A stretch of 64,000 bases of DNA from Dictyoglomus turgidum DSM 6724. GTDB lineage: Bacteria; Dictyoglomota; Dictyoglomia; Dictyoglomales; Dictyoglomaceae. Both the position numbers and the translations under genes were made by a program. Below the pieces are notes generated by a model. It saw only the letters and a program-made list of their open reading frames with translations. It ran no database searches and was not told the DNA's origin. Where the stretch lies: NCBI RefSeq assembly GCF_000021645.1, contig NC_011661.1, positions 1,458,723-1,522,722 of the forward strand. Direction: 5' to 3'. Each line of letters begins with the position of its first letter. Position 1 is the first letter of the stretch. Positions 1-64,000 of the stretch are shown here, piece by piece.

Positions 1-1747
1 AAGCTTTCACTACATAATGAGAAGGATTATAAGTTCTAATTATTATCTCTTTTCCTTTATACATACCAACTATTCTCTTCATCATATTGAAAGTCTTTTC
101 AGGACTTGCAAAATCAGGAATATGCAAGAAATTATCTAAATTATATATAATCAAAAGCCCAATTCCATTATCGTCAAGCCAAGGTTCTATCAACCTTGTA
201 CCTACTATTATATCCGCTTCATGAATCAAAGTCTCATCTTGTAATTCTATCTCACTGTCAACCCTTAAGACTTTTGCCCATCTATACGTATTGACAATAT
301 AGCGATACAATTTTTCCGTCCCGATTCCGCTTTGTATAAAACTGTATCCTTCACAAACTGGACATCTTTCAGGAGGCAACATCTCAAACCCACAATAGTG
401 ACACTTCATAATTCTTTCCTCTAAGTGATAAACAAGTGAAGATTTACAATGAGGACACATAAATATGTAACCACAATCCTGACATTGAACATAGGGAGAA
501 TATCCAAGCCTATTCAATAAGATAAAAACCTTTTTTTTATTCTTGAGGTTTTCCTCGGTCTTTCTTAAAGAATAAAAATCAAGGATATCATGGGTTTTTT
601 CTCTTCTCAAATCAACTACTGTAATCTGAGGTCTATTTAAGAGAGGTTTTCTGTAAAGCTCCAAATCCTTATAATTTATAGCTCTATAAAAGGATGCTAT
701 TGAAGGAGAACTACTACCTAAGACTATAGGTATTCCCTCTAACTGAGCCCTTTTTAAGGCCACAACTACTGTATCATATCTTGGTTCCTTCTCACGCATA
801 TTGTAAAATTCATTTTCTTCCTGATCTACTATTATCAATCCAAGGTCTTTAAAGGGCAAAAATAGACCTTTACTTGTACTTAAAACCACAGATTGCTCCG
901 TATTAGTGGTCTTAAAAACAGAATAAGCCTGAGCCTCAGTAAGAAAACTGTGATAAAAATATATAGAAAAAGGTACATATTGAGAGAGAAAATCTCCAAA
1001 TTGAATCAAACTTTTGATAGTAGGAAAAACAAAAAGCACACTTTTCCCTTTTTGATAAATATGTTTCATTATCTCATGATAAATCTTCCACCTTTCCTCT
1101 CTTGCTTCAACAAATAAAAGAAGAGGTTTTTGCATTAAATCCAGAATTTTCCTCTCTATAAGAAAACTTCCCCACGAATCCCCCTTCTTTTCACTCAAAT
1201 ACACATGTTTTCTTGGCTTTTTCTCCTTCAGTTTTATTTCAAATCTTTCCTCAATAGCTCCTTTCTTAAGTAGACTTTTTATAATATTTTCAGAAATTTT
1301 TAACTCTTTCTTTAATTTTTTTTCCTCTATCTCACTTTCAACTAAAGCCAAAAATACTTTTTCCTGTTTCTTAGACATATCTACCGCCACATCTTTTGCT
1401 TTTAAATAACGATCAATTTCTAATTCAACACCTGATGGAAATATATAATTTGCAGTTTTATATAGGGAGTTAGAATAATAATTGCTTATCCAATTCACAA
1501 GAGTTATAAGAGATTTAGAAATAGGCGGTATATTTTCTAATACGCTAAGAATTGGATACACCTCAAATTTAGGATCTTCAATTTCTACAATATCCCAAAT
1601 ATACCCTAATTTCTTGGATTTTTTAAGAGGTACAATAACCGCCTTTCCAATATCAACTAATGAAATAAATTCATCAGGAATAGAGTAATACAAAAAATCC
1701 TTTTCTGGAATATATGTGTCAAAAAGTACTACTTTACTCGCTTTCAC
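1..1747 (-). CDS. priA: Primosomal protein N' (PriA), 3' end cut by window edge, degenerate helicase motifs
   Basis: Replication-restart protein. About 582 codons are present and the C-terminus lies beyond position 1. The GTG start (1747-1745) follows the rpoZ stop by 8 bases and gives the usual beta-strand N-terminus (VKASKVVLFD). Eight paired cysteines around residues 416-465 (CQDCGYIFMCPHC, then CHYCGF...CPVC) are the PriA zinc-binding insertion. The Walker A loop (normally GVTGSGKTE) is replaced near residues 208-225 by LFVEAREERWKIYHE, and the DEEH box reads DQEE at about 308-311. ATP-driven unwinding is therefore doubtful, while fork binding may remain. It is last in the yicC-remA-gmk-rpoZ-priA run. 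Confidence 0.93.
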   Translation of the reverse strand, partial: MKASKVVLFDTYIPEKDFLYYSIPDEFISLVDIGKAVIVPLKKSKKLGYIWDIVEIEDPKFEVYPILSVLENIPPISKSLITLVNWISNYYSNSLYKTANYIFPSGVELEIDRYLKAKDVAVDMSKKQEKVFLALVESEIEEKKLKKELKISENIIKSLLKKGAIEERFEIKLKEKKPRKHVYLSEKKGDSWGSFLIERKILDLMQKPLLLFVEAREERWKIYHEIMKHIYQKGKSVLFVFPTIKSLIQFGDFLSQYVPFSIYFYHSFLTEAQAYSVFKTTNTEQSVVLSTSKGLFLPFKDLGLIIVDQEENEFYNMREKEPRYDTVVVALKRAQLEGIPIVLGSSSPSIASFYRAINYKDLELYRKPLLNRPQITVVDLRREKTHDILDFYSLRKTEENLKNKKKVFILLNRLGYSPYVQCQDCGYIFMCPHCKSSLVYHLEERIMKCHYCGFEMLPPERCPVCEGYSFIQSGIGTEKLYRYIVNTYRWAKVLRVDSEIELQDETLIHEADIIVGTRLIEPWLDDNGIGLLIIYNLDNFLHIPDFASPEKTFNMMKRIVGMYKGKEIIIRTYNPSHYVVKA

Positions 1748-1755
1748 TAAACTTT

Positions 1756-1959
1756 CTAATCTTCTAAATCATCTCCTTCTCCATAAGCAATTTTCTCCTG
1801 AGCAATCTCTTCCATAGCAAGGATTAGAGGATCCCTCGCGATAGTTTTCAAAAACTTTAACTCCTCAAAAAGTTGCCTTGCTCTTTTTGATATTACAACA
1901 GTCAAAACATATTTGTTAGGTATTTTAGAAATAAGTGTATCAATATTTACTTCCTTCAT
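1756..1959 (-). CDS. rpoZ: DNA-directed RNA polymerase omega subunit
   Basis: Small RNA polymerase assembly subunit that chaperones beta-prime. The protein has 67 residues, typical of short omega proteins, with the conserved core around residues 10-55 ([16 protein letters not shown], then a segment containing [14 protein letters not shown]). The ATG lies 20 bases inside the end of gmk, so translation is probably coupled. The gmk-rpoZ pairing is widespread in bacteria and supports the call. Confidence 0.93.
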
Positions 1960-2572
1960 CTTTTACACCTCCAAAGATTCTTAAAAAATGTTCTACTTTT
2001 TCTTTGCACAGTCTATGTCTTTCAGCATATATAATACACCTTACTACATCTACTGCTTCATCCAAATTATCATTTACAACAGCATAATCATAATAAGAAA
2101 TCTTAGAAATTTCAAGAGGGGCATTTTTTAGACGTATATTTAAATCTTGTAAATCTTCGGTTTCTCTATTTATAAGTCTCCTTTTTAGCTCATTAAAATC
2201 AGGAGGCAAAACAAAAACTAACTTTGCATCACTAAAAATTCTCTTTACATTAATTCCTCCCTGTACATCTATTTTTAATATTACATCTACACCCTTACTA
2301 ATATAGTCTTCAACCATTTTTTTAGGAGTTCCATAAAGATATCCATGAACCACTGCCCATTCCAAAAACTCTTCTTTATCGATCATTTCTTTAAATTTCT
2401 CTTCATTTACAAAGAAATAGTTTTTACCATCTTCTTCACCTGGTCTTTTAGGCCTTGTGGTATAAGAGATGGATTTAACAAGATTGGGTACAATTCTTAA
2501 AACCCTTTCCAAGATTGCGTCTTTTCCAACTCCCGATGGTCCTGATAAAACAAAAAGATTTCCCCTAAACAT
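1940..2572 (-). CDS. gmk: Guanylate kinase
   Basis: Phosphorylates GMP to GDP with ATP in purine nucleotide synthesis. The 210-residue length is normal. A P-loop sits at residues 7-18 ([12 protein letters not shown]), followed by the GMP-binding segment ([19 protein letters not shown], near 36-54) and the lid region with conserved arginines. The P-loop ends GKDA where many homologues have GKST or GKGT, a tolerated change. Its ATG directly follows the remA stop with no gap, and its 3' end overlaps rpoZ. Confidence 0.95.
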
Positions 2573-2830
2573 CTATGAGCTCTCCTCTTCTTTATCCCCA
2601 CCTTCTATTCTTGCTGCAATAGTTTCAGGATGTAAAGCAGATAAAACTATATGCCCGCTATCAAGAACTAACACTGCCCTTGTTTTTCTACCATAAGTAG
2701 CGTCTATAAGTTCATTTCTAGTTTTGGCGTCAGATAAAAATCTTTTTATAGGCGCAGAATCAGGACTAATAATAGCTACAATACGAGAACTAACTACCAT
2801 ATTACCAAAACCTATATTTATGAGTTTCAT
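2573..2830 (-). CDS. remA: RemA/DUF370 family regulatory protein
   Basis: Small DNA-binding family protein. In Bacillus RemA activates extracellular-matrix and osmoprotection genes; its targets here are unknown. The protein has 85 residues and the family core: an N-terminal [15 protein letters not shown] strand region, a central [20 protein letters not shown] stretch rich in basic residues, and [10 protein letters not shown]. The acidic tail (GGDKEEESS) is nonconserved. Its position between yicC and gmk matches Firmicute genomes. An AGGAGAGGG-like ribosome site precedes the ATG. Confidence 0.88.
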
Positions 2831-2846
2831 CTAAACCCTCTCCTTC

Positions 2847-3704
2847 CTATTCAACATTTAATATTAATTCACGAATTTTTTCAAGCTCATTTTTAATGTC
2901 TACCGCATAAAACATAACAGAAGTTTTAGCTGTCTTACTAGAAAGAGTATTAACTTCTCTATGTATTTCTTGGACTATAAACTCAAGAGTTTTGCCTATT
3001 GATTCTTCCTTTTTCATTTCATTCTTAAATCTTCGAACAAATTCTTCTATTCTTATAATCTCTTCATTTATATCTGTTTTCATAAGTAATAAAGAGAGCT
3101 CCTGATATAACCTATTCTCGTCTATATCCTTAAAATTAAACTCCTTCAATTTTCTCTCCAAAAATTCTTTTGCTTCTTTTTGCCATTTTCCCTCTTCTTT
3201 TTTAATTAAAAAAAGTAAACTTTCTATCTTATCAAGACTCCTTTCTAAAGCCTCAAATATGCTTTTTCCTTCCTCTTCTCTTATTCTATTAAATTCTTCA
3301 AGAAGAATTTTAGTCTCAGTCAATAAGTTTGAAAAATCCTCGTCTCTGAAAAATCTGTTTTCTACATAAAAAATCTGCGGATTAGCAAGTATTTCCTTCC
3401 AATCCCAAATATTCTCTTCCTTTCCTGTTATTCTTCCAATCTCCTCAAGAATATTCATTATCAAAGGAACATTAATTTTATAATTAGTTAAATGGTCTTT
3501 AGTTATCTTAATAGAAAATAAGATAAAACCTCTCTTTACAAACTTTTTAATCTCTCTTGCAATCTCTTTCTCAATTGATGATAGAGTATCAGGAAGATTT
3601 ATTTTAATCTCCAAAAATCTATGATTATAGCCTTTAACTTCTAAGAAAAAATTAAGGCTATCAATAGATAATTCTCTAAATGCTGAAGCAGTCATGCTCT
3701 TCAT
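2847..3704 (-). CDS. yicC: YicC family endoribonuclease
   Basis: YicC/YloC-type protein; members have been shown to be endoribonucleases acting on RNA. At 285 residues it is the usual family size. Diagnostic are the N-terminus (MKSMTASAF, family MTGFG-like), EVKGYNHRFLEIKINLP near residues 23-39, and the C-terminal domain with KTLEFIVQEIHREVNTLSSK. First gene of the leftward run. The ATG at 3704 lies 8 bases after a TAAAAT -10 box and has no ribosome-binding sequence, which suggests a leaderless message. Confidence 0.9.
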   Translation of the reverse strand: MKSMTASAFRELSIDSLNFFLEVKGYNHRFLEIKINLPDTLSSIEKEIAREIKKFVKRGFILFSIKITKDHLTNYKINVPLIMNILEEIGRITGKEENIWDWKEILANPQIFYVENRFFRDEDFSNLLTETKILLEEFNRIREEEGKSIFEALERSLDKIESLLFLIKKEEGKWQKEAKEFLERKLKEFNFKDIDENRLYQELSLLLMKTDINEEIIRIEEFVRRFKNEMKKEESIGKTLEFIVQEIHREVNTLSSKTAKTSVMFYAVDIKNELEKIRELILNVE

Positions 3705-3712
3705 TAGTAGTT

Positions 3713-3741
3713 ATTTTACTTCACCTAAAAATATTTGCCAA
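3713..3741 (-). promoter_or_regulatory. Promoter of the yicC run, near-leaderless
   Basis: TTGGCA (3741-3736), 17-base spacer, TAAAAT (3718-3713). The predicted transcript start falls at about 3705-3706, at or next to the yicC ATG (3704). The -35 box overlaps, on the opposite strand, the -35 box of the rsmI promoter. Read by eye; not verified experimentally. Confidence 0.7.
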
Positions 3742-3762
3742 GTAGAAAAAAGTTTATATAAT
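3735..3762 (+). promoter_or_regulatory. Promoter of rsmI-plsX-pilT, near-leaderless
   Basis: TTGCCA (3735-3740), 16-base spacer, perfect TATAAT (3757-3762). The expected start site, 7 bases downstream, coincides with the A of the rsmI ATG at 3769. No Shine-Dalgarno sequence lies between the -10 box and the ATG. Confidence 0.72.
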
Positions 3763-3768
3763 TTACTC

Positions 3769-4638
3769 ATGGGTAAATTATATGTGGTAGCAACCCCAAT
3801 AGGCAATTTGAGAGACATAACCCTTAGAGCTATAGAAACTCTTAAAGCATGTCCTGTGATAGCTGCTGAGGATACAAGACATACCTCAATTCTTCTTAAA
3901 ACTTATAATATTCAAGACAAAATTTTGATCTCTTACCATAAATACAACGAAGAAAAAAGAATAGAGCTTTTTCTTGACTTTCTACTAAATAAAAATATGG
4001 ACATTGCTCTTGTCTCTGACGCTGGAACCCCATGTATTTCAGATCCAGGATATAAAATAGTAAAAGCTGTGAGAGAAAAAAATATTGAGGTCATACCTAT
4101 TCCAGGTCCATCATCCCTTACCGCATCACTCTCTGTTTCAGGGCTTCCTCTTAATGAATTTCTCTTCTTAGGTTTTCTTCCAAAAGAAGAAAACAAAAAG
4201 GTAAATAAACTTAGAGAGATTAAAAAAAGCAAAATTAACACTTTCATAATATACGAATCTCCTAAAAGGATAATTAAAACTCTAAATATTATAAGAGAAA
4301 TCTTCTCTAATTCTATTGTATGTATATGCAGAGAACTTACTAAGAAGTTTGAAAAAACTTATTATGGAGAGATAAAAAAGGTAATCGAAGAAATAAACAA
4401 TGATCCTTATAAGGAAAAAGGAGAATACACAGTGATAGTCTCATGGGAGGACAATATGGAAAGGGAAGTCTCTTTCTCTATAGAGGCTCTATTAATAGAT
4501 CAAATTGTAAAGCACAATATTTCTTTGAAAGAGGCTATATATAAGGTTTCAAAATTGTATAATATACCTAAAAAAGAGGTCTACAAAAAAAGTCTAGAAT
4601 TAAAAAATAAGCTAAAAGAGGAGGACTTTAAGATATGA
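3769..4638 (+). CDS. rsmI: 16S rRNA (cytidine1402-2'-O)-methyltransferase RsmI
   Basis: SAM-dependent methylation of the 2'-OH of C1402 in the decoding centre. The tetrapyrrole-methylase fold is evident from LYVVATPIGNLRDITLRA at the N-terminus, AAEDTRHTSILL, SDAGTPCISDPG and IPGPSSLTASLSVSGL. I start at ATG 3769, where homology begins; an upstream in-frame ATG at 3694 would run back into yicC and precede the promoter. About 289 residues, normal for the family. The stop overlaps the plsX ATG (ATGA), so the two are translationally coupled. Confidence 0.94.
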   Translation: MGKLYVVATPIGNLRDITLRAIETLKACPVIAAEDTRHTSILLKTYNIQDKILISYHKYNEEKRIELFLDFLLNKNMDIALVSDAGTPCISDPGYKIVKAVREKNIEVIPIPGPSSLTASLSVSGLPLNEFLFLGFLPKEENKKVNKLREIKKSKINTFIIYESPKRIIKTLNIIREIFSNSIVCICRELTKKFEKTYYGEIKKVIEEINNDPYKEKGEYTVIVSWEDNMEREVSFSIEALLIDQIVKHNISLKEAIYKVSKLYNIPKKEVYKKSLELKNKLKEEDFKI

Positions 4639-5645
4639 AGATAGCTTTAGATGCCATGGGTGGAGATTACGCACCTATAGAAACGGTAAAAGGTGCCTTA
4701 GAGGCAATTAAAGAAAGCAATATTTCTGTGGTTCTTGTAGGTAAAGAAGAAGAGATTAAAAAAATTCTCCAAGACTATCATTATAATGAAAGTAAAATAG
4801 AGATTGTCCATGCGGAAGAAGTAATAGAAATGCATGAACATCCTGCTTTTGCAGTAAAAGAAAAAGAGGATTCTTCTATAGTAAAAGCTATAAAATTACT
4901 AAAAGAAAAAAAAGTAGATGGTGTGGTCTCCGCAGGAAATACAGGAGCTGTAATGAGTAGTGCTTTACTATATTTAGGAAGAATAAGGGGAATTAAAAGA
5001 CCTGCTATATCAACTCTTATTCCCACATTAACTCAGATTCCTTCAATAATCCTTGATATAGGAGCAAATGTAGATTGCAAAAAAGAATATTTAGAGCAAT
5101 TTGCCCTTATGGGTAAAGTATATATGGAAGAGATTTTTAACGTAAAAAACCCTAAAATAGCCCTTTTAAATATAGGAGAAGAGGAAGGAAAAGGAAACCA
5201 ATTAGTACAAGAAACATATACCCTTCTTAAGAATAATCCCCTATTTAATTTTATAGGAAATGTTGAAGGGAAAGACCTCTTTAAGGGGACAGCCAATGTG
5301 ATTGTCTGTGATGGTTTTGTAGGAAATGTGGCTATCAAAACCGCCGAAGGAGTAGCTGAAACCCTATTTGACCTTCTTTCTTCTGAGATTAAGAGCTCTC
5401 TCTGGAGTATCATTTTAGGACTATTATTAAAGCCAAAATTCAAAAATGTAAAAAAGAAGCTCGATTATAGTGAATTTGGAGGAGCTCCTCTTTTAGGAGT
5501 AGATGGAACTGTAATCATATCTCACGGAAGATCAAAAGCTAAAGCCATAAAAAATGCATTAAAAGTTGCAGAAAAAATGGTAAAATTAGAAGTAAATAAG
5601 AAAATTTTGGAGGGACTAAACAAAATAACCGATAGGGGGGATTAA
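4635..5645 (+). CDS. plsX: Phosphate acyltransferase PlsX
   Basis: Converts acyl-ACP to acyl-phosphate, the donor for PlsY in phospholipid synthesis. The 336-residue protein has family hallmarks: MKIALDAMGGDYAPIETVKG at the N-terminus, VSAGNTGAVMS near 95-105, ILDIGANVDCK near 138-148, VCDGFVGNVAIKTAEG near 224-239 and the C-terminal GGAPLLGVDG. It sits between rsmI (4-base overlap) and pilT. The usual partner fabH is not adjacent here. Confidence 0.96.
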   Translation: MKIALDAMGGDYAPIETVKGALEAIKESNISVVLVGKEEEIKKILQDYHYNESKIEIVHAEEVIEMHEHPAFAVKEKEDSSIVKAIKLLKEKKVDGVVSAGNTGAVMSSALLYLGRIRGIKRPAISTLIPTLTQIPSIILDIGANVDCKKEYLEQFALMGKVYMEEIFNVKNPKIALLNIGEEEGKGNQLVQETYTLLKNNPLFNFIGNVEGKDLFKGTANVIVCDGFVGNVAIKTAEGVAETLFDLLSSEIKSSLWSIILGLLLKPKFKNVKKKLDYSEFGGAPLLGVDGTVIISHGRSKAKAIKNALKVAEKMVKLEVNKKILEGLNKITDRGD

Positions 5646-5647
5646 AA

Positions 5648-6724
5648 ATAAAACCAGAGAGGTTTGAAAAGATAATAAACCTTGCATTAAATTTAGAGGC
5701 ATCAGATATTCATTTGAAAGCTGGAACTCCTCCAGCAGTAAGAATTATGAAAGATATTGTCTTTCTTAAGGAAGAGCCTCTAACCCCAGAAGAGGTTGAA
5801 AATTTAGCTTTCAGCATAATGCCTCCTGCAGTAAGAGATATCTTTCTAAAGAATAAAGAAGTAGACTTTCCTTATGAGAAAAAAGGACTAGTTAGGTTTA
5901 GAGTCAATGTCTACACTCAGAGACAAACCATAGCTATATCTATGAGACTTATTAAATTAAACATCCCTTCTATAGAGGAATTAGGGCTTCCCACTATATT
6001 AAAGAACCTTGCCACTAAAAAGGCAGGATTAATATTAGTTACAGGACCATCAGGAAGCGGTAAATCTACAACTCTTGCCGCCATGATAGAATACCTTAAC
6101 CAAAATGAAAGCCTAAATATAATAACTATTGAGGATCCTATAGAGTATGTATTTACTGATAAATTATCTCTTATCTCTCAAAGAGAAATAGGAATTGACA
6201 CAAGCTCTTTCTATGCAGCTCTTAAAATGGCTTTAAGAGAAGATCCCAACATAATAATGGTAGGAGAATTGAGAGATTTGGAAAGTGTATCGGTAGCCCT
6301 TCAAGCTGCAGAAACAGGACACTTAGTACTTAGTACACTTCATACTATAGATGCCGTTTCTACTATTTCAAGAATTGTAGATATGTTTCCTCCTTATCAA
6401 CAAAACCAAGTAAGATATCAATTAGCAAGTACCCTTGTAGGGGTCATATCTCAGAGACTATTAAAAAGAAAGGATAAAACAGGGCTTGTCCCTGCATGTG
6501 AAGTGTTAATAGGTACCTCTACAGTAAGGAAATGGATCAGAGAAAATAAACTCTCAGAAATTCCTAAGATTATAGAAGAAGGAAGATTAGAAGGAATGCA
6601 ATCCTTTAATCAGCATCTCTTAGAACTATATAGAGCCAATATAATAGATGCTAATGAAGCTTTAATGGCAAGTCCAAATCCTTCAGATTTGGAGCTTGCC
6701 ATTAAAGGAATTGTTTCAGGTTAA
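5648..6724 (+). CDS. pilT: Type IV pilus retraction ATPase PilT-like, apparent ATA start
   Basis: Hexameric secretion-family ATPase that depolymerises type IV pili. Motifs in order: ASDIHLKAG-type N-terminus, Walker A TGPSGSGKST, Asp box ITIEDPIEYVF, Walker B with VGELRD (usually GEMRD), His box GHLVLSTLHT, and the C-terminal ATPase domain. The reading frame opens at 5636, after a TAG, and has no ATG, GTG or TTG before TTG 5714; starting there would remove the conserved ASDIHL segment. An AGGGGGG ribosome site (5634-5640) sits 7 bases before ATA 5648, which I take as the start. No pilB, pilC or pilin gene is in the window. Confidence 0.85.
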   Translation: MKPERFEKIINLALNLEASDIHLKAGTPPAVRIMKDIVFLKEEPLTPEEVENLAFSIMPPAVRDIFLKNKEVDFPYEKKGLVRFRVNVYTQRQTIAISMRLIKLNIPSIEELGLPTILKNLATKKAGLILVTGPSGSGKSTTLAAMIEYLNQNESLNIITIEDPIEYVFTDKLSLISQREIGIDTSSFYAALKMALREDPNIIMVGELRDLESVSVALQAAETGHLVLSTLHTIDAVSTISRIVDMFPPYQQNQVRYQLASTLVGVISQRLLKRKDKTGLVPACEVLIGTSTVRKWIRENKLSEIPKIIEEGRLEGMQSFNQHLLELYRANIIDANEALMASPNPSDLELAIKGIVSG

Positions 6725-7782
6725 GATATAGCAATTTCTTCTTTGAGATTAACTATTTCTTTTATGGTTAAATAGGAAATAAGATAAGATAAAATACTTT
6801 CTGCACCCTGATTAAGATTAACACCATATTCATTTATACCATCAAAGCAACCCCCACTTTCCACATCAATCATACTTACCCCCTTTGAATTCCTTCCATG
6901 AAACCACATAAAGGTTTCTTTTGCTTTGTTTATATATTTTACATCTTTAAATTGTTCATAAGCCTCTCTATAAAGAAGAATCATTTCACTTGCCTCAATA
7001 GGTTGTTCATCAAATTCAGCTATCTTTCCTCCCCTTACATACCAGCCATTACATCCAATAGGTTTGAAATATCCATATCTAAATACTATTCCTTCTAAAA
7101 ACTCCATACTATCAATGGCAACTTCTTTAAAATTCTCATTCTTCAAAACTTTATAAGCAACCAATAAAGACAGGGGAAGTATAGCATTGCTATATGCCAT
7201 TATATCTTCAAACCATCTCCAAGAAGAGTCATTATTTTCTCTAAATTGTCTTACTAAGGATTTTGCAAGTTGATCTATGTAATCTATAAGTTTGAGACTA
7301 CTTAGAGATAAATCCTTTTGCGCATAATAAAGGCCTAAAATAGTATAAGCTTTACTCCGAGGAGACCTTAGATTTTCTATGTATTTTAGGGCTTTTATAA
7401 ATAGTTCCCTATGTAAATTCCTTACCCCTATGGGGATTTCCTTTGAGGCTATACCAAAACCCAATCCCCATAAGGTCCTACCAAAACAATCCTCTGAACC
7501 CTCTTCTTCTAAAAACCTTCTCTCATAGGACATAAAATTCCTAAAGTTTCCCTTGTCTGTCTGAGCATTCAAAAGGAAGGAACTATACTTATAAATAAGA
7601 TCTAAATATCTCTTTTCATGATAATTTTTGTATAGCATTATTGCTACAATTAGAGCTCTTGAATTATCATCAGTAGTATATCCAAAACGTGGATCAGGCA
7701 CACCAAATTTTGAATGTTGCAAAATACCTGTATCATCAGTTAATCGGAATAGGTGGTCAACTCTAGGGTAGAAAAGCTCCAT
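6721..7782 (-). CDS. Six-hairpin (alpha/alpha-barrel) glycan-active protein, unknown specificity
   Basis: About 353 residues with repeated helical hairpins typical of alpha/alpha6-barrel glycosidase-like proteins; the exact family and reaction are not recognised. Notable conserved-looking segments are TTDDNSRALIVAIML near residues 35-49, FGRTLWGLG and a terminal NLNQGAESILSYL; the acidic and Trp-rich patches suit sugar binding. No signal peptide, so cytoplasmic. ATG 7782 has a GGGGGGTGG ribosome site and lies inside the GT4 gene (43-base overlap), so the two should act together. Its end overlaps convergent pilT by 4 bases. Confidence 0.7.
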   Translation of the reverse strand: MELFYPRVDHLFRLTDDTGILQHSKFGVPDPRFGYTTDDNSRALIVAIMLYKNYHEKRYLDLIYKYSSFLLNAQTDKGNFRNFMSYERRFLEEEGSEDCFGRTLWGLGFGIASKEIPIGVRNLHRELFIKALKYIENLRSPRSKAYTILGLYYAQKDLSLSSLKLIDYIDQLAKSLVRQFRENNDSSWRWFEDIMAYSNAILPLSLLVAYKVLKNENFKEVAIDSMEFLEGIVFRYGYFKPIGCNGWYVRGGKIAEFDEQPIEASEMILLYREAYEQFKDVKYINKAKETFMWFHGRNSKGVSMIDVESGGCFDGINEYGVNLNQGAESILSYLISYLTIKEIVNLKEEIAIS

Positions 7783-8975
7783 TTCTTCCACCCCCCAATT
7801 TCTGCATTTTTTTCCAAGATTACTTCATGGAAGAGTGTTATGTATTTTTCTGCAACTACATTCCACCACATGCTTTTACCATACTTAAAAGCCTTTCTTT
7901 CTATTTCTTTTCTTTTCTCCTCATTATTTAATACATCTCTTATAGCTCTGTAAATTCCTTCTGAATCTCTAAACTCTACTAAAATACCTCTACCATCAGC
8001 CAAAAGTTCCTCAGCATATCTGTAAGCAGTAGATACAATAACTCTCCCGCAAGAAAGAGCGTAACTTAAAGTTCCACTAACTGCTTGCTCTTTATTAAGA
8101 TAGGGAGTCATGTAGATATCTGACGCTTGTAGATACTTGAGAATTTCTTCCTGGGTCAAATATCTATTCACAAATAAGACATTCTCTTTCACTCCTAAGT
8201 TCTCTACCATTTTTAACAATTTTTCTCTATAAGATTCACCTTCATTTTTCACAATTCCAGGATGAGTTCTACCTAAAATTAGGTAAACTATATTAGGAAA
8301 TTCATTCTTCAGTTTTGCTATTGCCTCAATGCCATATTCAAGCCCCTTTCCAGGTCCTATTAAACCAAAAGTACTCACTACTATTTTTCCTTCTAATCCA
8401 AGTTCTTTTTTAAGATTTTCCCTTTCACCATAGTATATATATGGCACTCCATGAGGAATATGTACTATTTTCCTCCTATCAATGTCATAAATGTTTTCTA
8501 AAAGTTCAATGGTATTTTTAGCCATAGTAACAACCCTTGTAGAATATTTTCCAATTTCCTTCAAAACATACTTTTGTTTATCACTGGGATTTATTAAAAC
8601 CGTATGAAGCACAGTAATAAAAGGTATCTTTAAGTGATAAATTAAATCTAAAAGATATTCGCCACTTTCTCCTCCAAAAATCCCATACTCATGTTGTATT
8701 ACTAAAAGGTCAATATCAGAGTCATTAAGATATTGAGCAAGTTCAAAATAATCTACTTTATTGAATTGATTTATTTCTTTAATAACCTTAGTATCATAAG
8801 TATACTTATCGTCACTTACAGCAATCACCGAGGTGTCTACATAGGGATTATATAAGGGGGCTATTTTATCAATCTCCTTTATAAGATCCTCTGTAAAAGT
8901 TGCAAGTCCACATGCTCGAGGAGGATAAGTGCTAAGAAATGCCACATTAATCTTGTCCAAATAATTCCTAATCAT
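7740..8975 (-). CDS. Family 4 glycosyltransferase (GT-B fold)
   Basis: Retaining GT-B glycosyltransferase, about 411 residues. The N-terminus reads VAFLSTYPPRACGLATFTEDL, split here only by family variation, with the glycine-rich acceptor loop. The C-terminal Rossmann domain has STFGLIGPGKGLEYGIEAI and the EX7E region near PYLNKEQAVSGTLSYAL. The ATG at 8975 has an ideal AAAGGAGGTGA ribosome site 8 bases upstream; an in-frame GTG at 8984 would overlap that site. It is first in a two-gene unit with a consensus promoter. Substrates are unknown; trehalose, mannan or glycolipid synthesis are all possible. Confidence 0.85.
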   Translation of the reverse strand: MIRNYLDKINVAFLSTYPPRACGLATFTEDLIKEIDKIAPLYNPYVDTSVIAVSDDKYTYDTKVIKEINQFNKVDYFELAQYLNDSDIDLLVIQHEYGIFGGESGEYLLDLIYHLKIPFITVLHTVLINPSDKQKYVLKEIGKYSTRVVTMAKNTIELLENIYDIDRRKIVHIPHGVPYIYYGERENLKKELGLEGKIVVSTFGLIGPGKGLEYGIEAIAKLKNEFPNIVYLILGRTHPGIVKNEGESYREKLLKMVENLGVKENVLFVNRYLTQEEILKYLQASDIYMTPYLNKEQAVSGTLSYALSCGRVIVSTAYRYAEELLADGRGILVEFRDSEGIYRAIRDVLNNEEKRKEIERKAFKYGKSMWWNVVAEKYITLFHEVILEKNAEIGGWKKWSFSTLELTTYSD

Positions 8976-9082
8976 AAGTGTCACCTCCTTTATTGGTTTA
9001 AAAGGGAGTTTAAAGTTACTACGTCGATAAGATCTTACTGGATTATGATTTATTAATAGATATGATTAGTTTATCTATATTA

Positions 9083-9111
9083 ATTATAGATATATTTAGG
9101 GGATTTGTCAA
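9083..9111 (-). promoter_or_regulatory. Consensus promoter of the GT4 unit
   Basis: Perfect TTGACA (9111-9106), 17-base spacer and perfect TATAAT (9088-9083). The predicted start near 9076 gives a leader of roughly 100 bases before ATG 8975. It is the strongest-looking promoter in the window. Confidence 0.82.
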
Positions 9112-9149
9112 CTATAAAAGAAGATTTGTCCTAAAAATCTTAGATGAGT

Positions 9150-9181
9150 AAAAAAGACAGTCTTTAGTAGTACTAAAAACT
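9150..9181 (-). terminator. Rho-independent terminator after the polysaccharide locus
   Basis: On the minus strand AGTTTTTAGT, loop ACT, ACTAAAGACT forms a 10-bp stem (one G-U pair), followed after three bases by six Ts. It lies 50 bases beyond the stop of the deacetylase-like pseudogene and just before the GT4 promoter, separating the two units. Confidence 0.7.
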
Positions 9182-9230
9182 TACCACAAAATAAATCTAG
9201 TAGTTAATTTATCTATTAACCCGCTTCTAC

Positions 9231-11052
9231 TTAATTAAAAAAGATGTCAAGCTTATTAGCAGAAAAAGCTTTCGTAATAGTAATATATTGATAACCTTCC
9301 TCTTCTTTCAGAGTAACTCCATAGGGAAGATCTTTTATAACAAAATCCTTAGGAAGGGCAAGAGTTATACCTTCTAAACCTTCTTTGTTTACTATAGTTA
9401 TTCTCTTGTTAGAAAAGTTAATACTATATTTAGTATTCAGAAATCTAAGAAGCAAAGTAGCAAAGTATGACATAGGTTTTACTTGAATAATACCTTTATT
9501 TTTCAAAGTGTTTACATAATCCCAAAATTCTCTAAGAGCATTAGGATATAAAGGAATATCATACGGATGTGAATATATAAGTCTCAAAGTGCGATTTTTA
9601 ACCACATAATATACAATTGAAAAGAGCCATCTCTTAACCTCATCCTCGGTTTTCCCACCTTTTTTCACTTCCAAAAAAGAAGCATACTTACCAAATGAAG
9701 ATATTGGAAAAGCTATAACTTTATGAGACACCATTTTACCATTTATAAAAGTTCTATTAGGAGAGGATCCATTATCTCCTGTATAATAATAGCAAAGCAT
9801 GCCTAATTTTTCTAAAACTTTTGTGGTTATAGGCTGAGGATGTACACCGTTAGGAGCAGAATATTCTAAAATCTTATAGTTTGTTATATTTTCCAAACAC
9901 TCATTGTTCCTCAAAATATACTCGTAAATTTCCTTTTCTCCAAAAATTCCTTTCAGGATATTATCTGAAAAGAAGTTATGTGCCCCCCCACCATGGGAAC
10001 CTATAACTCCAAAATTAAGAATCATTTTTACATATTTTTTACCTTCTCCACAAGCATCAAACCCCAACTTATCTCCTTGTTTATCTCTAAAATCTCCCGC
10101 AGTTATATGAATAGAATATTCGATTCCTTTTCTTAGATAATTATTCTGTAGCATATAAGGAATACTTTTCCAATCAATACTTGAATCCACATGCCAGTTT
10201 ATCACAATCCCACCTATTCCATATGGAGTATTTAAAAGATGAGGAATTTTCAAAATCTTAAAGAGAAAAACTCTTAAAAAGGTTCTAATAGGAAAATCAT
10301 CAGCATAAGCCTTCAGGTGTCCCAAGGGAAGATTTACATACATCACTTTCCCACGGCTATAATTTCTTATTATAATTCCAGGATATTTTTTTCCATCTTG
10401 AGAAATTGTCAGCGCATAAATTTCATTCTCTTTAATATCTTTTTCTTCCTCTACTCTAACTATAGGATATTCAAGATTTCCATAAGCATAACCCCCTAAA
10501 AGATTTTCTTTTTCTAACTTACCATCTGGTATCTCTAAAAATTCTTTCCGAGTTTTATCTATATATAAGTATCCTAAGGTGAAACAGGAAACCTTATATT
10601 TTTTATTATGTGATATAATTTGCTCCCACAAATTCAGAAAACAAAGCCTTTTCAAGATATTCATTTTTGAAATCTTTTATCCCTGCATCATAACTCACAA
10701 AAATATTTCCTCCATAAGAAAGATAGTTCCTTACCCATGGCCCTGCTTCTTTCGGCAAATACTAATTTAAACCATTAGGAAATATAATTATTTTCTTAAA
10801 GTCTGCAACTATTTTAGGATCAAAAGTGATTAAATTAAAAATACTCACTTCTTTATAAATAACACCTTCTTCCTCCAAAACACTTCTATAAGCATTCATT
10901 ATATAAGAATGTTCTTTAAGAAAGTTGGGATTATAAACAATCAATACTGCAAAATCTTTTCCCCATAGAGAATATATTTCCAAAAGATTTTTAAAGGAAA
11001 ATAAAAATATAACTACAAGAATTAAAAACAAAAAGACCAAAAACTTTTTCAA
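9231..11052 (-). pseudogene. Broken exported polysaccharide deacetylase-like gene (nonsense plus frameshift)
   Basis: Three pieces of one gene. Piece 1 starts at TTG 11052, overlapping the upstream stop as TTGA; it has an N-terminal membrane anchor (FLFLILVVIFLFSF) and ends at TAG 10764-10762. The same frame continues past that stop with sensible sequence (YLPKEAGPWVRNYLSYGGN) to TAA 10608-10606. The remaining coding sense lies in another frame, open from ATG 10664 for 477 codons, and carries NodB-like motifs: NWHVDSS, GSHGGGAHN and YSAPNGVHPQP. It probably acted on an exported polysaccharide made by the adjacent GT2. The long 3' piece could still be translated alone but would lack its anchor. 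Confidence 0.78.
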
Positions 11053-11547
11053 TTTACTTTACCCTCTCCTTCTGTCATCATATAACCATATACCTTTACT
11101 TTTCCTTTAATATGTATCCCCTTTTTCTCTATAGCCGATTTTATTTTTCCTTTTTCTCCAATTTCAGAATTATTTTCCAAAACTACTTTACCTTGAGAGA
11201 AAACATTCCCCTTTTATAGTCACATTTTCTCCTGTTTTTAAATCGCCCAACATATATATAATTTTATTTAGCTCCATTCCAGAAGGAATGCTATCTATAT
11301 GGTAGATTTTAATATCTTCACCATGAAAATCCAAAATTCCTGTCCCGTCCAATGCTTTTAAGACATCCTCAATTTTTATTGTCTCATGCAACTTTCTCTT
11401 AAAAGACTCGGAAAAATACCTAGGATTTCTGGAATAATTAAAATCAATTGGCAAAGGCAAAATATCTCTAGGATTGAGATATTCTTTTATACTTGGCAGG
11501 AAAGGAAATAGGAGAAATAAAAGAAAAATAAGGGTTATGAGCAGCAA
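11049..11547 (-). pseudogene. Frameshifted membrane-anchored beta-helix (bactofilin-like) protein gene
   Basis: The intact frame from 11547 encodes 119 residues: a hydrophobic anchor (LLITLIFLLFLLFPFL), a middle domain, and the start of a short-repeat beta-helix (TGENVTIKG), ending at TAA 11190-11188. Removing one G from the GGGG run at 11211-11208 restores a frame that continues the repeat naturally (NVFSQGKVVLENNSEIG, then KGIHIKGKVKVYGYM) to TGA 11051-11049, which overlaps the next gene's TTG start. The assignment to a bactofilin-like fold is by repeat pattern only. The start lies 13 bases inside the GT2 gene. Confidence 0.72.
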
Positions 11548-12734
11548 TTTACATCTCCCCCATTTCTAAATCTTTCAGTTTTATGCCAAACAGGATCTCT
11601 TCTAGTAATTAAATCTAATACTGAATCAAAAAAACCTAAAGAGGAATACCACATATTGAAGAAAAAATTGAAAAGTGGTAGTGGCAAAAGAAATATCCTA
11701 TAAGTTGCTCCATCGAGGAGAGCTCCTAATCCAATTTCATAAAAAGGAGCAAAATTTCCAAAGGTATTATATGCAGAAAGAAAAATAAAAAAACTACTAC
11801 CTAAAATCTGCATTTCTCCTAAGAAGAAAAGAACAATAGAATCTACCAATCCAATAAGAAAAAGAGGGGAAATTAAGTATACACAAAGGAGAAATACACC
11901 GTCAACCTTTTCTCTTAAAGAAAGATAAGGAGATTTGATAAGTGGTAATAAATATCTGAACATAACTTGATTATGGCCGCGAGACCACCTTCTTATCTGC
12001 TTTGCTCTCACTTCCCATGTTTCTGGTGCTTCTTCATAACATTCTGCTCTATTCGTATAACAAACTTTTACCCCATTAATATATGCCTTAATTGTTAATT
12101 CAGTATCTTCTGCAAGAATTTTGGGATTAAAACCACCCAATTTTAAGATTAGCTCTTTTCTAAATCCTCCTACTGTACCTCCAAATTGAGGAATAAGCTT
12201 TAAATTATATCTTGCCTGTTGATCTACCTGATATCCTCCAATTCTTTCAAGATCAAAGAGTCTTGTAAGAAGATTCTTAGATATATTTAAAGGTACTACT
12301 CTTCCCATTACTACTCCTACTTCGGGATCTAAGAAAGAAACAGCAAGATCTCTAATAATCCCTTTGGGAGGAATATAATCCGCATCAAAAACAATAATAA
12401 TTTCCCCTTCTGCTACTTTTAAAGCATCATTAAGGGCCGACGGTTTTCCTCTTGGAAGATAAGATCCTCTATATAAAGGCTTAATAAGATGAGGATACTT
12501 ACTGCTATAATCTTCTAATATTTCTCTTGTTCTATCAGTAGAATTATCATCTATAGGAATAATTTCTATTCTATCCTTAGGATAATCTGTATTAAGCAAG
12601 GCGTTTAAAACATTCTCTGCTACCTTTTCTTCATTATGCATTGGAACGAGTACACTTACATAAGGTAAATCTGAATCTATAATATCCTGATATCCAAGTC
12701 TCTGTTCTCCAAAAGCTCTATTAAGTGTAAACAA
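11535..12734 (-). CDS. Processive family 2 glycosyltransferase, probably 5'-truncated by frameshift
   Basis: Membrane polysaccharide synthase core of 399 residues. GT2 motifs are all present: IDDNSTDRTREIL, DADY (DXD), AEDTELT and QIRRW, preceded by VSVLVPMHNEE and followed by several membrane helices. YQVDQQARYNL is characteristic of one exopolysaccharide-synthase subfamily. The only usual start is TTG 12734, without a ribosome site. The frame is open upstream to 12809 and reads NTSLYALRHFLF, the normal family lead-in. The expected N-terminal membrane helices are in a different frame (12763-13197), so the gene was probably longer. Confidence 0.8.
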   Translation of the reverse strand: MFTLNRAFGEQRLGYQDIIDSDLPYVSVLVPMHNEEKVAENVLNALLNTDYPKDRIEIIPIDDNSTDRTREILEDYSSKYPHLIKPLYRGSYLPRGKPSALNDALKVAEGEIIIVFDADYIPPKGIIRDLAVSFLDPEVGVVMGRVVPLNISKNLLTRLFDLERIGGYQVDQQARYNLKLIPQFGGTVGGFRKELILKLGGFNPKILAEDTELTIKAYINGVKVCYTNRAECYEEAPETWEVRAKQIRRWSRGHNQVMFRYLLPLIKSPYLSLREKVDGVFLLCVYLISPLFLIGLVDSIVLFFLGEMQILGSSFFIFLSAYNTFGNFAPFYEIGLGALLDGATYRIFLLPLPLFNFFFNMWYSSLGFFDSVLDLITRRDPVWHKTERFRNGGDVNCCS

Positions 12735-12762
12735 AAAGTGCCTGAGAGCATATAGAGAAGTA

Positions 12763-13197
12763 TTAATATATCCATTTCCATGCCTCTTCAGTTTTCTGCA
12801 ATTTTTTAGCTATAATACCCACATAAAAAGAATACGTGCCAACAACATAGCTAAAATCTATAAAGAGGCCAAAAATAAAATAAAGAGGAGCAGAGAAAAT
12901 ATAGGAAAAATTTAAAAGAGTATGCATGAAAAAAGCATATCTAACGGATCCAAAAATAATAGAATAAGATAGAGTGAGAAAAACAATTAGAAACTTTGTT
13001 AAAAAACTAGATGGAATTGGAATTAAAGCTATACCCATAATTATCGGAATAAAAATCCAAACTCCAATTTGAGTATTCATATAAAGTTCTGAAAAGATTT
13101 TTATATTATATGGAAATTTTGATGGAAAAAGAAGAAAGAAAATAGATAAGGATACTTTCCAGGAAAATCTAAGATGTATATATCTTTTAAAATACCA
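12763..13197 (-). pseudogene. Detached N-terminal membrane segment of the GT2 synthase
   Basis: Open frame after TGA 13200-13198; its first ATG is 13080, giving 105 codons. The product is almost entirely hydrophobic, with about three or four membrane helices (for example LTKFLIVFLTLSYSIIFGSV), ending KTEEAWKWIY then TAA at 12765-12763. The last codons abut, one frame off, the sequence NTSLYALRHFLF that leads into the GT2 domain. I infer that a single-base indel near 12755-12768 separated the two. It could instead be a genuine small membrane protein. Confidence 0.55.
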
Positions 13198-13213
13198 TCA
13201 ATCTTTACTATTT

Positions 13214-13354
13214 TTACATCCTGGAGAGAATAAGGAAAAGAATTATTTCAAAGGGTAACACTAATAGAAGAAGATAAAATATAAAGTTCCTACCTATGGA
13301 GGGAAACTTCCTATAAGCTCTATGGTAAGGAATAAATCTTTCTTTTTTGTCCAT
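13214..13354 (-). pseudogene. 46-codon membrane ORF, likely 5' remnant of the polysaccharide locus
   Basis: The ATG at 13354 lies 2 bases after the aroQ stop; the product has a basic N-terminus (MDKKERFIPYHRAYRKFPS) and one strong membrane helix (FIFYLLLLVLPFEIILFLIL), and ends at TAA 13216-13214. Beyond the stop, a frame offset by two reads VKIVKIDGILKDIYILDFPG, then coding sense seems to pass to the frame of the next fragment. The pattern fits a decayed larger gene, but a real micro-membrane protein cannot be excluded. About 16 bases separate it from the next open frame. Confidence 0.5.
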
Positions 13355-13356
13355 AT

Positions 13357-13794
13357 TTATTTATTAAAATACAAAAAAATAGCTTCTAAGGCTAATAAAT
13401 AACTATTAACTCCAAAGCCTGATATCTGCCCTAAAGCAACAGGAGCTATAACGGAATGATGACGGAATTCTTCCCTTTTATAAATATTACTTATATGGAC
13501 TTCTATTACAGGTTTTCCAAAGGCCAATAAAGCATCTCTTAAGGAATAACTATAATGGGTTAAGGCTCCTGGATTTATAATTATGGCATCTGCCCAATCT
13601 CTATACTCTTGAATCCAATCTATAAGTTGTCCTTCAAAATTGGACTGTTTTATTTCTACCTCTATTTCTCTTTCTTTTGCCTTTTGTAATATTAAATTAT
13701 TAAGAGTTTGAAAATCTACTCTCCCATAAATATTTGGCTCTCTTACCCCCAAAAGATTTAAATTAGGACCATGTAAAACTAATACTTTAATCAT
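13357..13794 (-). CDS. aroQ: 3-dehydroquinate dehydratase, type II
   Basis: Dehydrates 3-dehydroquinate to 3-dehydroshikimate in the shikimate pathway. The 145-residue length is typical of the dodecameric type II enzyme. Seen: LVLHGPNLNLLGVREPNIYG at the N-terminus including the catalytic loop Tyr, QSNFEGQLIDWIQ, INPGALTHYSYSLRDAL, and EVHISNIYKREEFRHHSV with the catalytic His. It overlaps the end of aroK by 8 bases. Confidence 0.96.
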   Translation of the reverse strand: MIKVLVLHGPNLNLLGVREPNIYGRVDFQTLNNLILQKAKEREIEVEIKQSNFEGQLIDWIQEYRDWADAIIINPGALTHYSYSLRDALLAFGKPVIEVHISNIYKREEFRHHSVIAPVALGQISGFGVNSYLLALEAIFLYFNK

Positions 13795-14305
13795 CTCTTA
13801 ACCTCTCAATAATCTCAAAAGTTATTTCATCTATATCTTTATTATCTACTTCAACAATAATATCTGCGCAGGATTCATATAAAGGTAGTCTCTTTTTCCA
13901 CAAATTGTATAATTCTTCTCTTCCTTTCTTTAAAAGAGGTCTCTTCTCATGTTCTTCTTTGTTTTCTAAATGTTTCATCAAATTTTCAAATTCTCCTTTT
14001 AGATATATAACTTTACTTTTTTCTCTTAAAATCCTTCTATTTTCCTCTCTAAGAACAACTCCTCCTCCTGTGGAAAGGACTATCTTAGGATAAAGAGAAA
14101 AAGCTTCTCTTAAAGACTCTGTTTCGATATTTCTGAAATACTCTTCTCCTTTTTCTATAAATATATCAGAGATGGATTTTTTTAATTTTTTTTCTATATA
14201 CTCGTCTAAATCCAAAAAAGGAATATTAAAAAAAAGGGAAATCCTCTTCCCTATGCTAGTTTTCCCACTTCCCATAAAGCCAACAAAAGAAAGGGAAGAT
14301 CTCAT
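13787..14305 (-). CDS. aroK: Shikimate kinase
   Basis: Phosphorylates shikimate with ATP. 172 residues. P-loop GFMGSGKTSIGK near residues 8-19, substrate Asp in DLDEYIEKK, GEEYFRNIETESL, STGGGVVLREENR near 78-90, and the lid Arg in KRPLLKKG. Its ATG shares a base with the stop of the small DUF4044-like gene (TAATG), so translation is coupled. It forms a shikimate pair with aroQ. Confidence 0.95.
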   Translation of the reverse strand: MRSSLSFVGFMGSGKTSIGKRISLFFNIPFLDLDEYIEKKLKKSISDIFIEKGEEYFRNIETESLREAFSLYPKIVLSTGGGVVLREENRRILREKSKVIYLKGEFENLMKHLENKEEHEKRPLLKKGREELYNLWKKRLPLYESCADIIVEVDNKDIDEITFEIIERLRDD

Positions 14306-14430
14306 TATCTACCAATAAAATACATACCCCAGATTATAAAGATACTTAAAAGGAAAAACACAGCTACAACAGCAGCAACTATTCTAATAGCTCTTTCCCT
14401 CTTCTCTTTCTTAGATCTTGGTTTTGCCAT
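14305..14430 (-). CDS. 41-residue single-pass membrane protein (DUF4044-like)
   Basis: Short gene encoding a very basic N-terminus (MAKPRSKKEKRERAIR) followed by one membrane helix (about residues 17-37, containing VAAVVAVFFLLSIFIIWG). This layout matches the small DUF4044-type proteins seen near shikimate and translation genes; function unknown. It ends in TAATG shared with aroK and begins 3 bases after the stop of the Cys-rich protein. The positive N-terminus predicts an N-in topology. Confidence 0.7.
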   Translation of the reverse strand: MAKPRSKKEKRERAIRIVAAVVAVFFLLSIFIIWGMYFIGR

Positions 14431-14433
14431 ATC

Positions 14434-14559
14434 TTACCCCTCCGAATTATAGCCTTCTTTAACATCATAACATTCATTGTAGTGAGGACATTTAGAGCAA
14501 CATCCTACCTTATGATTTAGACACTCTTTATAATATGGACAATCCTCACAACAAAACAT
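14434..14559 (-). CDS. 41-residue cysteine-rich protein with two CC-x2-CP-x-Y-x2-C repeats
   Basis: Short gene with a good AAAGGAGG ribosome site five bases before ATG 14559. The product holds two near-identical units, CCEDCPYYKEC (residues 3-13) and CCSKCPHYNEC (20-30), giving eight cysteines and also His. The duplicated spacing suggests two metal sites or one shared cluster (zinc or Fe-S), which is inference. It lies between speE and the DUF4044-like gene in the polyamine-shikimate run. I do not recognise a named family. Confidence 0.68.
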   Translation of the reverse strand: MFCCEDCPYYKECLNHKVGCCSKCPHYNECYDVKEGYNSEG

Positions 14560-14572
14560 AAAAACCTCCTTT

Positions 14573-15487
14573 TTAATCCTCTACTGCATATAGAGGAGCG
14601 TTATCATAAGCTACTCTCTCCTCTCTTTCTATTAGTTCTCTAAGGTGTTTTGGAAGAGAAAACATCATTTTGTGGGTTTCTCCATCATAAAACTTTAAAT
14701 TTGCTAAATTCTTGGATTTTAACAAGCTATTTATCTCTTCCTCACTAAAATCTTTTGGATCTATTTTATCACTTGCCCAGATAAAACTCCAAATAAAGTC
14801 ATATGCTGGTACATAGGCTTGATAAGATCTTACTATCTTAAACACCCTACGTAAAGTAGAATTCATGGCAGAATGAAAAGCTATTTTGAGATGATGAGTT
14901 GTACCAGCTTGCATTACAAATATGCCATCTTCCTTCAAATGATCCTTTATAATGTGGTAAAATTCAAAGGTAAAAAGTTTTACTGCAGGGCTACCCTCCA
15001 TAGGCTCTGAAAGATCACTTACTATTACATCATACTTTTCCTTGGACTTTTCTACAAATTCTCTTGCATCAGTTATATACAATCTTGTCCTTGGATCATC
15101 AAAGGCTCCTTGGTGCCATTCAGGTAAATATTTTTTTGACACCTCTACTACTTCCCCATCTATGTCAACCATAATAGCTTCTGTTACATCTTTATGCCGC
15201 AAAACTTCCCTCAGGGTAGCCCCCTCTCCTCCACCCATTATCAACACTTTCTTATTAGCAGCTCTATTCAATAGCAAGGCAGGATGCACTAATGCCTCAT
15301 GATAGATAAACTCATCTTTCTCACTGGATTGAATCCTTCCATCTAATACAAGACATTTTCCATAGAAAGTGCTTTCAATAATCTCTATCTTTTGAAAGGG
15401 AGATACCCCTGTATAGTAAAACCTACTTACTCCATGCCAATGTATCTCACTGGGATGATTTTTCTCAATAATCCAATAAGCATCCAT
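14573..15487 (-). CDS. speE: Polyamine aminopropyltransferase (spermidine synthase family)
   Basis: Transfers aminopropyl from decarboxylated SAM to a diamine or agmatine. 304 residues. Seen: GVSPFQKIEIIES, LVLDGRIQSSEKDEF, the SAM-type loop MGGGEGATLREVL, VDIDGEVVEVSKKYLP, and the active loop SDLSEPMEGSPAVKLFT. That loop is closer to the DLxDPxExxP form of agmatine- or thermospermine-type enzymes than to the classical DSSDP form, so the acceptor may not be putrescine. It follows speD by 40 bases, and the two form one pathway. Confidence 0.92.
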   Translation of the reverse strand: MDAYWIIEKNHPSEIHWHGVSRFYYTGVSPFQKIEIIESTFYGKCLVLDGRIQSSEKDEFIYHEALVHPALLLNRAANKKVLIMGGGEGATLREVLRHKDVTEAIMVDIDGEVVEVSKKYLPEWHQGAFDDPRTRLYITDAREFVEKSKEKYDVIVSDLSEPMEGSPAVKLFTFEFYHIIKDHLKEDGIFVMQAGTTHHLKIAFHSAMNSTLRRVFKIVRSYQAYVPAYDFIWSFIWASDKIDPKDFSEEEINSLLKSKNLANLKFYDGETHKMMFSLPKHLRELIEREERVAYDNAPLYAVED

Positions 15488-15527
15488 TTTTATATTTCAC
15501 CTTCTTCATTCAAAAATATTATACCAG

Positions 15528-15956
15528 TCAACCTACAGTTTCTTTTTCCTCCTCTTTTACACTTTCTGGTTTATAAGTGAAATTACCAGCCTCTATAGGC
15601 AAAATACCTCTTTTTGCCTCAAAAGTAATGAACTGTTCAGCCTGCAAATAATTATTCAAATACTCGAAAGCTTTCCAAGGATTTACATGATCTCCACAGG
15701 TGAAAAGATCAGCTGCTGCAAATCCGTACTCAGGCCAAGTATGAATTGCAAGATGGGACTCAGATATTACTACAACTCCACTTACACCATAGGGACTAAA
15801 TTTATGAAATACAACTTCCACTACTTCTGCTCCTGCCTCTATTGCGGCTCTAACCATAATTTCTTTAATCTTCTCCACATCGTTTAAAATCTCTCTGTTG
15901 CAATTATACATTTCAGCCAAAATATGTCTTCCAAGAGATTTCCCTGTTATTTTCAC
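15528..15956 (-). CDS. speD: S-adenosylmethionine decarboxylase proenzyme
   Basis: Pyruvoyl enzyme supplying decarboxylated SAM to SpeE. The self-cleavage site is in [14 protein letters not shown] (the Ser of ESH becomes pyruvoyl); FTCGD holds the conserved Cys. I choose GTG 15956 ([16 protein letters not shown]), which has AAAGGAGG upstream. An in-frame TTG at 15998 lies at the -10 box of the predicted promoter, upstream of the likely transcript start, so it cannot be the start. About 142 residues, slightly longer than the usual class 1b enzyme because of a charged tail. Confidence 0.93.
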
Positions 15957-15998
15957 CTTGGGTCCCGCCTCCTTTCGTTGAAATTTTTTACGAAACAA

Positions 15999-16027
15999 AT
16001 TTTATCACTAATATAACCTTTTGACAA
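15999..16027 (-). promoter_or_regulatory. Promoter of the speD-speE-aro run
   Basis: TTGTCA (16027-16022), 17-base spacer, TAAAAT (16004-15999). The predicted start near 15992 gives a leader of about 35 bases with an AAAGGAGG site before the speD GTG. The 100 bases between here and thpR are very AT-rich with only weak inverted repeats. Confidence 0.7.
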
Positions 16028-16128
16028 CAATTTTTCCAGAGAAAATGAACAGAGTTTGAAATTTTTAGCAAATATTCTCAATATTTCTCTGTGTTTTGCA
16101 GTATTTAGAGAATTTTTGCAAAATTTCG

Positions 16129-16713
16129 TTATTTTTTACCAAAACTAACCTTGTAAATAGGAGTATATATGGGGCCCTGAGAGGTTAATCTGCTTTCAAA
16201 GAGAGTGATACTATTAACAAAGACTACTTGTTTAGAAAAAGAACTCTCTTTCAAAATTTTAATGTCTTTATCCTTAACTCTACCTAAGGTTAAATGGGGC
16301 GAAAATGGTTTATCTTCTTTTTTTAGTCCTTTTTTAACTAATCTCTTCTCAATAAAATCAAAAATCTTTTCTAACTCTTCTAATCCCTCTTCTATTCCAA
16401 TCCACAAAACCCTTGGACTTTTCAAAGAAGGAAAAGCACCAAACCCCTCAAGAGAAATATAAAAGGGATCAACATAATTAGAAACTTCTTCCAAAATACT
16501 CTTGACATCCTCAATCAAAGATTCAGGGGTTTCTCCAAGAAATCTAATGGTTAAATGGAAATTTTCCTTCTCAACCCACTTTATATCCCCTATTATAGAA
16601 GCCTTTAATTCTTTTTGAAATTTATAAATGTGTTCTTTAACGCTATCCTCAAATTCTATAGCTATGAATAGTCTTTTATAGTTTGTATTTTTATCAGAAG
16701 ATCTTTTTGCCAT
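16129..16713 (-). CDS. thpR: RNA 2',3'-cyclic phosphodiesterase (LigT-like)
   Basis: Hydrolyses 2',3'-cyclic phosphate ends of RNA; the 2H phosphoesterase superfamily is shown by two His-x-Thr motifs, HLTIRFLGE near residue 52 and HLTLGRVKD near 144. 194 residues. N-terminus KRLFIAIEF is typical. The charged 12-residue lead suggests an alternative downstream start, but none is better placed. Last gene of the 23-gene leftward run, overlapping pgsA by 20 bases. Confidence 0.88.
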   Translation of the reverse strand: MAKRSSDKNTNYKRLFIAIEFEDSVKEHIYKFQKELKASIIGDIKWVEKENFHLTIRFLGETPESLIEDVKSILEEVSNYVDPFYISLEGFGAFPSLKSPRVLWIGIEEGLEELEKIFDFIEKRLVKKGLKKEDKPFSPHLTLGRVKDKDIKILKESSFSKQVVFVNSITLFESRLTSQGPIYTPIYKVSFGKK

Positions 16714-17191
16714 ATTTGTAAAAATAATAAAAACCAGAATATAAGGTAAGAATTAAGGATATAATTAATAGTAAATATTTAAAGGGTAAATTCCATAAGT
16801 AGAATAAGATACTTATATCCTGAAAAAGGGTCTTTAATTTTCCTGACTTTAAAGCTGGAAGAATGATGCCTCTTTGAACAAGAGAAAGTCTCAAGCCTGT
16901 AATCATAAACTCTCTAAAAAGAATAAGAATAACAATCCAAGGTGAAAAATATCTTAACCAAACAAAGTAAGTTAGAATCCCTAATACAAGGATTTTATCG
17001 GCAAGAGGATCAAGAAATTTACCTAAATCCGAAACCTTATTGTATTTTCTTGCTATTTCTCCATCCAAATAATCGGTAAATATAGCAAGAATAAATAATA
17101 AACCAGAAGCTAAAGGGTTCACATCCATGAGTAAAACTATAGGAAAGACCATAAATATTCTTATAATTGTTAAAATATTAGGTAAATTCAT
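16694..17191 (-). CDS. pgsA: CDP-diacylglycerol--glycerol-3-phosphate 3-phosphatidyltransferase
   Basis: Integral membrane enzyme making phosphatidylglycerol phosphate. 165 residues with four or more membrane helices. The CDP-alcohol phosphotransferase signature D-x2-DG-x2-AR-x8-G-x3-D-x3-D is complete (from DYLDGEIAR to GKFLDPLADK, residues about 40-66). N-terminus NLPNILTIIRI is classic for PgsA. Its ATG overlaps the rimO stop by 4 bases. The phosphatidylglycerol route links to plsX elsewhere in the window. Confidence 0.94.
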   Translation of the reverse strand: MNLPNILTIIRIFMVFPIVLLMDVNPLASGLLFILAIFTDYLDGEIARKYNKVSDLGKFLDPLADKILVLGILTYFVWLRYFSPWIVILILFREFMITGLRLSLVQRGIILPALKSGKLKTLFQDISILFYLWNLPFKYLLLIISLILTLYSGFYYFYKYGKKIF

Positions 17192-18510
17192 ACCAACTCC
17201 CCAAGAAGATCATAGGATCTGTACTTTTTTATTTTTACCCTCACCTTACTTCCAATCTTAAGAGTTTTTTCTTTTTCTTTGGGTATCATTATTAATCCAT
17301 CTACCTCGGGAGCTTCTCTCCAACTTCTACCCACAAAATATTTTCCTTTTTCATCCTCAATTATTACATCAAATTCCTTCCCTAAAAGTTTAGCATTTAG
17401 TTTTTTAGATATCTTTTTCTGAGTTTCCATTAAAATTTCATATCTTCTCAATTTTTCATCCTCATCTACTTGGTTTTCAAAACCCTTAGAAATTGTTCCA
17501 TTCTCATTGTAGTAAATAAAAGCGCCTAATCTATCAAAAGGATATTTTTTTATAAAGTCAATAAGCTCCTCAAAATTTTCCTCTGTTTCTCCAGGAAAAC
17601 CAACCATTACTGTAGTTCTTATAACAGCATTTTCAAAGTTTTCCTTTATTCTATGCCATAATTTTATGATATCATCTTTTTTATAACTCCTATTCATCCT
17701 CTTCAATATCACATCACTTACATGCTGAATAGGAATATCAAAATATGGAACAACTTTTTCAGAATTTTTTATAGCTTCAATAAGTTTCTCACTTATTCGA
17801 GAAGGGTAAGAATATAAAATTCTCACATAGAAATCACCTCTTATTTTTTCAATATTTCTCAATAAATCAACTAAGGATGGTCTTCCATATAAATCTTCTC
17901 CATATCTCGTGGTATCTTGAGCAATAAGATTTACCTCTTTTACCCCTTTTCCTATCCAGATTTCTATCTCTTTAACAATATCTTCTATGCTTCTACTTCT
18001 AAGTCTTCCACGAATAAAAGGTATAGTACAGTAACTACAAAAGTTATTACAGCCCTCAGCAATTTTTACATATACCCAGAAATTAGGAGAAATTAAAATT
18101 CTCGGCATTTTGTGGTTATAGATAAAAGAAGAAGCAGGAGAAGAATAAATTCCCCTTTTTCCATTAGAGGTTATTAGGGAAACAAATTTTTCATATTCTC
18201 CAGGACCTATGAAAAGATCTACAAAAGGGTATTTATTTTCTAACTCTTCTTTAAATCTTTCCACATAACAACCCACAACTACAATCTTTAAATTCTCATT
18301 AATTTTTTTATATTTCTCTAATAGGCTAATATTTTCCTCTGCTTCTTGCCACGCTGGCTTTATAAAAGCACAAGTATTTACAAGAATAAGATCTGCCTCT
18401 TCAGAATGAGGAGTAAAAGTATATCCAAGGTTTTTCAAAAAACCCATAAGTACCTCGGTATCTACTTGATTCTTAGAACAACCCAAATGTATAACCCCAG
18501 CCTTTTTCAT
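17188..18510 (-). CDS. rimO: Ribosomal protein S12 methylthiotransferase RimO
   Basis: Radical-SAM enzyme adding a methylthio group to Asp88 of S12. 440 residues in three parts: N-terminal UPF0004 domain with cluster cysteines (HLGCSKNQVDTE, VNTCAFIKPA, VVGCYVERFK), radical-SAM core with CNNFCSYCTIPFIRGRLRSR near 146-165, and a C-terminal TRAM domain (from about 375). The SKNQVD and FCSYC sequences fit RimO better than MiaB. The ATG overlaps the rodZ-like gene stop. Confidence 0.94.
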   Translation of the reverse strand: MKKAGVIHLGCSKNQVDTEVLMGFLKNLGYTFTPHSEEADLILVNTCAFIKPAWQEAEENISLLEKYKKINENLKIVVVGCYVERFKEELENKYPFVDLFIGPGEYEKFVSLITSNGKRGIYSSPASSFIYNHKMPRILISPNFWVYVKIAEGCNNFCSYCTIPFIRGRLRSRSIEDIVKEIEIWIGKGVKEVNLIAQDTTRYGEDLYGRPSLVDLLRNIEKIRGDFYVRILYSYPSRISEKLIEAIKNSEKVVPYFDIPIQHVSDVILKRMNRSYKKDDIIKLWHRIKENFENAVIRTTVMVGFPGETEENFEELIDFIKKYPFDRLGAFIYYNENGTISKGFENQVDEDEKLRRYEILMETQKKISKKLNAKLLGKEFDVIIEDEKGKYFVGRSWREAPEVDGLIMIPKEKEKTLKIGSKVRVKIKKYRSYDLLGELV

Positions 18511-19211
18511 GGCACCTTAATCTTTATAACCTCTCCTTTCTTTCCCAAAACTCCAAGGCTATTATCGTTATAATATATTTCAAGTCCTCCTGCATTACCT
18601 ATATGAAAATAAAGAGGGGTATAAGTCCAAGTTAAAGTATCACCTTCTTTTAAGGTTCCTTCATAAATAGTATTGTTGTTATAACTAACTCTAAGCCAAA
18701 CTCTATCTACAGCTACAACCTTTATAGTATCAGTAAAAGTATGCGTAAAATTAACCTCACTATTACTCTCCGTATAAGTCTCTGTCATAGTTAACTCATA
18801 ATTTCTTATATCAGTTCTAACATTCTTGGGAGTTTCGCGTTGATTAAACTTTGCCGTCAAAAATAAGGTCAAAAATATTATAAATATAACAATCAAATAA
18901 ACCCCATATTTCCAAGAGCATCTTTCTGACTTAGCAAGCTTAGGCAGACTTTCTTCTATCTTTGTCTTATACTGAGCAGTATAAATCTTAAATATTTCGT
19001 CTTCAAAAAGCCCAAGAAATTTAACATATTTCTTCAAAATACCCTTCTTATAAATCTCAGCAAGATTCACCTTATCATATTCATCATCTTCTAGGGCCTT
19101 AAGATATCTATAGCTTATTTTAAGAGAGTCAGATACTTCCCTTAAAGAGAGCCCTCTCTTTTCTCTCTCTTCTCTTAGAATTTCTCCTAAGGTCTTAGAC
19201 TCTTCAACCAT
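18507..19211 (-). CDS. rodZ: RodZ-like helix-turn-helix membrane protein
   Basis: Cytoskeleton-associated protein that in other bacteria links MreB to cell-shape synthesis. 234 residues: N-terminal Xre-type HTH (LGEILREEREKRGLSLREVS, about residues 8-27, continuing with SYRYLKALEDDEYD), a membrane helix around 106-124 (YLIVIFIIFLTLFLTAKF), then an outer domain with repeated beta strands like DUF4115. The start is embedded 25 bases within the rluB end. No mreB gene lies nearby. Confidence 0.85.
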   Translation of the reverse strand: MVEESKTLGEILREEREKRGLSLREVSDSLKISYRYLKALEDDEYDKVNLAEIYKKGILKKYVKFLGLFEDEIFKIYTAQYKTKIEESLPKLAKSERCSWKYGVYLIVIFIIFLTLFLTAKFNQRETPKNVRTDIRNYELTMTETYTESNSEVNFTHTFTDTIKVVAVDRVWLRVSYNNNTIYEGTLKEGDTLTWTYTPLYFHIGNAGGLEIYYNDNSLGVLGKKGEVIKIKVP

Positions 19212-19912
19212 TTTATTTCCTCATCATTCAAAAATCTAAATTCTCCTGGTTTTAAATTACCAAGCCTTATCTCTCCTATCTGTATTCTCTTAAGTTTTAA
19301 AACCTCATATCCAAATAGCGCCAACATCCTCCTTATCTGTCTCTTCCAACCTTGATACAAAACCACCTTCAATAGAGATCTTTTTGTTTTACTATTCTTC
19401 CAAACAACCTCAAATTCTGCAGGAAGAGTTTTCCCTTCCTCTAAAATAACACCTTCCCTAAATTTTTTCAACTCCTCTTCTTTTGGTATTCCATTGACTA
19501 AGACCTCATAAATCTTTGGAATTTTATATCGGGGATGAATAACAAAATTAGCTATCTCTCCATCATTAGTGCATAACAAAAGCCCTTCGCTATCAAAATC
19601 TAACCTACCTACAGGATAAACCCTTGAAGAAAGTTTATCTTTTAAAAGATCCTTTATGGTTCTTCTACCAAAGGGGTCATATAGCGAGGATAAATATCCC
19701 ACGGGCTTATATAAAGCAATGTAAAGTTTTTTTTCGGGTTTTATAATTTTGTTATCTACCTCTACCACATCTTTTTCTGGATCAATCTTAACCCCAAGGG
19801 TTCTAATTACCTTCCCATTTACCTTTACCCTACCCTCTAAAATTAACTCTTCGGCTTTTCTTCTTGATGTAACTCCAGATCTTGATATAAACTTTTGAAG
19901 TCTTTCCATCAT
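19187..19912 (-). CDS. rluB: 23S rRNA pseudouridine synthase (RluB/RsuA family)
   Basis: Isomerises uridine in rRNA. 241 residues: N-terminal S4 RNA-binding domain (MERLQKFISRSGVTSRRKAE, then GRVKVNGKVI) and the RsuA-type catalytic domain with YPVGRLDFDSEGLLL (catalytic Asp in GRLD), VYEVLVNG, and YQGWKRQIRRMLALFGYEV. Target uridine cannot be fixed from sequence alone; the scpA-scpB-rluB order favours RluB. First Met pair: the second Met could equally be the start. Confidence 0.93.
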   Translation of the reverse strand: MMERLQKFISRSGVTSRRKAEELILEGRVKVNGKVIRTLGVKIDPEKDVVEVDNKIIKPEKKLYIALYKPVGYLSSLYDPFGRRTIKDLLKDKLSSRVYPVGRLDFDSEGLLLCTNDGEIANFVIHPRYKIPKIYEVLVNGIPKEEELKKFREGVILEEGKTLPAEFEVVWKNSKTKRSLLKVVLYQGWKRQIRRMLALFGYEVLKLKRIQIGEIRLGNLKPGEFRFLNDEEIKWLKSLRP

Positions 19913-20406
19913 CTCCTTAACTCTTCATCATCCTCAATAAAAAAATACCTATAAAACTCATCCCCTATGCCATACAAAAAGGGCCTTCCTATGGTTTCTT
20001 TCCTACCCACTATTTTTACCAACCTTTTCTCTAAGAGCATCCCCAAAACACTATCTACTTTTGCCCCTCTTATGGTCTCTATCTCAGCTTTAGTTATAGG
20101 CTGATGGTAATAAATTATAGCAAGAGCCTCAAGAGCAGCTTTAGACAATCTTTCCCTCTTCCTTGACACATATCTCCATAAAGCAGAAGCTGTATCGGGC
20201 GAGGTGGCAAATTCATAAGCTCCATTTATCTTATAAAGGTTAATTCCTCTTTCTTCATATTCCTTTTTAAGCTCCTGCAAAATATACTCCACTTCTTCCA
20301 CAGTTATTTCCAAGATCTTTGCAATCTCTTGAGGATAAAGAGGCTTATCAGCTACAAATATTAGTGCCTCTATTTGCTTTTTAATTATTGGCTTTATTTC
20401 CTTCAT
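19909..20406 (-). CDS. scpB: Segregation and condensation protein ScpB
   Basis: Winged-helix kleisin-associated subunit (Kite protein) of the SMC condensin. 165 residues with KKQIEALIFVADKPLYPQEI at the N-terminus, LSKAALEALAIIYYHQPITK in the second winged helix, then EIETIRGAKVDS and GRPFLYGIGDEFYRYF. It overlaps scpA by 26 bases and rluB by 4. smc is not in the window. Confidence 0.93.
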   Translation of the reverse strand: MKEIKPIIKKQIEALIFVADKPLYPQEIAKILEITVEEVEYILQELKKEYEERGINLYKINGAYEFATSPDTASALWRYVSRKRERLSKAALEALAIIYYHQPITKAEIETIRGAKVDSVLGMLLEKRLVKIVGRKETIGRPFLYGIGDEFYRYFFIEDDEELRR

Positions 20407-21040
20407 AGATTTTCACCTTAAAATATATCTCTCCCAAGAATTCTTCTTGTTTTAAAATCACTTCATTCTTATTGCTCATATCGCACAAAACAAGAAAATA
20501 ACCTATAGCATCCAATAGGGGCTTTTTTCTAATAAGCTCCGAAAATCTTCCTTCCTTTTTACTCAAAATTTCCTTATATTTTTCCTCAAAGTCTAAATCA
20601 TAATCTTCGTCAAGATAAGAAAGATTTAAGATAAGACTATTTTTCTTTTCCAAAAACAAAAAGTAAATCTCAGCTATATTTACCTTTTTTTCTGGCGTAA
20701 GCTCGATTTCTTCTTTTTTCTCTCTTCTAAATATCAGTAAACTTCTTTCTTCCTTCTCTCTTAAATACTCCACCAAATCTCTCCAAGAATCATCGTAAAA
20801 GTATGATACTTCTTCTTCCTCTTCTATTTTTAAATCTGCCTTTTTGTTAAAAAGTTTTCTAATTTTTCCTTCAAGAAGCTCTAAAGTTACATCCAGAAAA
20901 GAAGTAGTAAGCTCAAGATCTTTCCACTTTTCCTCCCCAAGAGAAGAATACTGATCTACTAGATTTTTTAAAGGGAAGAGAGATATATCAACCTCTCTCT
21001 GCAACATTTCTTTTATAGTAATGAAAGGATTTATTATCAT
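20381..21040 (-). CDS. scpA: Segregation and condensation protein ScpA
   Basis: Kleisin subunit bridging the SMC heads. 219 residues, at the short end of the family. The N-terminal part has INPFITIKEMLQREVDISLFP and DLELTTSFLDVTLELLEGKIRKLF, and the middle is highly acidic, as is usual. The C-terminal winged helix (KKEGRFSELIRKKPLLDAI) is present. Starts in an ATGA overlap with trpS. Its call rests partly on the adjacency to scpB. Confidence 0.87.
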   Translation of the reverse strand: MIINPFITIKEMLQREVDISLFPLKNLVDQYSSLGEEKWKDLELTTSFLDVTLELLEGKIRKLFNKKADLKIEEEEEVSYFYDDSWRDLVEYLREKEERSLLIFRREKKEEIELTPEKKVNIAEIYFLFLEKKNSLILNLSYLDEDYDLDFEEKYKEILSKKEGRFSELIRKKPLLDAIGYFLVLCDMSNKNEVILKQEEFLGEIYFKVKIYEGNKANN

Positions 21041-22026
21041 GTTATTTTAATTCTCATAGCCTCCCTTACAAGCTCCATAGTTTTCTGAGCCTCTTCCCTT
21101 GCTTTTTTATTTCCCTCGAGAAGAATACTCCAAGTAAGATCTCTATCCTTTGAATAAATTTTTCTTTTCTCCCTTATAGGAGCTAAAAATTGATTTAACT
21201 TTTCTGCAAGCTTCATTTTACATTCTACACATCCTATCTGAGCATTCCTACATGCATAATCAATTTCTTCTATTTCTTCTTTGTTAAAGATTTTGTGATA
21301 AGCAAACACAGTACATACCTCGGGATGTCCTGGGTCATTTTTTCTTATTCTTGCAGGATCAGTAATCATACTTCTTACTAATTTCTTAAGCTCCTCTTCT
21401 TCTGTGTCTAAGGGAATAGTATTTCCATAACTTTTGGACATCTTTCTACCATCAATACCTACAAGCTCAGGAACTTCTGAAAGCTTTGCTTGTGGTTCAG
21501 GAAATATAGGGGAATAAAAATAATTAAATCTTCTTGCTATCTCCCTTGTAAGCTCCAAATGAGGAAGTTGATCTTCTCCTACAGGCACTGTATCTGCTCT
21601 ATAGATTAATATATCAGCTGCTTGAAGCACAGGATATCCCAAAAAACCGTAGGTCATAAGATCTCTTCCTTCCATCTCACGAAGTTGTTCTTTATAAGTA
21701 GGGTTCCTTTCAAGCCAAGGAAGAGGCACTATCATGGAAAATAATAAAAAAAGTTCTGCATGTTCTATTATGTCAGACTGCCTAAATATAACAGATTTTT
21801 TAGGATCTATACCAACAGCAAGCCAATCACAAATCATATTTAACACATTTTCCACAACCTCTTCGGTCTCTCGGTAATGAGTAGTTAAGGCATGCCAATC
21901 TGCAATCTCAAAGAAACACTCATAACTATCTTGGAGCTCAACCCAATTTTTTAAAACCCCTAAAAGGTGCCCTAAGTGAAGTTTACCAGTAGGTCTCATT
22001 CCACTAAGTATTCTTCCGATCTTCAT
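21037..22026 (-). CDS. trpS: Tryptophanyl-tRNA synthetase
   Basis: Charges tRNA-Trp; class I synthetase. 329 residues, normal. HIGH motif as HLGHLLGVLKNW near residues 17-28 following GMRPTGKLH; KMSKS as DGRKMSKSYGNTI near 193-205; ADILIYRADTVPVGEDQ is the specificity region. A Cys-rich stretch (CRNAQIGCVECKMKLAE) fits the family C-terminal helical region. It lies 17 bases after the M50 peptidase gene. Confidence 0.96.
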   Translation of the reverse strand: MKIGRILSGMRPTGKLHLGHLLGVLKNWVELQDSYECFFEIADWHALTTHYRETEEVVENVLNMICDWLAVGIDPKKSVIFRQSDIIEHAELFLLFSMIVPLPWLERNPTYKEQLREMEGRDLMTYGFLGYPVLQAADILIYRADTVPVGEDQLPHLELTREIARRFNYFYSPIFPEPQAKLSEVPELVGIDGRKMSKSYGNTIPLDTEEEELKKLVRSMITDPARIRKNDPGHPEVCTVFAYHKIFNKEEIEEIDYACRNAQIGCVECKMKLAEKLNQFLAPIREKRKIYSKDRDLTWSILLEGNKKAREEAQKTMELVREAMRIKIT

Positions 22027-22043
22027 CCATCAAAAACCTCCCT

Positions 22044-22646
22044 TTAAAATCGTAATCCCAAAAGATATAGAAATAGATTTAACAAAGGACTAATTATTAT
22101 ATACAATCCATTGGTCAATATCAAAATCATCAATATGAGTACACCATAAATACCTATAGACTGATAATATCTTTTGTACTTGTAAGGTAAAAGAGCCTCC
22201 AATATATGAGAACCATCAAGAGGGGGTATAGGAATCAGATTAAATATCCCTAAGAATACATTGAGAATAGCAAGCTCTATACAAAAGCTCACAAAACCTA
22301 TAGGAACAGGTAAATCAAACCTCCAGAAAATACTTACTAAAAAAGCAAGAGAGAAATTAGCAAGTGGACCCGCCAGAGAGACAAGTATGACACTTTTGTC
22401 TCCTCTTCTCAGGTTATCAAAATTTACGGGCACGGGCTTTGCCCATCCAAATCTAAAAAGAAGAAGCATCAAAAAACCTATAGGATCTATATGAGCTAAA
22501 GGATTTAAAGTCAATCTTCCTGAGAGTCTTGGAGTAATATCTCCTTCTATTTCTGCCATTTTACCATGAGCAAATTCATGAACTGTTATAGCAATTAATA
22601 TAGCAATTATTCTCCATAAGTAAGTGACTAAATTACTAAATTCCAT
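22044..22646 (-). CDS. Site-2 protease family (M50) membrane metallopeptidase
   Basis: Intramembrane zinc protease of the short YwhC-like group. 200 residues with about five membrane helices. HEFAHG (residues about 23-28) gives two zinc His plus the catalytic Glu; NLIPIPPLDGSHILEALLP carries the third ligand Asp in the NxxPxxxLDG motif. It lacks a PDZ domain, unlike RseP, so substrates are probably different and unknown. Preceded by a TTAGGAGGAAAAAAG ribosome site. Confidence 0.9.
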   Translation of the reverse strand: MEFSNLVTYLWRIIAILIAITVHEFAHGKMAEIEGDITPRLSGRLTLNPLAHIDPIGFLMLLLFRFGWAKPVPVNFDNLRRGDKSVILVSLAGPLANFSLAFLVSIFWRFDLPVPIGFVSFCIELAILNVFLGIFNLIPIPPLDGSHILEALLPYKYKRYYQSIGIYGVLILMILILTNGLYIIISPLLNLFLYLLGLRF

Positions 22647-22664
22647 TCTTTTTTCCTCCTAATT

Positions 22665-23969
22665 TTACGAAATAACATCCAAAACTATGGGAAGCGGATC
22701 TTTTTTCTTATTTCCTATTTTAATTGCTTCTCTAAAAATTTCCTGAGCCCTCTTCAATTTTTCAACATCATTAGCATAAAAAGTCACGATAGGCTCATTC
22801 TTCTCTATCTTATCTCCAATCTTCTTGTAAAGTCTTATCCCTACAGAAAGATCAATTTTATCTTCCTTTTTCTCTCTCCCTGCACCAAGAGCCATCACAC
22901 TTAAAGCTACCTTATAAGCATCTATATCCTCCACGTATCCCCCTTCAAGAGAATAAATCTCCTTTTGAATCTTAGCACTCAACAGAGGACTATAATCATC
23001 TACTATTTTTACATCTCCACCTTGAGTCTTAATCATCTCTTTAAACTTTGCCAAAGCCTTTCCATTGCTCAATTGTTCCATCACCTTAGCCCTGATATCC
23101 TCATTTTTATAATTAATATTTATTAATCTCAACGTCTCTGTAGCAAGAGTAACTATAAGTTCATTCAAATCCTTAGGTCCTCTGCCCTTAAGAGTTTCTA
23201 TTGCTTCCATAACTTCAAGGGAGTTTCCAATAGCAAAACCTAAAGGTTGATCCATTTGAGAAAGTACTGCAACAATTTTTCTGCCAAATCCTTTACCAAT
23301 ACCCACCATAATCCTGGCAAGTTCTTTCGCAGAATTTATATCCTTTATAAAAGCACCTCTCCCCACTTTAACATCTAGAATTATTACATCAGAACCGCTC
23401 GCAATTTTCTTACTCATAACACTACTTGCTATTAGTGGTATGGAGTCAACAGTCCCTGTTACATCTCTTAAAGCATATATTTTTTTATCCGCAGGAACCA
23501 AATCTTCTGTCTGACCTACTATGGCAATACCTATCTCTTTAACTTGTTTTATGAATTCTTCATCCTTCATACTTGTTTTAAAACCTGGAATAGATTCCAA
23601 CTTATCTATAGTCCCTCCTGTATGTCCCAAACTTCTGCCAGACATCTTTGCTACAGGATATCCCATAGAAGCAATTAGGGGTGCAAAGATTAATGTAGTT
23701 TTATCTCCTACCCCACCAGTACTATGCTTATCTACTTTTATCCCTGGTATAGAGGACAAATCCAAAACCTTTCCAGAGTAAGCCATCTTTTTCGTTAAAG
23801 TAATGGTTTCTTCTATATTCATACCCCTAAAATAAATAGCCATTAATAGGGCAGACATCTGGTAATCTGGAATATCTCCTTTTACATATCCGTCCACTAC
23901 AAAACTTATCTCTTCTTCACTTAAAGCCTCTCCATTTCTCTTTTTAATGATAATATCAATCATTCTCAT
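22665..23969 (-). CDS. pdp: Pyrimidine-nucleoside (thymidine) phosphorylase
   Basis: Phosphorolysis of thymidine, uridine or deoxyuridine to base plus (deoxy)ribose-1-phosphate. The signature [18 protein letters not shown] and [12 protein letters not shown] (phosphate loop) are present, as are [20 protein letters not shown] and the C-terminal glycyl-radical-free domain. I start at ATG 23969 ([20 protein letters not shown], the family start), overlapping the deoB stop as ATGA; the frame extends to GTG 23981. With deoB it forms a nucleoside-salvage pair. Whether it is Pdp or DeoA is not decided by eye. Confidence 0.93.
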
Positions 23970-25150
23970 GATCCTTTCCACCCCTTCTCTATTTCATTCA
24001 AAAAACTTTCCCCACAAAGATCATTCTCCACCTCAAAAAACTCTGCAAGGGTCTTACCAAGATCCGAGAAAGTTTTCCTAATTCCTAAGGAAAAAGTACG
24101 TTTAAAATTAGGAGAATAAACAAGAAGAGGCACATATTCTCTTGAATGGTCCGTGCTTGGAGTCGTTGGATCATTTCCATGATCAGCAGTAATTATTAAT
24201 AAGTCAAAATCAGAGAGGAGACCCATTACATCAGGCAAGGCATCATCAAATTCCTTTAGAGCTCTCGTCATTCCCTGAGGATCATTTCTATGTCCGTACA
24301 ACATATCAAAATCTACAAGATTCACAAATATTAGTCCTTCCCTTAATTTTTCCCAGGCTTTAAAGATATTATTTATACCCTCAGTATTATTTTCTTGATG
24401 AAAAGATGAAGTTAACCCTTTTCCCGCAAAAAGATCTTCAATCTTTCCCACTCCTATAACATCGTAATCATTTTGTTTAAGATAATCTAATAGTGTAGGT
24501 TTGAAAGGAGGCAAAGAAAAATCCCTTCTTCTTGGTGTTCTGTAAAAATTTCCAGGAGAACCCGCAAAAGGTCTTGCAATAACTCTTGCCACTGCATGAT
24601 CACCTTGTAGCATAGCTCTTGCAATTTCACACATTCTATAAAGTTCTTCTACTGGAATTACATCTTCATGAGCAGCTATTTGAAAAACACTATCTGCTGA
24701 GGTATAAACAATAGGATATCCTGTCTTCATGTGATATTCACCCAATTCTTTTATAATTTCTGTTCCTGATGCTGGCTTATTTCCAATCACCTTTCTCCCT
24801 ATAGCTTTTTCAAAAGCTTCTATTATTTCCTTAGGAAACCCATTGGGATATACGGGAAAGGGTTTCTCAAGAATCAAGCCTGCAATTTCCCAATGTCCTG
24901 TTGTGGAATCCTTTCCTGGCGAAGCTTCTGCCATCTTACCATAGAGGGCTATAGGGTCTTCTTCTTTGGGAATTCCTGGAATTTCTTCTATATTAGAAAG
25001 TCCCATCTTTCCCATATTAGGGAGATTAAGACCCCCCACAACTTTGGCAGTATTTACTAAAGTATTACTTCCCTCATCGTTATATTTAAAAGCATCAGGA
25101 AGCTCACCTATTCCCACACCGTCCAAAACTATTAATATAGCTCTTTTCAT
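23966..25150 (-). CDS. deoB: Phosphopentomutase
   Basis: Interconverts (deoxy)ribose 1- and 5-phosphates in nucleoside salvage, directly downstream of the phosphorylase reaction. 394 residues of the alkaline-phosphatase superfamily with metal ligands in [13 protein letters not shown], the phospho-accepting Thr in [10 protein letters not shown] near 91-100, [14 protein letters not shown] and [19 protein letters not shown]. Overlaps xerD by 4 bases. Confidence 0.96.
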
Positions 25151-26037
25151 TTATCATTCCTCCTTGTTAAAGGGTGAGCCTTTTGATAAACCTCATGAAG
25201 CTTGCTAGAAACAATATGAGTATAAATTTGGGTAGTGGCAACATCAGAATGGCCAAGAAGTTCTTGTACAATACGTATATCAGCCCCATTAGATAGGAGA
25301 TGAGTAGCAAAAGAATGTCTAAAAGTATGAGGACTAACCTTCTTAGGAAGTCCTAAGATTTTAGAATAGGTCTTTATGATAAACCATACACCTTGTCTCG
25401 TTATTCTCTCACCTTTTTTATTTAAAAACAACGCCTTTTCATCTTTTGGATTAAAAGAATCTCTCACTAAAAGATATTTTTTAAGACTTTCTACAGCATA
25501 ATCCCCCAAAGGAATAATCCTTTCTTTATCTCCTTTCCCAAAACATCTAACATATTTTTCTTCTAAGTTTATACTTTGAACATCCAAATTAACAAGTTCT
25601 GAAACTCTCATGCCCGTAGCATAAAAGGTTTCAAGAATTGCTATATTTCTAATACCAAGGGGAGATAAGGGATCAGGAATTTTCAAAAAATTCTCTATCT
25701 CTTTGTTATCAAGAATCTCTGGAAGATACATAGGAATCTTTGGAATTATCATAAAACTACTGTAATTCCTATTAATATAGCCTTCCCTTAGAAGGAATTT
25801 TAAGAAGCTTCTTATAGAAGATATCTTTCTTGCAATAGATTTTATCTTGTATCTGTTATATAAAGATACTAAATACCTTTGCCACTCTTCTCTTTTTAAG
25901 TTTTTAATATTTACCTTTTCTTTTTGAAGAAAAATAATAAAATCTTCTAAATCTCTCCTATAGCTATCAATAGTATTAGGAGACATGTTTTTTTCAAATT
26001 TCAGATAAAATAAAAAATCCTCTAATTTATCTTTCAT
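25147..26037 (-). CDS. xerD: Tyrosine recombinase XerC/XerD family
   Basis: Site-specific recombinase, probably for chromosome dimer resolution. 296 residues, the XerD size. N-terminal SAM-like core-binding domain ([20 protein letters not shown]) then the catalytic domain with the full R-K-H-R-H-Y set: [12 protein letters not shown] (Arg), [13 protein letters not shown] (Lys), [14 protein letters not shown] (His, Arg), [16 protein letters not shown] (His, Tyr). It lies within a housekeeping run with no transposon or att features, so it is the resident Xer. Its ATG overlaps the rlmB stop. Confidence 0.92.
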
Positions 26038-26753
26038 AGACTTTCTCTTATCTTATATAGAATAATCCCTACCGCTACCGAGACATTTAAAGATTCCACT
26101 TTACCATATGATGGTATTTTTACAAGCAAATCACAAGACTCTCTAACAATCCTATGTAAACCTTCTCCTTCGCTTCCTACTACAAGAGCAAGAGGAAAGT
26201 TATACTCTACTTTATTATATAAATTTTCAGTATTAAGGTCTGCCCCTACTATAAACCATCCTTTCCCTTTTAACTCTCTTAAAAAATTTGCTATATTAGA
26301 AACCCTTATTACAGGTATGTAAGACAGAGCTCCAGCCGAAGTTTTAAAAGAAACAGAAGTTATTCCCGCACTTCTTGCTTTAGGTATCACTATCGCTGAA
26401 ACACCCGCAAATTCAGAAGTCCTTGCAATAGCTCCCAAGTTATAAGGGTCCTGAATATGATCCAGCACCACAATTATACTTTTATTATCCAAAGATTTTT
26501 CCAATTCTTTCCAATCTTTATATGGAACTGAGGAAAGAATAGCAAGAACTCCCTGAGAATTTCCATCCACCATTTTTTCTATAAAGCTTCTCTCCACATA
26601 CTTAATGGGAATACTTTTCTCTTTAGCCAACTTTAATATCTCGTTAAATTTATTATCAAAATGAATACCTCTCGCGATATATATCTTGTTTAAAGGAATC
26701 TCACTTTTAAGAGCCTCAAGTACTGAATTCTTTCCATAAATTATATCTTCCAT
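26034..26753 (-). CDS. rlmB: 23S rRNA (guanosine-2'-O)-methyltransferase RlmB (TrmH/SpoU family)
   Basis: SPOUT methyltransferase acting on the 2'-OH of rRNA or tRNA guanosine. 239 residues: N-terminal substrate-binding domain (YGKNSVLEALKS) and the knotted domain with VLDHIQDPYNLGAIARTSEF, LALVVGSEGEGLHRIVRESC and IPSYGKVESLNVSVAVGI. These three motifs match RlmB closely. Its position after ispF in place of cysS-mrnC differs slightly from Bacillus. Confidence 0.93.
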   Translation of the reverse strand: MEDIIYGKNSVLEALKSEIPLNKIYIARGIHFDNKFNEILKLAKEKSIPIKYVERSFIEKMVDGNSQGVLAILSSVPYKDWKELEKSLDNKSIIVVLDHIQDPYNLGAIARTSEFAGVSAIVIPKARSAGITSVSFKTSAGALSYIPVIRVSNIANFLRELKGKGWFIVGADLNTENLYNKVEYNFPLALVVGSEGEGLHRIVRESCDLLVKIPSYGKVESLNVSVAVGIILYKIRESL

Positions 26754-26771
26754 CTTATGCTCCTTTCTTTA

Positions 26772-27266
26772 TTAATAACTTACAAGAGCTACAGCAAAAA
26801 CTGCTATTCCTTCTTTTTTTCCAATGAAGCCTAATTTTTCATTAGTAGTAGCCTTTACACTCAAGCAATCCTCAGGAATCCTCAATATTGAGGACAAATT
26901 CTTAATAATTTTATCTCTAAAAGGCATAATTTTGGGTTCTTCAGCAATAATTGTACAATCGATATTAATTATATTCACTCCTTTTTCTTTTAACAAATCT
27001 CTTACCTTCTCAAGAATAATAGTGCTAGGAATACCCTCAATGCTTTTATCATCAACAGGAAAAAAATAACCTATATCAGGTAATGCAGATGCCCCTAAAA
27101 GGGCATCTGCTATAGCATGTATTAAAACATCCCCATCAGAATGGCCTTTTAAACCCTTATCAAAAGGTATCTTTATTCCTCCTAAAAAAAGCTCTCTTCC
27201 TTCCTCAAAAGGGTGCACATCATAACCTAAACCAACTCTAATTTTTGTATAATCCCTTCTATCCAT
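26772..27266 (-). CDS. ispF: 2-C-methyl-D-erythritol 2,4-cyclodiphosphate synthase
   Basis: Fifth step of the MEP isoprenoid pathway. 164 residues. Zinc and substrate motifs VGLGYDVHPFEEGRELFLGG, GLKGHSDGDVLIHAIADALLGA and KATTNEKLGFIGKKEGIAV are complete. ATG 27266 is used, which gives an eight-residue lead before VGLGYD and overlaps ispD by 40 bases, so translation is coupled to ispD. Confidence 0.95.
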   Translation of the reverse strand: MDRRDYTKIRVGLGYDVHPFEEGRELFLGGIKIPFDKGLKGHSDGDVLIHAIADALLGASALPDIGYFFPVDDKSIEGIPSTIILEKVRDLLKEKGVNIINIDCTIIAEEPKIMPFRDKIIKNLSSILRIPEDCLSVKATTNEKLGFIGKKEGIAVFAVALVSY

Positions 27267-27922
27267 AACAGATCATCCTTAGTGGTAATCTTTATATTTA
27301 AAGGATCTCCCTCTACTATATAAACAGGAATATTTAATCTTTCTACTAAAGAAGCATCATCGGTCCCTATAAAATTATCTTCTACCGCTTTTTCGTGAGC
27401 CTTTTTAATTATCTCAAAGGGAAACATCTGAGGAGTTTGAATAAGCCATAGTTTGCTTCTATCAAGAGTTTCTATAACTTTCTTGGAATTCTTATCTACC
27501 ACCTTTATAGTGTCTCTTACAGGAATGCCAAGGATAGCCGAAACTTTTTTCTCTGTACAAAAATCTATAAGTTCTTTTATCTTTTTAGTTGATATAAGAG
27601 GTCTTGCTGCATCATGGATAAGTATATAATCGCAGGAAAAGTTAATAGATTTTAACGCATTATAGACAGAATTTTGTCTTTCCTCTCCTCCTGGAATTAT
27701 CTTATAGATTTTTTCCAATCCCCAATTACTTATTTTCTTTTTATAATACTCTACCATCTCCTCCCTCACTACAAGAATTATTCTTTCTAAGTCTTCTATA
27801 TCGTTTAATTTTCTTAATGAATAATACACTATAGGCATACCTTTTATATCAATTAGAAGCTTATCTTCTCCAAATCTTTTACTTTTACCTGCAGCCACAA
27901 TAATTCCAGTTATTTTTTCCAA
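27227..27922 (-). CDS. ispD: 2-C-methyl-D-erythritol 4-phosphate cytidylyltransferase
   Basis: Forms CDP-ME from MEP and CTP. 231 residues. CTP-binding loop IIVAAGKSKRFGEDK (residues about 7-21), HDAARPLIS near 103-111 and the C-terminal GTDDASLVER. IspE is also in the window (44949-45824), so three consecutive MEP enzymes are covered. It overlaps the PIN-TRAM gene by 13 bases. Confidence 0.95.
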   Translation of the reverse strand: MEKITGIIVAAGKSKRFGEDKLLIDIKGMPIVYYSLRKLNDIEDLERIILVVREEMVEYYKKKISNWGLEKIYKIIPGGEERQNSVYNALKSINFSCDYILIHDAARPLISTKKIKELIDFCTEKKVSAILGIPVRDTIKVVDKNSKKVIETLDRSKLWLIQTPQMFPFEIIKKAHEKAVEDNFIGTDDASLVERLNIPVYIVEGDPLNIKITTKDDLLWIEGIIQKLELV

Positions 27923-28719
27923 TGCTCTTTCTCCTCTTTTACCCTACCAAAAATTAATCGCCCTGCAGCTGTTTGAAAAACACTGGTAACAGTAACCTTA
28001 ACAGTTTGTCCAATATACTTCTTACCATTTTCCACTACCACCATAGTACCATCCTCAAGATATCCCACACCTTGTCCGGGTTCTTTTCCTTCCTTTATTA
28101 TACTTATCAATATTTCTTCCCCAGGAAGATAAATAGGCTTCAATGCATTTGCAAGCTCGTTGATGTTTAAAACCGTTATTCCTTCAATTTTAGCAAGCTT
28201 ATTTAGACCATAGTCATTGGTAATAATCTTACCGCCTAAAGTCTTAGCGAGTTTTACTAACTTACTATCCACACTTTGCACTTTTGGAAAATCCATATCT
28301 ACAATGATTACCTGACTGCCAAGTTCTTTCCTTATCTGACTCAAATTATCAAGACCGAATCTACCCCTATTTTTCTTAAGTGATTCAGAAGAATCAGCAA
28401 GTTGTTGAAGTTCCTTAAGAACGAAACGAGGTATTATGATTTTTCCCTCTATGAAATTAGTCTTTAAAACATCTACAATTCTACCATCTATAATAACACT
28501 TGTATCTAAAATCTTTACATAAGGAAAATTTACAAGATCAAAAAATCTAATTTTTCTTGCAAAAATAATATAAATACTTAAAACCAAAAGAGAAAAAATG
28601 AAATTAAACATATTCCATAGATTTCTAAAGTTAGAGCATAAAAGATAAGATGACAGAACAAAGTCGCCCATAAAAGGAATAAAAGTCACTATTAATAATA
28701 ATTTCCAATTTTTTCTCAT
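27910..28719 (-). CDS. PIN-TRAM domain membrane protein (YacL-like)
   Basis: Putative RNase: membrane-anchored PIN nuclease with a TRAM RNA-binding domain. 269 residues with two N-terminal membrane helices (Bacillus YacL has four). PIN acidic residues are in ILDTSVIIDGRIVDVL, VLKELQQLADS, DSKLVKLAK and IITNDYGLNKLAK. The TRAM region runs from about residue 205. It sits between disA and ispD exactly as yacL does in Firmicutes. Biochemical activity is unproven. Confidence 0.88.
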   Translation of the reverse strand: MRKNWKLLLIVTFIPFMGDFVLSSYLLCSNFRNLWNMFNFIFSLLVLSIYIIFARKIRFFDLVNFPYVKILDTSVIIDGRIVDVLKTNFIEGKIIIPRFVLKELQQLADSSESLKKNRGRFGLDNLSQIRKELGSQVIIVDMDFPKVQSVDSKLVKLAKTLGGKIITNDYGLNKLAKIEGITVLNINELANALKPIYLPGEEILISIIKEGKEPGQGVGYLEDGTMVVVENGKKYIGQTVKVTVTSVFQTAAGRLIFGRVKEEKEHWKK

Positions 28720-28776
28720 GAATTTTCAGTCCCCCATAATAATGTGATTATAAATAAATCCCTTAAAATTAAAATA

Positions 28777-29832
28777 TTAAAAAGTTAAAATTCTCTGCAT
28801 TCTTGTTAATGCCTCTCTAATCTTTTTAGCCCTCACCTCCCCAACTCCTTCAATATTATCAAGATCCTCAAAACTACTCTCCAGGATTCTTGGCAGATCA
28901 CCAAAATAATTAACAATTTTTTCAATCACACTTGAAGGTATGGATGCAATCCTATTTAAAATTCTATATCCTTTGGATACCACTATTATTCCTGTATCTA
29001 TTTCTTCTTTTCTATAGCCTAAGATCTCTCCAGCTATATAAGAAAATTCTTGGAAATTCCCTCTAAAATTAGCAACTAATTCCCTCAAAATGTCCTCAGG
29101 ATCTTTGTCTTTCTTAGCATAATCTTTTATCACCAAAACAGTCTCTTCTTTTACCCCAGTAAGTAGAACCTCTAGCTGTATCTCTATAAGTCTCCCTTCT
29201 ACCCCAAGTTCAATTAAATAATTTTCTACTTCTTTCCCTATAGTAAATAACATGCAGGCTCTATGTAAAAAAGATAAAACCTCATATATATTAACTTGGT
29301 TCTCCAATTCAAGAGAATTAAGTCTGTTTAAAAGATCATCATAAATGTTTCTATATCTTTCCATGGTTTGAAGAGCTTGAGAGGCTTTAGTCAATATCTC
29401 TTCCACATCTCTTAAAACGTACTTCCAATCATTTTGAAACAAAGTTATAGTATCTTTTCTTTGAGAGACGCTAATAACAAGACACCCTGTCTGTTTAGCA
29501 ACCCTCTCAGCAGTAGCATGTCTTGCCCCAGTTTCAGAAGAGGAAATAGTAGGATCAGGTAATAAAATAACATTAGCAAACAATATCTTCTTTCCGTCCT
29601 TAGAAAGTATAATAGCACCATCCATTTTTGACAACTCATATAACCTATTCGGAGTAAAATCTATATCTAAGGGAAAACCACCGTTCATAAGAGGTCTAAC
29701 CTTTTCTATTTCTCCAACAACAATTAGGGCTCCTGTCTTAGCTTTTACTATTTGTTCCAAACTTTCTCTCAGTGGAGTTCCAGGAGCTACAAATCTTAAA
29801 GCCTGTAATGCAAACTTCTTTAACTCCGCCAT
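28777..29832 (-). CDS. disA: DNA integrity scanning protein DisA, diadenylate cyclase family
   Basis: Octameric branched-DNA sensor that makes c-di-AMP from two ATP. About 351 residues: DAC domain with MDGAIIL (DGA motif) and SSSETGARHATAERVAKQTG; linker helices; C-terminal helix-hairpin-helix (LDNIEGVGEVRAKKIREAL). The RHR motif of the ATP site here reads RHA (residues about 104-106), an unusual change. ATG 29832 with a GGGGGG site is preferred over TTG 29844; it overlaps radA by 13 bases. Confidence 0.92.
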   Translation of the reverse strand: MAELKKFALQALRFVAPGTPLRESLEQIVKAKTGALIVVGEIEKVRPLMNGGFPLDIDFTPNRLYELSKMDGAIILSKDGKKILFANVILLPDPTISSSETGARHATAERVAKQTGCLVISVSQRKDTITLFQNDWKYVLRDVEEILTKASQALQTMERYRNIYDDLLNRLNSLELENQVNIYEVLSFLHRACMLFTIGKEVENYLIELGVEGRLIEIQLEVLLTGVKEETVLVIKDYAKKDKDPEDILRELVANFRGNFQEFSYIAGEILGYRKEEIDTGIIVVSKGYRILNRIASIPSSVIEKIVNYFGDLPRILESSFEDLDNIEGVGEVRAKKIREALTRMQRILTF

Positions 29833-31193
29833 TTTTCCCCCCAAACTAAATCTATTCCCTCACCAATATCTGTAATAGTCCGCACATTCATATTATATTC
29901 ATACGACTTAACTTTGCTGTCCTTAGGAATTAATGCTTTATTAAAGCCAAATTTCTTTGCTTCTTTTAACCTTCTTTCTATGTGAGGAACAGTTCTAACC
30001 TCTCCCCCGAGTCCTATCTCCCCTATAGCTACCATATCAGATGGAAAAGGTTTATTTATCAACGCAGAAAGTAGAGCAAAGGCAAGTCCTAAATCTATTG
30101 CAGGTTCACTTATTTTTATTCCACCCACTACATTTACAAATACATCTTTATCAGAGAAACTAATATTTAGCTTTTTCTCAAGAATGGCCAATATAAGCAC
30201 CAATTTATTAAGATCTATACCTGAAGTAATCCTCCTGGGATATGATGTATTTGTTCTACTTACAAGGGTCTGCAATTCTATCAATAATGGTTTTGTTCCT
30301 TCCATAATTGGTATAATAATAGATCCTGAAACATTAGTATTTCTATTTTCAATTACCTTTGCAGAGATATCCTCTACTTCAAAAAGTCCATTTTCTTTCA
30401 TCTCATAGAGTATGAAATCATTAGTAGGACCAAATCTGTTTTTAATTACTCTTAATATCCTTAAATCATGATATCTTTCACCCTCAAGATATAAAACCGC
30501 ATCAACTAAATGTTCCAATATTTTAGGTCCTGCAATATCTCCTTCCTTAGTAACATGCCCGACTAATATGACAGCTATATTATTCTTCTTCGCAAAATCT
30601 ACTAATTTAGAAGTACATTCTCTCACCTGAACCACATTTCCCGGAGAAGTAGGAAACTCAGAGGAATAAATTGTTTGAATAGAGTCTACAATTATTAGTG
30701 AATAGTTAGAATTTTCAAGGTTTGGTAATATATTTTCAATATCTCTTTCAGACACAAAATCAATATTTAACTTATCACCTGAATTTAATCTCCTTAATCT
30801 TAGTCCCACCTGTGATAAAGATTCTTCGGCAGAGATGTATAAAACTCTTGTATCATTTTTATCAAGCGATATAGCAAGTTGCAAAAGTAACGTAGATTTG
30901 CCAATTCCAGGCTCTCCTGCCAAGAGAATTACTTCCCCCTCCACAATTCCCCCACCAATAACATAATCAAAACCTGTCAGGCCCGTTTTCAACCTGACAG
31001 GCTCATAATTCAAAATATCTTCTAATCTATATACCCCCAAATTTTCTTTACTTTCTCTATTATTAAAACCCTGCTTTTTTTCGGTAATCTCAATAAAGGA
31101 ATTCCAACTTTGACAGTTAGGACATCTGCCAAACCATCTTACACTCTCATATCCACATACTTGACATACAAACTTGCTCTTTACTTTTGACAT
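29820..31193 (-). CDS. radA: DNA repair protein RadA (Sms)
   Basis: RecA-related branch-migration helicase. 457 residues: N-terminal C4 zinc finger (CQVCGYESVRWFGRCPNCQS, residues about 10-29), ATPase with GEPGIGKSTLLLQ, the hallmark KNRFG (RVIKNRFGPTNDFILYEM), and a C-terminal Lon-like domain (FVNVVGGIKISEPAIDLGLA). Follows clpC by 11 bases and precedes disA, as in Bacillus. Confidence 0.96.
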   Translation of the reverse strand: MSKVKSKFVCQVCGYESVRWFGRCPNCQSWNSFIEITEKKQGFNNRESKENLGVYRLEDILNYEPVRLKTGLTGFDYVIGGGIVEGEVILLAGEPGIGKSTLLLQLAISLDKNDTRVLYISAEESLSQVGLRLRRLNSGDKLNIDFVSERDIENILPNLENSNYSLIIVDSIQTIYSSEFPTSPGNVVQVRECTSKLVDFAKKNNIAVILVGHVTKEGDIAGPKILEHLVDAVLYLEGERYHDLRILRVIKNRFGPTNDFILYEMKENGLFEVEDISAKVIENRNTNVSGSIIIPIMEGTKPLLIELQTLVSRTNTSYPRRITSGIDLNKLVLILAILEKKLNISFSDKDVFVNVVGGIKISEPAIDLGLAFALLSALINKPFPSDMVAIGEIGLGGEVRTVPHIERRLKEAKKFGFNKALIPKDSKVKSYEYNMNVRTITDIGEGIDLVWGEKWRS

Positions 31194-31204
31194 TTAAAAA
31201 CTTA

Positions 31205-33676
31205 CTATGAAGGCTCCTTCGCAAGAGTCATCTTTCTAAACACTATTTCTCCCTTTTTATCAAGTTCTGCTCTTATAATATCTCCCTCTTTAAAATCCCC
31301 TTGAAGTATAAATTCAGCTAATGGATCTTCAATATAGTATTGAATAGTTCTCTTTAAAGGTCTTGCTCCATACTGAGGATCATATCCTTTCTCAAGTAAT
31401 AGTTCTTTTACCTCATCACTTATTTCTAATTCCAACTTCTTTTCTCTTATCCTCTCCTGGACTGGTTTGAGTAATAATTCTAAAATTTGCTTCAAATCTT
31501 CCTTGGTAAGTGGCTTGAAGAATACAATCTCATCAAGCCTATTCAAGAACTCTGGTCTAAAGTACTTCTTCATCTCACTCAAAATTAAATCTTTAATTTT
31601 ATCAAAAGACTTTTCCCTATCCTCTTTAGAAGCAAACCCTATACTTGCCTCTTGCTTAAAATACTCTGCTCCAAAGTTTGAAGTCATTATCAAGATAGTA
31701 TTCTTAAAACTTACTCTTCTACCATGACCATCGGTAAGTTGTCCTTCGTCCATTATTTGCAAAAGGATATTAAATACATCACTATGAGCCTTTTCTATCT
31801 CATCAAAGAGAATAACAGAATAAGGTCTCCTATGAACTTTTTCAGTAAGTTGTCCTCCTTCCTCGTATCCCACATATCCAGGAGGAGCACCAATTAACCT
31901 TGAAACAGTATGCTTCTCCATAAACTCTGACATATCAAACCTAATTAAAGCATTCTCATTTCCAAAGAGGTACTCTGCAAGTGCCCTTGCAAGCTCAGTC
32001 TTTCCAACCCCTGTTGGTCCTAAGAACATAAACACACCTATAGGTCTTCTTGGATCCTTCAAACCAGATCTTGATCTTCTTATAGCCCTTGAGACCACCC
32101 TTACAGCCTCATCCTGAGAAATTATTCTCTTATGAAGCTCTTCTTCCATTCTTAATAGCCTTTCTCTTTCTTCAATTAGAAGTTGAGCTACAGGTATTCC
32201 AGTCCAAGTAGCCACTACTTGAGCCACATCTTCAGGAGTTACAACTCCAAGATCAGAAGGAGAAGATGTATCTATGAAATTTCTAAGATACTCTTCAATC
32301 TTTCTTTCTTCATCTCTTAACTGAGCTGCTCTTTCAAACGCTTGATTTCTTATAGCAATCTCCTTTTGTTCTCTTATTCTCGCGAGTTCAAGTTCTAAAT
32401 TACTATGCACTGTGCTCTTTTGTTTTCTCAATCTTACCCTCGCTGAAGCTTCATCTATTACATCTATCGCCTTATCAGGCAAGAATCTATCGGTTATATA
32501 TCTAACTGACAATTTGACTGCTTCTTCTATAGCCTCATCGGTAATTTTAACTCTATGATAATTTTCGTATTTTTCTCTTAAACCTTTCAATATCTGTATA
32601 GTCTCTTCAGGTGTAGGCTCGTTAACCATTATAGGCTGAAATCTTCTTTCTAATGCCCCATCTTTCTCAATATACTTCCTATATTCTGATGGGGTTGTAG
32701 CACCAATTAATTGTATCTCACCCTTTGCAAGAGAGGGTTTCAAAATATTTGCTGCATCAACCGCTCCTTCTGCTGCTCCTGCCCCAACCAAGGTATGAAT
32801 CTCATCTATAAAAAGGATGACATCTTTTGCCATCTTAACTTCCTCAATGATCCTTTGCATTCTCTCTTCAAACTCACCCCTATATTTTGTACCAGCCACG
32901 ATACTTCCCATATCAATAGCAACGATCCTTTTATTTAACAAAGTATCAGGTACTTCACCATCTACTATCTTTTGAGCAAGACCCTCTACTATAGCGGTCT
33001 TACCAACACCAGGTTCTCCCACAAGAACAGGATTATTTTTAGTCCTTCTACTCAGTATTTGAATTATCCTCTCTAACTCTTTTTCTCTCCCAATAATAGG
33101 ATCCAATTTGCCTTGCCTTGCAAGTTGAGTTAGATCTCGACCAAACTCATCCAAGGTAGCTGTTACTGTTCTCTTTTTCTTTAAGGAGTTATTATTAGAA
33201 GTATTCATTTGTTGTCTGCCTCTTATCTTAGTTGGATCTATAGGCTCACCAAGAAGTTTTAATATCTCTATAGTAACATCTTCTAATCTTACTCCCATTC
33301 CCTCCAAAACATGAGCTGCTACACCTTCACCTTCCTTCAACAGTCCAAGAAGCAAATGCTCAGTTCCAATATAGTTATGATTAAGTTCCTGAGCCGATTC
33401 AGAAGCATATTCCAGAACCTTCTTTGCTCTTGAAGTGAAGGGAAGTGCTCCATAGGAGGTACCATCTCCACGACCTATCAATCTCTCTATCTCATTCCTG
33501 AGCTGATTCAGATCAAGTCCTAAATTAATAAGGACTTGAGCTGCTATACCTCCCTCCTCACGTATCAACCCCAGGAGAATATGTTCTGTCCCCACCGTAG
33601 AATAATTAAGCCTACGTGCTTCCTCCTGTGCTAAGAGTAGTACTCTATATGCCCTTTGTGTTAGTTTATCCATCAT
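31205..33676 (-). CDS. clpC: ATP-dependent Clp protease ATP-binding subunit ClpC
   Basis: AAA+ unfoldase partner of ClpP. 823 residues: two N-terminal Clp repeats ([40 protein letters not shown]), AAA-1 Walker [14 protein letters not shown], the coiled middle domain around 415-480 used by McsB/MecA-type adaptors, and AAA-2 Walker [15 protein letters not shown], ending with a Clp C-terminal domain. No clpP in the window. Starts with two Met codons; either may be used. It forms the mcsA-mcsB-clpC stress module. Confidence 0.96.
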
Positions 33677-33691
33677 TTTTTATGCACCTCC

Positions 33692-34762
33692 TTAAACGAC
33701 ACCTCCCGGATTTATTTTATAATTTTTAAGAAAACCACGCAACAAATCTGCTCTCACCCCATCCCTCTCTTCAGAATCCATTTCTTTTCCATATTTCAGC
33801 TGCAAATGCGCTGGTAGCATTAAGATCATAAGAAGATCCAAAACCTTTAAGGGTATGTCTAACATTTTTAAATATATTCCAAATCTCAAATCTGATAATA
33901 AGTTTATAGCCTCAATACTACTTAGATATCTTGCATTACTTAATATTCCATATGCTCTACCTATCACATCTTCCACATACCTTTTTTGTTCCTCAAATAG
34001 AAATTCTCTTGTTACCAGCTCTTCAGTTATTATCTTCTTTGCCATCTTTTCCATCTTTTCAATCAAATCTTCCTCCTTAATTCCTAAGGAGGATCTGCTT
34101 GTGATTTGGTAAAAACCTGCGATAGGTTTACTTCTTTCCCCATAAATACCCCTTATAAGAATTTTGGCTGACCTAAGTTTCCTGAGAAAGTCTTTTATTT
34201 TACCAGAATAGGTTAATCCCGGAAGATGCACAATAAAGGAAATCCTAACTCCACATCCCAGATTAGTTATACAAGAAGTTAAATAACCCAATTTATCATC
34301 AAAAGCAAACTTGAAATAATCAGAAAAACTCTCCTCTAAAGAAAGTAATCTTTGCCAACTTTCCTTTAGCTCTAAGCCACTACTCAATACTTGTAACCTA
34401 AAATGGTCCTCCTCATTTATCATTACACTAAGTTTACCATCTCTATCTACTAAAAGTCCAGCACCTTTAATATTATCTAAATGATCGTCGCTTATCAGGT
34501 GTTTCTCAACTAAAGATTCGAGTACAAGATTTGGTAACTTTTCTAATTTTAAAAACTCATATCCACCAAAATTTAGATCATTTTTATAAACCCATTCCAC
34601 CTTATTAAGAATTCTTCTTCTTTGAGACTCTGTTGCTTGGATTGGAAAAACAAAATCTTCTAAATTTCTTGCAAGCCTTATTCTAGTACTTAATATCACC
34701 TCTCTATTATTACCTTTTTCTTCTCCTAACCATTTAAGATACTTATAATAAAACTCTCTCAT
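33692..34762 (-). CDS. mcsB: Protein-arginine kinase McsB
   Basis: Phosphorylates arginines on proteins, marking them for ClpC-ClpP. 356 residues of the phosphagen-kinase fold: ILSTRIRLARNLEDFVFPI (residues about 24-42), INEEDHFRLQVL, and LTSCITNLGCGVRISF with the conserved Cys. The C-terminal RDGVRADLLRG corresponds to the pArg-binding allosteric region. Overlaps mcsA by 4 bases. No ctsR repressor gene precedes the module. Confidence 0.94.
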   Translation of the reverse strand: MREFYYKYLKWLGEEKGNNREVILSTRIRLARNLEDFVFPIQATESQRRRILNKVEWVYKNDLNFGGYEFLKLEKLPNLVLESLVEKHLISDDHLDNIKGAGLLVDRDGKLSVMINEEDHFRLQVLSSGLELKESWQRLLSLEESFSDYFKFAFDDKLGYLTSCITNLGCGVRISFIVHLPGLTYSGKIKDFLRKLRSAKILIRGIYGERSKPIAGFYQITSRSSLGIKEEDLIEKMEKMAKKIITEELVTREFLFEEQKRYVEDVIGRAYGILSNARYLSSIEAINLLSDLRFGIYLKMLDIPLKVLDLLMILMLPAHLQLKYGKEMDSEERDGVRADLLRGFLKNYKINPGGVV

Positions 34763-35196
34763 CCACCCTTCCCTATATTTTTAAGAAGATCTCTTAATTT
34801 TGCGGCCTTTTCATAATCCTCTTCTTCTATAGCCTTGGAAAGTTCAATTTTATATTTTAATATTTTATCCGTTTTAAATTCTTTTTTAATTGGAACTCTT
34901 CCTCTATGAACTTTATTCCCATGATATTGATATACCAGTTTACCTATTTCATCTCTAAAATAACTGTAACAATAACTACAACCTAACATACCTGTCTCTT
35001 TAATTTCTTCTAAACTTCTATTACATTTTGGACATCTTTTGACTTTTTCGTCTCTCATAAAATAATTACCCTGAAATATATCTTTTATAACCTGCTTTAA
35101 GCAATATTCACAAATAGAATATTTTCTTTTCCCTTTTTCATCGCTTATCTCCAAGACATATACAGCCTCGTTCTGATTACAAAAATCACATTTCAT
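34759..35196 (-). CDS. mcsA: McsA, zinc-finger activator of McsB
   Basis: Activates McsB. About 145 residues with two zinc-binding pairs (CDFCNQNEAVY with CEYCLKQ; CPKCNR with CSYCYSYF) and a C-terminal UVR-type helical hairpin (IELSKAIEEEDYEKAAKLRD). Start set at ATG 35196, five residues inside a longer frame from GTG 35211, because it directly follows the pdxT stop and begins at the conserved MKCDFC. Confidence 0.92.
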   Translation of the reverse strand: MKCDFCNQNEAVYVLEISDEKGKRKYSICEYCLKQVIKDIFQGNYFMRDEKVKRCPKCNRSLEEIKETGMLGCSYCYSYFRDEIGKLVYQYHGNKVHRGRVPIKKEFKTDKILKYKIELSKAIEEEDYEKAAKLRDLLKNIGKGG

Positions 35197-35198
35197 CC

Positions 35199-35771
35199 CT
35201 ATTCTGAACACCTCTTTAAGAAGTACTCATGTATTCTCAAATCATCAGTAAGTTCAGGATGAAAAGTCAAACCTAATATATTACCTTCCTCTACAAATAT
35301 GGGTTTATTCTCAAAAGTTGCATGAACTTTCACATTTTTGCCTATCTCAACAATTTGAGGAGCCCTTATAAACACACATTCAAATTCCTTTTCACCAAGA
35401 ATAGGAATTTTTATATAAGTAGAAAAACTTTCCCTTTGCCTACCATAGGCATTACGAGACACAGTTATATCTAATACTTTAAGAGTCTTTTGATCAGGAT
35501 GATTTTCTATCCTATTTGCAAGCAAAATTAGTCCAGCACATGTTCCCATAGCAGGCAGCCCATTAGCCAACTTTTCTCTTAATACATCAAAGAGTAGACG
35601 ATTTTCTAAAAGAGTAAAAAAGGTAGTACTTTCTCCTCCTGGAAGAATTATCCCATTAATAATATCCAAATGTTCTGGCTTTTTTACTAAAACTGTCTCA
35701 ACCTCTAGCCTTTTTAACATTTTTTCATGTTCTACTACAGAACCCTGTATAGCAAGTATTCCTATCCTCAT
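35199..35771 (-). CDS. pdxT: Pyridoxal 5'-phosphate synthase glutaminase subunit PdxT
   Basis: Supplies ammonia to PdxS for de novo vitamin B6. 190 residues, class I glutaminase: [17 protein letters not shown] at the start, [12 protein letters not shown], nucleophile Cys in [12 protein letters not shown] (about residue 78), and catalytic His-Glu in TFHPELTDD. Directly follows pdxS by a single base, typical of the PdxST complex operon. Confidence 0.97.
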
Positions 35772-35772
35772 T

Positions 35773-36660
35773 TTACCAACCTCTCACCTGCAATAATTCA
35801 CTTTCAGATAGCTTTCTTACATCAATACCAGGCATTGGCTCTCCTAAATCCTCCGATATCTCCGCCAATACATAAGGATCATCATAATAAGTAACAGCAA
35901 GAACTATGGCTCTTGCTCTCTTTCTTGGGTTCTTTGATTTAAATATTCCAGATCCTACAAACACTCCATCAGCGCCAAGATGCATCATTAAAGCAGCATC
36001 AGCAGGAGTAGCAATACCACCAGCAGCAAAATTCACTACAGGAAGTCTTCCTAATTTTTTTGTCTCTATTATAAGATCTAATGGAGCCCCTAATTCTTTT
36101 GCTTTTGCCACTAATTCTTCGTCGGGGAGAAGAACTAATGACCTTATCTCGTCCATAATTTGTCTCATATGACGTACCGCCTCTACCACATTTCCTGTTC
36201 CCGCCTCTCCTTTTGTCCTAATCATAGCTGCTCCCTCTGCAATCCTTCTTAGAGCTTCTCCCAAATCCCTAGCACCACAAACAAAAGGAACTTTGAAAGC
36301 GTGTTTATTTATATGATATTTTTCATCGGCAGGAGTTAAAACCTCACTTTCATCAATAAAATCTACCCCGAGAGCTTCTAAAATTTGAGCCTCCACAAAA
36401 TGACCAATCCTAACTTTCGCCATAACAGGAATACTAACTGCTGACATAATCTCCTTTATCTTTTTAGGATCTGCCATTCTTGCTACTCCACCTTCTGCCC
36501 TTATGTCAGCAGGAACTCTTTCAAGAGCCATAACAGCCACAGCACCAGCCTCTTCAGCAATTTCAGCCTGCTCAGCGTTAGTCACGTCCATAATTACTCC
36601 GCCTTTTAGCATCTGAGCCAAACCTCTTTTTACTTTATCTGTTCCTGTAAAGACCTGCAT
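35773..36660 (-). CDS. pdxS: Pyridoxal 5'-phosphate synthase lyase subunit PdxS
   Basis: Builds PLP from ribose 5-phosphate, glyceraldehyde 3-phosphate and PdxT-derived ammonia. 295 residues, highly conserved: [32 protein letters not shown], catalytic Lys in [21 protein letters not shown], and [20 protein letters not shown]. First gene after a good promoter; AAAGGAGGG ribosome site 6 bases before ATG. Confidence 0.98.
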
Positions 36661-36702
36661 CTATAACACCCTCCTTTAAAAAACCATCGATATTTTTCTA
36701 AA

Positions 36703-36731
36703 TGTATACTCCTTTTATATGAATTTGTCAA
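36703..36731 (-). promoter_or_regulatory. Promoter of the pdxS run
   Basis: Perfect TTGACA (36731-36726), 17-base spacer, TATACA (36708-36703). Predicted start near 36696, leader about 36 bases with AAAGGAGGG. It is the only clear promoter seen for the 23-gene run down to thpR, though internal promoters inside coding sequence could exist. Confidence 0.75.
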
Positions 36732-36753
36732 AATATAGTATATTAAAATTTTG

Positions 36754-38550
36754 TTAAGAAGACTTATGGAAATAAAGATAAATTTTCTCAGCAATTTTTT
36801 CAGAGATTCCTGGAATTTTTTTCAAATCCTCCAAAGATGCTTTTTTCAAACTTTCTAAATCATTAAAAGCCTCAAGAAGAATTTTCATCCTTTTTTCTCC
36901 TATGCCAGGTATTTTTTCCAAATGAGAATCTATTAATTTTTTACTACGTAATTTCCTATGATAAGAAACAGCAAACCTATGAGCCTCGTCTCTTACTTGT
37001 TGGAGAAGATGCAGAGCAGGAGAATCATAAGGAAGCAAAATAGAATCAGAGTTTCCTGGAACAAAAATTTCCTCTCTCTCTTTCGCAAGAGCTAATATAA
37101 ACTTAGGTTTTATTTTTAATTCCTCAAAAACCTCTAATACCGCATTTAGTTGTCCTTTTCCTCCATCTATGAGCATAATATCTGGCAAGGGATCTTCCTC
37201 AATTTTATTAAGTCTTCTTTTTATCACTTCTTGGAGCATTAAATAATCGTTGGGTGATTCTTCTGTATACTTAATCTTATACCTTCTATACCTATTTTTA
37301 TCGGGATATCCATTTTGAAAATAAACCCTTGCCCCTACTGCTTCTCTTCCTTGAAGATTAGAAATATCATACCCTTCTATAGCAACAGGCAGATTAGGCA
37401 AGTTAAAAATTCTCTGAAGTTCGGAAAGAGCTAACCACACCTTTTCTGATCTTAAACTCTCAATAGTCAAATCCTTTAATGCCATATTTAAAAGTTTTTC
37501 CTCATCCTCGCTTTCTGGTGTCCTTATTTCTACTTTTGTCCCCTTTCTTCTACACAAAAATTCCTTCAAGTCCACTTCTCCTCCAAAGACCAAAAAGGGG
37601 AGTACTATGATCTCAGGGATATCTCTTACTGAATAGTATTGTAAAATAAAACTTTCAAGGAGTTCATCTCGGGAATATTCTTCGGGTAAAGTTAAATTAA
37701 ATATCCTCTTTTCAACCAATTTTCCTTCCCTTATTAAATAAACAAGCACTTTTGCCTTATGATCCTCCACATAGAATTGGATTAAATCTTTATTCTCTCT
37801 ATTGAAGGTAAGGATCTTCTGTTTTTCGCTTAAATTCTGCAACAATCTTATTTTATCTCTTACTTTCGCAGCCTTTTCAAATTCTAAATTCTTAGAATAC
37901 TTCTGCATTTCATTGTAAAGTTTATTTATGATCTCTTCATATCTCCCCTCCATAAAGTCTATTACTTCTCTTACAATCTCTTGATAATCCTCCTTGGTAA
38001 TATATCCCTGACATGGTGCCTTACAATTTTCAATAAAGTAATTTAAACAGGGTCTTTTAGGCTTTGATTTTGGCAAATTCCAATTGCAAGATCTTAAATT
38101 AAAGAGTTTTTTAACCATAGATATGGTCTCTCTTACAGTTCCACTTTGGGTATATGGTCCGTAATATTTTGCCCCATCATCCTCAAAACGTCTTGCGAGA
38201 ATAAGCCTTGGATATTCCTCATACAAAGTCAATTTCAGTAATGGATACTGTTTATCATCCCTTAGTTGAATATTCATAATGGGCCTATGTTTTTTAATGA
38301 GAACCGATTCCAAAATCAAAGCTTCCGTCTCTGTATCAGTTATATAAAACTCTATATTTTGAGCTTTCTTCAAAATATAAGCACTTTTAGGAGACGAATC
38401 ACTGAAATAAGACAAAACTCTTTTTCTCAGGTTTTTTGCTTTACCTACATAAATTACTTTACCTGAGTGATCGTAAAAGATATATACTCCAGTGCTTTCT
38501 GGAAAATTTTCTACTTTTTGTTTAAGGTTTAATATGCTATCATTTTTCAT
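36754..38550 (-). CDS. uvrC: Excinuclease ABC subunit C
   Basis: Dual-incision nuclease of nucleotide excision repair. 598 residues: GIY-YIG nuclease (STGVYIFYDHSGKVIYVGKA, residues about 19-38), UVR motif around 205-240 (MQKYSKNLEFEKAAKVRDKI), the RNase H-like C-terminal nuclease (GYDISNLQGREAVGARVYF; DIMLIDGGKGQLNAVLEV), and two helix-hairpin-helix units at the end. The ATG lies 10 bases after a TAAAAT box and lacks a ribosome site. Confidence 0.97.
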   Translation of the reverse strand: MKNDSILNLKQKVENFPESTGVYIFYDHSGKVIYVGKAKNLRKRVLSYFSDSSPKSAYILKKAQNIEFYITDTETEALILESVLIKKHRPIMNIQLRDDKQYPLLKLTLYEEYPRLILARRFEDDGAKYYGPYTQSGTVRETISMVKKLFNLRSCNWNLPKSKPKRPCLNYFIENCKAPCQGYITKEDYQEIVREVIDFMEGRYEEIINKLYNEMQKYSKNLEFEKAAKVRDKIRLLQNLSEKQKILTFNRENKDLIQFYVEDHKAKVLVYLIREGKLVEKRIFNLTLPEEYSRDELLESFILQYYSVRDIPEIIVLPFLVFGGEVDLKEFLCRRKGTKVEIRTPESEDEEKLLNMALKDLTIESLRSEKVWLALSELQRIFNLPNLPVAIEGYDISNLQGREAVGARVYFQNGYPDKNRYRRYKIKYTEESPNDYLMLQEVIKRRLNKIEEDPLPDIMLIDGGKGQLNAVLEVFEELKIKPKFILALAKEREEIFVPGNSDSILLPYDSPALHLLQQVRDEAHRFAVSYHRKLRSKKLIDSHLEKIPGIGEKRMKILLEAFNDLESLKKASLEDLKKIPGISEKIAEKIYLYFHKSS

Positions 38551-38560
38551 ACCATAGATA

Positions 38561-38589
38561 ATTTTAAATCAACTAAAAATAAACCTCAA
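38561..38589 (-). promoter_or_regulatory. Promoter of uvrC, near-leaderless
   Basis: TTGAGG (38589-38584), 17-base spacer, TAAAAT (38566-38561). The expected start near 38554 leaves only about four untranslated bases before ATG 38550. Confidence 0.6.
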
Positions 38590-38598
38590 CAAAAAAAG

Positions 38599-38627
38599 TT
38601 GCATTGAATTTTAACATAGGGTATATT
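38599..38627 (+). promoter_or_regulatory. Promoter of argS run
   Basis: TTGCAT (38599-38604), 17-base spacer, TATATT (38622-38627). Predicted start near 38634, with a 36-base leader containing GCGAGG before ATG 38670. Divergent from uvrC, with 9 bases between the two -35 boxes. Confidence 0.65.
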
Positions 38628-38669
38628 ATTAAAATAGTTTTTAATAAATAATAAAGCGAGGAATAGAGC

Positions 38670-40322
38670 ATGAGGAAACATATTTATGAGCTCATAAAAA
38701 AAGCTGTAAATTCTTTAAAAGAAAAAGAAAATTTTATAGTAGACGATATTGAGATTATTGTAGAAACTCCAAAACAAAAAGAATATGGAGATTACGCAAC
38801 AGCTGTTGCTCTCCAAATTGCTCAAAAAAATAAAAAACCGCCGAGAGTAGTTGCTGAAAAAATTTCAGAGTACATTAAAAAATCACCCTTTGTAAAAAAA
38901 ATAGAGATCGCTGGACCAGGTTTTATAAACTTCTTCCTTAATGATGAAGCTTTATGGGAAACTCTCAGATTAATTAGAAAGGATATAGATGATTTTGTAA
39001 AAATACCTTCAAAAAAGAAAAAGATACAGATTGAGTTTGGAAGCATCAACCCTACAGGCCCCATGCATATCGCCCATGCAAGAGGAGTAACCATTGGTGA
39101 TTCTTTAGCAAATCTATTTAAGAGAATAGGTTGGAATACAGAAAAGGAGTTTTATATAAATGATGCTGGGAACCAGATTGATCTTCTTGGCGAATCTCTA
39201 TATGCAAGATATATGCAGCTCTTAGGTTATGACTATCAAGTTCCCGAAGAAGGTTATCATGGATATTACCTTATAGAGTTAGCAAAAGAGTTATTGAACC
39301 AAAAATCCCAGATAGAATCAATGGATGAGACAGAAAAAAAGAAGTTTTTCAAAGAATATGCCCTAAGCAAAATGTTAGAAGACATAAAAACAACACTCCT
39401 AAATTTCGGAGTAGAGTACGATGTCTGGTTTAGTGAAAGAACCCTACATGAAAACGGCAAAGTAAAAGAGGTATTAGAAATTTTAAGACAAAATGGGTAC
39501 ACCTATGAGAAAGATGGAGCTCTCTGGTTTTCCTCTACAAAATTTGGAGATGAAAAAGACAGAGTTCTCATAAAAAGTGATGGAAAAGCAACTTACTTTT
39601 TAGCTGACATTGCTTATCATTTAAATAAAATTCAAAGAGGTTTCGATTGGATAATCGACGTGTGGGGAGCAGATCATCACGGTCACGTAACTAGGTTAAA
39701 AGGAGCAATTCAAGCCTTAGGATATCCTAAGGATATCTTAGAAATAATCTTAGTACAAATGGTAAGACTTATGAGAGGGAATGAAGAAATAAAGATGTCA
39801 AAAAGAACAGGAGATTTTATAACCTTAAAGGAGATTCAAGAAGAGGTTGGAAAAGATGCAATAAGATTTTTCTTCTTATTAAGAAGCCCTGAAAGTCAGC
39901 TTGACTTTGATATAAATCTTGCTAAAAAGCAATCAGTAGAAAATCCTGTCTATTATGTACAATATGCCCATGCAAGATGTTGTAGTATACTTAAAAATGC
40001 AGAAACAAAGGGTTATAATTTGGCAGATCTGGATAAAGCAGATTTATCCCTCCTTAAGGAAGAAAAAGAAAAGGATTTAATATTAAACCTCTTAAGATAT
40101 CCTGAAAGATTAGAAGATATTACCAGGACCTTAGAGATACATCAGCTTCCTTTTTATCTCTTAAATCTTAGCACTCTCTTTCACGGGTATTACGATTCTT
40201 ACAAAGTAATAAGTGAAGATAAAGAATTAACCTTAGCAAGACTTGTTCTTGTGGATTGTGTTAGGATTATAATAAAAGATGCCTTAAGTATACTGGGGGT
40301 CTCAGCCCCTGAAAAAATGTAA
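38670..40322 (+). CDS. argS: Arginyl-tRNA synthetase
   Basis: Class I synthetase charging tRNA-Arg. 550 residues: N-terminal tRNA-binding domain (VDDIEIIVETPKQKEYGDYA), HIGH-type motif in FGSINPTGPMHIAHARG near 114-130, KMSKS-type motif KMSKRTGDFITL near 375-386 and the DALR anticodon-binding domain (PVYYVQYAHARCCSIL onward). First gene of the rightward run. Confidence 0.97.
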   Translation: MRKHIYELIKKAVNSLKEKENFIVDDIEIIVETPKQKEYGDYATAVALQIAQKNKKPPRVVAEKISEYIKKSPFVKKIEIAGPGFINFFLNDEALWETLRLIRKDIDDFVKIPSKKKKIQIEFGSINPTGPMHIAHARGVTIGDSLANLFKRIGWNTEKEFYINDAGNQIDLLGESLYARYMQLLGYDYQVPEEGYHGYYLIELAKELLNQKSQIESMDETEKKKFFKEYALSKMLEDIKTTLLNFGVEYDVWFSERTLHENGKVKEVLEILRQNGYTYEKDGALWFSSTKFGDEKDRVLIKSDGKATYFLADIAYHLNKIQRGFDWIIDVWGADHHGHVTRLKGAIQALGYPKDILEIILVQMVRLMRGNEEIKMSKRTGDFITLKEIQEEVGKDAIRFFFLLRSPESQLDFDINLAKKQSVENPVYYVQYAHARCCSILKNAETKGYNLADLDKADLSLLKEEKEKDLILNLLRYPERLEDITRTLEIHQLPFYLLNLSTLFHGYYDSYKVISEDKELTLARLVLVDCVRIIIKDALSILGVSAPEKM

Positions 40323-40334
40323 GGGGGTGTGATT

Positions 40335-40973
40335 ATGAAAATAAGATGGTATGGACATGCATGCTTCCTCTTCACAAATTCAGAAGGTAAAAAGATTCTT
40401 ACAGATCCTTTTGACTCTTCTGTTGGATATCCTCTACCTGACGTGGAACCTAACATAGTTACCGTAAGTCATGAGCATTTTGACCATAATGCGGTCCATC
40501 TTTTAAAAGGAAATCCTATATTAGTACAGGGAGAAGGTGAAACTCAAATAAATAGCGTAAAGATAAAAGGTCTCAATACCTTTCATGACGAAGAAAGAGG
40601 TAAGAAGAGAGGAACAAATACCATTTATTTAATTGAAACTGATGGAATTAAAATATTACATTTAGGAGATTTAGGACATATTTTAACGGATGAATATAAA
40701 GAAAAAATCGGAGAAGTAAATATACTTTGCATCCCTGTAGGAGGAACCTTTACCATTGATGCTAATGGGGCAGTGAAGGTGGTAGAGCTCTTAAAACCCA
40801 ACGTGGTAATACCAATGCACTATAAAACTCCCCATTTAAAATTTGACCTTGCTAAAGTAGAAGACTTTATCAACAAAGTTAATTATCCTGTAAAAAAATT
40901 TGAGGAAAAAGAGATAGAAATAAATAAAGATACCCTTCCTCCTTCTACCGAAGTTTGGATCCTATCCTACTAA
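40335..40973 (+). CDS. Metallo-beta-lactamase-fold hydrolase (UPF0173 type)
   Basis: Predicted metal-dependent hydrolase of unknown substrate. About 212 residues: MKIRWYGHACFLF start, metal motif VSHEHFDHNAV (HxHxDH), HLGDLGH, and IPMHYKTP near the C-terminus. ATG 40335 is chosen over GTG 40329 because an AAGGGGG site sits upstream. It lies 12 bases after argS and before an HD-domain gene; neither neighbour indicates a substrate. Confidence 0.88.
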   Translation: MKIRWYGHACFLFTNSEGKKILTDPFDSSVGYPLPDVEPNIVTVSHEHFDHNAVHLLKGNPILVQGEGETQINSVKIKGLNTFHDEERGKKRGTNTIYLIETDGIKILHLGDLGHILTDEYKEKIGEVNILCIPVGGTFTIDANGAVKVVELLKPNVVIPMHYKTPHLKFDLAKVEDFINKVNYPVKKFEEKEIEINKDTLPPSTEVWILSY

Positions 40974-41007
40974 TCTCAAACTCCATAAAATTCATAGGAG
41001 GCTAATT

Positions 41008-41559
41008 ATGAATAGAGACGAAGCCTTAGACAAAGTTAAAAAGTACGTAAAAAATAAAAATTTAATAAAGCACATGCTGGCTACAGAAGCCATTATGAGG
41101 GCTCTTGCTAAAAGATTTAATGAAGACGAAGAAAAATGGGGACTTACTGGACTTTTACATGATATTGATTACGAAATTACAGAGAAGGAACCTGAAAAAC
41201 ACAGTCTTCTTGCAGAAGAATTACTTAAAGACGAAAATCTGTCTAAAGATGTTATCGATGCTATAAAAGCCCACAATGAAATACATAATCTACCAAGAGA
41301 AACCCTTCTTGCAAAGGCACTATATGCGGTAGATCCTCTAACAGGACTCATTGTTGCTGCAGCATTAATACACCCTGAAAAAAAGTTGGCTCCTTTAGAC
41401 GTGAATTTTATCCTCAACAGATTTAAAGAAAAAAGTTTTGCAAGAGGAGCAAATAGAGATCAAATTAAAACCTGCGAAGATTTAGGACTAAGTTTAGAAG
41501 AGTTTATAGCGATAGGTTTGGAGGCTATGAAATCAATCTCTGATGAATTAGGATTATAA
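41008..41559 (+). CDS. HD-domain phosphohydrolase (HDIG group)
   Basis: 183 residues with the metal motif set H...HD...D: KHMLATEAIMRALAKRF, GLLHDIDYEITEKEPEKH (HD), IKAHNEIH and AVDPLTGLI. Such small HD proteins hydrolyse nucleotides or other phosphoesters; the substrate is unknown. The ribosome site TAGGAGG precedes ATG 41008. It ends 12 bases before queT. Confidence 0.88.
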   Translation: MNRDEALDKVKKYVKNKNLIKHMLATEAIMRALAKRFNEDEEKWGLTGLLHDIDYEITEKEPEKHSLLAEELLKDENLSKDVIDAIKAHNEIHNLPRETLLAKALYAVDPLTGLIVAAALIHPEKKLAPLDVNFILNRFKEKSFARGANRDQIKTCEDLGLSLEEFIAIGLEAMKSISDELGL

Positions 41560-41571
41560 GGAGGAACTCTT

Positions 41572-42045
41572 ATGAGATCTAAAAAGGTTGCGAAAATAGC
41601 ATTGTATGCTGCTTCTTATTCAGTACTTACTGTAATTTTAAGTCCCATAAGCTATGGTCCTATTCAAGTAAGAATATCAGAATTCATGACCTTATTTCCA
41701 TTTATAGACAAGTTAGCCATACCAGGACTTTTTATAGGCTGTGCAATAGCTAATCTATTTAGTCCAGCTGGTTGGATAGATGTGATTTTTGGGAGTTTAT
41801 TCACTTTAATTGCAGCCTATTTGACCAGAAAAATGCCCAATGTTTATCTTTCCCCTATTCCTCCAATACTTATAAATGCTTTCGGGGTTAGTTTGTATCT
41901 TCACCTCTTTTTTAAGCTACCTTATTTGTTAAATGTGCTCTACATAGGAGTAGGCGAAACTATTGCTACATACATTATTGGGCTTCCTATTCTTCTTTAC
42001 ATATTCAGGAATGAAAATTTAAAGAAATTCTTTACCGAGGAGTAG
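41572..42045 (+). CDS. queT: QueT family transporter (queuosine precursor, ECF S-component-like)
   Basis: 157-residue membrane protein with about five helices; family marks include ILSPISYGPIQVRISEFMTL and AIANLFSPAGWIDVIFGSL. QueT proteins bind queuosine precursors such as preQ1 for an energy-coupling-factor importer. AAGGAGGAACT precedes the ATG; the 12-base gap leaves no room for a preQ1 riboswitch. ECF ATPase genes are not in the window. Confidence 0.87.
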   Translation: MRSKKVAKIALYAASYSVLTVILSPISYGPIQVRISEFMTLFPFIDKLAIPGLFIGCAIANLFSPAGWIDVIFGSLFTLIAAYLTRKMPNVYLSPIPPILINAFGVSLYLHLFFKLPYLLNVLYIGVGETIATYIIGLPILLYIFRNENLKKFFTEE

Positions 42046-42051
42046 ACAGAG

Positions 42052-43266
42052 ATGAGAAAACTAAGTATTGAGGAAGAATTAGAGATATTAAAATCTAATG
42101 TGGTAGAAATAATTCCTGAAGATGGCTTATATGAAAAACTAAAAAAAGCACGAGAAGAAGGAAGGCCTTTAAGAGTAAAATTAGGAGCAGATCCTTCTGC
42201 TCCTGATCTACATTTAGGACATGCTGTGGTGTTGAGAAAATTAAAACAATTTCAAGATCTTGGACATCAAGTAGTATTTATTATTGGAGATTTTACTGCA
42301 AGAATAGGAGATCCCTCAGGGAGGAGCGAAACCAGAAAACCTCTAACTCCAGATCAGGTTAAAAGAAATGCTTTAACCTACCAAGAACAGGTAGGAAAGA
42401 TTCTTGATGTCACAAAGGCAGAAATAAGGTATCAAGAAGAATGGTTTGGAAAAATGAAATTAGAAGATGTTTTGGTTTTAACTTCCAAATATACCATTGC
42501 AAGAATGTTAGAAAGAGACGATTTTGCTCAAAGATTCAAAGAACAAAAACCAATTTTTATACACGAGATCATGTATCCCCTGCTTCAAGCCTATGATTCT
42601 GTAGCTATAAAAGCAGATATAGAACTTGGAGGAACTGATCAAAAATTTAACCTTATCGTGGGAAGAGAAATTCAAAGAGAGTATGGTTTGGAACCTCAAG
42701 TAGCAATGCTGATGCCAATTTTAGAAGGACTTGATGGGAAACAAAAAATGAGTAAGAGCCTTGGAAATTACATAGGACTTACCGAGCCCCCTAATGAAAT
42801 GTATGGAAAAGTAATGTCAATTCCTGACGAATTAATCATTAGATACTATGAGCTTGCAACAGAACTTACCAAAGAAGAGATTAGAAAAATAGAACAGGAA
42901 ATGAAAGAAGGAAAGCTTAATCCCAGAGATGCAAAGGCAAGATTAGCAAGAGAAATTGTGAAAATATATCATGGAGAAGAAGCAAGTTTAAAAGCAGAGG
43001 AAGAATTTAACAGAATATTTAGAAATAAAGAACTTCCTGAAAATGTACCTGAAGTGGAAATATCTGAACCTAAAATATGGGTTGTAAAACTGCTAACTCA
43101 GGTGGGTGCAGCAAAAAGTAATAGCGAAGCCAAAAGACTAATCTCTCAAGGTGCTGTAGAAATAGATGGTACAAGAATAGAAGACATAAATTTAGATATT
43201 ACTATTGATAAGCCCTTCATATTAAGGGTGGGAAAACACTTTTTTAGGAGGATTAAAAAAGGATGA
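42052..43266 (+). CDS. tyrS: Tyrosyl-tRNA synthetase
   Basis: Class I synthetase, 404 residues, the longer TyrZ-like form. HIGH motif as DPSAPDLHLGHAVVLRKL near residues 46-63, KMSKS as GKQKMSKSLGNYIGL near 229-243, and a C-terminal S4 RNA-binding domain (VGAAKSNSEAKRLISQGAVE). Its end overlaps the next gene by 4 bases. Confidence 0.96.
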   Translation: MRKLSIEEELEILKSNVVEIIPEDGLYEKLKKAREEGRPLRVKLGADPSAPDLHLGHAVVLRKLKQFQDLGHQVVFIIGDFTARIGDPSGRSETRKPLTPDQVKRNALTYQEQVGKILDVTKAEIRYQEEWFGKMKLEDVLVLTSKYTIARMLERDDFAQRFKEQKPIFIHEIMYPLLQAYDSVAIKADIELGGTDQKFNLIVGREIQREYGLEPQVAMLMPILEGLDGKQKMSKSLGNYIGLTEPPNEMYGKVMSIPDELIIRYYELATELTKEEIRKIEQEMKEGKLNPRDAKARLAREIVKIYHGEEASLKAEEEFNRIFRNKELPENVPEVEISEPKIWVVKLLTQVGAAKSNSEAKRLISQGAVEIDGTRIEDINLDITIDKPFILRVGKHFFRRIKKG

Positions 43267-44120
43267 AAAAAACAAAGAAAAGAATTATAAGTGTTACTGT
43301 ATTTTTTGGAAGTTTAGTCATAATAGCTTCTGCTAAAATTATAGAAACTAATTTATGGAGAAATTTTACCCATTTAAGACCTATAAAAGAGGTCATCATA
43401 GTGGATGGAAATAAGAGACCTATAAAAGTTAAAACCAATGCTGGCTTTGTTTGGGAAGTACTCGAAGAAAAGAAGATAAAAGTATCTAAATTTGATATTG
43501 TCAGTCCTCCAGCAAGAACTCCACTAACAGAAAGAATAAAAGAGATAAGAATTACAAGAGTGAATGAGACTACTATTAAAAAAATAAACATTATTGAACC
43601 TAAGATCATCCTGAAAGTAACCTATGCAAAAACTTATACAGAGAAGATAAAGGACTATGGAAGGTTTGGTAAGATCGAAGAAATTTACAAAAGAAGAACA
43701 ATCAATGGAAAACCAGAAAAAGAAGTCCTAATCTCTAAGAAAGAGCTTCAAAAGATGTCCCCTAAAATTATAGAAATTACAACCCCCATCCTTAAATACC
43801 TCAAATTAGATTCCGCTACTTTTGAAGTGGTAAAACCCATAAAAGTAACTGCAACCGCCTATGAACCCTGGACTGGAGGCGATGGAAACAACATCACTGC
43901 TATAGGCTGGAGAGCTATGAAAGGAATAATAGCTGTAGATCCAAGATACATTCCCCTAAAAAGTGCTTTTTATATTCCTAATTATGGCTTTGCTTTAGCG
44001 GGAGATACTGGGGGACTCATAAAAGGATGGAAAGTAGATTTGTGTTTTTCTACCTTAAGAGAAGTAAAATATTTTGGTAGACGAAAAATCACTATTTATC
44101 TTCTTAAAAGAATAGCTTAA
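43263..44120 (+). CDS. YabE-like cell wall protein: DUF348, G5 and 3D domains
   Basis: Exported or anchored wall-remodelling protein, 285 residues. N-terminal membrane segment (residues about 9-24), DUF348 (VIIVDGNKRPIKVKTNAGF), a G5-like region (about 115-180), and the C-terminal 3D domain with three Asp: AYEPWTGGDGNN, AVDPRYIPL, LAGDTGGLIKGWKVD. The 3D domain resembles the MltA/Rpf catalytic barrel, so peptidoglycan cleavage is likely. It precedes ksgA as yabE does in Bacillus. Confidence 0.87.
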   Translation: MKKTKKRIISVTVFFGSLVIIASAKIIETNLWRNFTHLRPIKEVIIVDGNKRPIKVKTNAGFVWEVLEEKKIKVSKFDIVSPPARTPLTERIKEIRITRVNETTIKKINIIEPKIILKVTYAKTYTEKIKDYGRFGKIEEIYKRRTINGKPEKEVLISKKELQKMSPKIIEITTPILKYLKLDSATFEVVKPIKVTATAYEPWTGGDGNNITAIGWRAMKGIIAVDPRYIPLKSAFYIPNYGFALAGDTGGLIKGWKVDLCFSTLREVKYFGRRKITIYLLKRIA

Positions 44121-44121
44121 A

Positions 44122-44961
44122 ATGGATTTAACAAGCAAATCAAAGCTTATAGAAATTCTTCGAAGGAATAATATATTTCTAAAAAAAAGCTTAGGACAAA
44201 ACTTTTTAATTGATAAAAATATTTTAAAAAAAATTATTGATGCTTTAGAGATTTCAAAAGAAGACAATATATTAGAGGTGGGGTGCGGAGTTGGAACTTT
44301 AACCCTTGAGCTTGCAAAAAAAGCTAAAAAAGTTATTGGAGTAGAGATTGATAAAAGATTCAAATCCATCCTTGAGGAACTATTAAAAGACTATAACAAT
44401 GTGGAGATACTCTTTGAGGATGTTCTAAAATTAGATCTTTCAAGAATCATAAATTTACCTTATAAACTGGTAGGGAATTTGCCCTATTATATATCTGGTA
44501 GTTTCTTGGGAGAATACTTTCAAAAAGGTCCCTATGCCCATCTTATGGTTATAATGCTTCAAAAGGAGATGGCTGAAAGACTAACTTCCTCACCTGGAAG
44601 CAAAAAATACAGCCCTCTTTCTATCTTGCTTCACATCACTTATTCTTATGAAATTATCTCAAAAGTTTCCCCTTCTTGCTTTTTTCCTGCACCTGAAGTA
44701 GAATCAGTTGTACTAAAATTAAAATTTAACCCTAAACTTGACAAAATCTATAACAAAGAATTCTTCTTCAAACTCATAAAGGAAAGTTTTAATCAAAGAA
44801 GAAAATTTCTCCTAAATAACTTGGAAAGAGCTTTTCCTTCTATAGATTGGAAATACGTATTCACCGAACTTAATATTGATGGTAAAATAAGAGCAGAAGA
44901 GCTATCGCCTGAAGGATATATTACCTTATCAAATAAGGCTTTTAATTTATGGAAAAGTTAA
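44122..44961 (+). CDS. rsmA: 16S rRNA dimethyladenosine transferase
   Basis: KsgA; dimethylates A1518 and A1519 during small-subunit maturation. 279 residues: SLGQNFLIDKNILKKII near 23-39, SAM loop LEVGCGVGTLTLELAKKAK, VGVEIDKRF-type segment, catalytic NLPYYISG near 119-126, and the C-terminal helical domain with FNQRRKFLLNNL. Starts 1 base after the YabE-like gene; its stop overlaps ispE by 13 bases. Confidence 0.96.
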   Translation: MDLTSKSKLIEILRRNNIFLKKSLGQNFLIDKNILKKIIDALEISKEDNILEVGCGVGTLTLELAKKAKKVIGVEIDKRFKSILEELLKDYNNVEILFEDVLKLDLSRIINLPYKLVGNLPYYISGSFLGEYFQKGPYAHLMVIMLQKEMAERLTSSPGSKKYSPLSILLHITYSYEIISKVSPSCFFPAPEVESVVLKLKFNPKLDKIYNKEFFFKLIKESFNQRRKFLLNNLERAFPSIDWKYVFTELNIDGKIRAEELSPEGYITLSNKAFNLWKS

Positions 44962-45824
44962 ACATATATACTTTTGGTAAAATTACCCTTTTTCTTGATG
45001 TAATAAACAAAAGAGAAGATGGATATCATAATGTAAAAATACTTCTTCACAATGTAGATTTTTGGGACTTTATGCAGATTTCCCTACTTCCTTATCCTCA
45101 CTTTATATTGGAATCAAATCTCCCCATCCCCTCAGAAGAAAATCTTGTCTACAAAGCTTATAAAAAATTTATTGAAATCACAGGAGAAAAAGTAGGTGCC
45201 AAGGTATTCCTTTTCAAGAAAATACCAACTCAGGCAGGACTTGGTGGAGGAAGCTCAAATGCTGCAGGAACAATTTGGGGATTAAATCTTCTTACCAACT
45301 TAAATCTCCCTTTGAGAGATATGGCAAAAATAGGAGAGACCTTAGGTTCAGATATTCCCTTCTTCTTTTATGGTGGCTCTGCTATAGCAGAGGGAAAAGG
45401 AGAAATTATCAAAAAAATAACCCATCAAAATTTTAAATTTATTCTTATCTTTCCTCCGTATGGTATAAGTACAAAGGAGATCTATTCCAAAATAAAAAAA
45501 GAAGATTTAAATATACATATTGACTTTGAAAATATTCTCTTAAATTTTGAGAGAGGAATTTTATTAGAACCATACAATTTTTTTGAATATATAGTTTTTA
45601 AGAGATATCCAGAATTAAAAAAAATAAAAGAGTCAATATCCCCCATCACTTATGTGGCTTTAACAGGAACAGGTTCTACCATGTTTGTGGTAATTAAAAA
45701 TGATTCTGAAATAAAAGAAATCATCAAAAAGCTTGAAGAATACTTAGAAAAGGGTTATAAAATAAAACTTGTTAAATCAAGTCCTTTTGGAATTAAAATT
45801 CTTAAGATAAAAGGAGTGTTTTAA
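44949..45824 (+). CDS. ispE: 4-diphosphocytidyl-2-C-methyl-D-erythritol kinase
   Basis: GHMP kinase of the MEP pathway. 291 residues: KITLFLDVINKREDGYHN near 11-28 (substrate Asp and His), ATP loop IPTQAGLGGGSSNAAGTIWG near 92-111, GSDIPFFFYGGSA, and C-terminal TGTGSTMFVV. Together with ispD and ispF elsewhere in the window it shows a functional MEP route. It overlaps rsmA. Confidence 0.95.
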   Translation: MEKLNIYTFGKITLFLDVINKREDGYHNVKILLHNVDFWDFMQISLLPYPHFILESNLPIPSEENLVYKAYKKFIEITGEKVGAKVFLFKKIPTQAGLGGGSSNAAGTIWGLNLLTNLNLPLRDMAKIGETLGSDIPFFFYGGSAIAEGKGEIIKKITHQNFKFILIFPPYGISTKEIYSKIKKEDLNIHIDFENILLNFERGILLEPYNFFEYIVFKRYPELKKIKESISPITYVALTGTGSTMFVVIKNDSEIKEIIKKLEEYLEKGYKIKLVKSSPFGIKILKIKGVF

Positions 45825-45825
45825 A

Positions 45826-47040
45826 ATGATAAGTCTAAAAGATATAGAATCCTCAAGGGAGAGGATTTCACCTTTTATCCACAAAACTCCTATATCCTTT
45901 TCCCAAACTTTTAGTGATATGACAAGAAAAGAAGTATTTTTGAAATTTGAAAACTTACAAAAAACAGGTGCATTTAAAATCCGAGGAGCCATAAATTATA
46001 TATCTCAACTTAAAAAAATTAAAGGAGTTATAACTGCTTCAGCTGGAAATCATGCTCAAGGAGTAGCATACGCAAGTAAAATCTTTGGCATATCTTCTAC
46101 CATAGTAATGCCCGAAAACACACCATTGATAAAGATTCTATCTACTAAAAACTATGGGGCAAAAATAATCCTTCATGGAAAAGTATATGACGACGCCTTC
46201 TATTATGCAAAAGAATTAGCAAAAGAAGAAAATCTTGAATTTGTACCTGCTTTTGATGATGAAAAGATCATTGCTGGCCAAGGAACAATAGGGCTTGAAA
46301 TCCTTGAAGATCTAAAAGAAATAGAAGCTCTAATTGTCCCAATTGGTGGAGGGGGTCTTGCTTCAGGTATTTTGATTGCATTAAAGGAAACAAATCCAAA
46401 AATAAAAGTTTATGGTGTGCAATCTAACGCCTTCCCATATATGTACGAAAAAATAAAAAAAGTAGAGATACCTCAAAAGCCAGAGCAAACCATAGCCGAA
46501 GGTATAGCCGTTAAAAAGCCAGGAGAAATTACATCCTCCATAATTGAGACATATATTGATGATATATTTGTTGTAGAAGAAGAAAAAATTGCAGAAGCGG
46601 TACTTTTACTTTTAGAAAGAGCTAAAACTCTGGTGGAGGGAGCAGGTGCTTCAACCCTTGCTGCCCTCCTAAAGTATTATACAGAGATACCCGAAGAGAA
46701 AATAGTACTTATCTTGAGTGGCGGTAATATCGACGTAAGTCTATTAACAAAAATCATTGAATTTGGCCTTATGGAAGCAGGGAGGATTGTCCACATGAAA
46801 GTAAAACTTCCTGATCTTCCTGGACATTTATCTGAGGTAATTGACGTTATATCCAAAGAAAAGGCAAATATTATTACCATCCATCAAGATCCGTCCTTAC
46901 CTTTCTTCCCTAAGATAGAAAGTAATGTAGAATTTACCCTTGAAACCAAAAATCCCGACCAAATTAGGAGAATTTTTGATAAAATAAAAGAGAAAGGCTA
47001 TGAAATTGAAATTTTAGAAAAAGGAGGAATTGTTAAATAA
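45826..47040 (+). CDS. ilvA: Threonine ammonia-lyase with C-terminal ACT domain
   Basis: PLP enzyme deaminating threonine to 2-oxobutanoate, first step to isoleucine. 404 residues: PLP Lys in KTGAFKIRGA near 46-55, SAGNHAQGVAYASK, the Gly-rich PLP phosphate loop PIGGGGLASG, ILSGGNID, then a single ACT-type domain (about 325-400, HMKVKLPDLPGHLSEVIDVI). This layout could serve biosynthetic or catabolic threonine deaminase; no other ilv genes are adjacent. It shares one base with the next gene (TAATG). Confidence 0.92.
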   Translation: MISLKDIESSRERISPFIHKTPISFSQTFSDMTRKEVFLKFENLQKTGAFKIRGAINYISQLKKIKGVITASAGNHAQGVAYASKIFGISSTIVMPENTPLIKILSTKNYGAKIILHGKVYDDAFYYAKELAKEENLEFVPAFDDEKIIAGQGTIGLEILEDLKEIEALIVPIGGGGLASGILIALKETNPKIKVYGVQSNAFPYMYEKIKKVEIPQKPEQTIAEGIAVKKPGEITSSIIETYIDDIFVVEEEKIAEAVLLLLERAKTLVEGAGASTLAALLKYYTEIPEEKIVLILSGGNIDVSLLTKIIEFGLMEAGRIVHMKVKLPDLPGHLSEVIDVISKEKANIITIHQDPSLPFFPKIESNVEFTLETKNPDQIRRIFDKIKEKGYEIEILEKGGIVK

Positions 47041-48101
47041 TGAGTGATCTATTAAATATGCTCAAAGAAATCACAGAAGCTCCTGGAGTATCAGGATATG
47101 AGAAAGGGATAAGAGAAGTCTTAAAAAAATATCTATCTGAAATTGCAGTATTAGAAGAGGATCGTCTTGGAAGCTTGATATTTAAAAAACAAGGCTCTAA
47201 AGAAACTCCAAAAGTAATGCTAGCAGCTCATATGGATGAAATTGGATTCATGGTAAAAAGCATAACTTCCAACGGCTTTATAAAATTCCTACCTCTTGGA
47301 GGCTGGTGGGATCAGGTTCTTTTATCTCAAAGGGTAATTATACATACCCAAAATGGTCCCATCGTAGGAGTAATAGGTTCTAAACCCCCTCATATATTAT
47401 CAGAAGAGGAAAGAAAAAAAGTAGTAGAAAAGAAAGATATGTATATTGATATTGGAGCAAATAGCGAGGAAGAAGCCTTAAATTGGGGAGTAAGACCTGG
47501 AGACCCTATAACCCCTTATAGTGAATTCCAAGTAATGCATAACCCTGATTTTCTCTTAGCTAAGGCATGGGATGATAGGGTGGGATGTGCCCTTCTTGTG
47601 GAAATAATAAAAGAACTGAAAAATATAGATCATCCTAACACCATATATGGAGCTGCTACAGTCCAAGAGGAAATAGGACTAAGAGGAGCAACCACATCCT
47701 CTTTTGTAGTTAATCCTGATGTCGCCATTATATTAGAATCTGATATCGCTACAGATGTACCAGGCATAAACGAAGAAAAGAGGATCTATTTAGGAAAAGG
47801 TCCTTCTATAATAATTTACGATGCTACCATGATTCCTAACTCCAACTTAAGAAGAATATTTATAGAAACTGCTGAAAAACTAAATATACCAATACAATAT
47901 TCTGCTCTTGAAAGAGGAGGAACCGATGGGGGAAGAATTCACATTCATGCTAAAGGTGTACCTTCAATAGTAGTTGGCGTGCCTGCAAGATATATCCATT
48001 CTCATACCAGTATTATTAATGTGAAAGATTTCTTAAATGCCAAAAAACTGATAGTGGAAGTTATCAAGAGTCTTAATAAGGAAATAGTAGAGAGTCTATG
48101 A
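47040..48101 (+). CDS. M42 family aminopeptidase
   Basis: Tetrahedral dinuclear-metal aminopeptidase (FrvX/TET-like). 353 residues: EAPGVSGYEKGIREVL at the start, metal ligands in LAAHMDEIGFMV (His, Asp), KAWDDRVGCALLVE (Asp), VQEEIGLRGA (Glu-Glu), and GGTDGGRIHIHAKGVPSIVV near the C-terminus with the last His at RYIHSHTSI. Some family members were misnamed endoglucanases. Ends overlapping the PP-loop gene by 4 bases. Confidence 0.93.
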   Translation: MSDLLNMLKEITEAPGVSGYEKGIREVLKKYLSEIAVLEEDRLGSLIFKKQGSKETPKVMLAAHMDEIGFMVKSITSNGFIKFLPLGGWWDQVLLSQRVIIHTQNGPIVGVIGSKPPHILSEEERKKVVEKKDMYIDIGANSEEEALNWGVRPGDPITPYSEFQVMHNPDFLLAKAWDDRVGCALLVEIIKELKNIDHPNTIYGAATVQEEIGLRGATTSSFVVNPDVAIILESDIATDVPGINEEKRIYLGKGPSIIIYDATMIPNSNLRRIFIETAEKLNIPIQYSALERGGTDGGRIHIHAKGVPSIVVGVPARYIHSHTSIINVKDFLNAKKLIVEVIKSLNKEIVESL

Positions 48102-49081
48102 AAAAAGCAAGAGCTATATCATTAATTTCAGGAGGTCTTGATAGTATCCTTGCTACATGGCTTATCCTACAACAAAACATAGATGTAATAGGAATAACTT
48201 TTTCTACTCCCTTTTTTAATTTAGAACGGGCTAAAAGGGCATGTGAATTTCTAAATATACCTTTACATATAGTAGACATAACCGAAGAATATATGGATAT
48301 CTTAAAAAACCCAAGATTTGGTTACGGCAAAAATATGAACCCTTGCATTGATTGCCATGCTTTTATGGTTAAAAAGGCTAAAGAACTTCTAAAAGAATTT
48401 AATGCAGAATTTATCATCACTGGAGAGGTTTTAGGAGAAAGACCCATGTCTCAGAATAAACAATCCCTCAAACTTGTTGAAAAATACTCTGGAACCGAAG
48501 ATATTCTCCTAAGACCTCTCTCTGCAAAACTTCTCCCCCCTACAAAACCAGAAAGAGAAGGATTAGTAGATAGAGAAAAACTCTTAGATATAAAAGGAAG
48601 ATCAAGAAAAGTACAGTTAGAGCTTGCTAAAAAAATAGGTCTAAAAGAAATCCCTACCCCAGCTGGAGGATGCCTTTTAACAGAGCCTAATTTTTCCCGT
48701 AGATTAAAAGACTTATTAGAACACAACAAAAATATGAATAGAAGAGATTTAGAACTTTTAAAAATAGGTCGACACTTTAGATTAGACAATAATACAAAAG
48801 TAATTGTAGGAAGAAATAAAGAAGAAAATGAAGAACTAATGTATCTTGCCACGGAAGAAGACACTATCCTTAAAGCAGAAGAGCCATCTCCTATAGTTAT
48901 AGTTCCCAATAAAATTGTGGAAAACGAAAAAGAGCTTCAAGAAATTGGAAAAATCACTGCTTATTACAGTGATCATAGAGAAGAGCCAAGAGTTAAGGTG
49001 AAAGTCAAATTAGGAAACAGAGAAAAAGAAATAGAAGTAGTTCCCTATAACAAAGAAAATTTTCCTTATAAGCCTATATAA
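48098..49081 (+). CDS. PP-loop ATPase, MnmA/TrmU-like tRNA thiolase family
   Basis: Adenylating enzyme of the tRNA-thiolation type. 327 residues: PP-loop LISGGLDSILATWLI (residues about 9-23), CxxC in MNPCIDCHAFMVKKA near 84-98, and a second conserved Cys in PTPAGGCLLTEPNFSRR near 186-202, the two-Cys layout used by MnmA. The C-terminal part (KIGRHFRLDNNTKVIVGRN onward) is a separate small domain resembling the NFACT-R type. Exact RNA target unknown; it is not the standard MnmA by length or motif. Neighbour of a CCA-type enzyme. Confidence 0.78.
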   Translation: MKKARAISLISGGLDSILATWLILQQNIDVIGITFSTPFFNLERAKRACEFLNIPLHIVDITEEYMDILKNPRFGYGKNMNPCIDCHAFMVKKAKELLKEFNAEFIITGEVLGERPMSQNKQSLKLVEKYSGTEDILLRPLSAKLLPPTKPEREGLVDREKLLDIKGRSRKVQLELAKKIGLKEIPTPAGGCLLTEPNFSRRLKDLLEHNKNMNRRDLELLKIGRHFRLDNNTKVIVGRNKEENEELMYLATEEDTILKAEEPSPIVIVPNKIVENEKELQEIGKITAYYSDHREEPRVKVKVKLGNREKEIEVVPYNKENFPYKPI

Positions 49082-49083
49082 CC

Positions 49084-51621
49084 ATGGAAAAAGTGCCTAT
49101 AATCCTAACCCATACTTATCTTGATTTTGATGCTCTCTCATCTCTCTATGCTGCAAAAAAACTTTATCCTAAAGCTATAGCTTACACAAGCAAGAGCATG
49201 GAGAGAAAAGTCTATGAATTTTACCTACTTTATAAAGATATATTAAGATTTGTAGAAAATCCTGAGATAAACGTAGAGATAGAAAAAATAATTCTTGTTG
49301 ACAATCATTGGTTAAATCGAATAGAAAAAAAATTCCATGACTTTATCAAAGAAAAAAAAGTACCCATAGAAATTTATGATCATCATGAAACAGGAGATAT
49401 AAAAGGAGATATAGAATTTATTGAAAAAACCGGATCAACTACAACTATTCTTGTGGAAAAACTTATAGAAAAGAGAATTCCTATAGATCCTATTGAAGCT
49501 ACCATTTTTCTTTTAGGTATATATCAAGATACGGGAAATTTTGTATTTTTAAATACTACTCCTAAGGACCTAAGAATAGCAAGCTATTTACTTGAAAGAG
49601 GCGCAGATTTAAATATTATCAATAGATACATTTATGAGAAATTGACCGATGAGCAAAAAGAATTACTAAATGATCTCTTACAAATATCAAAAGAGATATC
49701 CATAAGTGGCTACAAAATAGTTATAGCCAAAATAGAAAGAGAAAAATATGTGGAAGGACTATCTATAATTGCGCATAGAGTTCTTGACGAAAAAGAAGCA
49801 GATATTCTATTCATTATTCTCCAGGTAAAAGATAAAATTTTTGTCATGGGCAGATCAAAGACTCAAAACATTGATCTCAGAGAAGTATTAAAAGATTTTA
49901 ATCCAGGTGGACATAAAACTGCCACCACCATCGTTCTTAATTCTCAAGAAACTGACCCTAATTCTGCAGAAAATTTAATAATAGAAAGGCTAAAAAAACA
50001 TCTTCCGAGGGATTTTTTAGCAAAGGATATCATGTCCTATCCTGTAGTTACGATCTCTCCTGATATATCTGTAAAAGAAGCCTTTAAAATCATGATGAAA
50101 CACGGATACGGAGGATTATGTGTTGAGGAAAATGGAAAACTTGTGGGAATTATAAGTAGAAGAGATATTGAAAAAGCTATAAACCTTAAACTAACAAAGA
50201 AAAAAGTGAAATCCTTTATGTCCAAACCAGTAATAACAGTAACTCCAGAAACACCAATTTGGGAGATAGAGAAAATTCTTGTAGAGAAGAATATTGGTAG
50301 AGTTCCAGTAGTGGATAGGGACAAAATTGTAGGTATAATAACAAGACAAGATATTCTAAGATTTAGATTTTTACGTTCTACTATCTACTCACCCCTTGGC
50401 AGCATCTTCCAAATAAGTGAGGAAAAAATTAAATCATCTCCATGGAAAGAAATCTTAGAAGAACTTAAAAATCTTACTTCTCAATACAATATATCTATCT
50501 ATGCTATAGGAGGATTTGTAAGAGATCTATTATTAGGACAGTCTAACTATGATCTTGATATAGTTGTAGAAGGGGATATTCAACTTGTGATCTCAAAAAT
50601 TATAGATAAATGGCAGAGCAAAGTTATAACTCATCCTCAGTTTGGTACCTCGGAAATACTACTGAATGATAGAAAAAGAATAGACATTGCTACCGCAAGA
50701 ATAGAATACTATGAGGAACCTGGAAGTCTCCCCAAAGTAGAAAGAAGCTCTCTATGGTTAGATCTTAAAAGAAGAGACTTCACTATAAATGCTTTGGCTA
50801 TGAGTCTAAACGAAGAAAACTTTGGAGAGATCATTGATCTTTATGGAGGATTAGAAGACCTTACTAGAAAAGAGTTAAGAGTACTTCATAATTTAAGTTT
50901 TATAGAAGATCCTACCAGAATATTAAGGGGTGTAAGATTAGAAGTCAGACTTGGATTTAATTTTGAAGAAAAAACCTTCAAACTTCTTAAAGAAGCCATA
51001 GAAAACGGCTTTCTAAATAAAATTGCTAAGGAGAGATTAAAAGATGAAATTTTTCTCATACTTCAAGAACCCCAACCTGAAAAGGTGTTAAAACGACTTG
51101 AAGAATTAAACGCCCTTTCTTATATACTTCCCGTTAAAAGACTTCCTAAAAATTTTGAAAAGAAAAATCAAATATTAAGAAGAGAATTTCCAGAAAAACT
51201 TGAGCTTCATATACTTAATATCATCTCTGAAGCCGATACAGAAGAAGGAAAAAAATGGTTACAAGACTTGAAATTTCCTAAAAAAGTGCTTTATCAATTT
51301 ATTCTCCTTAAAAAGTATGAAAATACCAATACCCTATCCGAAAAAGATATAAAAAGCCTTTTAGATCTTCCAAATGATTTATTACTTCTTCTTTCTTTAA
51401 CTGCAAAAAAAATTGGAAAAAACATTCTAAGAATAAAGCTACTCAAAGAGAAAGGAGTACCTTATCTTAAAGGAGAAGATCTTATAAACATGGGTTTTAA
51501 AGGGAAAATAATAGGAGATTTATTAAAGAAATTATTTCTAAAGCACTACTATGGAGAAGTAAAATCTAAAGAGGATGAAGAAAAAATAATAAAAGAGTTT
51601 ATAAATTCAACTCAGTTATAG
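49084..51621 (+). CDS. DHH phosphoesterase - CBS pair - tRNA nucleotidyltransferase fusion
   Basis: 845 residues. DHH domain (1-300): LTHTYLDFDALSSLY, YDHHETGDI, FNPGGHKTATT (DHHA1). CBS domains at about 312-368 and 375-432. Polymerase-beta-type nucleotidyltransferase head from about 470: AIGGFVRDLLLG and YDLDIVVEGD (catalytic Asp pair), with RRDFTINALAMSL and EDPTRILRGVRLE; helical RNA-binding tail. Similar proteins in thermophiles act as A-adding or CCA-adding tRNA enzymes; the DHH part may be a phosphatase or exonuclease. CBS domains suggest adenylate sensing (inference). Its last 23 bases overlap the convergent alr. Confidence 0.9.
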   Translation: MEKVPIILTHTYLDFDALSSLYAAKKLYPKAIAYTSKSMERKVYEFYLLYKDILRFVENPEINVEIEKIILVDNHWLNRIEKKFHDFIKEKKVPIEIYDHHETGDIKGDIEFIEKTGSTTTILVEKLIEKRIPIDPIEATIFLLGIYQDTGNFVFLNTTPKDLRIASYLLERGADLNIINRYIYEKLTDEQKELLNDLLQISKEISISGYKIVIAKIEREKYVEGLSIIAHRVLDEKEADILFIILQVKDKIFVMGRSKTQNIDLREVLKDFNPGGHKTATTIVLNSQETDPNSAENLIIERLKKHLPRDFLAKDIMSYPVVTISPDISVKEAFKIMMKHGYGGLCVEENGKLVGIISRRDIEKAINLKLTKKKVKSFMSKPVITVTPETPIWEIEKILVEKNIGRVPVVDRDKIVGIITRQDILRFRFLRSTIYSPLGSIFQISEEKIKSSPWKEILEELKNLTSQYNISIYAIGGFVRDLLLGQSNYDLDIVVEGDIQLVISKIIDKWQSKVITHPQFGTSEILLNDRKRIDIATARIEYYEEPGSLPKVERSSLWLDLKRRDFTINALAMSLNEENFGEIIDLYGGLEDLTRKELRVLHNLSFIEDPTRILRGVRLEVRLGFNFEEKTFKLLKEAIENGFLNKIAKERLKDEIFLILQEPQPEKVLKRLEELNALSYILPVKRLPKNFEKKNQILRREFPEKLELHILNIISEADTEEGKKWLQDLKFPKKVLYQFILLKKYENTNTLSEKDIKSLLDLPNDLLLLLSLTAKKIGKNILRIKLLKEKGVPYLKGEDLINMGFKGKIIGDLLKKLFLKHYYGEVKSKEDEEKIIKEFINSTQL

Positions 51622-52735
51622 GATCATTCAATACCTTTCCTTGAAACTTATATATACTTTTAAGCCTTTTTGCAGACCCAAAACCTGTTAGAATCTCGTA
51701 AGGAATAGTATTAGATAAAATTGCAAGTTCCTGAGCATCAACCATTTTTTCATTCTCTCTACCCATTACTGTCACTAAGTCTCCTCTTTTTACCTCTTTA
51801 TCTGTTATATCAATAGTAAATTGATCCATTGATACTCTACCAATGATCTTACAATATTCTCCATTAACAATAACCCTTCCTTTATTAGAAAGATCCCTCC
51901 TATATCCATCAGCATAACCTAAGGGAACAATAGCAATCTTAGTACTTTTCTCAGTCATAAATGTATGCCCATATCCCACACCCCATCCTTCAGGAAGCTC
52001 CTTTACAAGCGTAATTCTTGCTTTAATCTCCATAACAGGTTTCAGTAATTTATCACCATATCCATATAAAGATATTCCTGGTCTTACTGCATTAAAATGA
52101 AACTCTGGAAAATTAAAAATACCCCCTGTATTGGAAAAGTGGAAAACCAAATCTTCATCTTTGAATTGATTATATATGTCATAGAATAGCTTCTTTTGAA
52201 AAATATTATAGGGATCTTTTTTGTTTTCAGGATTAGATAGGTGAGAAGAAATCCCTTCAAGGATTAAGTTAGGATATCTCCTTAGGAGTTTTAATATTTC
52301 TTCGGATTCGGAGGGAAGAAAACCCTCTCTACCCATTCCTGTATCAAAAATTAGATGAACTTTTAGTTTCTTATCTTTATTATTAGAATATTTCCCTAAC
52401 TCATCCAGAAATTCTATGTCAGAAATAACTGGAGTAAGTTCATATTCAAAATAATAAGGAATAGAAGATTTCAACTGGGGGGAAAGCACTAATATTTTCT
52501 TATTAACACCTATTTTTCTTAAGAAGATACCCTCATCTATATGAGCTACAGCAAAAGTATTAATATTAGCATATTTTTGCAAAAATAAAGATATAACTTT
52601 AGCCCCATGACCATAGGCATCAGCCTTAACCACTGCTATTACATCAACCTTTCCCCCAACTTTTTCTTTTATAACTTTTAAATTATCTAAAAGAAAAGAA
52701 AGATTAATCTCTCTCCAAGCCAATATCTCTTTCAT
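51599..52735 (-). CDS. alr: Alanine racemase
   Basis: PLP racemase supplying D-Ala for peptidoglycan. 378 residues: PLP Lys in VVKADAYGHGA near residues 37-47 (family usually KANAYGHG), VHLIFDTGMGREGF, RPGISLYGYG, catalytic Tyr in GWGVGYGHTF, and RVSMDQFTIDI. Last gene of the V-ATPase run, starting 1 base into the subunit D stop region; its 3' end overlaps the opposite-strand fusion gene. Confidence 0.95.
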   Translation of the reverse strand: MKEILAWREINLSFLLDNLKVIKEKVGGKVDVIAVVKADAYGHGAKVISLFLQKYANINTFAVAHIDEGIFLRKIGVNKKILVLSPQLKSSIPYYFEYELTPVISDIEFLDELGKYSNNKDKKLKVHLIFDTGMGREGFLPSESEEILKLLRRYPNLILEGISSHLSNPENKKDPYNIFQKKLFYDIYNQFKDEDLVFHFSNTGGIFNFPEFHFNAVRPGISLYGYGDKLLKPVMEIKARITLVKELPEGWGVGYGHTFMTEKSTKIAIVPLGYADGYRRDLSNKGRVIVNGEYCKIIGRVSMDQFTIDITDKEVKRGDLVTVMGRENEKMVDAQELAILSNTIPYEILTGFGSAKRLKSIYKFQGKVLNDPITELNL

Positions 52736-53340
52736 TAAGATTCCTTCAATCTCAAAAGTCTGAAAAAGTTACTTCTCTCAAGTTCCTCCAATTTAACAGT
52801 GATAAGTTTTATGGTCTCCTCTATTTGGGGTATAAGTTTGTACTCAAGGGCATTTACCCTTCTCTTAGTCCTTTCAATCTCCTCAGCAAGAGAAATCAAA
52901 TATCTTTCTTTATTTGCAAGAGCTATTATATTTTCGAGTAATTTACTCCATCTCTCAACCAATTCGTCCATCATAGAAGGAGTCTCAAGATAACTATAAA
53001 AAGGAATATAAAGATTTCCTACAGAGATTTCCTTTACAGGTATGTTCATCTTCTTTGCTAATTTTGAGAAAACTGTAGTTTTACCATCGTTGACTTGAAG
53101 CAAAGTCTCCCAAAGAGGACCAGAAAGTCTTATATATACCATGCCTCCCACAGAGAGAAATTCAAGAAATTCTTTTTCTATTAGTTCTCTTAATGTCCTA
53201 TAGTTTTGAACCTCTTCCATGAACCTTTGAATTAAACCTTCCAACTTATCCTGGAGCAATTTGTGCCCTCTTTTTGCAATAGCAAGCCTTTTTCTTAATC
53301 TTAAAAGCTCCATTCTATTGGGATTTACTTTAAGAGGCAT
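52735..53340 (-). CDS. ntpD: V-type ATP synthase subunit D (central stalk)
   Basis: Rotor axle of the V1 domain. About 201 residues of long coiled coil ([20 protein letters not shown] at the N-terminus, family signature; a matching C-terminal helix near 160-195). Start at ATG 53340 after GGGGGAAG; the frame extends to 53364. It overlaps the subunit B end by 11 bases. Confidence 0.93.
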
Positions 53341-54712
53341 CTTCCTTCCCCCAAAATTCATCAAGATATTCAGGTCTAATTCTCTTAAGACTTGCTCTTG
53401 GAAGCCTTCTTAATAGTTTCCACCCTAAATTTAATGTCTCAAATATACTTCTATTCTCATATTCTCCCTGCTTAATAAACTCCATTTCAAAAGCTTCAGC
53501 AAACTCTAAGAACTGAACATCCTCTTCTGTAAGAGCAGCCTCACCTAAAACCACAGCAAGTTCTTTTGCTTCAAGACCCCGTGAATAAGCAGCATACAAC
53601 TGATTAGATAAATCTCCATGATCTTTTCTTGTTCTTCCTTCTCCTATGCCACCTCTCATTAATCTTGAGAGTGACTGCAATACATCAATAGGGGGATATA
53701 TACCACGTCTGTGGAGCTCTCTACTTAAAAATATCTGTCCTTCAGTGATATATCCAGTCAAGTCAGGAATAGGATGAGTTCTATCATCCTCAGGCATAGT
53801 CAATATAGGCAAAAGGGTTATTGAACCTTTTTTCCCCTTGATTCTTCCTGCCCTCTCATAAAGAGTAGCAAGGTCTGTATAAAGATATCCAGGATATCCA
53901 CGTCTTCCTGGAACCTCTTTTCTTGAAGCCGAAACTTCTCTCAAAGCTTCGGCATAATTGGTCATATCACTTAATATTACCAGAACATGCATGTCCAAAT
54001 CAAAGGCAAGATATTCTGCTGCTGTTAACGCAAATCTTGGGGTTGCTATTCTCTCAATTACAGGATCATTGGCAAGGTTTATAAACAAAACAGTTCTTTC
54101 TAAAGCACCTGTACTCCTAAAATTCTCTATAAAGAAGTTTGCCTCTTCAAAAGTTATTCCCATAGCTCCAAAAACTACGGCAAACTTTTCCTCCTCGTTA
54201 AGAAGTCTTGCCTGTCTTGCTATCTGAGCAGCAAGAGTAGCATGAGGAAGTCCTGCCCCTGAAAATATAGGAATCTTTTGTCCCCTTACAATGGTGTTCA
54301 TACCATCTATAGCAGAAATTCCAGTCTGTATGAATTCTTGAGGATATGCTCTTGAATAGGGGTTTATAGGACTTCCATTTATATCCATTCTTTTCTGAGG
54401 AATAATTTCAGGACCACCATCTCTTGGTCTACCAAGACCATCAAAGGTCCTTCCAAGAATTTCTGGAGATAAATTTATCTCAAGGACATGTCCCAAAAAT
54501 TTTATTCGCATTCCTTTCAAAGATAAATCCTGAGTACTAGCAAACATCTGTACTAAAGCAGCCCCTTCTTGAGCCTCAAGAACTTGTCCTTGTCTTATTT
54601 CCCCATTTGCAAGCTTTACTTCTACCACTTCTCCATATTTTACATTTTCAATATTCTCCACAAGAACCAAAGGTCCGCTTATCTTCGAAACCGAGGTATA
54701 TTCCTTAGGCAT
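53330..54712 (-). CDS. ntpB: V-type ATP synthase subunit B
   Basis: Non-catalytic regulatory subunit of the V1 hexamer. 460 residues. Beta-barrel start [20 protein letters not shown], degenerate P-loop [20 protein letters not shown], and the signature region [20 protein letters not shown] and [20 protein letters not shown]. Its ATG overlaps the subunit A stop by 8 bases. Confidence 0.96.
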
Positions 54713-56474
54713 ATTCCCTTGTTCCCTCCTTTATTCCCTCAAGCCTTTTTTTGATCTCCATAAGCAAAGCCTCAAGCTCGTTTATACGATCCTCAGGAAC
54801 AAATTTCATCCTTGCTATCTTTTCTCTTTCAGGAAGTCTCAAAATATCTTCTAAAGGATATCCCTCTTCTATTAAACTCTGTGCTATGCTATGAAAAGTC
54901 ATAATATTTTTTAACATCAAATATTGCTTGTAAGGAGAGGTATAAGTATCTACTTCATGAAGAGCATTCTGATGCAAGAAATCCTCTCTTATAGAACGAG
55001 CAGTTTCAAGAGTCAGCCTATCTTGAGGGGATAGAGCTTCCATACCCACAAGCCTTACTATATCTTGAAGTTCTGCTTCTCTTTGAAGAATAGCCATTGC
55101 TTCTTGTCTCAAATCATAAAAATCTTCTGCCACATTTTCTTTCCAATATCTACTTACAGGTTCCAAATATAGAGAATAACTTACAAGCCAATCAACGGCA
55201 GGGAAATGTCTACTAAAAGCTAAACGAGCATCAAGTCCCCAAAATACTTTCGTGACCCTTAAGGTTGCTTGAACCACAGGATCTGATAGGTCTCCTCCGG
55301 GAGGTGATACAGCACCTATTATGCTTACAGATCCAATCTTATTCTCTTTCCCAAGACACTTTACTAAACCTGCCCTTTCATAGAAACTGGCAACTCTCGA
55401 AGCCAGGTATGCAGGATATCCTTCCTCACCAGGCATTTCTCCAAGTCTTCCTGATATTTCCCTCATAGCCTCTGCCCAACGAGATGTAGAATCAGCCATA
55501 AGAGCCACATGGTATCCCATATCTCTAAAGTATTCAGCAATGGTTATCCCCGTAAATACTGAAGCTTCCCTTGCAGCCACAGGCATATTAGATGTATTAG
55601 CTATCAAAATAGTTCTTTCCATCAAAGGCTTCCCTGTTCTTGGATCTTTCAATTCTGGAAATTCTATAAGAACTTCTGTCATTTCATTTCCTCTTTCCCC
55701 ACAACCTATATAAACCACAACTTCCGTATCAGCCCATTTAGCAAGCTGATGTTGAATTATAGTCTTACCACTTCCGAAAGGTCCAGGAACACAAGCAGTA
55801 CCACCTTTTACAAGAGGAAAGAAAGTATCAAGAACCCTTTGGCCAGTTATAAGAGGAATTTGAGGAGGAAGTTTCTCTTTAACAGGTCTTTGATATCTTA
55901 CAGGCCATTTATGCATTAACTTTAATTCATGTCTATTACCGTTCTCATCTTCTAAAATTCCTATAACTTCATCCACTGTATAAGATCCACTTTTAATCTC
56001 CAAAAGTTTTCCTTTTAGATAAGGAGGAACAAGAATTCTATGTTCCAAAGCCGAAGTTTCCTGCACAACTCCAAGGATATCTCCACCTTCCACATAATCT
56101 CCTGACTTGACTCTTGCCTCAAAATTCCATTTTTTTTCTCTATCAAGGGCTGGAAAAGATAGACCTCTACTTAGAAAATCTCCGCTTATCTCAGCAAGTT
56201 TATTTAATGGTCTTTGAATACCGTCATAAATTTGACTTACAATTCCAGGACCAAGCTCTACCGAAAGAGGCTCACCTAAAGCATAAACAGGTTCACCAGG
56301 TCCTATACCCTGAGTTTCCTCGTACACCTGAATATATACCAATTCATTATCAAGCCCTATGACTTCACCAAAAAGTTCAAGCTCCCCTACCCTAACCATC
56401 TCATACATCTTTACATTGGGAAGCCCTTTTGCTACCACAAGAGGACCTGCTACTCTAACTATTTTTCCTTCCAT
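54705..56474 (-). CDS. ntpA: V-type ATP synthase catalytic subunit A
   Basis: Catalytic ATPase subunit. About 589 residues: N-terminal barrel ([20 protein letters not shown]), the bulge domain unique to A subunits (about 110-190), P-loop [17 protein letters not shown] near 224-240, [11 protein letters not shown] and [19 protein letters not shown] 56474 has GGAGAGGG upstream; the frame runs on to 56504 but that would overlap subunit F further without homology. Confidence 0.97.
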
Positions 56475-56793
56475 AATATCCCTCTCCTTCAGAAATAATA
56501 TCAATTCCCAAGGCTTTCTCAGCTATATCTCTCAAAATCTCTTCCCCTAATTTCTTATTAGAAAAGGTATCGGGTAAAATGAGGGGAATCTTCTCTCTTC
56601 CTTTCAAATTCTCAACAATTTTTCCAGCCACGCTTTCAAGAACAATAATAAGAGAATATTCTCTCTCAGAGAGACTTTTATAAACCTCGTAAGCCTCGTC
56701 AGAATTTTTGACAGGATAAATATCAATACCAAAAACTTTAAAAATCTCAACAAGAATATCCAGTCCTATCACTGCAATTTTACTTTCATTCAT
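56455..56793 (-). CDS. ntpF: V-type ATP synthase subunit F
   Basis: Small central-stalk subunit that activates ATPase activity. 112 residues with the Rossmann-like start [20 protein letters not shown] and [15 protein letters not shown], and a flexible C-terminal helix ending GYYGRKNS. Overlaps subunit C by 8 bases and A by 20. Confidence 0.9.
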
Positions 56794-57643
56794 TTACTCT
56801 CAACAACCCTCTTTCCCAATATTCCTTAGGAATTCTCATCTTTTTATTTTCAAGAAGGAATAAAAGATCCTCCATCTCCCACATCTTAGCATAAAAATAG
56901 TAAAAAACCACTTCAGGACCACTTACTACATTTTTAAAGTTCTTACTCATATAGGAATATAGATATTTCTTAATAAGAATATCAGGATCATAAATTTTTG
57001 AATCCTCTAGAAATTTTTGCCTTAATTCCTCATCTTCATAGAGTATTTTATAAGAAGTCAGATCCAAATTAATTTTTCTTAAGAATTCTAATGCATAAGG
57101 AGTCTTTTCAATTCTTGTCTCTATCTTCATAAAGTTAAGCTTATTCTTTAGAATTACAAAATCTCTTACCTTAGTATTTTCTACATCCTTTAATAAATCC
57201 TTTGAAGCCTCCAAAATTCCAAAATCTATTATAATATTCAACCAACCCACATCGCTGACCTGCTGAGAAATTTTCTGGATCTTAGAGGACAACTTGATTT
57301 TTAACTCCTTATATGTCTTCCCATAAAGGAAATTAAAAGAAATTTCCATTTTTTCTTTTTCCAATTGCAGAATCTCATTTCTTACATCGTGAGTCAAAAA
57401 CTCAAAAAGCATTAAATCCCAATAGGGATACTTCACAGTATTTGATATTACTTTTAAATCCTCATACAAAACTTTCAAAAATCCAGAATATCCCTCCAAA
57501 AGAGGAGCATAAATAGTCTCTTTAAGAAGACTATAAATATCACCTAAATCAGAACTCAAAATAACTTCCCACTGGCGCTTATCAAGAAGTTTGGGTAGTT
57601 TAGCTTTTAAATTTGTAGAAAGAAATAAATATTCTGTATACAT
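56786..57643 (-). CDS. ntpC: V-type ATP synthase subunit C (d-type)
   Basis: Funnel-like subunit linking the stalk to the membrane ring. 285 residues, somewhat shorter than the usual 320-350. All-helical with repeated leucine-rich segments (LLDKRQWEVILSSDLGDIYS; YKTYKEL-type) and a C-terminal region with VVFYYFYAKMWEMEDLLFLL, the typical end. Call rests on both this end and the operon position between E and F. Confidence 0.87.
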   Translation of the reverse strand: MYTEYLFLSTNLKAKLPKLLDKRQWEVILSSDLGDIYSLLKETIYAPLLEGYSGFLKVLYEDLKVISNTVKYPYWDLMLFEFLTHDVRNEILQLEKEKMEISFNFLYGKTYKELKIKLSSKIQKISQQVSDVGWLNIIIDFGILEASKDLLKDVENTKVRDFVILKNKLNFMKIETRIEKTPYALEFLRKINLDLTSYKILYEDEELRQKFLEDSKIYDPDILIKKYLYSYMSKNFKNVVSGPEVVFYYFYAKMWEMEDLLFLLENKKMRIPKEYWERGLLRVNE

Positions 57644-57645
57644 AT

Positions 57646-58212
57646 CTACTTTTCTCCACGCAAAATTTGAGCTATCTCAAGTATGTTTTTATTTACCAGT
57701 TCTTCTACAATAGTATCAATAGTAAGATCGATTACCAAATTGTCTTTCTGAATTACAAAACCACCCTTACCCTCAACCCTATCTTTTCCTAAGACCAGAC
57801 CATATTTTTTACAAAAGTGATCCACATCAATCTTATCTTCACCTTTTGCTAAAATTATCTCCCCACCTTTTACTGACTCTTTTTCTACAAAACCATCCCA
57901 AATACCATTATAAAGTTCATTAGAGAGAGATTTGATTTTCTCTAATAGCAAAAGCTTAACTCTGTTTACTGTTTCTGCTTCTATGCGTGCCTTTTCAGTA
58001 TTATATTTAAGTCTCAATTGAGATAAAAGAGTACTCTCTTCCCTATTAAGGCTTTCCTTTAAATTTTTTCGTTGTTGTTCCTTCCACTCTTCTAATTCTT
58101 TTTCCTTCTTAGCTACAAAATCCTCATATTCCTTCTCTCTTTTCTTTCTGAGCTCTTCAATCTTTACTTTCTTTTCATTCTCAAGTTTTTCAATTATTTT
58201 CTCCAAAGCCAT
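57646..58212 (-). CDS. ntpE: V-type ATP synthase subunit E (peripheral stalk)
   Basis: Peripheral stator subunit. 188 residues: a long charged coiled coil (residues about 5-100, very rich in Glu and Lys) and a globular C-terminal part with KGGFVIQKDNLVIDLTIDTI. Overlaps subunit K by 1 base and ends 2 bases before subunit C. Confidence 0.88.
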   Translation of the reverse strand: MALEKIIEKLENEKKVKIEELRKKREKEYEDFVAKKEKELEEWKEQQRKNLKESLNREESTLLSQLRLKYNTEKARIEAETVNRVKLLLLEKIKSLSNELYNGIWDGFVEKESVKGGEIILAKGEDKIDVDHFCKKYGLVLGKDRVEGKGGFVIQKDNLVIDLTIDTIVEELVNKNILEIAQILRGEK

Positions 58213-58685
58213 TATAGCTTCACTCCAAAGAATAAGAGAATTATAGAAGTAATAAGAGAAAGAATAGCATAAGTCTCTACAAGAGCCGGAATAATTATAG
58301 CTTGACCAGAAGTTTGAGGCTTTTGAGCTACCATTTGAAGGGCAGCAGCACTTGCTCTACCCTGCCATATAGCACTCACATACTCTCCAATCATAAGGGG
58401 AATACCCACTGCAAAAACCATTAGTCCTTGTTCTAAAGTGAGATTTGGCACATTACCTCCAAGAAGTCCTAATCTCATAAGTATAAGAAAGGCTCCTATA
58501 AATCCGTAAAAACCTTGCGTACCAGGAAGAGCTTGAAGAATTAGTACTGTACCAAAAAGATCTGGCTTTTCGGCAAGAACCCCTGCTGCAGCCTCTCCTG
58601 CTATTCCCACTCCCTTACCAGATCCCGCTGCTGCAAAACCCGCACCTAAAGCAGCCCCAATAAGAGCAATTGCCAGACCAAGCAT
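58212..58685 (-). CDS. ntpK: V-type ATP synthase proteolipid subunit K, four helices
   Basis: Rotor-ring subunit, 157 residues made of two fused helical hairpins. The second hairpin carries the ion-binding Glu137 (PALVETYAILSL); the first has Gln57 in QALPGTQGFYGF instead of Glu. Leu53, Thr56, Gln57, Gln108 and Glu137 match the Na+ ligands known in Enterococcus hirae NtpK, so sodium coupling is likely (inference). Confidence 0.95.
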   Translation of the reverse strand: MLGLAIALIGAALGAGFAAAGSGKGVGIAGEAAAGVLAEKPDLFGTVLILQALPGTQGFYGFIGAFLILMRLGLLGGNVPNLTLEQGLMVFAVGIPLMIGEYVSAIWQGRASAAALQMVAQKPQTSGQAIIIPALVETYAILSLITSIILLFFGVKL

Positions 58686-58690
58686 ACTAA

Positions 58691-60664
58691 CTACCTCCCA
58701 TCATAATTTTTCTTTATCCTAAAGAATTTACCTTCTATTTTGTAAGGGAAAAATTTTCTTCCGCCATCTACAAAGAACCTTCCATAAAGCTCTAAAAATT
58801 GCAATCTTGTAGAGTGAACAAAAGCAGAAAGTGTGCTAAGGACAAAATTCAAAACTTGTCCGCCTACCCATATTAAAACTAAAAAGATCCAGCCTAAAAC
58901 AGGTATTCCCTTCACCATATTAGCAAGTTGAGTTATTACAAAACCAAAAATAGAGCCCACAAGATTTAATGCAAAAAGTCTTGAATAGGAAAGTACATCT
59001 CCCACAAAAGAAGTCAAACCATACCCTCCCATTATACCGTAAAGACTAATCAGTCCCACTAAAATACGAGCAATTCCTTTTTTATCCCTTCCTTGCGTCA
59101 ATACGAGTCCTACAAGACTAAAAATCAGAATATATTTAAATATTTCAACACCACTGAATTTTATTCCTAAAACCTTAGAACCAAAATAAACCAGAAGCGA
59201 ACCCAAGAACAATATCCATAAGCCTGCATCATACAAAGCACCCTCATAATCCTTAATTTTAAGACAAGAGATAAAGCGAAGTATTAAAGCATAGAATTGA
59301 GAAGCTACACCTATAAACAAGGATATACCAAGAGCCGTAATTAAATCTTGCGAAGGATTTATAAGAGGAAAAACCTTTAAAAATTTTCCATCAGGTCCCA
59401 ACAAGGGCTGATTTCCAAAGAAACTCCATGTTAACGTTCCTACTATAATAGATGGAATACTAAGTACTGTCAAAAGATCTAAAAGCTGTTTAGTATCATC
59501 TTCAGGTTTATATCTATTTTTTATCCACAAAGAACTTATGAGAAGTAAAAGTCCATAACCTATATCTCCTAAACAGATGCCAAAAAATAGCATATAAAAG
59601 GGAGCCATAAATGGAGTTGGATCAATAAATCCGTAAGGAGGAAGTCCATAGAGCCTTGTCAAAAATTCAAAGGGTTTAATTATCTTAGGATTATCAAGGA
59701 TTACAGGGGGATCATCATCTTTATCCGGATCCTTACTCTCAAAGACAAAATCAGAAATATTTTCCCTTAACATTGATAAAAATTTTTCTTTATCCTTCTT
59801 AGGTATCCACCCTGAAAATATAGCAAAGTAATTACTACGATAGGCAAGATTCTTAGCTCCTGTTTCTTTTATCTTAGTTATATAATAATCATACCATGCA
59901 AAAATGTTCTTCTTTTTATCTAATAATTCTTTAGCTTTACAATATAAGTTCTTAAGGTCTTCATCTACTTTGTTCAAACTTTTTTGAATTCTTTCCAGAC
60001 TTTTTTGGGGAGAGTCCTTCAAATAAGGAATACGTTTATGAATAAAATTATGTTTTTGAAGAAGATTTTCAAAAACTTCAGAAAACTGTTTTGGTATAAT
60101 GAATATGACTTTTACATTTTTATTATTAACGAAGGTCCTATACCAGCTTTCTTCAAGGATGTCTTTACTTTCTTCTAAAAAATTACTCCATTCATCCCTT
60201 GAAAAGGTTCCTGAATACAAAATAAATCTTTTAAAAACTCTTGGGAAATTAAGATCTTCATTAATATCTAACCAGTAAGCTGTCTCTTCGTATAACTCAG
60301 ATAATCTTTTCTTTTTATCTTCTATTACATTTAGCGCTCTTTCTAAGTTCTTTGCTTCTTTATATAAGCTATCAATAGAAACCTCGGTTCTTAATTTCTC
60401 AAATTCTTCCTCTGTTATTTCCTCTCTTCCTGAAAAAAACGCTTCTAAAAAACCTTTCCCTTCTGGATAAAAGATCCTTAATATTTTAAAGATCTCATCA
60501 AGCTTGGTAACGTAAGAATCATAAGGAGAAGACTTTTCTGTATTTTCCTCTCCTGTCAATTTTTCCCAGTGTACATTCTCAAAATTTTTAAAAGTGTCAA
60601 CTACTTTTTCTTCTTTTTCCTTAGGAAGAATCAACCAAAACTTTTCAACTTTTAAAATAGCCAT
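58691..60664 (-). CDS. ntpI: V-type ATP synthase subunit I (stator, a-type)
   Basis: Membrane stator carrying the ion half-channels. 657 residues: a cytoplasmic N-terminal arm with two coiled coils (about 1-310) and a C-terminal membrane domain of about seven or eight helices. RLYGLPPYGFIDPTPFMAPF and FFGICLGDIGYGLLLL mark the arm-membrane junction, and GDVLSYSRLFALNLVG with FVHSTRLQFLELYGRFF contains conserved family residues including the essential Arg region. Follows subunit G by 12 bases. Confidence 0.95.
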   Translation of the reverse strand: MAILKVEKFWLILPKEKEEKVVDTFKNFENVHWEKLTGEENTEKSSPYDSYVTKLDEIFKILRIFYPEGKGFLEAFFSGREEITEEEFEKLRTEVSIDSLYKEAKNLERALNVIEDKKKRLSELYEETAYWLDINEDLNFPRVFKRFILYSGTFSRDEWSNFLEESKDILEESWYRTFVNNKNVKVIFIIPKQFSEVFENLLQKHNFIHKRIPYLKDSPQKSLERIQKSLNKVDEDLKNLYCKAKELLDKKKNIFAWYDYYITKIKETGAKNLAYRSNYFAIFSGWIPKKDKEKFLSMLRENISDFVFESKDPDKDDDPPVILDNPKIIKPFEFLTRLYGLPPYGFIDPTPFMAPFYMLFFGICLGDIGYGLLLLISSLWIKNRYKPEDDTKQLLDLLTVLSIPSIIVGTLTWSFFGNQPLLGPDGKFLKVFPLINPSQDLITALGISLFIGVASQFYALILRFISCLKIKDYEGALYDAGLWILFLGSLLVYFGSKVLGIKFSGVEIFKYILIFSLVGLVLTQGRDKKGIARILVGLISLYGIMGGYGLTSFVGDVLSYSRLFALNLVGSIFGFVITQLANMVKGIPVLGWIFLVLIWVGGQVLNFVLSTLSAFVHSTRLQFLELYGRFFVDGGRKFFPYKIEGKFFRIKKNYDGR

Positions 60665-60676
60665 ATACTTTCATCC

Positions 60677-61003
60677 TTACCTTTGAATTAATTTACTTAA
60701 AAGGAAGTCTACGATATAAGATATTCTGTTTTCCACGTCTTTTCTGTATTTGTTTATTTCATCAATATACTCCTGTTCCATTTTTTCTAACTTTAGTTTT
60801 AAAGCCTTACGACAACTTTCTTCTTCGCCCCTTAAATCATTTAAAAATCTTTGTTTTTCTTCTTCCATCTTTATAGAGTATTCTTGAACCTTCCAATAAT
60901 ATTCTTCCTCCAATTCTTTTTTTGCTTTCTCAACTTCAATCTCTACTTCTTTCTCTTTCGCACTTATAAAAGATACTATATCTTTAACCTTCTCTTCCAT
61001 CAT
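60677..61003 (-). CDS. ntpG: V-type ATP synthase subunit G/H (peripheral stalk coiled coil)
   Basis: 108 residues, nearly all heptad-like charged coiled coil with Glu and Lys, as expected for the subunit pairing with E. There is no enzymatic motif. Identification rests on size, coiled-coil nature and position directly before subunit I. Its ATG lies 4 bases after the rpmB stop; the second Met is an equal start. Confidence 0.8.
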   Translation of the reverse strand: MMEEKVKDIVSFISAKEKEVEIEVEKAKKELEEEYYWKVQEYSIKMEEEKQRFLNDLRGEEESCRKALKLKLEKMEQEYIDEINKYRKDVENRISYIVDFLLSKLIQR

Positions 61004-61007
61004 AATC

Positions 61008-61199
61008 TTACACTACCTTTTGTACTTTTCCAGCCTTCAAACAACGAGTACATACTTTAATAGTTTTAACTTTTCCGTTAACAAGAGCACGAACTTTGTG
61101 GAGATTTGGAAGCCATCTGGTCTTTGTCCTACGATGAGAATGGGAAACCTGTAAGCCTGTCCATGGGCCTTTTCCGCAGATTTCACATCTTCTTGACAT
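61008..61199 (-). CDS. rpmB: 50S ribosomal protein L28
   Basis: 63 residues: [35 protein letters not shown] and [13 protein letters not shown]-type end. Cys5, Cys8, Cys50 and Cys53 make it the zinc-binding (C+) form. First gene of the run that continues into the V-ATPase, with AAAGGAGG before ATG 61199. Confidence 0.97.
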
Positions 61200-61233
61200 T
61201 TGTTTAACCTCCTTTCTTTATAGATTTTAAGAA

Positions 61234-61263
61234 ATTATCTTTAAACTAATGTTAAAACCTCAA
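61234..61263 (-). promoter_or_regulatory. Probable promoter of rpmB-V-ATPase-alr
   Basis: TTGAGG (61263-61258), 18-base spacer, GATAAT (61239-61234). Predicted start near 61227 gives a leader of about 28 bases with a strong AAAGGAGG site. Only candidate seen upstream of the eleven-gene run. Confidence 0.55.
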
Positions 61264-61284
61264 CAAATTTTAAGCAAAATCGGT

Positions 61285-61290
61285 TATAAT
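61285..61290 (+). promoter_or_regulatory. -10 box of amrB, near-leaderless
   Basis: Perfect TATAAT (61285-61290) eight bases before ATG 61299. No convincing -35 hexamer at 16-18 bases (TCAACA stands at 19). No ribosome-binding sequence is present, so translation may begin at the transcript's 5' end. Confidence 0.5.
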
Positions 61291-61298
61291 TATATCAT

Positions 61299-62108
61299 AT
61301 GAAGAGAAGATTACCATCGGTAGCAGGGTATTTTTATCCTGCAAGAGAAAAAGAATTATTAAATATGCTTTCTCAATTTATAAAAGAGGTACCCCAAAAG
61401 ACACCTCTTTTAGGCTGTGTAGTTCCTCATGCCGGATATATTTACTCAGGAAAAGTTGCTGGGTTAATATACTCAATTATGGAAGTTCCAGAAGTAGCAA
61501 TAATAATAGGTCCAAACCATAATGGACTTGGTTATCCTTCTGCTATTTATAGTGAGGGGGTTTGGGCCACACCTCTTGGAGATGTTGAAATAGATTCAAT
61601 TCTTTCTCGAAAAATTATTAATAATTCTAAATATCTAAAAGAAGATTTTGTAGCCCATCATCCAGAGCATTCTTTAGAAGTTCAAGTACCTTTTCTCCAA
61701 TACCTCAACTTTAACATAAAAATAGTTCCTATAACAGTAGTAGATTACAGCTATGAAGTGCTTAAAGATCTGGGATATGCTATAGGAAAATCCCTCCTGG
61801 ATTACGAAAAAAATACTGTAATAATTGCAAGTTCAGATTTTTCTCATTATGAACCCTACGAGATTGCAAAGCAAAAGGATTTTTATGCTATTGAGGCAAT
61901 TCTTAATTTAGACGAAAAAGAGTTTATAAAAAGAGTAGTAGAGAAAGATATTTCCATATGTGGTGTAGGTCCCATAGTTATTACTATAATAGCAGTAAAA
62001 TTATTAGGGGGTAGGAAAGCACAACTTGTTGCTTACCAAACCTCAGGAGATATAACAAAAGATATTGATCAAGTAGTAGGATATGCTGGTATAATATTCC
62101 CAAAATAA
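61299..62108 (+). CDS. amrB: Memo family protein AmrB (AmmeMemoRadiSam system protein B)
   Basis: Extradiol-dioxygenase-like fold, function unresolved in bacteria. 269 residues: PSVAGYFYPAREKEL start, VVPHAGYIYSGKVAG near 43-57, IIGPNHNGLG, ALL-conserved HPEHSLEVQVPFLQYL and ASSDFSHYEPYEIAKQKD. The usual partners AmrA and AmrS (radical SAM) are not adjacent. Followed 4 bases later by pth. Confidence 0.92.
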   Translation: MKRRLPSVAGYFYPAREKELLNMLSQFIKEVPQKTPLLGCVVPHAGYIYSGKVAGLIYSIMEVPEVAIIIGPNHNGLGYPSAIYSEGVWATPLGDVEIDSILSRKIINNSKYLKEDFVAHHPEHSLEVQVPFLQYLNFNIKIVPITVVDYSYEVLKDLGYAIGKSLLDYEKNTVIIASSDFSHYEPYEIAKQKDFYAIEAILNLDEKEFIKRVVEKDISICGVGPIVITIIAVKLLGGRKAQLVAYQTSGDITKDIDQVVGYAGIIFPK

Positions 62109-62112
62109 AAAA

Positions 62113-62694
62113 GTGGAAAGGTTAGGAATAATAGGACTCGGAAATCCAGGATACGAGTATGCTAACACCCGCCATAATGTGGGATTTATGGTAGTTGATT
62201 ACTTGCAAAATTTTTATAAATTTCCATCCTACCAGAAAACAAATTTTAACTTGCTTACTTTTGGAAAAATATCAAATACTAAAGTCTACTTAGTAAAACC
62301 TCAGACTTATATGAATCTAAGTGGTATAGGAGTCAAAGAGTTCATAGAGAAATTTGCTTTTGCTCCAGAAGAGCTCCTTGTGATTCACGATGATCTTGAT
62401 CTTCCCATAGGAACTATAAGAATTAAATTTAATGGAAAAGATGGAGGACATAACGGAATAAAATCTATTATAAAAGAAATTAATACCTCTAATTTTTACA
62501 GATTAAGGATAGGAATTGGAAAACCTCAAGATAAAAATCAAATCGTAGAATATGTATTAGGAAAATTTAATGAAGATGAACTTAAAACAATAGAAAAAAT
62601 TTTACAAAGCTCACACCAAATAATAGAGACCATAATAAAAGAAGGATGGGATAAGGCACAAAACCTATATAATAGAAAATGTCTATTCTGTTAG
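62113..62694 (+). CDS. pth: Peptidyl-tRNA hydrolase
   Basis: Releases peptidyl-tRNA prematurely dropped from ribosomes. 193 residues: GIIGLGNPGYEYANTRHNVG (catalytic His in TRHNVGF, near 22), KPQTYMNLSG, VIHDDLDLPIGTIRIK (Asp) and GKDGGHNGIKSI. The only suitable start is GTG 62113; there is no Shine-Dalgarno sequence, so coupling to amrB is likely. Its end overlaps mfd by 16 bases. Confidence 0.95.
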   Translation: MERLGIIGLGNPGYEYANTRHNVGFMVVDYLQNFYKFPSYQKTNFNLLTFGKISNTKVYLVKPQTYMNLSGIGVKEFIEKFAFAPEELLVIHDDLDLPIGTIRIKFNGKDGGHNGIKSIIKEINTSNFYRLRIGIGKPQDKNQIVEYVLGKFNEDELKTIEKILQSSHQIIETIIKEGWDKAQNLYNRKCLFC

Positions 62695-64000
62695 AAAAGA
62701 TCATAAAAAGTAGCGAATTCAATACTCTTGAGAAAGTAATTAACTCTAAAAATCGTCTCAAAATTTTCGGAATATACAAGGGTATTTATCCTCTATTTCT
62801 TTTATACCTAAAAAGATATGAAAAACCCGTTTTATGGATAACCAATAACGAAGAAGATCTGAATATATGGGAAGATTTACAGGAAGATTTAGAAATAAGT
62901 ATATTACCCTCTTATGTGCATCTTCCTTATGAGCGACCTTTAAGATCTCCTCAGATTCAAGGAAAAAGATTGAGAGCTATCTCAAATATAATTTACGATA
63001 AAAATTTTTCCATTATTGCTTCTTTAAAATCCTTAATTTATCCAATTATCCCCAAGGATGTCTTAAAAGAGAGAATCATAAAAATAAGAATCGGAGAAGA
63101 AATAGCTCGAGAAAAAATAGAAAAATACCTGGCAGAAAATTTTTATCAAAGATTACCTCAAGTAGAAAAAATTGGAGACTATAGCATAAGGGGTGGAATT
63201 CTAGATATATTCTCTCCTATATATGAGAATCCTATAAGAATAGAATTTTTTGGAGATGAGATTACTTCTATAAGATTTTTTAATTTGGAAGACAAAAGAT
63301 CTATAGAAACAACAAAAGAAGTATTTATAACTCCCATTTCAGAGCTTATTGCAAATAAAGATGAAGAGAAATACTTTTTAAAAAATAAAGAGCTTAAAAA
63401 GTATATCTTTTCATATCTTCCCCCAAATACCATCTTAATCTTTGAAAATTACGATGAAAGCCTTGCTCTAATCCAAAAATGGACGGAAAAAGGATTAGCA
63501 AATCTTGAAAAAAGAAGGACTAAAGAAAATCTTCCAGAAGATTTATATCTTACTAATTCTTTATTAGAAAGTTATACTTCCCATTACCAAGTATTAGATC
63601 TGAATAGTAAAGATGCAGACATTGCATTTTCCATATATTCACCTCCCTCTTACCAAGGTACCAATGAGTTTTTTGAAAAAAACATAAAATCCTTCGTTTA
63701 TGATGGATGGGAAGTATACATTTCATCGGAACATCAAGATATCGTAAGGACAAGGCTTAAGAATTTAAATGTGAAATACTTGGTTGGAGAAAAGATAAGA
63801 GAGGGTTTTTTATGGGAAAAGGAAAAAATTCTTGTAATTACTGATTATGAGATCTTTGGGAAAAAAAGGAAAAGAAAAGTTATAAGATATGAAAAAGGAC
63901 TAAAACCCAAGGACTTATACCTTTTAAAAGATGGCGATTATGTGGTTCATGTAAACTACGGTATAGGAATATTTAGAGGACTAAAAAAACTTAAAGTAGA
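62679..64000 (+). CDS. mfd: Transcription-repair coupling factor Mfd, 5' part only
   Basis: Superfamily 2 translocase that removes stalled RNA polymerase and recruits UvrA. About 440 codons are inside the window and the frame runs open off the edge. The start ATG 62679 is within pth; the pth-mfd pair is conserved in bacteria. Seen: a UvrB-like N-terminal domain with GDYSIRGGILDIFSP near 165-180 and the polymerase-interacting domain beginning DGDYVVHVNYGIGIFRGL near 417-434. The helicase domain lies beyond the edge. Gene context also includes uvrC in this window. Confidence 0.94.
   Translation, partial: MSILLEKIIKSSEFNTLEKVINSKNRLKIFGIYKGIYPLFLLYLKRYEKPVLWITNNEEDLNIWEDLQEDLEISILPSYVHLPYERPLRSPQIQGKRLRAISNIIYDKNFSIIASLKSLIYPIIPKDVLKERIIKIRIGEEIAREKIEKYLAENFYQRLPQVEKIGDYSIRGGILDIFSPIYENPIRIEFFGDEITSIRFFNLEDKRSIETTKEVFITPISELIANKDEEKYFLKNKELKKYIFSYLPPNTILIFENYDESLALIQKWTEKGLANLEKRRTKENLPEDLYLTNSLLESYTSHYQVLDLNSKDADIAFSIYSPPSYQGTNEFFEKNIKSFVYDGWEVYISSEHQDIVRTRLKNLNVKYLVGEKIREGFLWEKEKILVITDYEIFGKKRKRKVIRYEKGLKPKDLYLLKDGDYVVHVNYGIGIFRGLKKLKV

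Follow-up and report, generated by a model that had tools for sequence, protein, structure and literature searches.

A decayed exopolysaccharide gene module, very probably imported together with aroK-aroQ, in Dictyoglomus turgidum

Among described systems, Pga/Ica (PgaC/IcaA, PgaB/IcaB, PgaD) and NfrBA/WecB come closest to the locus studied here, and for one of its proteins the bactofilins (PF04519) have to be considered as well. NfrBA/WecB of E. coli is a glycan system that acts as the receptor of phage N4 and comprises a synthase, an outer-membrane protein and a UDP-GlcNAc 2-epimerase (PMC8669469). A literature search for the module described below, or for a Dictyoglomus exopolysaccharide, found nothing on the locus. 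The analysed stretch, called the window in the following, covers 64,000 nucleotides of the one-contig genome of Dictyoglomus turgidum DSM 6724 (1,855,560 bases), whose closest complete relative is D. thermophilum (G002; 1,959,987 bases). We regard it as very likely that the window carries a pseudogenised four-gene module of a synthase-dependent exopolysaccharide system, which was imported with aroK-aroQ and decayed afterwards, and that the pathway is dead in D. turgidum.

Between aroQ (13357-13794) and position 9231, the open frames are a string of fragments. Protein-to-DNA alignment against intact relatives, with frame changes allowed, resolves them into four adjacent broken genes (window 13354-9231, - strand) with six independent lesions. 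In D. turgidum, the gene order is membrane protein, GT2 synthase, left-handed-beta-helix (LbH) protein and deacetylase. A previous sequence-only reading had placed frame switches or stops at six positions of this region, and the alignments reveal lesions at all of them. Its three pieces, a GT2 synthase, a beta-helix protein and a NodB-like deacetylase, are recovered here, all as pseudogenes, while its inventory missed the fourth broken gene, the membrane protein. The comparison with intact orthologous loci which it proposed proved informative, as G004 and other relatives identify both the module and its lesions. No second copy of the module was found elsewhere in the D. turgidum genome.

The first gene (12763..13354, - strand) encodes a polytopic membrane protein of about 250-280 aa when intact, as is the case in L035, L047, L054 and L057. 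It carries two frame changes with deletions, one at approximately 13214-13230 with 14-19 codons missing and one at approximately 13147 with 42-43 codons missing. Structure prediction for the membrane protein was of low confidence (pLDDT 58). The GT2 synthase pseudogene (11535..12781, - strand) retains an open catalytic domain (12758-11535), severed from the native start at 12781 by deletion of the N-terminal segment. Within 12747-12781, the frame of the native start is out of register with the catalytic frame, and the first ~13-18 residues are gone. Profile search assigns the domain to PF00535/PF13641, and the processive-GT2 motifs DADY, AEDTE and QIRRW, conserved in nearly all relatives, are found in the fragment. 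The best NCBIfam model is PgaC/IcaA (TIGR03937), with 101.8 bits for the window sequence and 135 bits for G004, both far under the cut-off of 422.3.

The bactofilin-like LbH pseudogene (11049..11547, - strand), in origin the gene of a scaffold-like protein, has lost about 130 codons and has a frame change near 11200 (lesion at ~11193-11205). The NodB-like deacetylase pseudogene (9231..11052, - strand) is interrupted by a TAG stop at 10764-10762 and by a frame change at ~10605, and its conserved motif HGGWAHN is altered to HGGGAHN. With PF01522 (CE4), the G004 deacetylase passes the cut-off of 23.1 bits (28.3 bits), whereas the D. turgidum and Aquificaceae deacetylases stay below it (14.6 bits). 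For the predicted structure of the Aquificaceae deacetylase (pLDDT 86), the fold matches include enzymes of GH42/GH164 as well as ArnD and a putative polysaccharide deacetylase; a sequence search of the deacetylase against solved structures gave no useful match.

Broken frames may in principle be sequencing or assembly errors in an operon that is really intact and functional, and the frame change at ~10605 indeed adjoins a run of A, where 454 sequencing errs. However, the genome was read with 20x Sanger plus 20x 454 coverage (PMC5167688). The missing stretches of ~14-19, 42-43 and ~130 codons and the lost N-terminal segment of the synthase are beyond the reach of base-calling error, one lesion is a nonsense substitution, and 62 neighbouring genes are free of comparable errors. 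Multi-codon deletions with frame change in a Sanger/454 genome thus leave sequencing error unable to explain the locus, and we consider it extremely improbable. The 62 genes are the D. thermophilum orthologues lying wholly inside the window, two of the 64 being left out of the intactness count as they cross the window ends. For each of them, one frame spans 91-100% of the gene, which means that the damage is confined to the polymer locus; the earlier statement that no other gene of the window is damaged is borne out. Under the assumption of independent, uniform lesions, all six would land by chance within 4.1 of ~62 kb with a probability of around 1e-7.

Leave-one-out counts of private changes at otherwise invariant columns yield 3.6% for the GT2 and 7.1% for the C-part of the deacetylase, within the range of intact relatives. 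Since private changes do not exceed those of intact relatives, relaxed selection is evident from the lesions and not from substitutions. The conserved residues are mostly still present, which qualitatively suggests that the inactivation may be recent and gives no date. The small number of substitutions at invariant positions would also fit fragments that are still in use, either because the GT2 catalytic domain is translated from the TTG at 12734, inside the gene, and acts as a transferase, or because the locus is phase-variable. The fragment offers 399 codons without lesion and every catalytic motif for such a role, but it has neither its native start nor its first membrane segment. Moreover, all three partner genes are broken, two of them by large deletions irreversible by slippage, and continued use of the fragments therefore appears unlikely. 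Programmed frameshifting or phase variation as such is ruled out by the large deletions.

The neighbourhood of the broken module points to its origin. Directly upstream, aroQ (type II dehydroquinase, PF01220; - strand) and aroK (shikimate kinase; 13787..14305, - strand) are intact and xenologous, both being of sister-genus type. Identity of aroK is 71.5% to G006 versus 53.0% to D. thermophilum; that of aroQ is 83-85% to the sister genus g2 (85.4% to G006) versus 70.1% to D. thermophilum. The flanks are of Dictyoglomus type, with speE 89% and a GT4-like gene 81% identical to D. thermophilum. In a tree of aroK plus aroQ, D. turgidum is nested in g2 with support of 100/98, and the AU test rejects (p=0.008) a tree that keeps its aroKQ within its own genus. 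By contrast, speE groups D. turgidum with its own genus.

An empty site is seen in the congeners G001, G002 (D. thermophilum) and G003, in which ~190-270 bases separate aroQ from the GT4-like gene behind it; D. turgidum has the 4.1 kb module in this place. Junction alignments show that similarity switches at the aroK start codon at one end. At the other end, which is the right edge of the import, it switches shortly before the TTGACA-17-TATAAT promoter (9083..9111, - strand) from which the downstream GT4-like gene would be read and which is conserved in D. thermophilum. Together with the identities per gene, these alignments delimit an import tract of ~5.2 kb (9110..14305), comprising aroK-aroQ and the module. 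Neither convincing direct repeats at the tract ends nor convincing remnants of mobile elements were found. Beyond the tract, the gap between speE and aroK (window 14306-14572) apparently holds two small conserved frames, one of them Cys-rich, which are common to D. thermophilum and G003.

The aroKQ of g2 type, the empty sites of the congeners and the sharp junctions are all accounted for by one import of ~5.2 kb. In the simplest history, the locus came in by horizontal transfer and is not ancestral to the species. A history of loss only would have the module ancestral to Dictyoglomus, cleanly deleted in three congeners and still decaying in D. turgidum. Relatives of the module do occur in two of the four g1 genomes and in G004, but the aroKQ adjoining the module is of g2 type, and the module is absent from G001, G002, G005 and G006. 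In addition, the copies in G003 sit elsewhere and group with Aquificota/Nitrospirota copies, not with D. turgidum, such that we judge this history to be very unlikely. The recent loss of a capsule or biofilm polymer claimed by the sequence-only reading may stand, in a qualitative sense, as a recent inactivation of the genes, given the lesions and mostly kept conserved residues, but with the empty site of the congeners and the g2-type aroKQ, what decayed appears to be an imported and not an ancestral locus.

The following course of events is proposed for the import. A single tract of ~5.2 kb would have entered the D. turgidum ancestor, probably via homologous recombination in the flanks, with a near relation of the sister genus as its donor. 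The imported aroKQ would have displaced the resident pair and remained under selection. The module would have acquired its lesions afterwards: two membrane-gene deletions with frame changes, the 5' deletion of the synthase, the large LbH deletion, and the nonsense codon and frame change of the deacetylase. Whereas the aroKQ xenology, the empty sites and the sharp junctions are direct results, we infer the single event and the donor gene order. The branching of a GT2 tree around D. turgidum singles out no donor, and in G004 the module is on a different contig from aroQ. By analogy with its family, an intact GT2 would polymerise a nucleotide-sugar across the inner membrane in PgaC/PgaB-type or NfrB-type fashion, with units probably of GlcNAc or ManNAc type, and an intact deacetylase would remove N-acetyl groups in the periplasm. 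The product would have been a putative polymer, probably of N-acetyl-hexosamine, of a synthase-dependent system. From a biological point of view, the locus shows a gene import caught mid-history, in which aroK-aroQ, two core biosynthesis genes, and an optional surface-polymer operon most likely co-arrived, with decay limited to the operon.

A second Dictyoglomus, the MAG G003, holds two module copies of Aquificota type (L034 1-3726; L036 1-3109), which the tree places with copies of an Aquificaceae MAG and of a Thermodesulfovibrionales MAG. Both are damaged: in one, the deacetylase lacks ~158 residues and has a frame change; in the other, frame changes affect the membrane gene and the GT2. Their placement suggests that they would have been acquired separately from the D. 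turgidum module. The G+C content of the G003 copies (30-31%) agrees with that of another contig of G003 (31%) and differs from that of the Aquificaceae locus (39%). There is a small probability of mis-binning, as the Aquificaceae MAG may share its sample with G003 (the isolate names of both start with S1_Bin).

In G004, a member of the sister genus, all four genes are intact but rotated, with LbH and deacetylase ahead of membrane protein and GT2. When the deacetylase was used to scan 84,980 species genomes, 14 loci emerged, which belong to Aquificota, Nitrospirota, Zixibacteria, Cloacimonadota, Acidobacteria, unnamed bacteria and a single Dictyoglomus MAG. All 10 other contigs with the full set of four share the order membrane protein, GT2, LbH, deacetylase. 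One Cloacimonadales contig (L053 6-3172) has two tandem deacetylase homologues. Among the neighbours in one Aquificaceae MAG and one Zixibacteria MAG are a UDP-GlcNAc 2-epimerase (identified by inspection in Zixibacteria), a putative hydrolase and the outer-membrane barrel YaiO. Inspection of the Hydrogenobacter locus shows a matching gene set. The resulting seven-gene neighbourhood (epimerase, YaiO barrel, membrane protein, GT2, LbH, deacetylase, putative hydrolase) spans L046 2137-9809, L047 3554-11598 and L048 2083-9586, with YaiO adjoining the module in L046 and L047. YaiO, the type of outer-membrane exporter covered by the search, is absent from G000-G004. The loci suggest that thermophiles share a conserved polymer system of four to seven genes, of which we found no description. 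Somewhat speculatively, all seven genes may form an undescribed mobile synthase-dependent exopolysaccharide system that spreads among thermophilic and deep-branching phyla and was repeatedly gained and then inactivated in Dictyoglomus, like surface polymers under shifting selection, e.g., by phage.

Compared with the known systems, the module resembles Pga/Ica in its processive membrane GT2, for which PgaC/IcaA is the top NCBIfam match, and in having a NodB-like deacetylase and a small membrane partner. It differs in that its GT2 reaches 102-135 bits where the model requires 422, and in that its deacetylase has a long N-terminal part and a model matching GH42/GH164 as well as NodB-type folds. 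The module moreover adds an LbH protein, and no PgaA-type exporter is seen within it. The three roles of NfrBA/WecB recur in Aquificaceae and Zixibacteria, whose seven-gene version has GT2, YaiO and PF02350 for them, but the module GT2 (~420 aa) is too short for an MshEN c-di-GMP domain, the module has a deacetylase and an LbH protein, and G000-G004 are without YaiO. Finally, the LbH protein gives a weak profile match to bactofilins, from which it differs by scores of 13.7-19.6 bits versus the Pfam cut-off of 27.9 and by an N-terminal hydrophobic segment.
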